Of a stretch of 43,479 bases of DNA, positions 1-43,479 are shown in pieces. The first letter of the stretch is position 1. Each line of letters opens with the position of its first letter. Source of the DNA: a virus. Location: positions 1 to 43,479 of IMG/VR virus record IMGVR_UViG_3300025131_000090, one strand, 5' to 3'. Under the pieces are notes generated by a model that did not search any database, was not told the DNA's origin, and saw nothing but the letters and a program-made list of their open reading frames with translations. A program made the translations under genes and the position numbers.

Positions 1-27
1 AATCTTCTCAAATAAATCTTGTTTCAT
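1..27 (-). CDS. Start of a leftward gene, cut by the window edge
   Basis: Only the first nine codons are inside the window (MKQDLFEKI). The start is supported by an AAAGGAG ribosome binding site at about 34-40, seven bases from the ATG. The reading stays open to base 1, so the product cannot be named. It lies downstream of the 80-residue leftward gene and of a roughly 250-base leader with strong inverted repeats, so its expression may be controlled by RNA structure. Confidence 0.55.
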
Positions 28-50
28 TGTATTCTCCTTTAAGTTATGAA

Positions 51-120
51 GGGGAACAATGCTCACCACAAATATTACTCATACTATAGTGAGCACAATT
101 ATGATGGACGGTAGTTCCCC
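51..120 (-). promoter_or_regulatory. Nested inverted repeat in the leader of the leftward edge gene
   Basis: GGGGAAC at 51-57 pairs with GTTCCCC at 114-120, and inside it GCTCAC at 61-66 pairs with GTGAGC at 89-94. The outer arm ends only about 12 bases before the ribosome binding site of the gene starting at 27. If transcribed leftward, the fold would sit next to the translation start. It could be a translational operator, a processing site or a promoter-associated element. No function is proven by the sequence. Confidence 0.4.
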
Positions 121-270
121 CTCAATTAATATATTAGGGCTACACGGTCACTGGCGTTCCAACCTTTCGGTGAACTAGGCCAGATTACGTTATCTCAGCA
201 AATTGTTTTATGCTATCGCCCCAAATTCTAGAGCCGCTTTGGGTTACAAGGTAGCGGCAAACCTTGTTTG
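121..270 (-). ncRNA. Candidate structured RNA or leader between two leftward genes
   Basis: No convincing ORF lies here. Read leftward, 183-151 folds as a 12-bp interrupted hairpin: CTGGC, three unpaired bases, GTTC, ACC, loop GAAA (a GNRA tetraloop), GGT, two unpaired bases, GAAC, GCCAG. At 233-267 two overlapping stems compete: GCCGCT (233-238) with AGCGGC (253-258), and ACAAGGT (246-252) with ACCTTGT (261-267). The GNRA loop is GAAA only on the minus strand, which suggests a leftward RNA. I do not recognise the family. The resemblance to a thi box is partial and its core is missing. It could be a small RNA, a riboswitch-like leader or a processed 3' end. Confidence 0.4.
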
Positions 271-277
271 CAAATAA

Positions 278-520
278 TTATGCAGTAATACTACGCCATC
301 CTCTAAATGGGTCAACATAGTCAATATGAATCATGCTGACATCATCAACAGGAATCACATTATTATGCGGCCCAAGTACATGACCTAAGTCTTTCAAGGC
401 TTGCATATACCCTGAAATGTACTGAATAGCATACTCGAAAGTGCCTGACACTTCAAGTGTGTTTATCCCTTCTCGACATGTGTCATCGCCAAGACTTACT
501 TTAAAAACATGTTTATTCAT
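278..520 (-). CDS. Hypothetical protein, 80 aa
   Basis: A leftward gene with a good AAGGAG site (about 526-531) ahead of the ATG. The product is a small soluble acidic protein. Its N-terminal part looks beta-rich (HVFKVSLGDD), followed by a helix around residues 28-45 and an acidic C-terminal part ending in WRSITA. I recognise no family and see no membrane segment or metal motif. Its direction, opposite to the structural operon, and its small size fit an early or regulatory gene, but that is inference from position. Confidence 0.65.
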   Translation of the reverse strand: MNKHVFKVSLGDDTCREGINTLEVSGTFEYAIQYISGYMQALKDLGHVLGPHNNVIPVDDVSMIHIDYVDPFRGWRSITA

Positions 521-548
521 GCTGACTCCTTATTGGTTAATGATTAAA

Positions 549-599
549 AGTGGTTGGGTTCAATTATTTCAATATTTATACAGGCTCGCTGAACCCACT
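549..599 (-). promoter_or_regulatory. Inverted repeat upstream of the 80-aa leftward gene
   Basis: TGGGTTCA at 555-562 pairs perfectly with TGAACCCA at 590-597, and flanking AGT/ACT bases can extend it. The loop is 27 bases and AT-rich. It lies 30-80 bases upstream of the ATG at 520, where a promoter, operator or leader would be. The rest of 600-750 is very AT-rich and holds a direct repeat of TTGATAC (about 650-668), but no gene that I can support. Confidence 0.35.
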
Positions 600-755
600 A
601 GACGAGGCGACATAGAGAAGACACCTGTATTTAATGGTTAATGCCCAAGTTGATACAATACTTGATACTAATATGAATTAAATATATTCAATATTCATGC
701 GTATATACATATAATAACATAAATAAAGAAGATAAATAAAAAGAAAGAGGGTAAT

Positions 756-779
756 GGGGCTCGCTATCACCTGAGCCCC
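756..779 (-). terminator. Probable terminator after the 93-aa leftward gene
   Basis: GGGGCTC at 756-762 pairs with GAGCCCC at 773-779 around a 10-base loop. Leftward transcription would leave the 93-aa gene, form this 7-bp GC-rich hairpin, then enter a pyrimidine/T-rich tract (about 755-735). The T-run does not begin immediately after the stem, so efficiency is uncertain. Confidence 0.5.
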
Positions 780-794
780 GTCCATCATATCAAA

Positions 795-1076
795 TCATTT
801 AAGCGTCTTTAGTGCAAAAGCCACCTGATTCCACTTCTTCAAGTTGTATCTGTCACCAGCTATGTTAGCTTGAGTTTCGTACAACCTAGCTTGAGCTGCT
901 AATTCTCTAGCCTTGGTACGCTTTGCTGCCATAGACTTGCCTTCCAAAGAAATGATTGCGTTAGCCAGAAACATATCAGGCTCTTGCCCCATCACTTCAC
1001 CAAGCTTATCAGTGACTTGTTCGGTATCTTTTACATCATCCTCATGAATCTGTGTTACATTGACATCTATAGCCAT
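795..1076 (-). CDS. Hypothetical helical protein, 93 aa
   Basis: A leftward gene preceded by an AGGAG site about 11 bases from the ATG. The first third is acidic. Residues 35-93 are predicted by eye to be almost entirely helical, with an Ala/Lys/Arg-rich stretch (MAAKRTKARELAAQARLYE) and a Trp-containing basic end. It is followed by the hairpin at 756-779. No known family is recognised. It could be a small DNA-binding or host-modulating early protein, but nothing in the sequence proves that. Confidence 0.7.
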   Translation of the reverse strand: MAIDVNVTQIHEDDVKDTEQVTDKLGEVMGQEPDMFLANAIISLEGKSMAAKRTKARELAAQARLYETQANIAGDRYNLKKWNQVAFALKTLK

Positions 1077-1104
1077 GCTATTTTAATCTCCTGTTAGTTC
1101 AATA

Positions 1105-1110
1105 ATTATA
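1105..1110 (-). promoter_or_regulatory. Possible -10 box (TATAAT) for the leftward gene at 1076
   Basis: On the minus strand, TATAAT lies about 30 bases before the ATG of the 93-aa gene, leaving room for a short leader with the AGGAG site. I cannot find a convincing -35 box at 16-18 bases, so this is either a weak sigma-70-type promoter or chance in AT-rich DNA. Confidence 0.3.
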
Positions 1111-1154
1111 TCATTAACTAAATGAAAAATAACGAAAATTCTAATTTCGGAATC

Positions 1155-1168
1155 CCCCCGATAGGGGG
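1155..1168. promoter_or_regulatory. Perfect C5/G5 hairpin in the divergent intergenic region
   Basis: CCCCC (1155-1159), loop GATA, GGGGG (1164-1168). It lies between the leftward gene starting at 1076 and the rightward structural operon starting near 1287, where divergent control signals would be expected. It stands out in a region that is otherwise about 70 percent A and T. It may be an operator, a hairpin-type promoter element or a two-way terminator. Confidence 0.4.
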
Positions 1169-1286
1169 TACTATCAATAATAAGGCCACACATCAAAATA
1201 ACGCAATTTTTCTAGTAATTATAACTTGGGCAAGCTTGACAAATGTATTAGATTAAAGGGTGGTAGGGCAAGGGAAAATAAAAGGT

Positions 1287-1517
1287 ATGTATAAAAAAAT
1301 AGCTATGGCCGATTTAATAGAAGAACTAACAGACTTACCTATAAAGACTCAAGAGGCTGTGTTGAAAAACCTTTCAGAAGAGATGATTCCATTAGAGATA
1401 GATGGAGATGTGTTTATGATACATAGAGATGTCAGTTCATTAATTGATAATCTTGTATTGCAGATAAGTGATTTAAAAATCCAAGAAAAACTAAATGCCA
1501 GAAAAAAGAACAATTAA
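1287..1517 (+). CDS. Hypothetical small protein, first gene of the structural operon
   Basis: A 76-residue product if read from the ATG at 1287, which has AAAAGG just upstream; an in-frame GTG at 1260 would add nine residues. The protein is acidic and helical, with a middle beta segment (LEIDGDVFMIHRDV, about residues 36-49) and a basic tail ending KARKKNN-like. It overlaps the small-terminase gene by 23 bases, so the two are probably translationally coupled. I recognise no family. Its place ahead of the terminase fits a packaging accessory or regulator. Confidence 0.6.
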   Translation: MYKKIAMADLIEELTDLPIKTQEAVLKNLSEEMIPLEIDGDVFMIHRDVSSLIDNLVLQISDLKIQEKLNARKKNN

Positions 1518-2283
1518 AGGTGTAGAGCATTTCGTCTATGAAGATATAGATGAATTTAGAGAAGAGTACCCAAATACAGTAGTTCATCCAGATTGGAGGA
1601 ATGCAAATGAAGGGGATTGGGTGTATTCTGATGATGACAGAATAGTACAACTAATAAAAGTATCGAATAGTGTACAACATCATTCAGATAGGAAGAATTA
1701 TAAATTCGCAAAAGGGTGGGTAAGGACTATAGTTGGTAGTTTCTTAAATCGCCCTAATGTTAAAATGGATACAGACTTTGATAATCATCCAAATAGATAT
1801 ACATTCTCCACTAAAATAAAGAACACTTCTAATCGTGTTTACAAAAGAAAAGAAGTGACTAATAAAGAAAAGGAATTTGCTACTAATATTGTTGTAGGTT
1901 TAGGTGCAATAGATGCTTATAAGACTGCATACAATGAAATGTCTAATCAAAAAGCTAGGAAAAAGGCAACAATACTACTAAAACAGGAGAGAGTAATGAA
2001 GGAAATAGAGAAATCGGTGCTTGATGTAGCTAAGGGTATGGGTGTAGACCATGAATATGTCCTTAGTAAATTAAAAAATCTTGCAGATTTTAGTGAAGAC
2101 GATAATATTATTTTACAATCTATTAAAGAGTTAGGAAAGATTGTCGGTACTTCAGGCAATACAATAAAACAAAAAGAGACAGGCCTTCTTGGAGTATTTC
2201 AAGGATTCACTTCTGATGAGATAGAAGGAGCTACAAGAGAACAAAAGAAATTAAGCGGAGAGATTTCTAATGAGATGCCCTAA
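1495..2283 (+). CDS. terS: Terminase small subunit
   Basis: A 262-residue protein that should recognise viral DNA and start packaging with the large terminase. Residues about 120-205 show the Terminase_2 / small-subunit pattern: TNKEKEFATNIVVGLGAIDA, then YKTAYN, an Ala/Lys helix ending in a LLKQERVMKEIEK-type segment, and a later helical part (VLSKLKNLADF, SIKELGKIVGT). In this family the N-terminal helix-turn-helix starts close to the protein start. Here about 115 extra residues precede it, and their function is unknown. The ATG at 1495 overlaps the previous gene, and the end overlaps the phosphoesterase gene by 14 bases. The location just upstream of the large terminase supports the call. 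Confidence 0.8.
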   Translation: MPEKRTIKGVEHFVYEDIDEFREEYPNTVVHPDWRNANEGDWVYSDDDRIVQLIKVSNSVQHHSDRKNYKFAKGWVRTIVGSFLNRPNVKMDTDFDNHPNRYTFSTKIKNTSNRVYKRKEVTNKEKEFATNIVVGLGAIDAYKTAYNEMSNQKARKKATILLKQERVMKEIEKSVLDVAKGMGVDHEYVLSKLKNLADFSEDDNIILQSIKELGKIVGTSGNTIKQKETGLLGVFQGFTSDEIEGATREQKKLSGEISNEMP

Positions 2284-3157
2284 ATGTAATTCATTGAAGA
2301 CGAAGAAAAATGGCACTAAGATTTTAGTAACTGGTAATAGAACACAGGAGTTTAGATGTCTTAGTTGTAGCAGGTATTTTTCTATACAGATTGATGTTAA
2401 TGTTTTACAAGAATTAAAATATGTTGAACCGGGTGATATATTAGAAGTAAATGGAGGAAAAGAGTTAAGAATACATGGTCTTACTGATGTACATGTGGGA
2501 GCAGTGGAGCATGATTTTAAAAAGTTTGAAGAAGCTATTGGGATTATAGAAAAAGATGACGATGCTAAATGGTTTGGTAATGGTGATTTATTAGAGTTAA
2601 TCCCTCCTCATTACAAAATTAATCAAAGAGGTCAGGATATACCACCAGAAGAACAATACTTAGAATTTGTAAGACTGGTAGAACCAATAAAAGATAAATG
2701 CTTGTTTATTAGAGGTGGTAACCATGATTACTTACGTTCTTTTAATATTCTAGACTTCGATGTTTGTAAAGTATTAGCAAAAGAGTTAGGAGTCCCATAC
2801 TATAGGATGCCCGGTTATACAAGAATAACTGTAGGGGGTGTTTCATATAACCTTGTTTCTGGTCATGGTAAGTCTGGTGGAAAGAATGGTGATTTAGAAT
2901 TAGATAAGATGGCTGCTGTTTATAGTCAGGGAGATGTATTCTTCTTAGGACATAATCATCAACTATATGTAAAACCTATGGATAGTTTAATTATAGGAGA
3001 TGATAATACAGAAGAGATGAAAAGAAGATGGTATATAAGAGGTGGTTCATTTCTTAGATACGCTGATTACGCCAGATATTCTTTCTTCCCTATTATAAGA
3101 ACTGGTTGGACTACTATAGAATTTAAAAAAGAAGGTATCCACTGTTGGGAAAATTAA
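2270..3157 (+). CDS. Calcineurin-like metallophosphoesterase with N-terminal zinc ribbon
   Basis: A 295-residue protein. Residues 1-40 form a zinc ribbon (CPKC at 3-6, CLSC at 30-33), like those of IS1-type transposases and other nucleic-acid binders. The rest carries the full metallophosphoesterase set: DVH at 73-75, GNGD at 103-106, GNHD at 150-153, His199 in SGHG, and GHNH at 227-230. All metal ligands are present, so it should be an active two-metal phosphoesterase or nuclease. The substrate is unknown; the zinc ribbon suggests nucleic acid. It lies between the terminase subunit genes, overlapping terS by 14 bases and the next gene by one base (TAATG), so a role in DNA processing during packaging is plausible but inferred. 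Confidence 0.88.
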   Translation: MRCPKCNSLKTKKNGTKILVTGNRTQEFRCLSCSRYFSIQIDVNVLQELKYVEPGDILEVNGGKELRIHGLTDVHVGAVEHDFKKFEEAIGIIEKDDDAKWFGNGDLLELIPPHYKINQRGQDIPPEEQYLEFVRLVEPIKDKCLFIRGGNHDYLRSFNILDFDVCKVLAKELGVPYYRMPGYTRITVGGVSYNLVSGHGKSGGKNGDLELDKMAAVYSQGDVFFLGHNHQLYVKPMDSLIIGDDNTEEMKRRWYIRGGSFLRYADYARYSFFPIIRTGWTTIEFKKEGIHCWEN

Positions 3158-3348
3158 TGAAGAAAAAAAAGACATATAGTAAGCATGATTTAAGAAGGTC
3201 AATAGAAGAAATATCTATGACTACCCAATTTATAATCCAGAGATTAAGAACATTAGAAACATTATTCAATGATTATATTGAAATGGAAGATAATGAAGAT
3301 AAATTTAAAGAGTTTTTAGACAATAAATATAAACAAGACAATGAGTAA
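3157..3348 (+). CDS. Small helical protein upstream of the terminase
   Basis: A 63-residue product. The ATG at 3157 overlaps the preceding TAA (TAATG), which I prefer to an in-frame TTG twelve bases earlier. It has a Lys-rich N-terminus (MKKKKTYSK), then one long helix (residues about 10-45) with coiled-coil character containing QRLRTLETLFNDYIEM, then an acidic/Lys tail. Similar short proteins of the form RLxxLExLFxDYIE occur near phage terminases; their function is unknown. It overlaps the SET gene by 8 bases. Confidence 0.65.
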   Translation: MKKKKTYSKHDLRRSIEEISMTTQFIIQRLRTLETLFNDYIEMEDNEDKFKEFLDNKYKQDNE

Positions 3349-3781
3349 TATAGACACAAACGGGAAAAGACTAAACCTCTTCCCAATGAAAAAGAAAAAG
3401 AAAAAAGTATCAAGTAATCGGGCTTTTGATATGATGAATAAAGTAAAATCTGATTCTGATATAGATATATCAAGAAGTTTTCGTTTTGGAGATTCAGATA
3501 TACATGGAATAGGTGCATTTGCGTCGAGAGATATAGATTCAAAAGAAATGATTGGTAATGCTTTTTATCCTAAAGATAAGAAAATAATTCAAACAGAACT
3601 TGGAGCTAGGGTAAATCATCAGTTTAATAAAAATTCAATTTTAAAAAAAGAGGATGAATCTTATAACTTATATTCTACAAGAAGTATTAAAAAAGGTTCC
3701 GAAATAACAGCAAATTATAAAGAAACCCCTGATTTTATAAATAAAAATACAGATGGGTTTAAAGAAAAAAGTGAATATTAA
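3341..3781 (+). CDS. SET-domain protein (putative protein lysine methyltransferase)
   Basis: A 146-residue protein. After a Lys-rich stretch (residues 16-22) a compact SET fold follows: GIGAFASRDI around 56-65 (SAM-binding GxG), a long inner segment, VNHQFNKNS at 91-99 (the NHxxxxN motif) and GSEITANY at 119-126, which matches the E-I-T-x-x-Y end of SET domains with its catalytic Tyr. SET enzymes transfer methyl groups from SAM to lysine side chains; the target here is unknown. No pre-SET cysteine cluster is present, as in other small bacterial and viral SET proteins. The gene overlaps the large terminase gene by 29 bases. Lys-rich viral proteins encoded nearby (5355, 24982) are possible targets, which is speculation. 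Confidence 0.75.
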   Translation: MSNIDTNGKRLNLFPMKKKKKKVSSNRAFDMMNKVKSDSDIDISRSFRFGDSDIHGIGAFASRDIDSKEMIGNAFYPKDKKIIQTELGARVNHQFNKNSILKKEDESYNLYSTRSIKKGSEITANYKETPDFINKNTDGFKEKSEY

Positions 3782-5336
3782 TTCTCAGGATGTATCAAAA
3801 GCTGAAGAAGCCCTACGATTAGCTAGTAAAGACCTTATATCATTTGGTAAACTATTCCTTCCAGATGATTTCATGCGCAGTGAGACTCCTTTCTTTCATT
3901 ATGAAGTAGCCGATGCTATTGATAATCTAAATGTAAAACAAACTGCTATTATTATACCTCGTGGTCATGGCAAAACCGTACTTACAAAAGCATCAATCAT
4001 TAAAGACTTTGTATTTGCAACAAAAGAAAATTTCTTATTTTATGCTTGGGTTTCTGCTACGCAAAAGCTTAGTGTTGGGAATATGGATTATATCAAACAT
4101 CATTTAGAATACAATGATAAGATAAAATATTATTTTGGCCCTATGAGAGGTAGGAAATGGACAGAAGAAGACATAGAACTAACAAATGGGTGTAAACTTA
4201 TTAGTAAAAGTAATGTCGCAGGAATCAGAGGGGGAGCAAAACTTCACAAAAGATACGACCTCATTGTCCTTGATGACTTCGAACACGAAGCAAACACAAT
4301 CACGAAAGACGCTAGGGATAAGAACGCTAATTTGGTTACCGCTGTTGTGTATCCCGCTATTGAGCCTCATACTGGTAGGTTGCGTGTTAATGGTACTCCC
4401 GTACATTATGACTCTTTCATTAACAATCTTATTACTAATTACTCAAAGGCTAAAAAAGATAATAAAAAGTTTTCATGGAAAGTTATTACTTATAAAGCAT
4501 TACTGGATGAAAATACACCATTATGGGAATCATTTTTTCCATTAAAGAAAATACAAGAAAAGAAAAGATTCTACGCAGATTCAGGACAACCTCAGAAGTT
4601 TTACCAAGAATACATGATGGAGGTTATGAGTGAAGAAGATGCAATATGGAGAAGAGAGCATATCAGATACTGGGAAGGTTACTTCAAAAATGAAGATGGC
4701 ATTAATTACATTGTTAAAGATAATGATGATATTCCTGTCAATACATTCATTGGTTGCGACCCTGCAACAGATATAGATACTAAGCATAGTGATTTCTCAG
4801 TAATAATGGTTATTGCTATTGATACTAATAATGAATTATATGTATTAGAATATGAGAGACATCGAAGTATCCCCACTATTGGTTCTAAGAATCCAGAGAC
4901 TGGTGAAATACTTGGTAAGAAAGGAGTTGTGGATATAATCCTAGAATTGCATCAGAAATATAACTGTATGTCATCTACTGTAGAAGACGTTGCTATGAAT
5001 AGAAGTATCTTTCAGGCCCTAAATGATGAGCGAAGAAGGATAAATAAGTACGATATCGCAGTAATTCCTGAGAAACCGGGCGGACAACAAAAGAGAAATC
5101 GCATTTATTCGGGACTTGCGGCCCGTTTTAGTACAGGAACGGTACATTTAAGGAAAAATATGTTTGATTTAATCAACGAAATCCTTACTTTTGGCCCCAA
5201 AATGAGCCACGATGACACAATAGAGAGCCTTTATTACTCACAAGTGCACGCTTTTCCGCCAAATATGAAAAAAGATGAAAAGAAAAGAAGTTGGTTCAAA
5301 CCTAAAAGAAAGGCAAAAAGTTGGTTAGTAGCTTAA
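3753..5336 (+). CDS. terL: Terminase large subunit
   Basis: A 527-residue packaging motor. The ATPase half has Walker A PRGHGKT (69-75), Walker B YDLIVLDDFE (168-177) and coupling motif NGTP (213-216). The nuclease half has the RNase H-like acidic residues: D336 in FIGCDPATD, E411/D412 in TVEDVAMN, and D487/D488 in SHDDTIESL. All key residues are intact and the length is usual. It pumps DNA through the portal and cuts concatemers. The ATG at 3753 overlaps the SET gene by 29 bases in another frame; homologous start sites would be needed to confirm it. The basic tail (KKRSWFKPKRKAKSW) is likely functional in DNA contact. Confidence 0.95.
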   Translation: MGLKKKVNINSQDVSKAEEALRLASKDLISFGKLFLPDDFMRSETPFFHYEVADAIDNLNVKQTAIIIPRGHGKTVLTKASIIKDFVFATKENFLFYAWVSATQKLSVGNMDYIKHHLEYNDKIKYYFGPMRGRKWTEEDIELTNGCKLISKSNVAGIRGGAKLHKRYDLIVLDDFEHEANTITKDARDKNANLVTAVVYPAIEPHTGRLRVNGTPVHYDSFINNLITNYSKAKKDNKKFSWKVITYKALLDENTPLWESFFPLKKIQEKKRFYADSGQPQKFYQEYMMEVMSEEDAIWRREHIRYWEGYFKNEDGINYIVKDNDDIPVNTFIGCDPATDIDTKHSDFSVIMVIAIDTNNELYVLEYERHRSIPTIGSKNPETGEILGKKGVVDIILELHQKYNCMSSTVEDVAMNRSIFQALNDERRRINKYDIAVIPEKPGGQQKRNRIYSGLAARFSTGTVHLRKNMFDLINEILTFGPKMSHDDTIESLYYSQVHAFPPNMKKDEKKRSWFKPKRKAKSWLVA

Positions 5337-5354
5337 ACAAAAGAGGATATTAAA

Positions 5355-5768
5355 ATGGCATTATTAAAAAAACTAAAAGAAAGAAGGTCTAAAAGAAAAT
5401 CTGCTGGTAAATGGGTAGCTGGGGAAATGCTTACTAAGGCAGGTAGAAAAAGAAAAAATATTAGAAAAAATGTTAAAAAAATTAACAAAATGGTTGTTTC
5501 TAGGGAAAAGAAAAAACCCGGTTCAGGTCAATCTATGGTTGATATTTCTAAAGTTAAAGACCCTTCTAAAATGTCTCCAACTGGAAAAATCAAAAAGAAA
5601 GGTTTAAAGTCTGTTGTAATGACTGAAGGTGGGGCTTACGCTAAGTATGAAAAAGGTTCAAAGCCAGCTCAAAGTTTTAGAAAAACATTTGCTTCTAAAT
5701 GTAAAGGTAAGTCAGGCGGTGACTCATTCACTTGGCAAGGTCGTAAATATTCTTGCGCTAGAAAGTAG
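5355..5768 (+). CDS. Highly basic protein with C-terminal F-W-x-G-x-x-Y motif
   Basis: A 137-residue protein preceded by an AGAGGA site. It is extremely Lys/Arg-rich, especially residues 4-55. It ends with a short conserved-looking module: AQSFRKTFASKCKGK, then DSFTWQGRKYSCARK. Comparable basic tails of the form FxxAFxxARKxGxxxFxWxGKxY occur in small virion-associated proteins of marine phages. The charge suggests binding to DNA, to acidic virion proteins or to cell envelopes. It may be a minor virion protein, possibly affecting DNA condensation. No enzyme motif is seen. Confidence 0.65.
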   Translation: MALLKKLKERRSKRKSAGKWVAGEMLTKAGRKRKNIRKNVKKINKMVVSREKKKPGSGQSMVDISKVKDPSKMSPTGKIKKKGLKSVVMTEGGAYAKYEKGSKPAQSFRKTFASKCKGKSGGDSFTWQGRKYSCARK

Positions 5769-5770
5769 TA

Positions 5771-6151
5771 ATGCCTAGATTCGGTAGAAGAAGTAAAGAA
5801 CGTCTTAAAGGCGTTAATGTAAAACTTGTCAATGTACTAAACGAATTAATTAAAATAATGGATGTTACCATTATTGAAGGACTTCGGAGTAAGGAGCGGC
5901 AAGAGCTATTGTTAGCACAGGGGAAAACTAAAACTAGATATTCCAAACACATAGAAGGAAAAGCTGTTGACCTCGCTCCTTACCCGATAGATTGGGAAGA
6001 TAGAGAACGATTTCATTATATGGGTGGTATGATTCGTGGTATAGGAAAACAAATGAATGTTAATATCCGCTGGGGTGGCGACTGGGACTCTGATGGAGAG
6101 ATAGCAGATAATAACTTCGATGATTTAGTTCATGTAGAAATAAAAGAATAA
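5771..6151 (+). CDS. M15-family peptidase, probable endolysin
   Basis: A 126-residue protein that matches the short L-alanyl-D-glutamate / D-Ala-D-Ala endopeptidase type used by phages such as T5. It has EGLRSKERQELL (36-47), the zinc motif SKHIEGKAVD with H60 and D67, and HVEI with catalytic E123 and third zinc ligand H121. The WGGDWDSDG segment (101-109) is also typical of the family. It has no signal peptide or TM segment, so a holin would be needed for access to peptidoglycan. It starts two bases after the basic protein gene. An endolysin inside the head module rather than beside holins is notable; candidate holins lie at 23479-24390. Confidence 0.9.
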   Translation: MPRFGRRSKERLKGVNVKLVNVLNELIKIMDVTIIEGLRSKERQELLLAQGKTKTRYSKHIEGKAVDLAPYPIDWEDRERFHYMGGMIRGIGKQMNVNIRWGGDWDSDGEIADNNFDDLVHVEIKE

Positions 6152-6152
6152 T

Positions 6153-6809
6153 ATGCCTATTGAAGATAAATTAGTATCAGGTTGGAAAAATGAAGAAAGA
6201 AGGTCTTTGATGGATATTTTTACTGGCGGTAAATATAAAACTTCATCGGATGTTCCTCCGTTATCTACTACTGGTAAAGTAACTCCACAGAATTTAGAGT
6301 GGATATATAAAAGATTCTTTCCAGATGAAAGACCAGATTTTAGAGGAGGCCCGGGGGCGGCTCTTGAAGCAGTGTCTCCTGCTGGGATAGTTAGAAAAGC
6401 TAATACTGCAAGTAAAATGTTTACTGGTTGGGCTGATAATTTAACATCTTATATAGATACACTTAGTAAAAAGAAGGGTAAAAAATTAAAAGGAGTTCTG
6501 AAGAGAGCCTTTGGTGACTTATATGGGGTAATTGATAGCGGAGATATAAATCAGGTTCAGCAATCACTTTTAAAAATAAACAAAGATAATGATTTACATA
6601 AGTTTGTACAAGTCCCTGAAATTACTACTGAAGGTATAGCGGGAGGGGCCGCAAGACAAGCTAAGAAAGTAAGAGGAGCTCCTCTTCAACAACAAAAAAG
6701 AACAGTTGAATCTCCAAAAAGAATTGAACAAAGGCAATCTTCTAAAAAAGCTAAAAAAGAAGCAAAAGCTGGAGGGGAACCAAGAAAGAGATTAGTAAGG
6801 GAATATTAA
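6153..6809 (+). CDS. Hypothetical protein with basic tail, 218 aa
   Basis: Begins one base after the endolysin stop. The N-terminal half is of mixed composition, with WKNEERRSLMDIFTGGKY and IYKRFFPDERPDF segments. The middle (about 85-150) is helical. The last 50 residues are strongly basic and low-complexity (QQQKRTVESPKRIEQRQSS). No family is recognised. It sits between the endolysin and the portal, in a stretch of three genes with basic tails, so it may be a minor virion protein packed with the DNA or bound at the portal. Confidence 0.65.
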   Translation: MPIEDKLVSGWKNEERRSLMDIFTGGKYKTSSDVPPLSTTGKVTPQNLEWIYKRFFPDERPDFRGGPGAALEAVSPAGIVRKANTASKMFTGWADNLTSYIDTLSKKKGKKLKGVLKRAFGDLYGVIDSGDINQVQQSLLKINKDNDLHKFVQVPEITTEGIAGGAARQAKKVRGAPLQQQKRTVESPKRIEQRQSSKKAKKEAKAGGEPRKRLVREY

Positions 6810-6811
6810 TA

Positions 6812-7039
6812 ATGGCAAAGCAAAAAAATAAAACAATGACAAATAAAGAATTAAATGAAAAATCTTACCAAGATTGGGTAAAAGGAGGAAGAAAAGGTGA
6901 AACAGAAACTTTCAATGTGAATCAAAGAAGGTATGAATGTAAAAAAAAAGGAGGCACATGGGTGTGGGGTAAAAAAAGAGGAAGTGAATGTGTCGTCAAA
7001 AAAGGTTCACCAGTAAGAGACCCAATTTCTAAACGATAA
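6812..7039 (+). CDS. Small Lys/Cys-rich protein, 75 aa
   Basis: Starts right after the previous stop (TAATAATGG context) and ends directly at the portal start, so it is part of a tight cluster. The composition is Lys/Gly-rich, with two cysteines in YECKKKGGTWVW and GSECVVKKG; the spacing resembles a small disulfide or zinc knuckle. It seems related in style to the basic proteins at 5355 and 25318. Function is unknown. Confidence 0.6.
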   Translation: MAKQKNKTMTNKELNEKSYQDWVKGGRKGETETFNVNQRRYECKKKGGTWVWGKKRGSECVVKKGSPVRDPISKR

Positions 7040-9298
7040 ATGGCAAGAACAACTAAAAAATCAAAAGCCCAAGTAAATAAACAATTATGGGATAGGGCAA
7101 ATAATTCTCATAGACAAAGATGGCAACATTTAAGTCAGAAAGGGTATGACTTTTATCTCGATGAGCAATTATCTAAAGAAGAGAAAGACCAGTTAGAAGA
7201 ATCGGGTATGCCCACATTCACTATTAATAGAGTAACTCCTATTATAGAGATAATGAAATACTTTGTAACTGCTAATAGCCCGAAATGGAAAGCAGTTGGA
7301 GCTACTGGAGATGATGTAGATGTGGCTCAAGTACATTCAGATATTGCAGATTATTGTTGGTACTTATCTAATGGTAAGTCATTGTATAGTCAAGTTGCAC
7401 TCGATGCCTTAACTAAAGGTGTGGGATACTTTCTTGTAGATATAGATAAAGACGCTGATAGAGGTATGGGGGAAGTGAGATTTAATAGATTAGACCCATA
7501 TGATGTATATGTCGACCCAGCAAGTAGAGACTTTTTATTCAGAGATGCTAACTTTATACAAGTAAGAAAGAATATAGCAAGAACAAGACTTATTAATATG
7601 CTTCCTGAGTTTGAAGCTAAGATTAAAAAAGTATCAAAAAGCACTGATGTTGTCTCATATTCTGAAAGAGATACTGATTTAAGTGGAACATCTCAGCCTG
7701 AAGATATTACAATGGGGATTAGTCTAGAGGCTGAAGATGAAGATATTATCCCATACTATGAAACATACTCTAAAAAGAAGTTTCCATATAGAAATGTCTA
7801 TATAAAAGTTCAGCCTTCTCCTGCTGAAATGGATAATATTAAAGAAGCTGTACAAAAACAATTATCTGATTTTCAACAAGAAGTAGAAGTTAGTCTTATA
7901 GAAAAACAGATGCAGATTGAACAAGCTGTGCAAACTGGAGAAATTATTCCTGAGAGGGCTCAATTAGAAATAAAGAAATCTCAAGAGATGGCTGCTCAAG
8001 CAATTAAAGAAAAAGAGATGCAGTTAATGGCTGAAGCTCAAGATGCTGCTACTCAAGTTAAACAACAAATAATGAGTGAATCTGATTATAAAATTCTTGA
8101 AAGTAATGCAGAAGCAAAAAAGAATATTTTAGATTCCATAAAGTTCTTTGAAAATAGAATAGTACAAACTTGCAGTGCTGGTGATGATGTATTTTTATAT
8201 GAATATATTTTACCAATGAATGAATATCCAATTATTCCTATTCCTTATATGTATACTGGTACTCCATATCCAATGAGTGCAGTTCAACCATTAATCGGAA
8301 AACAACAAGAAATTAATAAAGCTCATCAGATAATGCTTCATAATGCAAACTTAGCTTCTAATCTTAGATGGATGTATGAAGAAGGAGCTGTCCCTGAAGA
8401 AGAATGGGAAAAGTATTCTTCATCTCCCGGTGCTTTATTGAAATATAGACAAGGATTTGCAACTCCAACTCCTATATTACCAGCTCCAATTAATAATGCA
8501 TTTTATACTGTAGTGCAAGAAGGCAAGGCTGATGCAGAATATATAAGTGGAGTCCCTTCTGCTATGATGGGATTTGCTCAAGACCAAGCAGAAACATATA
8601 GGGGATTACTTGCAAATGATGAGTTTGGGACTCGTAGATTAAAAGCTTGGATGGGAAGTGTTGTAGAGCCCGCTCTAGAGCATTTAGGAAGATGTTTTCA
8701 AATGCAGGCTCAAAAGCATTATTCAGTTGAGAAAGTGTTTAGAATAGTACAGCCAGAGGCTGGACAATCTCCTCAAGAGCAAGAAAAAGAAGTAAGAATT
8801 AATATCCAAGTATATAATGATTATGGAGAAGCAATAGGTAAATTTAAAGATTATGCAAGTGCAAGATTTGATATAAGAGTCGTAGCGGGAGCTACAATGC
8901 CAGTTAATAGATGGGCATTATTAGAGGAATATTTTAAATGGTTCCAAGCTGGACTTATAGATGATATAGCTATGATAGCTGAAACTGATATAAGAAATAA
9001 GAAACAAGTAATTGAAAGAAAGTCTGTTTATTCTCAACTACAAGGTCAGGTATCTTCTATGGAAGAAGCTATGAAAGATAAAGACGGGACTATTGAAACT
9101 TTAGAAAGACAATTAGTGCAAGCTGGCATAAAGATGAAAGTCGGTACAGCATCTAATGAAATACGAAAAGATGTTCTCGAAACTGAAGCTCAACAAAAAC
9201 TTCTAAGAGGAATGTTAAAAGTTGAGTTTGAGAAAATGCGAGACGAAATGAAAATGGACATGGAATCTACTAAGGAAGATGTTGCTAAAAATGAGTAA
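7040..9298 (+). CDS. Portal protein (P22-like class)
   Basis: A 752-residue protein forming the dodecameric ring through which DNA enters and leaves. The start codon follows the preceding TAA directly. Features of large podovirus portals are visible: an N-terminal wing start, TINRVTPIIEIMKYFV near residue 60, VALDALTKGVGYFLVDID, and RFNRLDPYDVYVDPASRD around 148-165. A long Gln/Glu-rich helical insert lies at about 250-350 (EKQMQIEQAVQTGEIIPERA). The stem/crown part contains IPIPYMYTGTPYPMSAVQPL. The last 110 residues form a coiled coil (SSMEEAMKDKDGTIETLERQ), similar to the barrel extension of P22. It lies between the terminase and scaffold genes, as expected. Confidence 0.9.
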   Translation: MARTTKKSKAQVNKQLWDRANNSHRQRWQHLSQKGYDFYLDEQLSKEEKDQLEESGMPTFTINRVTPIIEIMKYFVTANSPKWKAVGATGDDVDVAQVHSDIADYCWYLSNGKSLYSQVALDALTKGVGYFLVDIDKDADRGMGEVRFNRLDPYDVYVDPASRDFLFRDANFIQVRKNIARTRLINMLPEFEAKIKKVSKSTDVVSYSERDTDLSGTSQPEDITMGISLEAEDEDIIPYYETYSKKKFPYRNVYIKVQPSPAEMDNIKEAVQKQLSDFQQEVEVSLIEKQMQIEQAVQTGEIIPERAQLEIKKSQEMAAQAIKEKEMQLMAEAQDAATQVKQQIMSESDYKILESNAEAKKNILDSIKFFENRIVQTCSAGDDVFLYEYILPMNEYPIIPIPYMYTGTPYPMSAVQPLIGKQQEINKAHQIMLHNANLASNLRWMYEEGAVPEEEWEKYSSSPGALLKYRQGFATPTPILPAPINNAFYTVVQEGKADAEYISGVPSAMMGFAQDQAETYRGLLANDEFGTRRLKAWMGSVVEPALEHLGRCFQMQAQKHYSVEKVFRIVQPEAGQSPQEQEKEVRINIQVYNDYGEAIGKFKDYASARFDIRVVAGATMPVNRWALLEEYFKWFQAGLIDDIAMIAETDIRNKKQVIERKSVYSQLQGQVSSMEEAMKDKDGTIETLERQLVQAGIKMKVGTASNEIRKDVLETEAQQKLLRGMLKVEFEKMRDEMKMDMESTKEDVAKNE

Positions 9299-9363
9299 CA
9301 TTAACTCTTGATAGTTATTTAGAATGTTCATTAAATTAACAAAACTCTAAAAAGGAGATTAGT

Positions 9364-10224
9364 ATGTCAGAACAAGTAGGTAACGCCGTTGAGGCCCCCG
9401 AAAGTACAAGCGTACAAGGTGCAGTCATGGACATGAATACTGAGGATTTCTTTGAAACCTTAGACCAACAAGTCAATGGTGCAATCATAGATGAACCTTC
9501 ACAACCAACCTCGGAACAAAGCGATAACACGCAGACGAGCCCTAATGTAGAAGTTCAGGAAGAAGTATCTGAAGTAGATACTTTACAAAAAAGGTATAGT
9601 GATTCAAGTAGAGAAGCTAAAAGGTTAAACGGAAAACTTTCCGAAATTGAACCTTATATGCCGATTCTTGATGCTATGCGAGAAGACCCTAATTTAATTA
9701 CTCATGTGAGAAATTATTTTGAGGGTGGAGGTCAAACCCCACAAACAATGACTGAGAAGTTGAATCTCGATGAGGACTTTATGTTCGATGCGGATGATGC
9801 TTTTTCTCAACCTGAATCTGATTCAGCAAAAGTACTAGGAGCAACGATTGATGGAATTGTCCAACGTCGTTTGAATGGTGCTTTGCAAGGGCAGAGGGTA
9901 GAAAACCAAAAACTAGCGAAGGAAACCGATTTTCGTTCACGTCATGAAATGACTGACGAACAATGGTCAGAATTTACAGATTTTGCGAAATCTAAATCTC
10001 TTGAACTTGATGATATTTATTATTTAATGAATCGTAAGAATAGGGATGGGAAAATTGCTGATAACGTAAGGCAAGAAGTCCACAATAAAATGAGAGAAGT
10101 TCAGCAACAACCCGGTACACTAGCCACGCAAGGCAGTACCGCTGTTGAACAATCTCCAGATGATTCAGTTTTTGATGCCATTTTGGGTTCGACCAATGAA
10201 CTAGAAAAGGCTTTTGGTATGTAA
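9364..10224 (+). CDS. Capsid scaffold protein
   Basis: A 286-residue acidic, Gln/Glu-rich helical protein located just before the major capsid gene, the usual scaffold position. It has an AAGGAG site 8 bases from the ATG, suggesting high expression, and a 65-base leader. The first 75 residues look disordered. A coiled coil follows (VDTLQKRYSDSSREAKRLNG), then PYMPILDAMREDPNLITHVR, a pattern common in scaffold proteins of marine phages. The C-terminal part ends with a short helix (NELEKAFGM) likely to bind the capsid protein. No protease motif is seen, so scaffold removal probably occurs without an encoded protease here. Confidence 0.82.
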   Translation: MSEQVGNAVEAPESTSVQGAVMDMNTEDFFETLDQQVNGAIIDEPSQPTSEQSDNTQTSPNVEVQEEVSEVDTLQKRYSDSSREAKRLNGKLSEIEPYMPILDAMREDPNLITHVRNYFEGGGQTPQTMTEKLNLDEDFMFDADDAFSQPESDSAKVLGATIDGIVQRRLNGALQGQRVENQKLAKETDFRSRHEMTDEQWSEFTDFAKSKSLELDDIYYLMNRKNRDGKIADNVRQEVHNKMREVQQQPGTLATQGSTAVEQSPDDSVFDAILGSTNELEKAFGM

Positions 10225-10265
10225 TTATACTGAAGGCCATTAACTCAAAATAAAGAGGTAATAAA

Positions 10266-11822
10266 ATGGCTGATGTATTTAGCTTAGGAACCTATTCAGA
10301 CGCTGCTTACGCTAGCTCTAATGGGCCAAGTAAAGACACTGGTGACCTTAGACGAAAGTACAATTTTGGGGATAGAGTTTCTGAACTGAACATTGCTCAA
10401 GACCCTTTCTTCCGATTTGTATCTAAGGTTTCCAAAAAACCTACGGATGACCCTGAGTTCAAATTTACTGAACGCAGACCTTCGTATCACAAACGATATG
10501 CTTATGTAATGGGAGCCGTCAACGCATCTGGAGCTGATTATTGGGATGATTCTGAAATAATTGCGACTAATGATGCTGGGGCTGGAACTTCTGTTGCACA
10601 AGGAGACACTGTTAAATTGTATATGGCTGGAGATTATAAATCTGGTGGAAATTTACAGAATGTCTATGGAAATACTGACAATGATTGGTCGGTTGGAGCA
10701 ACTGGAACAAGACCTGCTTTTTTCTTAGCGGGTCAAGTAGTAAAAGTTCCTATGACAAGTGCTACTGACGGTACTCTATGGGGAAAAGATTACATTCTTG
10801 TAAAAATAGAAGCTGTTACAGATTCTCTTACAAAAAATGGTAAAGAATGTGTTCTTGTTACTGGTACTGTTGTAAAGGCATCCACAACTTGTGGTGAATT
10901 TGCTGGTTGGCATACAGACGACTTTAGTCCTTCTGGTGATTCAGCTGGTGATGAAGTTGTTGCTGATAAATCAATTGCTACAGTTCTAGAATCTGCTCGT
11001 TCTTACGTTGTAGGCTCTGCTCATTCTCAAGGTTCTGGTTATCCAGAGACTTGGAAAGACCAACCTTTCTCAACTGGATTTGGACTTACTCAAATTTGGA
11101 AAACATCTATGGCAATGGATAACACAACACGTGCTACCGTTCTCAAGTATGAACCAAATGAGTTTGCAAGAATCTGGCGTGAAAAGTTGATTGAGCATAA
11201 GTTCGACATTGAGACATCATTACTATTTGGTTCTCAAGGGACTGTAGATAGCGTCAATTACACAGAAGGAGCTGTTGATTTTATTACTGGTTATGGTAAT
11301 ATTTTTAGTGGTTCAGGAATGGGTGGTACAGGAACTAAAGCTCAAGATGATTTTCTTGATGATATTAGTAATTTCCTTGACCCTCGTTACAACAATGCGA
11401 ATGCTACTTTATTCATGGTATCAACTGATGTATATAATTGGTTGCATAAATTAAGTGGTTACTTCTCTGCTAACGTACAAAAAGTCGGAACTTTAGGTGA
11501 TGCTATCGGAAGAGCTGATTTTAGTATCGGGAATAAGAAAAGTGTCTTTGGTGTAGATATTACACAGATTTATACTCCTTATGGGGTAATGAATGTGTCT
11601 CGTAATATTCACTTGGACGGAACAACAATTAAAATGCTTGGTGTAAACATGAAGTATTGTGCATATCGACCTCTGGTTGGTAATGGACTAAATCGTGATA
11701 CAGCGGTATATGTTGGAGTCCAGACTCTTGAGAATAGTGGCGTTGACCGTAGGGTTGACTTAATTCAAACCGAGGCCGGTATGGAATGGCAAATGCCAGA
11801 AGCCCATGCGGTCTGGAAATAG
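10266..11822 (+). CDS. Major capsid protein
   Basis: A 518-residue protein with an AGAGGT site and scaffold just upstream. The N-terminal part has DPFFRFVSKVSKKPTDDPEF and FTERRPSYHKRYAY, a pattern I associate with HK97-fold capsid proteins of marine podo- and siphoviruses. Residues 95-260 look like an inserted Gly/Thr/Ser-rich beta region. The spine-like helix and P-domain signals (RIWREKLIEHKFDIETSLLF; DDFLDDISNFLDPRYNNANA) follow. The C-terminus (TEAGMEWQMPEAHAVWK) is typical of the class. No N-terminal delta domain or protease site is evident. Main alternative: none plausible given the position. Confidence 0.9.
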   Translation: MADVFSLGTYSDAAYASSNGPSKDTGDLRRKYNFGDRVSELNIAQDPFFRFVSKVSKKPTDDPEFKFTERRPSYHKRYAYVMGAVNASGADYWDDSEIIATNDAGAGTSVAQGDTVKLYMAGDYKSGGNLQNVYGNTDNDWSVGATGTRPAFFLAGQVVKVPMTSATDGTLWGKDYILVKIEAVTDSLTKNGKECVLVTGTVVKASTTCGEFAGWHTDDFSPSGDSAGDEVVADKSIATVLESARSYVVGSAHSQGSGYPETWKDQPFSTGFGLTQIWKTSMAMDNTTRATVLKYEPNEFARIWREKLIEHKFDIETSLLFGSQGTVDSVNYTEGAVDFITGYGNIFSGSGMGGTGTKAQDDFLDDISNFLDPRYNNANATLFMVSTDVYNWLHKLSGYFSANVQKVGTLGDAIGRADFSIGNKKSVFGVDITQIYTPYGVMNVSRNIHLDGTTIKMLGVNMKYCAYRPLVGNGLNRDTAVYVGVQTLENSGVDRRVDLIQTEAGMEWQMPEAHAVWK

Positions 11823-11832
11823 GGGGTAAATC

Positions 11833-12300
11833 ATGGCTAATCCTTTATATGGTCAAAACAAAGCTGACAATGCAATAAATAATGCTCCTAAATTGGCTAT
11901 AAGTGCTCAATTGGATTTAACTTCTACTGCTGGTGTTTATCCAGTATTAGATGTTCCAGCTGGGACTTACGTTCATAAAGTACAAATCCTTGTTACTGCG
12001 GTTATTACTGCAGGTTCAATGGATATTGACGTAGGAGATGGAGATGATGCTGACCGTTTCATTGACGGTTGGGCAGCTGCTACTGGAGCTTTAGCACTTG
12101 GTTCAATCATTGATTGTCCAGGCGCAGGAGCCGGTGTAACTAGTGGTCGCCACTATGCATCTGCTGATACTATTGATATTGACATCAATACTGTCGCAAG
12201 TGCTGGTAAAGTACGATTACTAGCTTGGTGTAGTAAACTTGATGGTTTAGCACCAGCTTCATTAAATGCAATACCAGTTGAACAAGCTTTGGCTGATTAA
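11833..12300 (+). CDS. Probable capsid decoration protein
   Basis: A 155-residue protein starting 10 bases after the capsid gene, with a GGGGGT site. It is rich in Ala, Gly, Ile, Val and Asp and looks all-beta (QLDLTSTAGVYPVLDVPAGT, KVQILVTAVITAGSMDIDVG). There is no membrane segment. Position and composition match small decoration or head-fibre-base proteins that stud the capsid. It is followed by a strong hairpin at 12316-12343, so the capsid-decoration pair ends a high-expression unit. Confidence 0.65.
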   Translation: MANPLYGQNKADNAINNAPKLAISAQLDLTSTAGVYPVLDVPAGTYVHKVQILVTAVITAGSMDIDVGDGDDADRFIDGWAAATGALALGSIIDCPGAGAGVTSGRHYASADTIDIDINTVASAGKVRLLAWCSKLDGLAPASLNAIPVEQALAD

Positions 12301-12315
12301 CTGATTAAAACAAAG

Positions 12316-12343
12316 TATATGGGGGTCTTCGGGCCCCTGTATA
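12316..12343 (+). terminator. 12-bp UUCG hairpin after the capsid genes
   Basis: Bases 12316-12327 pair with 12332-12343 in a 12-bp stem (with G-T pairs) capped by the very stable C(TTCG)G tetraloop at 12328-12331. It is followed by AT-rich sequence containing AAAAATTTTA rather than a long T-run. It probably acts as a partial terminator or as a 3' end stabiliser that lets capsid mRNA accumulate above the downstream tail genes. Confidence 0.65.
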
Positions 12344-12360
12344 TAAACTAAAAATTTTAT

Positions 12361-14973
12361 ATGGCAACAACAAACATAGAATTAGATATAGAGAATATCA
12401 CTGGCGTTTCGGACGCTAATGACCAGTTTATTATCTCTGCTCAAAAATTCGTAGTATCAAGCGTCCCAAAAAATTTATTACACTTTGCACAGAAAGCCTC
12501 ATCAGCTTCAACAGATGGTAGTGCAATTTCATTTTCAGTGAACGATTCTGTCACGGATGTTCAAAGAAATGGATATAGTTGTAAAGAAATACCAATGTCT
12601 GAGGGAATATGGGCTTTGGATTCTACAAGTTTAAAATATGCAACTGCTAAACATCCAGTGTGGTTTCATAAGCAAGGAGCTGTTCATTTTGCTCCAGTAA
12701 CTGATGGCAGTAATGCTGGGTATGTATTTTATGTAGATTATTCTTTAATAGATGATAATTCTGATTTAAGAAATGCAGTTGTATTTCATGCGACTTCAAG
12801 TGAGTTTACAAAGCTTGGAAGTGCAGAATTACCTAGTATATCTATTACAGCTGTTCCTCCTGACCAACCTTCAGTTACGGAAGTGAGTATGTCGATTACT
12901 GGAACGGCTCCCACATATACTAAACCTACTTTATCATTAGAAGCAGCACCTTCTATTGGTGATTTAACTATTTCAGTAAGTGCACCCACTACTCCTTCAG
13001 CTCCTACAATATCTGGTGGCTCTGTTGCTCCAATTACAATAGATGCTTTACCATTAGCTCCTAATTACACTACTCCGACTACAACAATAAGTGGTATAGC
13101 TTGGGCAACTGAATACCCGACTGATGAAGTTGACATAGCTACTGCTTTGTCATCTATAGTAACAAATGTTGACCTTGCTAATTCTATATTAGATGTTGCT
13201 CCAGTTCCACCTGATACTCCAAGTTTAACAACTGTGAGTTATTCTGGGCCGGGAGGCGATTCAGATGCTTCATCTCCAACTTTTACAACGGCTACTCTTG
13301 CGGCTTCATCTGTATATACTGGCTCTGCTCCTACATATACTAAACCGGGGCATCCATCTCAAGTAGCATTTAGTGGTTATACATCTGGTCTATCTGAGAC
13401 AGACCCCGGTGCATTTAGTATTTCTGCGGTGACTCCTGTTCAACCTGATATTCCAAATTTTACTTTTTCTGTAACCACATCACTACCATCATACACATCT
13501 CCGACTGTTGGCTCTGCTTCTGAGAGCTTAACCGCTTCTATGACTGCTCTCACTGGGGATGGATATGGGACTGATGCTGATTTTCTTGATTTTTCTAAAT
13601 GGTTTACTACTGCTGGTGAATTTATAGAGGATGAAGAAGATAGTGAATTAGCGGCTGTTCAATTAAATAAAATAAGTACATATATAAGTGCTTATTCTCA
13701 GTCTATGCAAGATAAACTAAATAGTTTTAATACTGACCTTCAAAAATATCAAGCAGAATTACAGAAAGAATTACAAGAAGCCCAATATGAACAGCAAGCG
13801 GAACATCAATCTTCATTACAGCAATATCAAGCTGAAGTTGGGGCATATAGTGCTGATGTAAACAAGGAAGTTCAGGAATACCAGCAGAAGTTATCTCTGT
13901 ACAGTAATGAATTAAATATGGCTTTTCAAGCATGGTCAAAAACTGAATCTGATAATATATCAGTTTTTCAGGCAGATATTTCAAATGAATTAAATGAATA
14001 TAATAAAGAACTTGCTTTATATCAGACAGCAGTGCAAGAATCAATGCAAGAAATACAAGTTGCTAATCAAGTTAATATAGCTCAGGCTCAATCTGATTTA
14101 CAAGTTGCTATAGGGAATGAAGACCGAAGCCAGCAAAGGTTACTTCAAAATGCTGTAAATGAGATGCAAGAAAAAATTAATGATAATAATAGTTTGCTTC
14201 AAAAGTATCAAGCAGAAACATCTGCTTTTTCAGCTGAAATAAATTTAATGACTTCACAATCTCAAGGTTATTTACAAACAGCTCAGGGATATTCATCCGA
14301 AATACAATCTAAAATGCAAGTTACTTCGACAAAAATTCAAGAATATAGTTCTAAAGTACAAGATGCTTTAAATGTGTTTAATGAAGGCAATACAGTTTAT
14401 CAAGCTTCCGTGCAAAGAAGTATACAACAAGCTCAAATAAATATGCAAGATGCTCAAAAAGAGGCTGATTTAACTTTGCAGGCTGCTATACAGGATTATA
14501 CTTTGGAGTTGCAGAAATTTCAACAAGACATATCGAATTATCAGGCTGTTGTAAACGATGAGGTTCAGGAATATCAACAGAATCTTCAAGGTGATTTGCA
14601 GGTATGGCAAGCTGAGCGGCAGACAGATATACAGGGATATGCTTCCGATATACAAAATGAACTGAATGAATTCAATATGGAGAATATTGAATATCAGGCA
14701 TTGTTACAAAAGGACTTACAGAATGCTCAACTTCAGGAAAGCAAAGAAGCAAGGGTTTTACAAAAATATTCAGCTGAAGTACAATCATATAATAGTGAGA
14801 TACAGGCTCAAGTACAAGAATATCAAAGTAAACTACAAAAACAACAAGCTTACGCAGTTGAATCAAAAAAATATTATGATTGGGCTCAAATAGAGATTTC
14901 TAATTATATTAAAAATAATAGTAAAATGATTGGATTATCTATAGCTTCTCAATCACAACAACAAGCAAAATGA
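12361..14973 (+). CDS. Large structural protein with Gln-rich repeated coiled coil
   Basis: An 870-residue protein in three parts. Residues 1-165 form a globular beta-rich head. Residues about 165-430 are Pro/Thr/Ser-rich with repeated short beta units (APTYTKPT, PDQPSVTEVS, PVQPDIPNF), probably an extended stalk. Residues about 435-850 are an uninterrupted Gln-rich coiled coil with recurring units of the form LQKYQAEVxxYxxEIxxxVQEYQxxL. The architecture suggests a fibrous, probably trimeric, virion component: head fibre, tail stem or needle. No enzyme motif is seen. It starts just after the hairpin at 12316-12343 and abuts the next gene. Exact role unknown. Confidence 0.7.
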   Translation: MATTNIELDIENITGVSDANDQFIISAQKFVVSSVPKNLLHFAQKASSASTDGSAISFSVNDSVTDVQRNGYSCKEIPMSEGIWALDSTSLKYATAKHPVWFHKQGAVHFAPVTDGSNAGYVFYVDYSLIDDNSDLRNAVVFHATSSEFTKLGSAELPSISITAVPPDQPSVTEVSMSITGTAPTYTKPTLSLEAAPSIGDLTISVSAPTTPSAPTISGGSVAPITIDALPLAPNYTTPTTTISGIAWATEYPTDEVDIATALSSIVTNVDLANSILDVAPVPPDTPSLTTVSYSGPGGDSDASSPTFTTATLAASSVYTGSAPTYTKPGHPSQVAFSGYTSGLSETDPGAFSISAVTPVQPDIPNFTFSVTTSLPSYTSPTVGSASESLTASMTALTGDGYGTDADFLDFSKWFTTAGEFIEDEEDSELAAVQLNKISTYISAYSQSMQDKLNSFNTDLQKYQAELQKELQEAQYEQQAEHQSSLQQYQAEVGAYSADVNKEVQEYQQKLSLYSNELNMAFQAWSKTESDNISVFQADISNELNEYNKELALYQTAVQESMQEIQVANQVNIAQAQSDLQVAIGNEDRSQQRLLQNAVNEMQEKINDNNSLLQKYQAETSAFSAEINLMTSQSQGYLQTAQGYSSEIQSKMQVTSTKIQEYSSKVQDALNVFNEGNTVYQASVQRSIQQAQINMQDAQKEADLTLQAAIQDYTLELQKFQQDISNYQAVVNDEVQEYQQNLQGDLQVWQAERQTDIQGYASDIQNELNEFNMENIEYQALLQKDLQNAQLQESKEARVLQKYSAEVQSYNSEIQAQVQEYQSKLQKQQAYAVESKKYYDWAQIEISNYIKNNSKMIGLSIASQSQQQAK

Positions 14974-14974
14974 T

Positions 14975-15361
14975 ATGGCAGATAGAATAATATACAAGAA
15001 TCATTGTACTCCACAGGAGCAATTAGCATTTTCTGGTGGGAGTAGATATTATTTAGATAGTGACTGCGGTAGGAAGTTAACAGGTGATTGTGAGTCTAAA
15101 TCAACATCTATTAATACTCCAGTAACGGGTACTTTTTCCAGTACAATTAGCTTAACGAGCGTAAAGTTTATTCATGTAAAAAATACTGATACGTCAGGTA
15201 GTGATTATCTACTTGTCAATATAGGTAGTATGGGTGCAGTGATTAAATTAAGCCCCGGTGAATCTTTTTCAAGCGATGTAGGAGCGACTGAATCAGACAG
15301 CACTACAGTTGCTATAACTGCAAGCGGAACACCAGATTTTGAGTATATAAAGGGAGCGTAG
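14975..15361 (+). CDS. Small beta-rich structural protein, 128 aa
   Basis: Starts right after the coiled-coil protein. It contains KFIHVKNTDTSGSDYLLVNI and AVIKLSPGESFSSD, a pattern of a single beta sandwich in which a strand with ...VKNT is followed by a Gly turn and LSPGES. The same pattern recurs in the next protein (FLYIRNLGTSS...CIPPKGS), suggesting tandem paralogues. Two N-terminal cysteine regions are present (NHCTPQEQ; SDCGRKLTGDCES). Likely a minor virion or fibre-associated protein. No specific family named. Confidence 0.6.
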   Translation: MADRIIYKNHCTPQEQLAFSGGSRYYLDSDCGRKLTGDCESKSTSINTPVTGTFSSTISLTSVKFIHVKNTDTSGSDYLLVNIGSMGAVIKLSPGESFSSDVGATESDSTTVAITASGTPDFEYIKGA

Positions 15362-15363
15362 AT

Positions 15364-15879
15364 ATGCCAGACCCAGCAACAGCCAGAAGAGTAATATTTA
15401 GCACTTATGTAGTCCCTCAAGAAAGTTTAGTTACAGAAGAAGGTGTAACTAAGTATGCTATTGAAGGGGGAGCTGGTAGAGCGTATGGTGGCAAGGGAAT
15501 TGCTACATTGACTGCTGACCAGTGGGGTGAAGGATGGACTTCTATGAATGGCCCTCAGCAATATTGGGAAAATATGGGTAGTAATTGGGAAGACGAAGGA
15601 GGAGGTTGGAGTGGAATCCAAACTGTAAGTAGCGCAACTTCTTTAAACCCAGATGCTGCTTCTGCAAGTGCTCCTGTACTATTTTTATACATAAGAAATT
15701 TAGGAACCTCTTCTACCCAAAGTTTGAAAGTTAGTTTAGATGGAACAAATTATAAGATATGTATTCCCCCAAAGGGGAGTTTATCTCTTAGAGGTGACGG
15801 CACTACTCTCGTAATGGAGGATGTGAAGGTAAATAAAGTTACACTTAAAACAGACATAGAATTTATAATAGCAAAATAG
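15364..15879 (+). CDS. Small beta-rich structural protein, 171 aa, paralogue of the previous one
   Basis: Starts 2 bases after the previous gene. Its start (ARRVIFSTYVVPQESL) resembles that of the 128-aa neighbour (RIIYKNHCTPQEQL), and both end in a beta sandwich with a PKGS/SPGES turn, so a tandem duplication is likely. A Trp/Gly-rich insert (WGEGWTSMNGPQQYWENMGS) distinguishes it. Such Trp/Gly loops often bind sugars or partner fibres, but this is inference. Likely virion-associated. Confidence 0.6.
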   Translation: MPDPATARRVIFSTYVVPQESLVTEEGVTKYAIEGGAGRAYGGKGIATLTADQWGEGWTSMNGPQQYWENMGSNWEDEGGGWSGIQTVSSATSLNPDAASASAPVLFLYIRNLGTSSTQSLKVSLDGTNYKICIPPKGSLSLRGDGTTLVMEDVKVNKVTLKTDIEFIIAK

Positions 15880-15903
15880 TTGAATTAATAAGGAGAAACT
15901 GAA

Positions 15904-16938
15904 ATGTCAACATTAAACGCAAAAACAATAGCAACAACATATGACCAGCTTGTAAAAAGAGCTGATAGTTATGTCCAAACAGGCACTAATATTGAGTTAA
16001 TGGATGATAGTGCTGTAATCAAACCTACAGGACTCTATTTAGAATCTGGTGCAACTACTGACTTTGTTGGTATTGGAGTTGCTGACCCAGATACAGCACT
16101 TGAAATTTTAGATACCACTACTCAGCTTAAATTATCTTATGATGCTACAAATTATGCATCTTTTAGTGTTGCGGCTGATGGTTTGTTAAATATAGTTACT
16201 GTAGACCCTGATGGGGCAGAGGCAGATATATGTTTCAATCCAGATGGAAATGTCGGTATTGGGACTACTGACCCAGCTACGGCACTTGAGATAGAGGGCT
16301 CTGGTGTACTATCATGTCAAATAAATTCTAATCCAATGTCTGATACTAATGGTGCCCATTTTTCAGTTTATGGGACAGGAAATAGTGTGACAATGATTTC
16401 AAGATTTGGTGTGGCTTATTACTCTGCTGGTACTAATGCTCCTTGCGGATTTATGAGGTTAGATGCATCTGACCAAGTGGCTAATTTTTTATGGCTCGAT
16501 AATACTAATGATTTGAGGATTTCAACTACAGCTTCACATATTGGAACAACAAATGGTGCTGTTATTGGAGACCAAACTTCTGATGAAAGGCTAAAAGATA
16601 TTAGTTCTGATGCATTTCCTTATGGATTGACTCAGATAAATGCAATAACTCCAATAAAATATCAGTTTAAGGATGATGCCTCCAATAGAGATAGATTAGG
16701 ATTTGGAGCACAGACAACACAATCTATTATTCCAGAATCTGTGCATAATACTGGAAAATGTATTGATGGATATGATGTTGATAATGAGATTGATAAATGC
16801 ACTGCAAAAACTAGTGATACTGATTATGAACTTGGAATGGAGTATATACAAATTATACCAGTTCTTGTAAAAGCAGTGCAAGAATTATCAGCTTCTAATG
16901 ATGCTTTAAAAGCAAGAATAGAGGCATTGGAGGGATAA
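15904..16938 (+). CDS. Fibre protein with C-terminal S74 intramolecular chaperone
   Basis: A 344-residue protein preceded by AAGGAG. It has two related beta units (VGIGVADPDTALEIL near 55-69; VGIGTTDPATALEIE near 115-129), typical of phage fibre shafts. The C-terminal part is a Peptidase_S74 domain: TSDERLKD with candidate catalytic S226 and K231, RLGFGAQTTQSIIPESV, and a final coiled coil (LVKAVQELSASNDALKARIE) that holds the trimer. In this family the chaperone folds the fibre and then cuts itself off before residue S226. It is short for a receptor fibre, so it may be a secondary fibre. Confidence 0.82.
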   Translation: MSTLNAKTIATTYDQLVKRADSYVQTGTNIELMDDSAVIKPTGLYLESGATTDFVGIGVADPDTALEILDTTTQLKLSYDATNYASFSVAADGLLNIVTVDPDGAEADICFNPDGNVGIGTTDPATALEIEGSGVLSCQINSNPMSDTNGAHFSVYGTGNSVTMISRFGVAYYSAGTNAPCGFMRLDASDQVANFLWLDNTNDLRISTTASHIGTTNGAVIGDQTSDERLKDISSDAFPYGLTQINAITPIKYQFKDDASNRDRLGFGAQTTQSIIPESVHNTGKCIDGYDVDNEIDKCTAKTSDTDYELGMEYIQIIPVLVKAVQELSASNDALKARIEALEG

Positions 16939-17228
16939 TGACAGTTTTAGAAGCGATGGAAAGGACTGGTATTGACCAAGAAACATTAGCAATAGCTTGG
17001 ATAAAAGATGCTATCCATTTGATACAATCAAATAGTAAAGAAAAGATAAAAGTTAATAAGCAAGATATTATTAAGTCGGCAGATAGTGATGACAATATTT
17101 ATGTATTACCTGCGGATATGATAGCTATTGAGAATATCAGTATTAAAGATACAAGTGATAGCAAGTATAAAAGGATTAAAAGACTTACGAGTCGTCCTAG
17201 TTATATAATTGAGGATACATCACCATGA
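16938..17228 (+). CDS. Putative head-tail adaptor, small subunit
   Basis: A 96-residue protein whose ATG overlaps the fibre stop by one base. It has an N-terminal helical part (TVLEAMERTGIDQETLAIAW, then IKDAIHLIQ) and a beta part (NIYVLPADMIAIENISI). The form 'short helical connector with helix at the N-terminus followed by ...YxLPADMxxIexI' is what I expect from gp6/gp4-like connector proteins in podoviruses. It overlaps the next adaptor gene by 4 bases (ATGA). The assignment rests on pattern and neighbour. Confidence 0.5.
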   Translation: MTVLEAMERTGIDQETLAIAWIKDAIHLIQSNSKEKIKVNKQDIIKSADSDDNIYVLPADMIAIENISIKDTSDSKYKRIKRLTSRPSYIIEDTSP

Positions 17229-18409
17229 GTAGTTATGTAGATAGAGAATGGTTTTATTACCTAAGAGGTAGAGAATTACTTTTATATAAGTTACTCGGTG
17301 GTTCAAGTAATGAAAGGATTACACAAGATGGTATATTAAGAACTCGTGGTAAAGAGTTAATGTATCCTAATGAAGATATTGCTAGTGGTCTAAGAGTTGA
17401 ATATACTGCCCTTAATGAACCATTTGTAGCTGAAGCTTTAGAAACAACAACTGCTGTTTCTAGTTCTACTACAATAAATTTTCAAGTAGCTGCTTCTGTA
17501 TTTCATACAGGTGATGATGTTGTATTTACATCTTCAAGCAAAACGATTTCTGGAATTACAAACGCAGATAAATATTTTTATGTTGGACAGTCATTGGCAA
17601 TAACTAATAGTATTAATAATAATGGTACAAAAACAGTAGCTACAGTTTCAAGCACTAGTTTAACTATTGCCGAAACCGTAACTGATGAGGGAGATGGTGC
17701 AGTAAAGACTGTTGATGATTTATCTCCTTCTCCAAGCGCAGGATGGCAGGCTCTTCAAACACACACTGGAACGACTCAAACGTCAACATCTGGTAGCGGA
17801 ACAGGTATGGCTGTTACTATACTTACGAGTGGAGGAGGTAACCCATCGTTTACGATTACAAGCGGAGGTAGTGGATATGCTGTAGATGATACCATTGTTT
17901 TTACAGACCCCGGTTCAACAAGTTCCACAGCAACATTAACAGTTGCAACTCTTCGTGGAGATGTTTCTATTGCAAATAATGGCAATGCTATACTTGGAGG
18001 AGTAGCTGGTACAAATACATTTACAGATTTCTTAGCAGCGGATAAAATAAGAGTACAGGGTTCCGCAAGTAACGACGCAGATTATACAATATCATCAATT
18101 TCGTCTAATGGGGATGCTTTAGTTGTTTCGTCTGCTCCGTCAGCAGTTGAATTAGCAGGTGAAAGAATAACTATTACTCAAATTTCAGTAGAAGATACAT
18201 CTCCAGATGCAACCTCTCATATTAATTTAAACAAAATGCTTAGTTTAGCAGTAGTCGATTATCTTAAAGCTATGAATTTTGAATCAGCAGGCGATATTGA
18301 AAGAAAAGAATATTACATGAAAGAATTTTTTGGTAAATTAGGTGACAACGAAAGTAATAAACGTAACATATCAGTTACCTTCCCTTCTGGGCCTTTCGCA
18401 GTAAGATAA
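17225..18409 (+). CDS. Head-tail adaptor protein with a large inserted beta region
   Basis: A 394-residue protein. Residues 1-75 (YVDREWFYYLRGRELLLYK; SGLRVEYTALNEPFV) and 320-394 (SHINLNKMLSLAVVDYLKAM; SAGDIERKEYYMKEFFGKL) together look like one connector protein of marine podoviruses. About 245 Ser/Thr/Gly-rich residues (about 76-320) separate them. The insert contains two similar beta units (FHTGDDVVFTSSSK...; FLAADKIRVQGSAS...) flanking a GGSGY element (TITSGGSGYAVDDTIVFTDP) found in phage virion beta domains. I infer an intact connector with a surface decoration domain inserted in a loop. The alternative, a dedicated tail protein, is less likely given the ends. Confidence 0.6.
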   Translation: MSSYVDREWFYYLRGRELLLYKLLGGSSNERITQDGILRTRGKELMYPNEDIASGLRVEYTALNEPFVAEALETTTAVSSSTTINFQVAASVFHTGDDVVFTSSSKTISGITNADKYFYVGQSLAITNSINNNGTKTVATVSSTSLTIAETVTDEGDGAVKTVDDLSPSPSAGWQALQTHTGTTQTSTSGSGTGMAVTILTSGGGNPSFTITSGGSGYAVDDTIVFTDPGSTSSTATLTVATLRGDVSIANNGNAILGGVAGTNTFTDFLAADKIRVQGSASNDADYTISSISSNGDALVVSSAPSAVELAGERITITQISVEDTSPDATSHINLNKMLSLAVVDYLKAMNFESAGDIERKEYYMKEFFGKLGDNESNKRNISVTFPSGPFAVR

Positions 18410-18425
18410 AAATTAATAGTTGTAT

Positions 18426-18474
18426 AAGGAGACATCTCGCCTCGCAAGACAACTGAAACAATAAAGGAGACAAC
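18426..18474 (+). promoter_or_regulatory. Duplicated ribosome binding site in a 65-base leader
   Basis: AAGGAGACA occurs at 18426-18434 and again at 18464-18472. Only the second is placed to serve the ATG at 18475. The first has no start codon near it. It may be the scar of a deleted or duplicated gene start, a standby ribosome site or chance. Confidence 0.4.
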
Positions 18475-18810
18475 ATGGCAAACCTTCAAAAACACAGAGC
18501 ACACGAATCTTTAAATTTAGATTCAGCTGCTGATTGGCAAGTACAATCTGCAGTTACAGCAGATTCAGATGGAGTAGCAGTTAATGTTACTTCATATCAT
18601 ACAATTCACTTACAATCTGATAATGACTTTTATTTTACATTCAATACTACAGGTACTGATTCAGATGTATCTGTTGATAATGACTTATATTTAATGGGTG
18701 GCGATACAATATATTCATTAAAAGTACCTAGAGGATTAGGTGATAATATTTATTTAATAATGGAAAGAAAGGGCGGTTCTGATGCAACTGTCAAAGTAAT
18801 TTTAGCTTAA
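18475..18810 (+). CDS. Small beta-rich virion protein, 111 aa
   Basis: Preceded by AAGGAG, suggesting good expression. It is all-beta, with YHTIHLQSDNDFYFTFNTTG and GGDTIYSLKVPRGLGDNIYL. The shape (strand, short Gly turn, strand, then LKVP-rG) resembles single-domain decoration or fibre-attachment proteins next to fibre genes. It lies between the adaptor and the giant fibre, so it may form the base to which the fibre binds. No known family can be named. Confidence 0.6.
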   Translation: MANLQKHRAHESLNLDSAADWQVQSAVTADSDGVAVNVTSYHTIHLQSDNDFYFTFNTTGTDSDVSVDNDLYLMGGDTIYSLKVPRGLGDNIYLIMERKGGSDATVKVILA

Positions 18811-18820
18811 GGAGATAATT

Positions 18821-21800
18821 ATGAAAAGTAGCATTATATCAACAACTGCTGATTCAATATCTTCAGGCGGTACAATATCTGGCGACCTGACCATTTCAGG
18901 TGATTTAACTGTAAGTGGTAGTGGGGGATTCGATTATTCAGAAGTTTTAACTGGTGATATGGCAATTACCAATACAGCGGATACTGTTGGTCTTACTATA
19001 ACTCAAAGTGGTGATGGGTCGGCTCTTCTTATTGACCAAAATCATGCTACGGCACTTGGATTATATGTAGATGCTGAAACAACAACTGGAACTTCAGTTG
19101 AGCTAAACAGCAACGCTTTAACTACTGGAACTGGGACATTAATCACTTCTAATTCTTCTAATACAGGAGCGTTTAATATTTGCCATATTAGAAACGACAA
19201 CGCATCAGCAACTGGTGCTACTGCATTAAAGATTCAGCAAGATAGTTCAGGAAATGCAATAGAATCGTCAGGTAAAGTCGAATTAGCAATCAGCAGTACA
19301 GATGCTTATACACCAACTGCCTATAATGATTTTCCAGTATTAACTATAAAGCACACAGATGGAGATACTTATTACGGAAATATCAGATTTACTAATAGTT
19401 CGGGTGACTATGAAAAATTCTTTGGTAGTGTTCAAACAAGTGGAAATACTTCTGATTTGGTATTTCAGGGATATGACAGAGCGGCAACTGCATTTAAAGA
19501 ATATCTTAGAATTAAGGAAGATGGCAATGTCGGAATTGGGGAGACATCTCCAGATACTTTATTTCACATGACTAAAGATGGAGTAGCAGAATTAAAGATA
19601 GAAGCGTTGGGTAATGCCAATGGAAAATATCCAGTTATTACTTTCTATCGAAACGATGCAGTAGCAGGTTATGTAGGAGTAGAAGATTCTGACGGTGGTG
19701 CTATACTAACTGGTACGGCTGGTGCGGAAATGGTAATTAGGTCTCAAGATGATATATGGTTTGCAACGGGTGGTAATAATAAAAGAATGCTTCTCGATGA
19801 CAATTCCCGAATCTCGCTATCGAATAATGATTTAGGTGGTACTGGTGGTTCAGATAGTTTAAGTGCGAATACACTTCTTGGACATTTAGCAGGTGAGGAC
19901 ATTGCTTCGGGTGGTGTGGATAACACATACTTTGGACATAAGGCAGGTAATAATAATGCGACTGGGGATGATAATACTTTTATTGGTTCAAATGCGGGTA
20001 AAGGAGTTAATGGAAATAGCAATGACGACAATACTGGTATAGGCTCTGATTGTATGTTGGCAATCACAACAGGAACCAGAAATACAGCCATAGGAAGAGG
20101 TTCTGGTGATGGTCTTACTACAGTAAATAGGACTGTATTAATTGGTGATTCTGCTGGAAGTGGAGTAATGATTACTAATGGAAGCGGTAGTATTCCAAGT
20201 TATGCAGATGGTACAGTTGCCATTGGATATTCGGCTCTCTACGCCCTCACATCTGGTGCAGGTAATACGGCTATTGGGTATCAAGCTCTTGCTACGGAAA
20301 ATGATGGTGAAGCTAATACTGCTGTGGGTTATCAAGCATTTACTAAATTAAATACGGCGAGTGGTTATGGGGCTGGAGTTGCTATCGGAAAAGTAGCAGG
20401 AGCGGCTCTTACAACGGGTATTAATAATACAATAGTTGGAGCATATGCTTTAGATGCGGCTACAACCGCACTCAATAATGTTGCCATTGGTACTGAGGCG
20501 ATGTCAGCAGTTCCATCTGGACAAGCTGTTGATGGATGTGTATCAATCGGTTATCAGGCATTAACAGGTGCTGGTGGTACAACTACTGGAATAAATAATA
20601 GCATTGCTATTGGTAGTCAAGCTCTTAAAGCCCTCACAACTGGTGGTAATAATGTTGCTATTGGGTATGAGGCAATGTTGGAAGAAACAACTGGTGCAAA
20701 TAATACTGTTGTAGGGCATCAAGCTATGAATGATTCTCTTGCTGGTTTAGGAAATAATAATGATACATTCATTGGTTATAATTCAGGTGGTGGTACTTGG
20801 TTGACTGCTGCTTCATCTGGAAATACAGCAGTTGGGTCTAACACTATGATTGGTGCTATGAATGGGGCTGGAAACAATACTGCTGTTGGATATAACGGAT
20901 TAAATGCATTGACTACTGGAGATGACAATGTGGCTGTCGGTAGGAGTGCCTTATTATCGGTCAACTCAGGAGCTTACAATACTGTAATGGGGACATACGC
21001 AGGTGATGCCATAACGACATCAAGTAACTGTACATTAATCGGAAGAGCGGCTGGTAGTAGCATAAATGATAATGCTGCCAATGGGACAGTAGCAATAGGT
21101 TTCGGGTCTCTTGAGGCACAGACATCTGGTAATGGAAATACGGCTGTGGGGTATAATTCTGGGACGGCTCTAACAACTGGTACTAATAATACATATATTG
21201 GATTTGGTGCGGCTGATGCAACTCATATTGACAGTAGTTCTAACACAGCAATCGGCTCTGGTGCTATGGGAGGTAGTCAAGGAGCAGGGGCTTCAAATTA
21301 TAATGTTGCTGTTGGTAATAGTGCTATGGGGTCTGGAACATTAAATGCGGCAGGAAGCAATGTAGCTGTCGGGTGGCAGGCACAACTCTCATTAACAGAA
21401 GGAGATTCAAATGTTGCTATTGGCTCAAAGGTAGATTCAGGTAATTTAGCTCCTTTATTCACAAATACTGTTGGTTCTTATTGTATAGCAATAGGTACTG
21501 GTGCTTTAGGTACAGCAAATGAAAATGATAATGATGGGACTGTAGCGATTGGACATTTAGCGTGTGAAGTTCAAGCTGGTACTGGTGGAGCACAGTTTGC
21601 TAATGCGACAACTGCTGTGGGATACAAAGCACTTACCGCACTCACAACTGGTGCTGGGAATACGGCTATGGGGTATCAAGCGGCAATAAATATAACAACT
21701 GGTTCATCCAATACAGCAGTAGGTTATGAATCACTATATACTGAAGACTTAGGTTTTGGTACTACTGCTATTGGTTATAGGTCGTGCTATTACCAAAATT

Positions 21801-22675
21801 CAGATGATGCTGATGAGGTTACGGGAAATACAGCAGTTGGATATGCCTCGATGCATGTAAATGTGGATGGTCAGTTTAATACCGCTGTTGGTTATCAATC
21901 TCTATATACTATGGAGCCTGGCTCCGATAATACTGGTGAAAATACAGCAGTCGGATACCAATCGGGAAAATTTGTTTCTGTTGGTCTAAATAATACTTTT
22001 GTAGGTGCAAGTTCTGGTTTAGGAATTACTGGAACACCATTGGAAGGGAATAATAATACTGCTTTGGGGTATAAGGCTGGATTAGAACTTGAAGGTGCGG
22101 CTCATTCTAATACATTTTTAGGTTCAGTGGCGGGAAATACAACTGAAGCAGGTGTTGAAAATACTTGTGTAGGTTATAATTGTTTAGCTGAAGATGATAC
22201 TGCTACCAATCAAGTTGTTATAGGTAATAATGTAACTGGAACAGCAGACAACGCAGTTCATATTGGTAATGATACAAGCCATATAAGGTGTGATTTCAAT
22301 TCTGACCAAACATGGGACGCTTCATCCGACAGAAGGCAAAAGAAAGATATAGAAGAATCTGAATTAGGTCTTGATTTTATTAATGATTTAAAGCCATCTA
22401 AGTATAGATATAAATCTCCAAGTGAATTTCCAGAAGAATGGAAAGCACATGACCCAGAGGATAAATCCCCAATGGGTGGTTCAGACAAATATTACTATGG
22501 ATTCATTGCTCAAGAAGTAAAAGAATCTATTGATAAATACGATGCTTCTGATTATGGAGCTTGGAGTTCTGACCCAGATGGTAGACAAAGAATATCAAGA
22601 GAGCAATTTGTAGTAAGTCTTGTAAAAGCAGTACAAGAATTAACAGCAAGAGTAAAGGAATTAGAAGACGCATAA
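18821..22675 (+). CDS. Giant receptor fibre with YadA-head-like repeats and S74 chaperone
   Basis: A 1284-residue protein with an AAGGAG site. Residues 1-60 start with GGTISGDLTISGDLTVSGSG, a typical shaft entry. Residues about 60-365 are a beta region with VGIGETSPDTLFHMTKDG near 232-249. Residues 368-1151 consist of about 43 turns of the NTAVGYxAL...TTGxN type, the left-handed parallel beta roll known from trimeric autotransporter heads (YadA/Hia). The end is a Peptidase_S74 domain: SSDRRQKKDI with candidate S1169 and K1174/K1175, YYGFIAQEV, and the trimer coiled coil (LVKAVQELTARVKELE). Probably the main host-binding fibre, maturing by self-cleavage. Confidence 0.88.
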   Translation: MKSSIISTTADSISSGGTISGDLTISGDLTVSGSGGFDYSEVLTGDMAITNTADTVGLTITQSGDGSALLIDQNHATALGLYVDAETTTGTSVELNSNALTTGTGTLITSNSSNTGAFNICHIRNDNASATGATALKIQQDSSGNAIESSGKVELAISSTDAYTPTAYNDFPVLTIKHTDGDTYYGNIRFTNSSGDYEKFFGSVQTSGNTSDLVFQGYDRAATAFKEYLRIKEDGNVGIGETSPDTLFHMTKDGVAELKIEALGNANGKYPVITFYRNDAVAGYVGVEDSDGGAILTGTAGAEMVIRSQDDIWFATGGNNKRMLLDDNSRISLSNNDLGGTGGSDSLSANTLLGHLAGEDIASGGVDNTYFGHKAGNNNATGDDNTFIGSNAGKGVNGNSNDDNTGIGSDCMLAITTGTRNTAIGRGSGDGLTTVNRTVLIGDSAGSGVMITNGSGSIPSYADGTVAIGYSALYALTSGAGNTAIGYQALATENDGEANTAVGYQAFTKLNTASGYGAGVAIGKVAGAALTTGINNTIVGAYALDAATTALNNVAIGTEAMSAVPSGQAVDGCVSIGYQALTGAGGTTTGINNSIAIGSQALKALTTGGNNVAIGYEAMLEETTGANNTVVGHQAMNDSLAGLGNNNDTFIGYNSGGGTWLTAASSGNTAVGSNTMIGAMNGAGNNTAVGYNGLNALTTGDDNVAVGRSALLSVNSGAYNTVMGTYAGDAITTSSNCTLIGRAAGSSINDNAANGTVAIGFGSLEAQTSGNGNTAVGYNSGTALTTGTNNTYIGFGAADATHIDSSSNTAIGSGAMGGSQGAGASNYNVAVGNSAMGSGTLNAAGSNVAVGWQAQLSLTEGDSNVAIGSKVDSGNLAPLFTNTVGSYCIAIGTGALGTANENDNDGTVAIGHLACEVQAGTGGAQFANATTAVGYKALTALTTGAGNTAMGYQAAINITTGSSNTAVGYESLYTEDLGFGTTAIGYRSCYYQNSDDADEVTGNTAVGYASMHVNVDGQFNTAVGYQSLYTMEPGSDNTGENTAVGYQSGKFVSVGLNNTFVGASSGLGITGTPLEGNNNTALGYKAGLELEGAAHSNTFLGSVAGNTTEAGVENTCVGYNCLAEDDTATNQVVIGNNVTGTADNAVHIGNDTSHIRCDFNSDQTWDASSDRRQKKDIEESELGLDFINDLKPSKYRYKSPSEFPEEWKAHDPEDKSPMGGSDKYYYGFIAQEVKESIDKYDASDYGAWSSDPDGRQRISREQFVVSLVKAVQELTARVKELEDA
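19922..22273 (+). repeat. About 43 tandem protein repeats of YadA-head type
   Basis: In-frame repeats of roughly 14-24 codons, each centred on N-T/V-A-V/I-G, most often followed by Y-x-A/S-L and TTG-G/A-N. The DNA copies have diverged (identical runs are short), so this is an old amplification held by protein structure. Unit length varies mainly in the loop after the G, where surface loops for receptor contact would lie. Confidence 0.85.
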
Positions 22676-22717
22676 ATAACTTCCCAATAATTTAACTAAC
22701 AAACAAGGAGTCAAATA

Positions 22718-22951
22718 ATGGCTAAAGACAAAAAAGAAAAGCCAGTCCTGAATCTAGATGATAAAGAGTACATTATCGAAGATATGACTGACGAACAGAA
22801 AATGATGGTAAATCACATTAACGATTTGCAGAACAAACAGAATACGAATCAGTTTATGGCTGACCAGCTATCTGTTGGTAAAGAAGCGTTCATTAATATG
22901 CTACGTTCATCTTTAGAACCTGAACCTGAAGAGGCTGAAGCAGAAGCATGA
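22718..22951 (+). CDS. Small acidic helical protein downstream of the fibre
   Basis: A 77-residue protein with an AAGGAG site. It has a short beta start (PVLNLDDKEYIIEDMTDEQK) then one long helix with Asn/Gln content and a Glu/Ala tail. The pattern 'LDDKxYxxxDMTDEQKxxVNHINDLQ' followed by a helical hairpin is common in small phage proteins just after fibre genes (DUF6447-like). It may be a fibre assembly factor or small chaperone. Confidence 0.65.
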   Translation: MAKDKKEKPVLNLDDKEYIIEDMTDEQKMMVNHINDLQNKQNTNQFMADQLSVGKEAFINMLRSSLEPEPEEAEAEA

Positions 22952-23397
22952 TAGTAAGAAGGTGTAGTCAGGGTCATCGAGTGAGGATTCATAGAAATAC
23001 AACTCCCGGTGCTACTCGCACAAAAACATATGCAGATGGGTCTACTGAGACTCTGACTTACCCTTCGTCTTATGATTACTTTGTTGATGTAGATGGTACA
23101 GTAGCAAAGAAAAGTAATAGTTTTAAAGTTGTAGAAGAGTTCTTTGTTGCTGAATGTGCTAAAAAACATGGTGATGGACATGGTAGATTGATAGTAGGAG
23201 GTCATCATATCATTAATGGTGTCGCTACTACACAAGCAGATTATCCTACAGATGCAAATACTAAGTCAGAAATAAAAGACTTCTATGATAATCGTGGAGT
23301 TGCTTATGGTGGAAGTGAAACTAAATCAGAACTTCTTTCAAGAATAGTGCCTCAAATGAGTGGTGATAAAGAAGTATCTCAACATTTAAAGGTATAG
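22948..23397 (+). CDS. Hypothetical protein, 149 aa
   Basis: Starts at an ATGA overlap with the previous gene. It has mixed alpha/beta character with several His residues: SQGHRVRIHRNTTPG near the start, CAKKHGDGHGRLIVGGHHII at about 70-89. No catalytic set that I can name. The first 55 residues look beta (TYADGSTETLTYPSSYDYFV), and the C-terminal third is a short helical tail. It may be a fibre-tip or virion protein. Confidence 0.6.
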   Translation: MIVRRCSQGHRVRIHRNTTPGATRTKTYADGSTETLTYPSSYDYFVDVDGTVAKKSNSFKVVEEFFVAECAKKHGDGHGRLIVGGHHIINGVATTQADYPTDANTKSEIKDFYDNRGVAYGGSETKSELLSRIVPQMSGDKEVSQHLKV

Positions 23398-23398
23398 T

Positions 23399-23458
23399 AT
23401 GGAAAATATTTCAACATCATATGACATCCCTGTAAAATATGCTTATGTGGGATTATAA
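23399..23458 (+). CDS. Possible 19-residue micro-ORF
   Basis: An ATG directly after the previous TAG reads MENISTSYDIPVKYAYVGL then TAA. It fills most of the 81-base gap before the next membrane protein. It has no clear ribosome binding site of its own. It could be a translated leader peptide coupling the two genes, or merely non-coding. Confidence 0.25.
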   Translation: MENISTSYDIPVKYAYVGL

Positions 23459-23478
23459 TCACCAAATAGTATGTTTAA

Positions 23479-23796
23479 ATGGCTAAACCTGAGACTGCTA
23501 GAAGTTACAAGGGTACTGTGGTTGACGATAATGCTATCGTTAGTATTAACCTCAAATGGTTGGGGCAGTTACTTGTTTTGGTCGGCATGCTTGTTTATGG
23601 TTATTGGCGTATCGAATCAAGGTTGGGACAACTTGAGAATGAAATGCTATCTGCTGACGTTAAAATTGAAGACTTACTTGACAAGCATATGGCTGAAGAA
23701 AAGATACAAAGAGAGCAATTAGAAGAAAAAGTAAACTTCTATGAAAAAGAATTTAACATTAATCCCTTATCTTGGGGAAAGCGTAACAAGAAATGA
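23479..23796 (+). CDS. Single-pass membrane protein with coiled coil (holin/spanin candidate)
   Basis: A 105-residue protein. Residues 1-25 are cytoplasmic, a TM segment lies at about 27-44 (WLGQLLVLVGMLVYGYW), and the rest is a charged coiled coil (SRLGQLENEMLSADVKIEDL, then KIQREQLEEKVNFYEKEF). It overlaps the next gene by ATGA. With two similarly built neighbours, it forms a cluster that I read as a lysis module separated from the endolysin at 5771. It could also be a membrane anchor in assembly. Confidence 0.6.
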   Translation: MAKPETARSYKGTVVDDNAIVSINLKWLGQLLVLVGMLVYGYWRIESRLGQLENEMLSADVKIEDLLDKHMAEEKIQREQLEEKVNFYEKEFNINPLSWGKRNKK

Positions 23797-24059
23797 CTTC
23801 TGATATTATAATATTAATACAGGAGTTAGGTTTTCCAGTTGCTATTAGCCTCGGATTAGCCTTTGCTTTATATAGTGTAGTAAGATTTATTTTAAAAGAG
23901 AAAGTAGAAGATACTTTAAAAAGGTTTGACGAGAAACACGAAAATTTACAACACAGATTGGATATAATTATGCAGGAACTTGGCAAGATAAAAAAGTGGA
24001 ATGCAGAGATTAAGTCTGATTTAAAAATTTATATTGATTTAGTAATGAGAAATAAGTAA
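23793..24059 (+). CDS. Holin-like membrane protein
   Basis: An 88-residue protein with an N-terminal hydrophobic segment (LIQELGFPVAISLGLAFALY) followed by SVVRFILKEKVEDTLKRF and a charged helical tail. The topology 'short outside end, one TM, charged cytoplasmic coiled coil' fits class III or BhlA/UviB-like holins. The ATG overlaps the previous stop. Confidence 0.6.
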   Translation: MTSDIIILIQELGFPVAISLGLAFALYSVVRFILKEKVEDTLKRFDEKHENLQHRLDIIMQELGKIKKWNAEIKSDLKIYIDLVMRNK

Positions 24060-24072
24060 GGTAATATGAATA

Positions 24073-24390
24073 ATGGATTTTATGGCGATATACTCAGAAG
24101 CTGGAATGATTGGCGTTGTTGGAGCAATGTTTGTGTTCATGGTTTATCAAAATGCCAAGAGAGCAGAACAACAAGCTGAAGACTTGGAAGCATTAAAGAT
24201 TGAAAATGAAGGTCAGTCAAAAAATATTGAAAATATTGAGGCAATTGTGCTTAAATTCTTAGATAGATGGAACCGTTCTGACGAAACAAGAGACAGACGG
24301 CATGAAGATTTAGTAAAAGAAATAAATGACATGAGTGATGTTCTTATGGAAATTAAAGGTTCTTTAAGTAGAATAAATGGAAGAAGCTAA
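24073..24390 (+). CDS. Third N-terminal TM plus coiled-coil protein
   Basis: A 105-residue protein. TM at about 11-27 (GMIGVVGAMFVFMVYQ), followed by NAKRAEQQAEDLEALKIENE and a long charged helix with IVLKFLDRWNRSDETRDRRH. Same plan as its two upstream neighbours but dissimilar in sequence. Candidate holin or antiholin. Its stop overlaps the next start (TAATG). Confidence 0.6.
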   Translation: MDFMAIYSEAGMIGVVGAMFVFMVYQNAKRAEQQAEDLEALKIENEGQSKNIENIEAIVLKFLDRWNRSDETRDRRHEDLVKEINDMSDVLMEIKGSLSRINGRS

Positions 24391-24656
24391 TGAAGTTAGC
24401 AGAATTATATAATAAAGGCTCGCAACAAAAGGCATCTCCACAGGAGACAGAGCAACCTAAACAACCAAACAAGTCTAATGTGAATATTATAGTTAAGTTC
24501 CCAGAAGTCTCCGCTTTGATTAAACATTTAGATATGTTGTATTCTCATATGATAATAAATAATATGAATAATTCATCTAATAATTCTATGTGGGAAAAAG
24601 TTGGTTGGTTTAATCCCGGTCAAGGTGCAGTTAAGCAATCACAGAGTGTGAACTAA
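24390..24656 (+). CDS. Hypothetical protein, 88 aa, Gln/Asn-rich
   Basis: Coupled to both neighbours by TAATG overlaps. It has a disordered Gln/Pro/Lys start (GSQQKASPQETEQPKQPNK), a short alpha/beta middle (NVNIIVKFPEVSALIKHLDM) and an Asn/Ser/Met-rich run. No TM segment is seen and no family is recognised. Its place in the membrane-protein cluster suggests a linked role. Confidence 0.55.
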   Translation: MKLAELYNKGSQQKASPQETEQPKQPNKSNVNIIVKFPEVSALIKHLDMLYSHMIINNMNNSSNNSMWEKVGWFNPGQGAVKQSQSVN

Positions 24657-24802
24657 TGGATAGTTTAAAAGTAACAGGCATAAGTACAAGTTTAGGTCTA
24701 GTATACTGGACAGATTTACTTTCAGGAGTGCTAATGTGTATAATGTTTTCAGCGCAGATTTACTACCTGTATTTAAAAACCAAAAAGATAAAGGAAAAAT
24801 AA
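24656..24802 (+). CDS. Small membrane protein, 48 aa
   Basis: ATG at 24656 overlaps the previous TAA (TAATG) and the frame runs to TAA at 24802. It contains a hydrophobic stretch (LLSGVLMCIMFSAQIYYLYL) flanked by VYWTD and a Lys-rich cytoplasmic end (KTKKIKEK), giving one clear TM with positive-inside end. Candidate pinholin-like or lysis accessory protein. Confidence 0.6.
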   Translation: MDSLKVTGISTSLGLVYWTDLLSGVLMCIMFSAQIYYLYLKTKKIKEK

Positions 24803-24803
24803 T

Positions 24804-24980
24804 ATGTTAATGAAAATGGTAGCTAATGAACTTTTCTCTGATGAAACTAGAGATGAGCTAATTGATGAAATAAATAAAGCGGTTGATATTCCAATCATTT
24901 CGGAAAAGACCGAAAAAGCTATAATGGAAGCGGTTTGGAAACTAATCAAAGCTGTTCTATTGAAAAAGTTGGGAGTGTAA
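24804..24980 (+). CDS. Small helical protein, 58 aa
   Basis: Begins one base after the previous stop and ends one base before the poly-Lys gene. It reads MLMKMVANELFSDETRDELI then DEINKAVDIPIISEKTEKAI, ending WKLIKAVLLKKLGV. It is amphipathic and helical, with an acidic first half and a basic C-terminal helix. It has coding-quality composition and tight packing with neighbours. Similar small 'DEIN..VDIP..' helical proteins occur near holins; function unknown. Confidence 0.6.
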   Translation: MLMKMVANELFSDETRDELIDEINKAVDIPIISEKTEKAIMEAVWKLIKAVLLKKLGV

Positions 24981-24981
24981 A

Positions 24982-25170
24982 ATGAAAGCAATTACTACAA
25001 TCTTTTTAATCAGTATTCTTAATAGTTCTCAACCTCAGATAGTTGTATTAGAAACTACTGAAGTTGCTATGTCGGAGATTAAGAAGAAAAAGAAGAAAGG
25101 TAAGAAAATTAAGAAGAAAGGCAAGAAGAAAAAGAAAGGATTCTTTTCAAAATTCAAAGGTGCTAAATAA
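24982..25170 (+). CDS. Signal-anchor plus poly-lysine peptide, 62 aa
   Basis: The N-terminus MKAITTIFLISILNSSQPQI looks like a signal peptide or short anchor. It is followed by an acidic linker (VVLETTEVAMSEI), then 29 residues with 19 lysines and Gly spacers, ending GFFSKFKGAK. The 25079-25140 DNA is almost pure purine. Translation start has GGGAG about 7 bases upstream. An exported polycation could disrupt the outer membrane, as proposed for the phage disruptins, or bind lipid A or DNA. This is inferred from composition. It could also be a virion DNA-binding peptide. Confidence 0.6.
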   Translation: MKAITTIFLISILNSSQPQIVVLETTEVAMSEIKKKKKKGKKIKKKGKKKKKGFFSKFKGAK

Positions 25171-25171
25171 T

Positions 25172-25318
25172 ATGCCAGCAATAAAGAAACAACCTAAGAA
25201 GGTTAAGAAGTCTGATAATACGTCAGAAAACCTTAACAAAGCTGTCACATTCCTTCTTGATGAATTAGATACCATAAGAGCTAAAGTTGATAAAATGGCA
25301 GGTAGAATGGGATTGTAA
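25172..25318 (+). CDS. Small basic/helical protein, 48 aa
   Basis: ATG at 25172 follows the previous TAA by one base. Lys-rich first 15 residues (MPAIKKQPKKVKKSD), then a helix (LNKAVTFLLDELDTIRAKVD) and a short end KMAGRMGL. It is coupled by TAATG to the next gene. It resembles the tail-less half of coiled-coil miniproteins. Function unknown. Confidence 0.55.
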   Translation: MPAIKKQPKKVKKSDNTSENLNKAVTFLLDELDTIRAKVDKMAGRMGL

Positions 25319-25545
25319 TGGCTGATGTCATTGGATTATCCGATGTATCTACACCAGATACAGGTAAAGGAAGTCAATTAAAAACAGGTGGAAGGAGAAA
25401 ACATAATATGCCGAGTAAATCTAAAAGATTAATAGCATGTATGAAAAAGGCAAAAGGAAATGCTAGTAAAGTAAAAGCTTGTAAAATACAATTCGCAGCT
25501 CAAACTAATACAGCGAAACAACATGGTTGGAAACCAAAGGGGTAG
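25318..25545 (+). CDS. Small Lys/Cys protein, 75 aa
   Basis: Start overlaps the previous stop. The first 25 residues are polar (DVSTPDTGKGSQLKTGGRRK). The core, LIACMKKAKGNASKVKACKI followed by QFAAQTN, has two cysteines 14 apart. It ends HGWKPKG. It looks like a small basic nucleic-acid- or virion-binding protein; no family named. Confidence 0.6.
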   Translation: MADVIGLSDVSTPDTGKGSQLKTGGRRKHNMPSKSKRLIACMKKAKGNASKVKACKIQFAAQTNTAKQHGWKPKG

Positions 25546-25547
25546 AT

Positions 25548-25718
25548 ATGCCGGGTGAAGAAAAATGTAAAGGATGGAAAAAGATGGGGTATGGAAGTTT
25601 TAAAGATTGTAGAGATTATAAAAAAATCAAGCAAAGTCTTTATCCTACATCTGAAAGTATAAAAGAAATGAAAAAAGGTAAAGTAAAAAGTAAATATACA
25701 CGATATAAAGGTAAATAA
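25548..25718 (+). CDS. Small basic protein, 56 aa
   Basis: I use the ATG at 25548, just after the previous TAG; an upstream in-frame ATG at 25527 inside the previous gene is less likely. Two cysteines (EKCKGWKKMGYGSFKDCRDY) and a basic tail (KKGKVKSKYTRYKGK). Coupled by TAATG to the next gene. Function unknown. Confidence 0.55.
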   Translation: MPGEEKCKGWKKMGYGSFKDCRDYKKIKQSLYPTSESIKEMKKGKVKSKYTRYKGK

Positions 25719-25894
25719 TGTCTAAGCGAGTAGATTTATTTGGGCATGATAAAGGGGTTGGTGATACTATCAGCCGTGTAATTAAAACTGTCACTCGTGG
25801 CAAAATAGAGGAGTGTGGAGGATGCCAGAAGCGTCGAGATACATTGAACAAGATAATTCCTTACAGGAACAACGAGAAGAAGCGTTACGAGTAA
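25718..25894 (+). CDS. Small CGGC-motif protein, 58 aa
   Basis: Reads MSKRVDLFGHDKGVGDTISR, then VIKTVTRGKIEECGGC and QKRRDTLNKIIPY. The pattern 'GxGDTI...CxxCxxRxxxLNxxxPY' is one I know from many short phage and bacteroidete proteins; two Cys pairs may bind metal with partner residues. Function unknown. Its final 73 bases overlap the next gene in another frame. Confidence 0.55.
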   Translation: MSKRVDLFGHDKGVGDTISRVIKTVTRGKIEECGGCQKRRDTLNKIIPYRNNEKKRYE

Positions 25895-26049
25895 AAGACG
25901 GTGGTTCTATAGAGGGAGTTGAAGGTGGACTACGATTAGACGTATTCGACCATGATGACCCTGAAGATTTACAATGCATTTGTGATTTACCTGAAAATGC
26001 ACAAGACTACATTATACAAGATATAGAGTACGAAGACTCTAATGCCTAA
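25822..26049 (+). CDS. Acidic protein, 75 aa, overlapping start
   Basis: ATG at 25822 preceded closely by GGAG; an in-frame GTG at 25813 is an alternative start. The first third overlaps the CGGC protein in another frame. It is strongly acidic, with Gly/Glu in the middle and two cysteines (DLQCICDLPENAQDYIIQDI). It ends 8 bases inside the tail protein gene. Function unknown; the acidic charge contrasts sharply with the basic miniproteins just upstream. Confidence 0.5.
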   Translation: MPEASRYIEQDNSLQEQREEALRVKDGGSIEGVEGGLRLDVFDHDDPEDLQCICDLPENAQDYIIQDIEYEDSNA

Positions 26050-28624
26050 ACAGATTATAGAAATTAACCCTTTCCATGGTGGTCTTAATAACAATGGAGA
26101 CCCAAGAGATATAAGAGTAGAAGAACTATCTCAAGCCCAAGATATAATGGTAGATGAGATAGGTAAAGTACGAACAATGGGCAGTCATGTTGCTCATGAT
26201 GCTGGTTCTAAATCAGTAACTATTACTGAAGGTCATGGTTTATTTTATTTTTCACATGATAGACTGGGAGCTCAAGATGCTCCCGCAGCTGGTAATGCGA
26301 CTGGTGACGATTATTTAGCATTAGCTAATTCAGACGCAGGTGCAGATATTGAGATATATTCTAATGAAGATACTAGTTGGAGCTCAGGCGCTAGAATAGT
26401 ATTAGGAGATGGCACCAGCGATGCGGGTATGAAAGCTGTTTATTATTACGCTGATGGTAATTTAAGAGTAGGGGATGGAGCTTTTGGGTCAGATAAAAGA
26501 GTACAATGGTATGGATATATAAATAGACAGTTTTACGGAGATGGTTCGACTGGGTATGGTACTGGAGATGCGGATAATGGATGGATTGTAAATACATGGC
26601 ACACTGGGAATGCTAGTTTAGAACCATTAAAAGCTCAAAGAGTTATGGGGTTTTTTGGGGCAAGTCAGTCCCCAGATACTACAGAACCAGTAACAATAGA
26701 CGTTGATGGTGGTTCTTTATCTTATAGGGATTGCTCTGGAGATGCTAAGCCAAAAAGTGAAGATGATACAGTTAAGTTAAAAGTAACTTGGAGTGCTGCT
26801 GCTGATAGTGTTACAGATGCTTCTGACACGACAGGTGGTTTTACTTATTTTTGTTCAGCAGGCGATACCTTAATTTTTCATGGTTCAACAGCTAATGATA
26901 AGGTTATGTTTACAGTTAAACTTGTTACTACTACTGTTATATTTTTTAATGAAGCTGTTACTGGGAGTGAAGCTGATGATACTCCATTTTGTTATAATCT
27001 TTCAAAAAGCTTATGGTTTAATTCAGAGTATCCAAATTTTGAATTTGCACTAAGTACTTTATATGATGATGAAAAACAAGAATCTCCTCTTTTTATTTGT
27101 GAAGATATATATTGTAATTACGATGGGAATTTTATTGATAAAACTGGAGCTAGTGGGGGAGCTGGTTCAACAGCATCCTCATTAACTCCTCATGATATTG
27201 TAAGGGCTAGTAATGGTTTTGGAAAATTAAAAATAGATTTTCATACTTTTGCAAATTTTACTGGTGATTCTACCGATGGGTCAACTGGGTTACACGATGT
27301 TAGCCCCCGAGTTTCTGGTTTTAAGATATATATGAGAAGGGAGGGTCAAACTACTTGGTATTTGCAATCTGAAATAGATATAACCAAAGGTGGTAAATGG
27401 TTTGAAAGAGGCGGTTATAATATGTGGGATGTTTCTGAAGAAATTTCCAACGCCGCTCACTGTGAAGGAGAATACACAGAGTCTATGAGGCAAATTGAGA
27501 CTTATGAAACTGAGACTGGATATGACCAAGAGAATCCCAATATTGGATTTAATGCAGATGGGTTAGGGTTTAAAACTGCTGTTGTAGCAAATAGAAGAGC
27601 TTATGTGGGTAATGTTTCTATTAAAGATGAGTCTGGGATAGTTCATGTTAAACCAGATGCTATTTTAAAGTCTCGTGTTAATTCGTTTGATGCATTTTCA
27701 ATAAGAGATATAATTGAAGCTACAGTTAATGATGGTAGTGATATAGTTAAACTTGAAGAATATGCGGATAGATTGCTTGAATTTAAAAAAGATAAAATGA
27801 CTTTAATTAATATATCCCAAAGTGTAGAATTTTTAGAAGATACATTTATGCATAAAGGAGTTGCTGTTCCATCCGCTACTTGCAAGACAGATTATGGAGT
27901 TGCTTGGGTGAATGAGAATGGTTGCTATTTATATGATGGTAAACAAGTAAATGATTTACTTGAGAAAGGAGGGATGCAAATTATTAAAGAAAGTGAATGG
28001 CGTTCTTTTATTGGAACCACTCCTATGATTGGGTATCTTCCTAAGAAAAGACAACTAATTGTAGCTAAATCAGCTGGTACTGGGTCAGGTAATGGTGATA
28101 TTTATCTATATGATTTAGTTACTAAAAGCTGGGTACAAGGTGATTCAAAGCTAACAGATAACCAAATACAAACAAACTTTATTACAGATTGGAATGGGGA
28201 TTTAGTACACGCTCATACAAGCACCACTGGTACTGTAGTTAAATGGGATGATGCATCAGCTGCTACTTCTAATTTATTATTTGCTACAAAAGATATGACA
28301 TTTGGTCAACCGGGACAAAGAAAGAAACTTCATAAAGTTTATATTACATACAAGGGAGATGCTAGTTCTTTAGTAGTTAAGTATGCTATTGATGGTGAAA
28401 CAGATTCAAGTGATTTTCTACAATTTAATAGCACTGATACTCCTTTAGCTGATAAAAGTTCTGCTGAAAATTTAGAGTCTTGGCATCTTGCAGAATTAAA
28501 ACCTACTACATCATCTGATGCTAATAATCTCTATAGTGCAAAATTCCATTTAAGTGGCACTGCTGGTGCTGGTTTTGAGATTAATGATATTAATGTAGTA
28601 TTTAGGATGAAAAATATAAAATGA
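26042..28624 (+). CDS. Tail nozzle / tail tubular-type protein
   Basis: An 860-residue protein. It opens with NPFHGGLNNNGDPRDIRVEE, a signature of tail proteins in marine podoviruses ('...GGLN...DPRDI...ELSxAxDxMVDEIGKIR'). Much of the sequence is beta, with repeated YFSHDR-, GNGDIYLYDLVTKSW-type blades that suggest a propeller. The C-terminus is KFHLSGTAGAGFEINDINVV, a typical terminal beta domain. It probably forms the tube below the portal-adaptor stack in a short tail. It overlaps both neighbours by 4-8 bases. Confidence 0.72.
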   Translation: MPKQIIEINPFHGGLNNNGDPRDIRVEELSQAQDIMVDEIGKVRTMGSHVAHDAGSKSVTITEGHGLFYFSHDRLGAQDAPAAGNATGDDYLALANSDAGADIEIYSNEDTSWSSGARIVLGDGTSDAGMKAVYYYADGNLRVGDGAFGSDKRVQWYGYINRQFYGDGSTGYGTGDADNGWIVNTWHTGNASLEPLKAQRVMGFFGASQSPDTTEPVTIDVDGGSLSYRDCSGDAKPKSEDDTVKLKVTWSAAADSVTDASDTTGGFTYFCSAGDTLIFHGSTANDKVMFTVKLVTTTVIFFNEAVTGSEADDTPFCYNLSKSLWFNSEYPNFEFALSTLYDDEKQESPLFICEDIYCNYDGNFIDKTGASGGAGSTASSLTPHDIVRASNGFGKLKIDFHTFANFTGDSTDGSTGLHDVSPRVSGFKIYMRREGQTTWYLQSEIDITKGGKWFERGGYNMWDVSEEISNAAHCEGEYTESMRQIETYETETGYDQENPNIGFNADGLGFKTAVVANRRAYVGNVSIKDESGIVHVKPDAILKSRVNSFDAFSIRDIIEATVNDGSDIVKLEEYADRLLEFKKDKMTLINISQSVEFLEDTFMHKGVAVPSATCKTDYGVAWVNENGCYLYDGKQVNDLLEKGGMQIIKESEWRSFIGTTPMIGYLPKKRQLIVAKSAGTGSGNGDIYLYDLVTKSWVQGDSKLTDNQIQTNFITDWNGDLVHAHTSTTGTVVKWDDASAATSNLLFATKDMTFGQPGQRKKLHKVYITYKGDASSLVVKYAIDGETDSSDFLQFNSTDTPLADKSSAENLESWHLAELKPTTSSDANNLYSAKFHLSGTAGAGFEINDINVVFRMKNIK

Positions 28625-28803
28625 CAAGACAAGAAAGAATTGCTTTACATAAAAAGCAAGAAAGATTACAAGTTAAAACTGGTTCTCCAACTACAAATGA
28701 TTTAAAAGAAGGAGTTCCAGAATTAAGAAAAACATCGGAAGGCGTTGTTGAATATGTTAAACATAACAATGTCTTATATAAAAAACTATTAGATAAAGCA
28801 TAG
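28621..28803 (+). CDS. Small basic helical protein, 60 aa
   Basis: ATGA overlap with the tail gene. The N-terminal helix MTRQERIALHKKQERLQVKT is followed by a Pro/Glu segment (NDLKEGVPELRKTSEGVVEY) and a basic end KKLLDKA. The pattern 'GxPxLRxTxEGVxEYVKxNNxLYKxxL' matches small proteins that follow tail genes in marine phages. Probably virion-associated; role unknown. Confidence 0.6.
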   Translation: MTRQERIALHKKQERLQVKTGSPTTNDLKEGVPELRKTSEGVVEYVKHNNVLYKKLLDKA

Positions 28804-28824
28804 CATTGTTGGTAAATTAGTAAT

Positions 28825-29478
28825 ATGGCAAAGAGTCTCTATTCAGCTTATACCGCTGCTGGCAAATCAGCTGGTCAGTACAAAGCAAGTTTAACTGAAA
28901 CATTTAATTGGGCGGATAAGTTTGACTTTATTGGCAAAGAAACTGCTTGGGAAGAAGAGAAGACATCGAGAAAAGTAAAAGCTATTGGTGATACACTAGA
29001 GCTTGTTAGTACTATTGGTGGAGGACTTGCGGATAAAGAAAAATTTGAAGGAAAATTAGGAGCTATGGAAAGTGCTAAAACCTCGGAGGGCTCCCTGAAA
29101 TATGGAAAGTTACAGCCAGATACAAGAAGCTTTGGACAAAAATCATGGGATTATTTCTCTGGCAAAGAACAAACATATACTTTTGGAGAAGGCGACTCTG
29201 CTAAAACATTTAGTAGAGCTGGGGTTGAGACTAAAGGAGCACTGTTGCTAGGTGAGAGTATGTATGACGAATGGTTTAATCAACAAGAAGGTGGAATGAC
29301 TACAGAGCCTATAAAGGAAACAAAATTTGAGGGAATGCCAAAATTTGAGATGCCAAAATTCGGTCAAAATTTTCCTAGTGGATTTTCTAAGATAGGTAAT
29401 CAACCAACTAATACGAATACAGGTGATAATTTTTGGTTTACAGATGAAGAATCAGCTGACATAAAGAATTGGCAATAA
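28825..29478 (+). CDS. Probable internal virion protein, 217 aa
   Basis: No clear ribosome binding site is seen. It has Lys/Gly-rich helical segments (SLYSAYTAAGKSAGQYKASL; TLELVSTIGGGLADKEKF) and a polar C-terminal half with repeated MPKFEMPKFGQNFPSGF. First of three helical genes before the giant, which together resemble the ejection-protein block of podoviruses. Confidence 0.5.
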   Translation: MAKSLYSAYTAAGKSAGQYKASLTETFNWADKFDFIGKETAWEEEKTSRKVKAIGDTLELVSTIGGGLADKEKFEGKLGAMESAKTSEGSLKYGKLQPDTRSFGQKSWDYFSGKEQTYTFGEGDSAKTFSRAGVETKGALLLGESMYDEWFNQQEGGMTTEPIKETKFEGMPKFEMPKFGQNFPSGFSKIGNQPTNTNTGDNFWFTDEESADIKNWQ

Positions 29479-29484
29479 AAATAA

Positions 29485-30327
29485 ATGAGAAACACATTAG
29501 CAAATAAACATTTATCAGAAGCTGCTTTAGGTCGATATGGAGATACTGAAATGTATAAGACTTCTCCATCTGGGCCGGGTAAAGGCAGAGAATGGCATGT
29601 GAATAAAGAAGAAAAAGCTTTAATGAATATGTATGGGTCTGAAGGTGAAAAGCTTGTAGATGCAGTAGGTTCTGGTACAATAAACCCTTATACGGGTAAA
29701 GAAGAAAAGTTTGTTATAACAGCTGGGGTATTAACTGCTATTGCGGCTATTGGTAGTGTTGCTTTAGGGGCATATGAAGGTTGGAAGTCTGGTAGTACTC
29801 AGGAGACTGCCGCAAATAAGAAAATAGAAGCAGCCACATCTGGCATTGCCTCTACTGAAGAAGCCCAAAAAAAATTAGAAGAATCTATTGGAGCTAAAAA
29901 AGAAGTTTATCAATTAGAATTTGAAAAAGCTAACCAAGATTTAAGTCGACAAGCTGGGTATGCTTCTGAGAAATCAAGAGAACAACATGATTCATTAGAG
30001 GCTAAAACTGGAATGGCAACTTCTGGTACCGTTGCTAGAGCTGAAGAAAAATCAAGAGAGCGTCTAGGAGCTGAGACAAAAAGTAGAACTGAAGATTTGA
30101 TTTCCCAGCTTGGGAGAAACATGGGTGGCCTTATGGAAGAATATGAATCAGAAAAAGCAAGGCTTAAGTCTGAGAAAGAAAAGTTTCAAAGAGAGGCAGA
30201 CCTCGCTGAAGAACAATCTGAAGCTTGGTACTTAGGAAAGAATGTTAAAAAAGCACATAACTGGACAATGGGTAAATACAAAGGAGCTTTTGATAAAGCT
30301 AAGGGTATGACAGCTTGGGGACAGTAA
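29485..30327 (+). CDS. Internal virion (ejection) protein with membrane segment and coiled coil
   Basis: A 280-residue protein. The N-terminal segment MYGSEGEKLVDAVGSGTINP is a recognisable pattern in phage internal proteins ('...GEGxxxVxxIGSGTINPxTG'). A hydrophobic helix at about 72-94 (FVITAGVLTAIAAIGSVALG) is followed by a coiled coil (SGIASTEEAQKKLEESIGAK; TEDLISQLGRNMGGLMEEYE). A T7 gp14-like role at the membrane during DNA entry is plausible. Confidence 0.55.
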   Translation: MRNTLANKHLSEAALGRYGDTEMYKTSPSGPGKGREWHVNKEEKALMNMYGSEGEKLVDAVGSGTINPYTGKEEKFVITAGVLTAIAAIGSVALGAYEGWKSGSTQETAANKKIEAATSGIASTEEAQKKLEESIGAKKEVYQLEFEKANQDLSRQAGYASEKSREQHDSLEAKTGMATSGTVARAEEKSRERLGAETKSRTEDLISQLGRNMGGLMEEYESEKARLKSEKEKFQREADLAEEQSEAWYLGKNVKKAHNWTMGKYKGAFDKAKGMTAWGQ

Positions 30328-30348
30328 TCTTATAAATGGTAATAAATA

Positions 30349-31419
30349 ATGAGTCAAGCACTACAAGCATTAAATAGGATATTACAATATCAGCAGCAAC
30401 GTGATAGGGACGATGTCCAAGAAGCATTACAATTGATGCAATTTGCACAATCATCAAAATTAGCTGAAGCTCAGTTAACTCAACAAAAAAGAGCCGCTGA
30501 TATACAAGTATTTGGTCAATCTCTTGATTTAGTTAGAAAAGAGAATCAACAAATGAAATTGAGCAGTGCATCAAAATTTCTACAGGATTCTGGTTTATCT
30601 GCGATATACAGCAAATACAAAGATGAAGACAATGGAATAAGAAAGGCTGTACAAGAATTAGCTGGTAAAGAAGGATTCTTTAAGGATACTAAGACAGGAG
30701 TAGACGAAAGAATAGCGGAAGATTTAATATTAGCCACTTGGTCTTCTTATGAAGCGCAAGACCCCGGTTCTATTATAGATATAGCTTCTAGATTGCATAA
30801 TTTAGACGATAAGGAAGCCGCACAAAGTTCTTATAATAAAAAATTACTTAGCTCTTTTAAGGCTATGGGTATTTTTAGCAGTCAATATGACTTAGATGAG
30901 CAGCTATCTAATTTCAAAACAATGAAAGATACCATTGACAATGAAACGATGGTTAGAAAAGAAATTGGAGAGTTCACAAAAGGTGAGTATGAAATACAAA
31001 GAAATTTTAAATTTGTTGATAAAGTTTTAAACAGAATTGAAATAGAAGGACTTACTCCTAGAGGTTTGAAGACAGAAGTGGACGATATGACTGGTATTCT
31101 CCCACCAGACAAAGTTGTAGCTTATTATCAAAATAAAGAAGCAGATATTGAAGAAAATATATCAGTTAAAGAAGAAGCATTGTTAGCGACTAAAGACGCA
31201 AAAGCTAATATTGCTTTCATGCTTAAACATGGGATGGAAGTTTCAGAAGAACAAATAGCATCAGCAGGTACACCAGAAGCGCAATTTGAAATTGAGAGTC
31301 AATTATCTGAAGAATATGAAAACTTAAGAGTAGCTAAATTGAAAACACAAAAAGTTAAAAGTAGCATACAATCTGATATTGAAGAAAAGTATCCCGGTTC
31401 TTATGATTATGGATTTTAA
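30349..31419 (+). CDS. Helical internal virion protein, 356 aa
   Basis: Gln-rich coiled-coil start (LQALNRILQYQQQRDRDDVQ) then long charged helices. No TM or enzymatic motifs. It ends DIEEKYPGSYDYGF six bases before the giant gene. All-helical composition and place next to the giant suggest a component of the internal core that is ejected with it. Confidence 0.5.
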   Translation: MSQALQALNRILQYQQQRDRDDVQEALQLMQFAQSSKLAEAQLTQQKRAADIQVFGQSLDLVRKENQQMKLSSASKFLQDSGLSAIYSKYKDEDNGIRKAVQELAGKEGFFKDTKTGVDERIAEDLILATWSSYEAQDPGSIIDIASRLHNLDDKEAAQSSYNKKLLSSFKAMGIFSSQYDLDEQLSNFKTMKDTIDNETMVRKEIGEFTKGEYEIQRNFKFVDKVLNRIEIEGLTPRGLKTEVDDMTGILPPDKVVAYYQNKEADIEENISVKEEALLATKDAKANIAFMLKHGMEVSEEQIASAGTPEAQFEIESQLSEEYENLRVAKLKTQKVKSSIQSDIEEKYPGSYDYGF

Positions 31420-31425
31420 TAATCA

Positions 31426-34400
31426 ATGGCTGATTCATTAACAGATAAATATATTGCAGATTTAGAAAGAAAAATTCGAGAAAGAAATCAATCTAAATCT
31501 CCTTCTTTAAACCAACCCCAACAACAAGGCGTAAGCCTTTATGAGCAACTCTCTTCTGAGTTTGTACAAGAACCCGATATAGTTAATAATAAAAAATCTG
31601 GAGCATTACATGGTGTAGGTGCATTAATGTGGAACGCTTTAGACAGCGCCTTAATTGGAGTCCCCGGTTTGGCATATGAAAAAGCCACTGGAGAAGACAG
31701 ACCTTATAGATTGGCAATAGAAGGAGAGAGTGATGTTGAAGGATTAGCAACTTTTGGAGCTGCGGTTGGGCAAGCAGCTGGATTTTTAGTACCTATGGGA
31801 TGGATTGGTAAAGGTGCGAGAGCAGTTGTTTCAGCTACAAATAAAGCTGGGACTGCAAGAATGATAGGGCATGCTTCTACGAAAGGAGCTCAGGCGGCTA
31901 AAGGGTTTGGTTTAAGTAAAGAAGTCGCTCAAAAAGCAATTTCAAAAGGACTGAACGACTCTAAGCTAAAAGGCCCAATAGGCCCATTGTCAAAATATGA
32001 ATTAAGTTTTGAAAAAATGGATGAAGTTCAAGGCACATTAAGGTCTTCTATTTTTGATTCAATGGCGAGAGAATTTGGAGCTGACTCACCTAATAAAGTA
32101 AGGGAATTACATAAAATAGCTGACGTAGCTACAAATGCTTTAAAAGACAATGGTGTACATATAAACAATGTAAGTAAAGTTGTTGAGAAAGCATTGAACT
32201 CTACGTTTAGTGTCTCAAATCAAAGCAAACTTACATCCTATGTTGCGAGAGCGGCTGAGCAAGCAGTCACTTTTGGAACTTATAATTTATTGTATGACGG
32301 TTTCCAATCAATAGCTGGTGAAAAAGACTTTGACCCTGTGGGTGATGTTACTTCAGCTTTAATATTCTCATCAATACTTCCTGCTATAGATTTGATTGGA
32401 GGAGGCGGAAAAGTCCATGTGATGAGGCAAGCTAAGAATTTATTTAAAACTACTAGAGATGTAAAGAAAAGAGTTAGAACGGGATTTTATGATGACCTTA
32501 GCGAGAAAGAAGTTAATGGTTTACTAAGAATTTTATCTAGAGATAATTATCTTGAAGATACTTTAAAAGCAAAAGCCACTTCTTATGTCTCCAATACAGA
32601 TACTATGATACCGAAAAAGAAAGCTTTAAAATATTTGAAAGAGATATATGCTAAAGCTGACATTGATAGTATGTGGGGAGCTTTTAGAAAAGAAGCAAAG
32701 GATGATTTTACAGCTTCGCTTGGGAGGATGTTTGTTGGAGGTTTAATATTTGATTTAAATGTTATGCTTGATTATAATTTAATTAGGGCTTTGCCGGGTG
32801 ATGAGATATTATCTCACATGCTTGTTGGGGCCGCAATGTCTAAAATTCATAGACCACTACACAATGAACCATTTCGGAATTTAACTAATTTTGATAAAAG
32901 AGTTAGGGCTTTAGAATACTTTGGATTAGATGCTAAATCCATGGAACATTATGGAATGTCTTTTGGAACAGATGTAGATATGGGAGCTACTTATTCTGGT
33001 TTATTAGAAAATGAAAACGTAAAACAAATAGAAAATATATTTGAAACAGATGAGCATAGACAACAACAAACTGGAAAAAACAAGAAAGGTGAACAAGTCG
33101 ATGTTGGAAAACCTGTCGCTGATAGAGATAATATAACAAGAAAACATCAACTTGCTTTATATGGACATGAATTATATAAAATGGTTGCTCTTACTAGAAA
33201 TATTTCTGACCCAAGAGCTGATGATAGTCACATAAGATTAGAAAATTTAACTGAAAATCAAATAGCAAACATAGCTTCAAAGCTTTCTGAAATTGATGTT
33301 TTTATAAATAAAAAGAGTCAAGATGATGGAAAAACAGAAAAGCTTTCAATCCATAACTTTGATGATTTTCAAGAATATACATCTGGAGTTGCTTTAGAAA
33401 ATATAGCCATAGAACATCTTAAAGCTATAAAAGATATAGCTGATTTTGAGGGGATGAATTTAAAATATGAACCTGTAGATGCATTTAGTATAGACAAACC
33501 TTTTAGATTAGGTTCCTTAGATGATGTGATGGCTTCTCTTGAAAATAAAAGAACTAAACCAGAAAATCTACCATTACGTGAGCTTCATAATATTATTGCA
33601 GAATTAAAAAATGCTGAGTTAATAGAGACATACAAAGAAACATCTGACCAAAGGAAACAATTAGAAAATATAGAAAATATAGAAAATGTAGAAAAATATA
33701 TAAATGAAAGATTGCAAGTTTTAAATGACAAAATAATTTTAACAAATTATGGTGAGAACTACCATAGTATGGGAAAAAAATATGATTTTATAGATAATCC
33801 ATGGTTAAGTGAAGTTAAAAATTATAAAAATGTCAAAAAAAGAAATTCATTATTTCATATAGCTGAAGGGAGTCTTCATAGATTAAACGAATCACAAAGA
33901 GACCTTTTTAATATATTGCAAGAACAATTTGGAAATAAAGTTCCTAAAATATCTGAAGGCGAAACAGTTAGAGTTGAGCTTCCTACAGATATTAAAGATT
34001 CTGATAAAAAGAAAATATTAGACCCATATAATGATGAAGGATTAATTAGTGTTCAAAATCAATTAAATCATTTAGCAAGAATTTGGGGGACTGGAGGTCA
34101 AAAGTCTACAGGAGATTTGCAAGTAGCGAAAGATGGAGTTGTTCCGTGGGAAGATGCTCTATCAATTATTAAGAAATTTAATAATCAAGGGTATGTCATT
34201 ACAAAAGAAATGGCAGATTTCCAACAAAGATGGCATTATGCTAGAATACTTAGGTCTCCGCATATTACTCCAAGACATATTGCTATTATAGAAAGTATGA
34301 AAGAATCTGGTTTTGCAAATTTAAAACCAAGAGATGGTGTAAATAGTGTTCTTGAAATTCCAAATAGAGATGCAATTAAAAGGGGTTTGGTTGATGATAA

Positions 34401-37400
34401 TTATAAATCAGATACAAAAGAATATAGAGATTTTCTAAAAAAATATGACAAATCTATGGAAGCTTTGCGAAGAGTGACTGGAGATTTTGTACAAGTAGAA
34501 ACTAAAATACAATTAGACCAATTTAAAGATATAGCAAGCTCTATTAATGAAATGTACAGGTCAACATTTGCATTTGATGAACAGTTTATTAATGAATATA
34601 AAGAAGTAGTAGAAAGCAACCAATTTAATATAAAACAACTTTCAGATTTACAATCTATTGTAGACAAATTATATGTTGATGTTGATAAAAAAGAAAGAAA
34701 TCCCGTAGATAATAAAGAATTACATGATGATTTAATTTTAAAAATTAATAAAGTATTAAAAGACCCCCCATCTGGAATGGATAAAAATTTTGTGGCAAAT
34801 CTTGAAGATTTAAAAAGGAATATTGGGGATGAATTTCAAGACGAACAAACACTACGGGGAGTGACTACTGTTGGTAAGACTCTTCAAAATATTATAAATG
34901 ATTACGTACCTCAATATATGGCTCAAAATAGAGCTCTAGATAACATTTTGTTTAATAGTGAGTCCTTCTCAACGGATAGGATGCAATTTGTACCAAGAAA
35001 CGATAGGATGATTAAAAGGCTTATTGATTATTTAAATAAAAATTTCGATGTTGTAATGCCTGAAGCACCCAGTTTCAAACAAATTATTGATGAATATAAC
35101 AGGCATGGTAAAACATCAGAAGTTACTAAAAAACTTGTTAATCATTTAGAAGTCTGGGAAAGAGGATATAATGAAACGGAGTATTTTAAATCCCAAGCTG
35201 AAGAACAAGCAAGGTTTGGAGACCCCTCAACTTTATTTTCAAAAAAGCAACAAGATGTTTCTCCATCTAATATATCAGCTAGGTATGAAAGATATAATGA
35301 AAATCTAAGACATGATAATTTTAGAGAATTAACTGAAGCTCATTATGAAAATCACAGGTTGTCTTTATTTGCAGAAACACCAGCTGATAGAAAAATGTAT
35401 AGAAAAGCGGCTGAGGAATCTAGAGATAATATAAGAGATGAAGTAGAATCAGCTATATATGAAAAGCATGGAGTTGAAATAGGAGTTAATGAAAAAGATA
35501 TTCCTTCTAAATTAAAAGACGAATTAGAATCTTTTAGAAAAAATACATATTTACCTTTAATTCTTCAGCAGATGGGCCGTGAAATGGTTCCAACATTTAA
35601 ACTATATCAAGACAGTGATGGAGCTGGGCTTGAGATGTCAAAAACATTTGTAGGCAATGGATTACTTGCTGATTTTAGAGCAAGGATGAGGCAGATTGAT
35701 AATGAAGGCGTTATGGGCAAAGACGGATTTGATATTGTAATGCTTGAAAATAGTGGAGTATGGAAAGGAAATAAAATAAATGTAAATCAAATAAAAAATA
35801 TACAAGAATTAATTAATGAAGCTGTCATTACAACCGAATCGTATAATGCAGTCAAGCAAGGTCTTCAAGGGAAGGCAGACGAAGCTCAAGCAGCTTTTGA
35901 GCATAATAAGTATGTAGATAATTCAACATTCCAAAACCCTGTTAAGGTATCAGTTAGTCATAACGTTTCTTTAATAGTATCAAAAGGTCAACTTCAAGAT
36001 GGAAGATTAAATAGGCAATTCAAAAATTGGTATGATAATAAAATAGAACTTTTGAAAAAGAATAAGCCTGAAGGCTATGAAAGAACAATAAAACATTTTG
36101 AAATTATATACGGAGATTTTCTAAAAGACATCGTAGATAAAGATGGAAAAGATGTTGAATACAATACTCCTAAACCAGATATTAAACAAATGGTCAGAGC
36201 TATGTATTGGGATAGTTTATCTTCTGATGGTTTTAATGACGTAATAAACGCAGCTAATAATAGTCAGACTATGAATAGCCTTGGTTCAAGCTTTTTTAAA
36301 TACGTTGTTTTGGGAGAAGCTACCGGAGCTAAGACACAAGCTCAGCAAGAATTTTTAAGAATAGCATTAGAAGATGATAAAAAAATAAATATTTTAACTG
36401 ATAGACAAAAAGAAGCTATTAGCAATTATAAAGATAAAGATGGGTTTAATTTAGCTGGAATAGGTGATGAGATGGATGGAAGCCCTCTCAATGCTAATTA
36501 TATTGTGGAGAAGGCATTACAAGATATGGTAGATGGTGGTCAGGTGGCTAAAGATATGATTCCAAAAATTAAAGATGTTTTAAAAAGTTTAAATAGCTCA
36601 TCTGTTAATGCTCAATCTTATTTAGGACATGATGCTGCTAGCATACTATACTTACATAAAGGAAGAGATTCTGAAGATGCTAAGTTCGGTACAGCTGGAG
36701 TAAAACCAACTGGATGGTTTAATGATGGAGTTGAAAGCGTATTGCTTAAAACTAATTTTGTGTATGATAAGAAGATTGCAGATGTCATGCAAGAAGCGGA
36801 AATAGATATATTAACAAATCAATCAGCTCTAAAATCATTTTCAAAAGACCATATAGAAATAACTAAAAACGAAGTTGATGGGGCTTGGTTTAAAAAGAGA
36901 GACCCTCTCGGTATGGTAGAGCTTGCTTTGGGGCCTGGAAAAGTTAAAGAAAACAACATAGCTAAAATGAAACTTGAAAATTTATTTTTAGGTAAAGTTG
37001 AAGACCAAAAAACTCTAACAAATATTACATATGCATTAACAGACTTTATGAATGACGCTGGTTATCAATCGTACATGAGTAATTTTGTAGGTTATGAACA
37101 AAAATTAAAAAATAGACTAGGTAAATTAGGAGATGTTGTAATTGGGACTGGTGATAGGTATGCAAGTACAAATTATTTATTAAATCAATTAAAGGAGGCT
37201 GATGCATTATTTGAAAATTCTTCGGATGGATTAACCGAAATGATAATAAGAGCGGGAGCTGACCCTAATTCTCTTTTAGTTAACCCAGCTATACAGAGAA
37301 TAGCGGCAAGAGGGGTTATAAATGCTTTAAGAAAGCCTAAAACAGAAGGAGCCTCTTACTCAGTTTTAATTCCATATATAGAAGGCTCTATGCCTGTTTA

Positions 37401-40365
37401 TAGCAATATTGATGACCCAGCAAATAGAAAACAAATCATAGCTGGTGGTAAAAAACTTTCACATTTGGATGGTCAGGTTGTAGTGGATGATGTTTCTAAA
37501 GTTCAATATCTTGTAAATATAACTAAAGATGGTATAAATAGGGATGTTCAAATAGGAAGGCATAAGGATGAATGGACTATAGAAGACCCCTATGAAACAG
37601 TTGTTCTTGATGATTTAAAAAAAGAAATAAAAGTAATAAAGTCAAATGAAGATAAATATATAGGAAATGATTTAAAACTATATAAAATTCATGATGAATT
37701 AGCAAACCATAATAATACTACAAAATTAAAATCAAAATTATTCTTACACTCTCTATCTTTAAGGATGCCGAATCTAGGAGGAGATGTTGCTGTGCATAGA
37801 GTTGAAGGATTTTATGACCAAGAGCAGGGGAATGTTGTTGGTATAAATGCTTTTGATATAGCACTTATACACCAAGCTGACTTTGATGTTGATATGTCAT
37901 TTAGTTACAATTTAAAACCAACACAATTATCACATTCTGTTTATAATTTAGCTGGGGCTTCTCTCGATGCATATGTTTTCCCGTCAGATGATTTTTCAAT
38001 GGATTTTCTTGGGATGGGAGATAGAATGGGAAGAGCTGGTTCTGGGTATGAGACTGGAGATAATCTTGATACACATATACAGAACTTTCACCAATCTAAA
38101 AGGAATTTTGGGACTGTTAAAAAATTATCGACTCAAATATCAGCTTTAATGAGACAGCCGGATTTAATTAATATTCCAGACGTAGAAATGGTCAGACAAA
38201 AAGACAAGGCAGAGTATTCTACTTTTTTACAGGGTTATAAAAATACATTACAATCTATTATAGACGCAGTTAAAGTTCCAAATTGGGCAAGTAAAGCAGA
38301 TGCCAGCCTTATAAAGAAATATATATTGTTTGGAGGTGAGGGCATTTCCGAAAGTCTTAAAATAGATTTAAAGGGTACTGGGGATAATGCTTTTGCGAAT
38401 GATAATATAAGAAGAACTCAGGAAGAATTTAAAGGATTTTTCAAATTAGACAAGGATTTACCGAAAGACGAAAAAGAAATCATTAAAGATGCTTTAATTG
38501 AAATGGTTGATGTAATGTCTCTTCCCCAAAGAGTTTTGACTGATGTATGGGATGAGTCTGGTAGAAGACCACCAGATGCGAATGAAATTTCTCATATAAA
38601 AGGTGAGTTAGATGATTTTTATGATAGTCCTAATAAATACATATATGATAAATTAATTGATAGAAATTTTGGTAAAAAAGACAAACTCGCATCTATACAT
38701 AAGTTTTATTATGGAGATGTTTTAAATAACCTAGAAGATTGGAGAAAGGTTTGGAAAAATCCCAAACAATATGTTCCCAAGAGAGATTTTATTAATATAA
38801 ACCCAGATAATATTAAATTATTAAAAGACAATACGGTTGGTTCTTTTATTGTTTCTAGATTTAATAGCAGTCAAGCATCTCTTCAGGGATATTCAGATAA
38901 ATATACAAAACCTGATGGTTTGGATTCTAGAAATGCATCTAAAAGAATAATGCAAAGGATTGATGATGTTTCAGCTTTATCTAATTTAGATACTCATGAA
39001 AAGATAAGAACATTTTTAGATAATGATGAAAATATTAGTGGGACATTTCTTGATGAGTACTCTAATCACCTTAAAGGTGACCAAATTATTAATGAAAAGT
39101 ATGTAAGACAATCATCTCTTATGATGGCTAGCTTAAAACATGACCAAAGAAGCATTATGCATTATATTGAAAATGCAAATGCTAACGCTCCAAGTCGTCA
39201 AATTGAAAGAGCCTCTAGAAGATTGATGAGAACAGAAGCTTTGTTAGACCATATATCTAATAAACAAGCAGAACATATTGAGAAAATCGGTGAGAAGGAT
39301 GACTTTAGAGAGTATGGAGTTCAAAGAATGAAATTAGGTAGTTACAGACCAATTAAAAATCCTAGATTAAATAAAGATACTCATGTTTATAGGAAAGTTG
39401 TTAGAAATGGAAGAACGCATATGGAATATGCTGGCTGGATAAGACCCGGTGGCGATTATTCCTTTGATGCTGGTGAATATTATCTATTAAAAAATCCAGT
39501 TTCATACGAAGCTATGAATAAAAGAGAGTTTTTAGATGGATACTCATTCTTGTTTACTACTGGGGATGTGCAGATAGAACATTTATTTGGACATGCTAGT
39601 AAAAACCAGCAAGATAATTTCATTGAGAGCTGGGATAGTCTCAAAAGAACTATTGGGAGAATGACTTCTGAAACATTTAAACAAAATAAAAAGAACCCTT
39701 ATTATAAAGAAAATTGGCAACTTGCTAGGTATCAAGAAGATGCTATAATTAAAAACTTTATAGATAAAAATTTAAGATTTGTATCTGGCTCTAATGATAA
39801 GGGTGAAATAAACAGCACTTCAATCGCTAATTTAGCAAGATACATGATGAAACCTTCTATAGTACCGGGCAAATTCGTATTAGCTGACGCTGGGAATATT
39901 AGGCTACCATCTTTTAAAATTAATCAAAGAATGGTAAAAGCTGTTTCAAGATATTTAGTAGAAAATGGTCATAGGGATTTGTTTGAAAACATAATGAAAC
40001 AGTATGGTAATGAATACAGGAGAAGATTAGACAATATAATGCCAGAAGATACAGAATCTTATTTTAAAAGTAATTTTACAGATTATAAAGATGAGAATTT
40101 CTGGAGAAATTTAGATAATCCAGCTTTAGAATTGATGCAACATACTGGCCAGTTGTATAAGTTTCCTCATTTAAGAGCTCATTGGAGTGAACCATTATCA
40201 AGGAAGGCTGACGTGTCAAAAAATACTATTGACATACATGGTAATTTAAAATTGATATATAAATTTGGTACTTATGACCAAGTATTACAAAAAGAGCAGT
40301 ATGAATTTTTCTATGAAAAAGAAAAGTCAGTTAAAGAAAAACAAAAGGATTGTGGCAATGTATAG
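31426..40365 (+). CDS. Putative virion RNA polymerase (two-barrel, single-chain), 2979 aa
   Basis: A giant protein. Residues 1-60 are polar. Residues about 60-330 hold Gly/Ala-rich hydrophobic helices (VGALMWNALDSALIGVPGLA; ATFGAAVGQAAGFLVPMGWI) suited to membrane passage. Most of the rest is charged and helical. The core at about 1736-2156 has HDAASIL (D1736), GVKPTGWF (K1760), LLKTNF (K1775) and QSALKSF (K1803), which match the beta-like barrel. Then RMPNLGGDVAVHRVEGF (from R2113) and HQADFDVDMSF with D2152, D2154 and D2156 match the beta'-like barrel. The DxDxD triad binds catalytic Mg in multisubunit-type RNA polymerases, YonO, QDE-1 and crAss-like gp66. No T7-like polymerase motifs are seen. 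Location among ejection proteins implies packaging in the virion. Alternative: a degenerate polymerase relic within a polyvalent protein. Confidence 0.8.
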   Translation: MADSLTDKYIADLERKIRERNQSKSPSLNQPQQQGVSLYEQLSSEFVQEPDIVNNKKSGALHGVGALMWNALDSALIGVPGLAYEKATGEDRPYRLAIEGESDVEGLATFGAAVGQAAGFLVPMGWIGKGARAVVSATNKAGTARMIGHASTKGAQAAKGFGLSKEVAQKAISKGLNDSKLKGPIGPLSKYELSFEKMDEVQGTLRSSIFDSMAREFGADSPNKVRELHKIADVATNALKDNGVHINNVSKVVEKALNSTFSVSNQSKLTSYVARAAEQAVTFGTYNLLYDGFQSIAGEKDFDPVGDVTSALIFSSILPAIDLIGGGGKVHVMRQAKNLFKTTRDVKKRVRTGFYDDLSEKEVNGLLRILSRDNYLEDTLKAKATSYVSNTDTMIPKKKALKYLKEIYAKADIDSMWGAFRKEAKDDFTASLGRMFVGGLIFDLNVMLDYNLIRALPGDEILSHMLVGAAMSKIHRPLHNEPFRNLTNFDKRVRALEYFGLDAKSMEHYGMSFGTDVDMGATYSGLLENENVKQIENIFETDEHRQQQTGKNKKGEQVDVGKPVADRDNITRKHQLALYGHELYKMVALTRNISDPRADDSHIRLENLTENQIANIASKLSEIDVFINKKSQDDGKTEKLSIHNFDDFQEYTSGVALENIAIEHLKAIKDIADFEGMNLKYEPVDAFSIDKPFRLGSLDDVMASLENKRTKPENLPLRELHNIIAELKNAELIETYKETSDQRKQLENIENIENVEKYINERLQVLNDKIILTNYGENYHSMGKKYDFIDNPWLSEVKNYKNVKKRNSLFHIAEGSLHRLNESQRDLFNILQEQFGNKVPKISEGETVRVELPTDIKDSDKKKILDPYNDEGLISVQNQLNHLARIWGTGGQKSTGDLQVAKDGVVPWEDALSIIKKFNNQGYVITKEMADFQQRWHYARILRSPHITPRHIAIIESMKESGFANLKPRDGVNSVLEIPNRDAIKRGLVDDNYKSDTKEYRDFLKKYDKSMEALRRVTGDFVQVETKIQLDQFKDIASSINEMYRSTFAFDEQFINEYKEVVESNQFNIKQLSDLQSIVDKLYVDVDKKERNPVDNKELHDDLILKINKVLKDPPSGMDKNFVANLEDLKRNIGDEFQDEQTLRGVTTVGKTLQNIINDYVPQYMAQNRALDNILFNSESFSTDRMQFVPRNDRMIKRLIDYLNKNFDVVMPEAPSFKQIIDEYNRHGKTSEVTKKLVNHLEVWERGYNETEYFKSQAEEQARFGDPSTLFSKKQQDVSPSNISARYERYNENLRHDNFRELTEAHYENHRLSLFAETPADRKMYRKAAEESRDNIRDEVESAIYEKHGVEIGVNEKDIPSKLKDELESFRKNTYLPLILQQMGREMVPTFKLYQDSDGAGLEMSKTFVGNGLLADFRARMRQIDNEGVMGKDGFDIVMLENSGVWKGNKINVNQIKNIQELINEAVITTESYNAVKQGLQGKADEAQAAFEHNKYVDNSTFQNPVKVSVSHNVSLIVSKGQLQDGRLNRQFKNWYDNKIELLKKNKPEGYERTIKHFEIIYGDFLKDIVDKDGKDVEYNTPKPDIKQMVRAMYWDSLSSDGFNDVINAANNSQTMNSLGSSFFKYVVLGEATGAKTQAQQEFLRIALEDDKKINILTDRQKEAISNYKDKDGFNLAGIGDEMDGSPLNANYIVEKALQDMVDGGQVAKDMIPKIKDVLKSLNSSSVNAQSYLGHDAASILYLHKGRDSEDAKFGTAGVKPTGWFNDGVESVLLKTNFVYDKKIADVMQEAEIDILTNQSALKSFSKDHIEITKNEVDGAWFKKRDPLGMVELALGPGKVKENNIAKMKLENLFLGKVEDQKTLTNITYALTDFMNDAGYQSYMSNFVGYEQKLKNRLGKLGDVVIGTGDRYASTNYLLNQLKEADALFENSSDGLTEMIIRAGADPNSLLVNPAIQRIAARGVINALRKPKTEGASYSVLIPYIEGSMPVYSNIDDPANRKQIIAGGKKLSHLDGQVVVDDVSKVQYLVNITKDGINRDVQIGRHKDEWTIEDPYETVVLDDLKKEIKVIKSNEDKYIGNDLKLYKIHDELANHNNTTKLKSKLFLHSLSLRMPNLGGDVAVHRVEGFYDQEQGNVVGINAFDIALIHQADFDVDMSFSYNLKPTQLSHSVYNLAGASLDAYVFPSDDFSMDFLGMGDRMGRAGSGYETGDNLDTHIQNFHQSKRNFGTVKKLSTQISALMRQPDLINIPDVEMVRQKDKAEYSTFLQGYKNTLQSIIDAVKVPNWASKADASLIKKYILFGGEGISESLKIDLKGTGDNAFANDNIRRTQEEFKGFFKLDKDLPKDEKEIIKDALIEMVDVMSLPQRVLTDVWDESGRRPPDANEISHIKGELDDFYDSPNKYIYDKLIDRNFGKKDKLASIHKFYYGDVLNNLEDWRKVWKNPKQYVPKRDFININPDNIKLLKDNTVGSFIVSRFNSSQASLQGYSDKYTKPDGLDSRNASKRIMQRIDDVSALSNLDTHEKIRTFLDNDENISGTFLDEYSNHLKGDQIINEKYVRQSSLMMASLKHDQRSIMHYIENANANAPSRQIERASRRLMRTEALLDHISNKQAEHIEKIGEKDDFREYGVQRMKLGSYRPIKNPRLNKDTHVYRKVVRNGRTHMEYAGWIRPGGDYSFDAGEYYLLKNPVSYEAMNKREFLDGYSFLFTTGDVQIEHLFGHASKNQQDNFIESWDSLKRTIGRMTSETFKQNKKNPYYKENWQLARYQEDAIIKNFIDKNLRFVSGSNDKGEINSTSIANLARYMMKPSIVPGKFVLADAGNIRLPSFKINQRMVKAVSRYLVENGHRDLFENIMKQYGNEYRRRLDNIMPEDTESYFKSNFTDYKDENFWRNLDNPALELMQHTGQLYKFPHLRAHWSEPLSRKADVSKNTIDIHGNLKLIYKFGTYDQVLQKEQYEFFYEKEKSVKEKQKDCGNV
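36631..37893 (+). other. Catalytic core of the putative RNA polymerase
   Basis: Codons for D1736 to D2156. First barrel: HDAASIL, then KPTG, KTNF, and the SALK motif ending at K1803. Second barrel: the NPAIQRIAARGVINALR segment, then RMP...HRVEGF, and A-D-F-D-V-D. The order 'SA-K motif, then RxP, then DFDxD' is that of single-chain two-barrel polymerases. The spacing between K1803 and D2152 is about 350 residues. Confidence 0.78.
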
Positions 40366-43063
40366 TGTTTGTTCAAATGTAGGAGACCAAGAAAGAAATA
40401 CTAGAAATAGTCTTGGCAAGCTTCGTCAATTATTTAATGGTGATAATGTTGAAATAGATGGGAAAAAATATAATATTGGAGATTCTATTTCTAAGTATTA
40501 TGGGAAGACAGATTCTGATGGATTTGGGGAAAAGATGTTTGATGAAATTGTTTGGCGTTCAACTTATAAACCAGCTTTTGATTCTTATACCGATTTTAAA
40601 CCGGGTGACTTCAAAAGAATAAAAAATGAAATAATAAAAGAATCTAAGAATCTAAACAATCCTAAATTAAATTATCTAGAAAGATATGGGTTTGTTAGAA
40701 GAGGTGTAATGCAAAAATTTGCAGTTACTAAATATATGAATGATAAGATTAATCAAGTTGCTAGTTATGAACGTAATCAATTTCAAAAATATTTAAATAG
40801 TCACATTGAGATAACGGGATTATTAAGAGCAGAAATTTTAGCAAAAAATGGAAAATCTAAATATTGGCCATCTGAAATGACATGGAAAAAATTAGAGAAA
40901 TTAGAAAATGATTTAATTATTGCTACAAGTGACCCAAATAAGATTAATAGAGCACAGAATATTTCAGAAGAAATTGCAAAGTTACTGGATTCAGAAGGAG
41001 GTAAAGTTTTGGAAGACCTCAGGTTATTACTTGAGGGAGATGGTCATTTCGAAAAAAAATCAGTCAAAGTTGGTGGTGAAGAGGTTGAAAGATGGTTTAA
41101 AATTTTAAAAGAGAATACTGATGAGGGGAATATAGGAGATGAAGTTAGAGTTAGTGACAATATAGTTAAAGCCGCTAAAATATCAAGAAATTTATTAGAT
41201 GATATGGGCGATGTCATGATAAGTGGATTAGAACAACATAAAAAAGTAGTTAGACAATTTTATTTAAATACAAATGAATCTTTATTAACTGAGAGTGGGA
41301 CAAAAGTAAAAAGATATGAAAAAACAATTAATGAAGAAATAAAAAGAATAAAAGATGGCAAAAAAGGCGGTAAGTACTTTCCTCACTATCTTGTTGAAGC
41401 TATGATTAATATGGAAAGAGTAATGGATAGAGCTGAAAATCCAGAGTCAAGAGATATAAATAAAGATTTGCCAGAATTATCTGAGATTATTTCAGAAACT
41501 CATTTAAAAATGGGGACTCCTTCTTCAACTAAATTTAGAAAGTCTGTTCCTTATGAGAATTATCTTAAAAACCCTATCGGAGTTATGAGAAAATACTCAT
41601 TAGATGCTATTTCATTTAATAAAGCAAATTTTTTAAGGAATACATATCAAGAAGGACTGAGAAGGTTGCCAAGAGACGCTGATGTTGCTATTGGTTTAGA
41701 GAATTATCTTCAGGACACATTTACATTAGCAAATAAAGGATTTAATGACAGGCCTCAGTGGGTAAACAAAACAGTAAGAGCTTTAACTGGTTTTCAATTT
41801 TTAAGTAAACTTGGATTTGGGCTTGGGACAGCAGCTAGAAATACAATGTCTGGTCTTTATTTCGTTCAGGGAGTTGGTAATAGAGCTTTCTCAAAATATC
41901 TTTCTGATTACAGAAATCCAATTAATTCAGATATTGTTAAAAAAATAGAAGATGTAGAAAAAGAAATGGGATTTACTTTTGAAGATATATCGGCTCCTAT
42001 TTTTACTGAAGGATTAGTCCCGACTAAAGGAGTTCAAGTAAATGATTTAGATATTAGACAAGATGATAATGGGAATCACACTCTTCAATATAGAGATGGA
42101 AAAACATGGAAAGCTTTTGATTCAGCATTAACTGCAGCTACTGGTAAAGGTGCTATTTTTCAAAGAATGACTGAGAATAAATTAAGACAACATATGTTTA
42201 GATATTCTTTTATGACTAAATATAATGAATTAGTTAAAGGAGGGTTAAATGAATCTAAAGCCACTGGTAAAGCAAAGAGACATGCCGTAGACCAAGTTGG
42301 TAAATATGCTTTTGAATACTCAGCTAGTCAAAAAGCTCCAGTTGCAGGTGGAAGCGGTACTAAGTTGGGAGCCGCTGGACAAATCGCTTTTCAGTTTATG
42401 CACTATCCAATGTCTTTTTTACAACTTCAGTCTGAGGTTTTAAGAAAATCTAAAGATGCCGCTATTGCTGGTCAATGGAGTTCTCCAGACTTAGTAGTCC
42501 CATTAAGGTTTGCTGGCCTATATTTATTTACCGAATTAATGAGTGGTATAGCTAATTTAGACCTTCATAGGTTAATGGAAAATGATACAGTTGAAAGAAT
42601 CCAAACCTTAAAAAAAGCACTAGACGGAGAAGAAGATGTGAAAGGTCGTGGTTTTTTGGGGCCTACAATAAGTGATTTATATTTTTATGCAACTATGAAC
42701 GACTGGATGCAAACGCCAGACCATGTTGTAGCTGATATAATAGTTGGGTATAGTGATGCTTATGGTATGACAGATGAACAAAAAAGAGCTAGAATGATGT
42801 CTACTTTAAATGTTCAAGCTTCTAAGATTATAAATAAAGATTTAAAAGCTTTGAGAAATGGTAATGGCTGGGATGTCATGATGCATGAGTTTGGAGTTTA
42901 TCCTACTAAAGAAACTAGAGAAATGAGGAAAAAACAACCATATAAAACTATTTTCCCAGAGAAAAAAGATAAAAAGGAAAAAACTCCAGCTCAATTAAAA
43001 GCTCAAAAACGTATAGATAAGGATGTAGAATTAACAAAACTTTATCGAGCGATGGGTATTTAA
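40358..43063 (+). CDS. Large internal protein, probable partner or C-terminal half of the giant
   Basis: A 901-residue protein from the ATG at 40358, with AAAGGA 9 bases upstream, overlapping the giant's stop by 8 bases. An in-frame ATG at 40265 lies inside the giant gene and lacks support. The first 400 residues are charged and helical. The later part has ALTGFQFLSKLGFGLGTAAR, AFEYSASQKAPVAGGSGTKL, AAGQIAFQFMHYPMSFLQLQ and RFAGLYLFTELMSGIANLDL, a pattern found at the C-termini of giant phage polyvalent and ejection proteins, where amphipathic helices meet the membrane. It ends Lys-rich. Ejected with the giant is my inference. Confidence 0.65.
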   Translation: MYSVCSNVGDQERNTRNSLGKLRQLFNGDNVEIDGKKYNIGDSISKYYGKTDSDGFGEKMFDEIVWRSTYKPAFDSYTDFKPGDFKRIKNEIIKESKNLNNPKLNYLERYGFVRRGVMQKFAVTKYMNDKINQVASYERNQFQKYLNSHIEITGLLRAEILAKNGKSKYWPSEMTWKKLEKLENDLIIATSDPNKINRAQNISEEIAKLLDSEGGKVLEDLRLLLEGDGHFEKKSVKVGGEEVERWFKILKENTDEGNIGDEVRVSDNIVKAAKISRNLLDDMGDVMISGLEQHKKVVRQFYLNTNESLLTESGTKVKRYEKTINEEIKRIKDGKKGGKYFPHYLVEAMINMERVMDRAENPESRDINKDLPELSEIISETHLKMGTPSSTKFRKSVPYENYLKNPIGVMRKYSLDAISFNKANFLRNTYQEGLRRLPRDADVAIGLENYLQDTFTLANKGFNDRPQWVNKTVRALTGFQFLSKLGFGLGTAARNTMSGLYFVQGVGNRAFSKYLSDYRNPINSDIVKKIEDVEKEMGFTFEDISAPIFTEGLVPTKGVQVNDLDIRQDDNGNHTLQYRDGKTWKAFDSALTAATGKGAIFQRMTENKLRQHMFRYSFMTKYNELVKGGLNESKATGKAKRHAVDQVGKYAFEYSASQKAPVAGGSGTKLGAAGQIAFQFMHYPMSFLQLQSEVLRKSKDAAIAGQWSSPDLVVPLRFAGLYLFTELMSGIANLDLHRLMENDTVERIQTLKKALDGEEDVKGRGFLGPTISDLYFYATMNDWMQTPDHVVADIIVGYSDAYGMTDEQKRARMMSTLNVQASKIINKDLKALRNGNGWDVMMHEFGVYPTKETREMRKKQPYKTIFPEKKDKKEKTPAQLKAQKRIDKDVELTKLYRAMGI

Positions 43064-43103
43064 GTTTGAACCAACAGGAGCTACCCACCGCCCGTAAAGA
43101 AAA

Positions 43104-43295
43104 TTAATAACTCATTGTTATTCCTAATTCATATTTCTCAAACAGTATTATTTTAAAAACAATAGTTTTCATTTCATAATCCCTGTTATACATAAGAGAT
43201 ATTGGAAACATATTTATTTTTGCTATATAACTATCTAAGTCTTTATTGTTGAATCTTTTAGTCAGTATTCCAATTAAGTTGTTTCCTATTATCAT
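43104..43295 (-). CDS. Hypothetical leftward protein, 63 aa
   Basis: The ATG at 43295 has a strong AAGGGGAG site 6-7 bases upstream, and the ATG overlaps the upstream gene's TGA (ATGA), which supports real coding. It is small and rich in Ile/Phe/Lys (MIIGNNLIGILTKRFNNKDL; FKIILFEKYELGITMSY). No clear TM. It converges on the 901-aa gene with a 40-base gap. Likely early or regulatory by orientation; function unknown. Confidence 0.6.
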   Translation of the reverse strand: MIIGNNLIGILTKRFNNKDLDSYIAKINMFPISLMYNRDYEMKTIVFKIILFEKYELGITMSY

Positions 43296-43479
43296 TTTTG
43301 CTCCCCTTCATGTTTGTCAAACAGTCCATACATTGTTATTAATATAGCATCCGCATTATATAATGTAATCTTTTTGTCTGTATAATGTGAGGCTATCTCT
43401 TTTAACTCTCTTTTTCTACTAGATTTATCTTTCGATAATTTGATGTTTAATTTGTCTTTCCAATACTTCATCCATCTTT
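43292..43479 (-). CDS. Leftward gene, 5' end beyond the window or at 43471
   Basis: The frame is open from the right edge to TGA at 43294-43292 (61 codons visible). An internal ATG at 43471 gives MKYWKDKLNIKLSKDKSSRK followed by RELKEIASHYTDKKITLYNA, then a helix DAILITMYGLFDKHEGEQK. It is charged and soluble. No known motif. Coupled by ATGA to the following leftward gene, so both belong to one operon that runs in from outside the window. Confidence 0.5.
   Translation of the reverse strand, partial: RWMKYWKDKLNIKLSKDKSSRKRELKEIASHYTDKKITLYNADAILITMYGLFDKHEGEQK

Follow-up and report, generated by a model that had tools for sequence, protein, structure and literature searches.

To our knowledge, only a few structured noncoding RNAs have been described from phages, most of them singly. 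Among the systems closest to the locus reported here, phage PhiTE is described as escaping by means of a ToxI-like RNA, pseudo-ToxI (PMC3475682), and pseudoknot features of ToxI and CptI are set out in PMC5086642. The put RNA of HK022, by the account cited, acts on early phage transcription (PMC9378689), and large RNAs of the GOLLD/ROOL type are presented as ornate structured RNAs from comparative genomics (PMC12286853).

The DNA studied here is the record of an uncultured virus, IMGVR_UViG_3300025131_000090, whose whole stretch of 43,479 bases we call the window. Genes for terminase, portal, and endolysin lie on its plus strand, and its left end is taken up by an arm of leftward genes, where a gap of about 250 bases separates ORF 278-520 from the gene starting at position 27. 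Module A, the pseudoknot in this gap, resembles ToxI and the PhiTE pseudo-ToxI RNA, as outlined in PMC3475682, in being a short pseudoknot of the H type that lies in an intergenic gap of a phage; unlike ToxI, it is present in one copy per locus, with no tandem repeats, at 24 loci, and it is chained to unrelated modules. Likened by description to put (PMC9378689), the modules are likewise structured RNA elements in a phage operon, whereas put as portrayed there differs from these portable elements of many families that lie inside the operon. With the GOLLD/ROOL-type RNAs, as characterized in PMC12286853, they share an origin in comparative genomics and an ornate structure, but here short domains reassort independently and find no Rfam match. 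No description of the modules was found in open-access PMC literature, although one may have been published.

The folded segment in the leftward gap

The earlier note had singled out positions 121 to 270, between two leftward genes, as a folded candidate RNA on the leftward strand. Its location holds, with ORF 278-520 on one side and the gene with its ATG at 27-25 on the other. A check for an overlooked protein found none, the segment being free of ORFs of at least 40 amino acids on either strand. The structure is real, but the limits were drawn too narrowly, since the feature spans positions 48 to 267 (Table 1). The folding energy of 121-270 has a z score of -1.2 on the minus strand and -0.2 on the plus strand, that of 28-280 minus reaches -3.0, and that of module C alone -5.3. 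Because folding energy does not single out 121-270, the case for it rests on relatives.

Three queries, ORF 278-520, the terminase small subunit, and gene 795-1076, brought together about 90 related IMG/VR loci, and extra loci with module A or family D were added by pattern scans. The covariation check that the earlier note had proposed came out in its favor in these relatives: compensatory changes were found in modules A and B and in the associated family D, supporting a folded, conserved, noncoding RNA. Its failure to match the segment to a known riboswitch also agrees with our search, in which no Rfam family reached its gathering score for the window segment. We put the chances at about even that the segment consists of three RNA domains (A, B, and C), folded separately and strung in a chain in the noncoding leftward gap, this being one arrangement of portable single-copy modules with C as an antisense arm.

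A promoter-like motif, AACTTGGGCATTAACT, recurs ahead of leftward genes, at 636-652 on the minus strand of the window and in many related left arms. An opposite copy lies near the rightward terminase operon (1223-1232, plus strand), and the motif is unlike a sigma-70 promoter.

Table 1. Features of the window and of related loci (positions refer to the window unless a locus is named)
Feature	Position	Strand	Basis or remarks
Start of downstream gene, MKQDLFEKI...	1-27	minus	ATG 27-25; AAAGGAG ahead; cut by window edge
Module C	48-123	minus	Long closing stem, inner hairpin, conserved CCGUCCAUCAU; fold, copies
C antisense stretch, CCGUCCAUCAUA	100-111	minus	Conserved; reverse complement of 778-789
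Module B, closed domain	137-222	minus	Fold, copies, both-side changes
B closing stem	218-221/137-140	minus	Fold
B second stem	211-214/199-202	minus	Fold
12-pair hairpin with GAAA loop, within B	151-183	minus	Sequence, fold; one both-side change
Module A, H-type pseudoknot	224-267	minus	Sequence, copies in relatives, compensatory changes
A stem S1	261-267/246-252	minus	7 bp, perfect
A stem S2	253-258/233-238	minus	6 bp, perfect
A loop 1	259-260	minus	Two bases
A last loop	239-245	minus	A-rich
A tail, UCUAGAAUU	224-232	minus	Follows pseudoknot
ORF, 80 aa	278-520	minus	Upstream of module chain; no PHROG match
Element T	756-789	minus	UAUGAUGGACGG (778-789), then hairpin 773-779/756-762, loop AGGUGAUAGC
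ORF, 93 aa	795-1076	minus	Element T at its 3' end
Family D, example	L029 4401-4487	minus	Plus 44 other loci
E/F module sites	L051 2110-2223; L083 4520-4628	minus	Recurrence in contigs
E/F module site	L095 240-435	plus	Recurrence in contigs

Module A forms a pseudoknot

Both stems that the earlier note described are present and perfect (S1 and S2 in Table 1). It had taken them to exclude one another; in fact they share no base, and their order, a-b-a'-b', is that of an H-type pseudoknot. Ten copies were aligned by hand, since MAFFT put the first strand of S1 in the wrong place wherever loop 1 holds a hairpin; near-identical copies (e.g., L095, L085, L109, and L127) were not entered. In this alignment, S1 is paired in 65/70 cells and S2 in 55/60, both sides of the helix having changed at S1 pair 2 (C-G, U-A), at S2 pair 1 (G-C, C-G), and at S2 pair 4 (G-C, A-U). 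Seven copies hold an additional hairpin in loop 1, with stems GCC/GGC, GAC/GUC, GUC/GAC, or GCU/AGC and 20 of 21 cells paired; L047, with its loop-1 insertion of 70-odd nucleotides, was counted for this hairpin and excluded from the S1 and S2 figures.

The nearest Rfam score of module A is to the last pseudoknot of beta_tmRNA (RF01850), at 16.1 bits (E 0.0059) and also 14.4 bits (E 0.0024). Sequence and layout are similar, but the score falls well short of the gathering score, 84 bits. A tRNA-like domain and a tag frame are lacking, and ARAGORN finds no tmRNA gene in the window and five related loci, so that we rejected tmRNA.

A pseudoknot followed by a CUAGAA-type tail, with content that is accessory, portable, and variable, also brings to mind a decoy RNA directed against a host RNA-based defense, for which the pseudo-ToxI of PhiTE, as outlined in PMC3475682, provides a phage precedent. 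Against this stand the single occurrence of A and the lack of a match between A and the ToxI model (RF02519), by which ToxI identity was rejected. That model, a short one, has no means of describing pseudoknots; its sole match in G000 lies elsewhere (4184-4209) and below the cut-off. The ToxN profile (PF13958) gave no match in 10 contigs, nor did it in the control genomes. Host genomes, searched with family D, also offered no known partner. We regard a decoy function as improbable.

The tail of A in the window contains the palindrome UCUAGA, and L012 has the palindrome UACGUA instead, at 125-133; dimers may form through this palindromic tail. Stop-codon readthrough promoted by A after ORF 278-520 was also considered. 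It was rejected because the position of A relative to the stop varies: A overlaps the stop in L029, begins a few bases past it in L051, and lies about 86 and 117 nucleotides past it in L050 and L083, respectively.

Module B, family D, and further elements

The hairpin at 151-183 that the earlier note described within what is now module B exists on the minus strand, with all 12 pairs (CUGGC/GCCAG, GUUC/GAAC, and ACC/GGU) and its GAAA loop. The loop, however, is not conserved, being replaced by a longer one in L019, and L097 and L095 do not form the hairpin as such; both sides have changed at one of its pairs. The closing stem of B changes from GGGGC/GCCCC to UUAGC/GCUAA in these two loci, and the second stem shows both-side changes at two pairs; on the covariation of B as a whole, two of five measures (both-side-change pairs and further pair types) are not above shuffles.

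Family D is a three-way junction of 70 to 90 nucleotides with the nearly invariant loops CACAACUACAAU and CUCCGCA; it is absent from the window. Forty-five copies, from 66 sources picked mostly for having D and hence not a frequency, were aligned to its model with 92.3% of cells paired, in an alignment (A7) whose fitting to that model biases it in the model's favor. Covariation was strong, at 0.276 against 0.129 in shuffled and 0.029-0.090 in slid alignments, with two of five measures (again both-side-change pairs and further pair types) not above shuffles. A pattern scan for D returned 51 stretches, a few of them probably by chance. There was no match to Rfam, no match to the strict pattern in bacterial and archaeal genomes, and no conserved partner of the D loops inside the phage.

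Several other elements were seen along the way in relatives. L081 carries a divergent form of D (oriented 3205-3330). Modules E and F, of about 110 and 200 nucleotides, recur with closing stems in several contigs. Another recurrent gap element, TTGGGGTG...GTTGGCT..AGATATGC..CACCCCAA, lies at L114 3303-3420, L109 2702-2818, and L129 12139-12254. The gap at L114 7250-7566 may hold a second pseudoknot, in which AGAGACGAG/CTCGTCTCT is interleaved with GGGTAGTC/GACTACCC.

Complementarity between module C and element T

The antisense stretch of C is the exact 12-nucleotide reverse complement of the first part of element T, which lies just past gene 795-1076. This complementarity is kept in 9/9 contigs with both elements, over 10 to 13 exact bases, and 0 to 11 of 300 shuffles gave an equally good match. 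L041 and L038 have CUGACGGACGG as their T, and their C-like modules read CGUCCGUCAGU and CCGUUCGUCAGUUAA, a coordinated change of both sides that may be a single event, given that the nine contigs are related and hold only two T/C types. Within each type, T and C fit one another, with helix scores of 11 and 14.5, as opposed to a score of 6 when the T of L041 is set against the C of the window. Computed duplex energies agree for the L041 swap (-21.6 versus -14.7 kcal/mol), and the T of L046 has near-equal computed binding to both C types (-20.5 and -20.3 kcal/mol).

A scan for complementarity between gaps, run after the T:C match had been noticed and not confined to it, recovered T:C among 24 pairs, compared to 7 in a reversed-sequence control; the remainder were mostly opposite copies of the promoter-like motif. 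C is present and T absent in L019, and L025 has T with no complement within 3.1 kb; four contigs with T (L014, L017, L034, and L036) end early. A dedicated scan for T gave no further T-bearing contigs. In the lowest-energy fold of the window, part of the antisense stretch is paired inside C. Clade left arms that lack T have other hairpins after the first gene, such as GGGGCCAGTCGGGTGAATCCAAGATGGCCCC in L053, L080, and L091.

The two features by which an antisense RNA is recognized, conserved complementarity to a target and coordinated change, were thus both found for T:C, in two types. Base pairing of C over a distance with T, after gene 795-1076, is therefore supported, although not proven, by these comparisons. 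If it takes place, C would act through T as an antisense arm directed at the 3' end of the message of gene 795-1076. Pairing would be in trans if T ends the message of the first gene; alternatively, if T is read through, it would be in cis and would tether two places on one RNA.

A structured RNA within a leftward operon could also be an antitermination element that acts on the nascent RNA, like HK022 put, which is reported to act on early phage transcription (PMC9378689). We consider this quite improbable for modules that sit deep in the operon and belong to many different families, the more so as C appears to pair with T instead.

Arrangement of the modules among relatives

Among the related loci, the modules were found as A-B-C, A-C, B-C, C alone, A-D, and E-A-D, and in the further orders F-D, A-E, and D-C. 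L003 and L004, with an identity of about 90% in ORF 278-520, have no A or B and proceed straight to C. Ahead of the MKQDLFEKI... gene, the window has A-B-C, L012 has A-C, L019 has B-C, and L021 and L022 have D; L015 and L056 have none of these modules directly ahead of it. Isolate phages gave no match beyond chance to the left end of the window and to the L097 chain.

The neighbors of the modules vary as well. Upstream of A are 11 identifiable proteins of 6 families and downstream of it 11 proteins of 7 unrelated families, and D, the best-sampled partner among the modules (one copy per locus, 70 loci), has 37 proteins of 14 families upstream and 39 of 16 downstream, counts that are not independent, as many loci come from the same or near-identical contigs. 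Both neighbors run in the direction of the module in 9 of 10 cases for A, the exception being a reverse ORF called in the window gap, and in 36 of 37 for D. Mean folding z scores in the clade are -2.3 for the sense and -1.3 for the antisense strand of intergenic gaps and -0.6 for coding segments (61 of 83 nonredundant gaps and all 46 coding segments, with genes from a simple caller). On these comparisons, we regard selection on RNA structure, placement on the sense strand, and independence from neighboring genes as demonstrated.

These observations bear on the reading of the segment as a switch or attenuator, to which the earlier note had pointed, and in particular as a metabolite switch or attenuator that controls the downstream gene. 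Conserved structure ahead of a ribosome-binding site would suit such a role. However, the two stems are compatible rather than exclusive, the gene downstream of A is of no fixed kind, modules come and go ahead of the same gene, and no terminator-like site was found in positions 1 to 1300. We have rejected this reading as extremely improbable.

At the DNA level, the edges of the modules match gene replacement sites between close relatives, which would fit cassette boundaries that serve as conserved linkers for gene recombination and whose RNA folds are incidental. Given that the compensatory changes in the pseudoknot and the sense-strand folding bias point to RNA, this seems very improbable to us.

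Alternatively, the modules could be general mRNA spacers that determine, gene by gene, how the leftward message is processed or decays. The RNase III sites of phage T7 are stable structures of this sort, setting RNA processing or decay. Such a role accords with the position of the modules between genes of the same direction, ahead of ribosome-binding sites, and with their AU-rich linkers. Yet a general site would be expected to recur within a genome, whereas every family here occurs once per locus, with conserved loops; we therefore consider spacers unlikely. Being single-copy, with varied neighbors and sense-strand folding, the modules are unlike a one-gene switch or a general processing site and look like gene-like RNA parts.

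A and B may each be a self-contained domain, with a role in protecting the RNA or in binding a factor of the host or phage. A host RNase could cleave the linkers between modules, which are AU-rich, and so release the modules as small RNAs. More broadly, it is tempting to speculate, as a tentative and rather doubtful proposal, that the clade has a toolkit of small structured RNAs that can be exchanged, set like beads between genes, each gene-like and with its own target (the phage's own T for C, host molecules for D and A), and gained, lost, and reordered like accessory protein genes.

What the present comparison offers is several families without Rfam match in one uncultured phage clade, recurring in changing orders, two of whose elements, T and C, appear to pair. 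If this is confirmed, accessory RNA genes would be units of phage evolution beside accessory protein genes, and each conserved loop would offer a ready means of probing for a host target.
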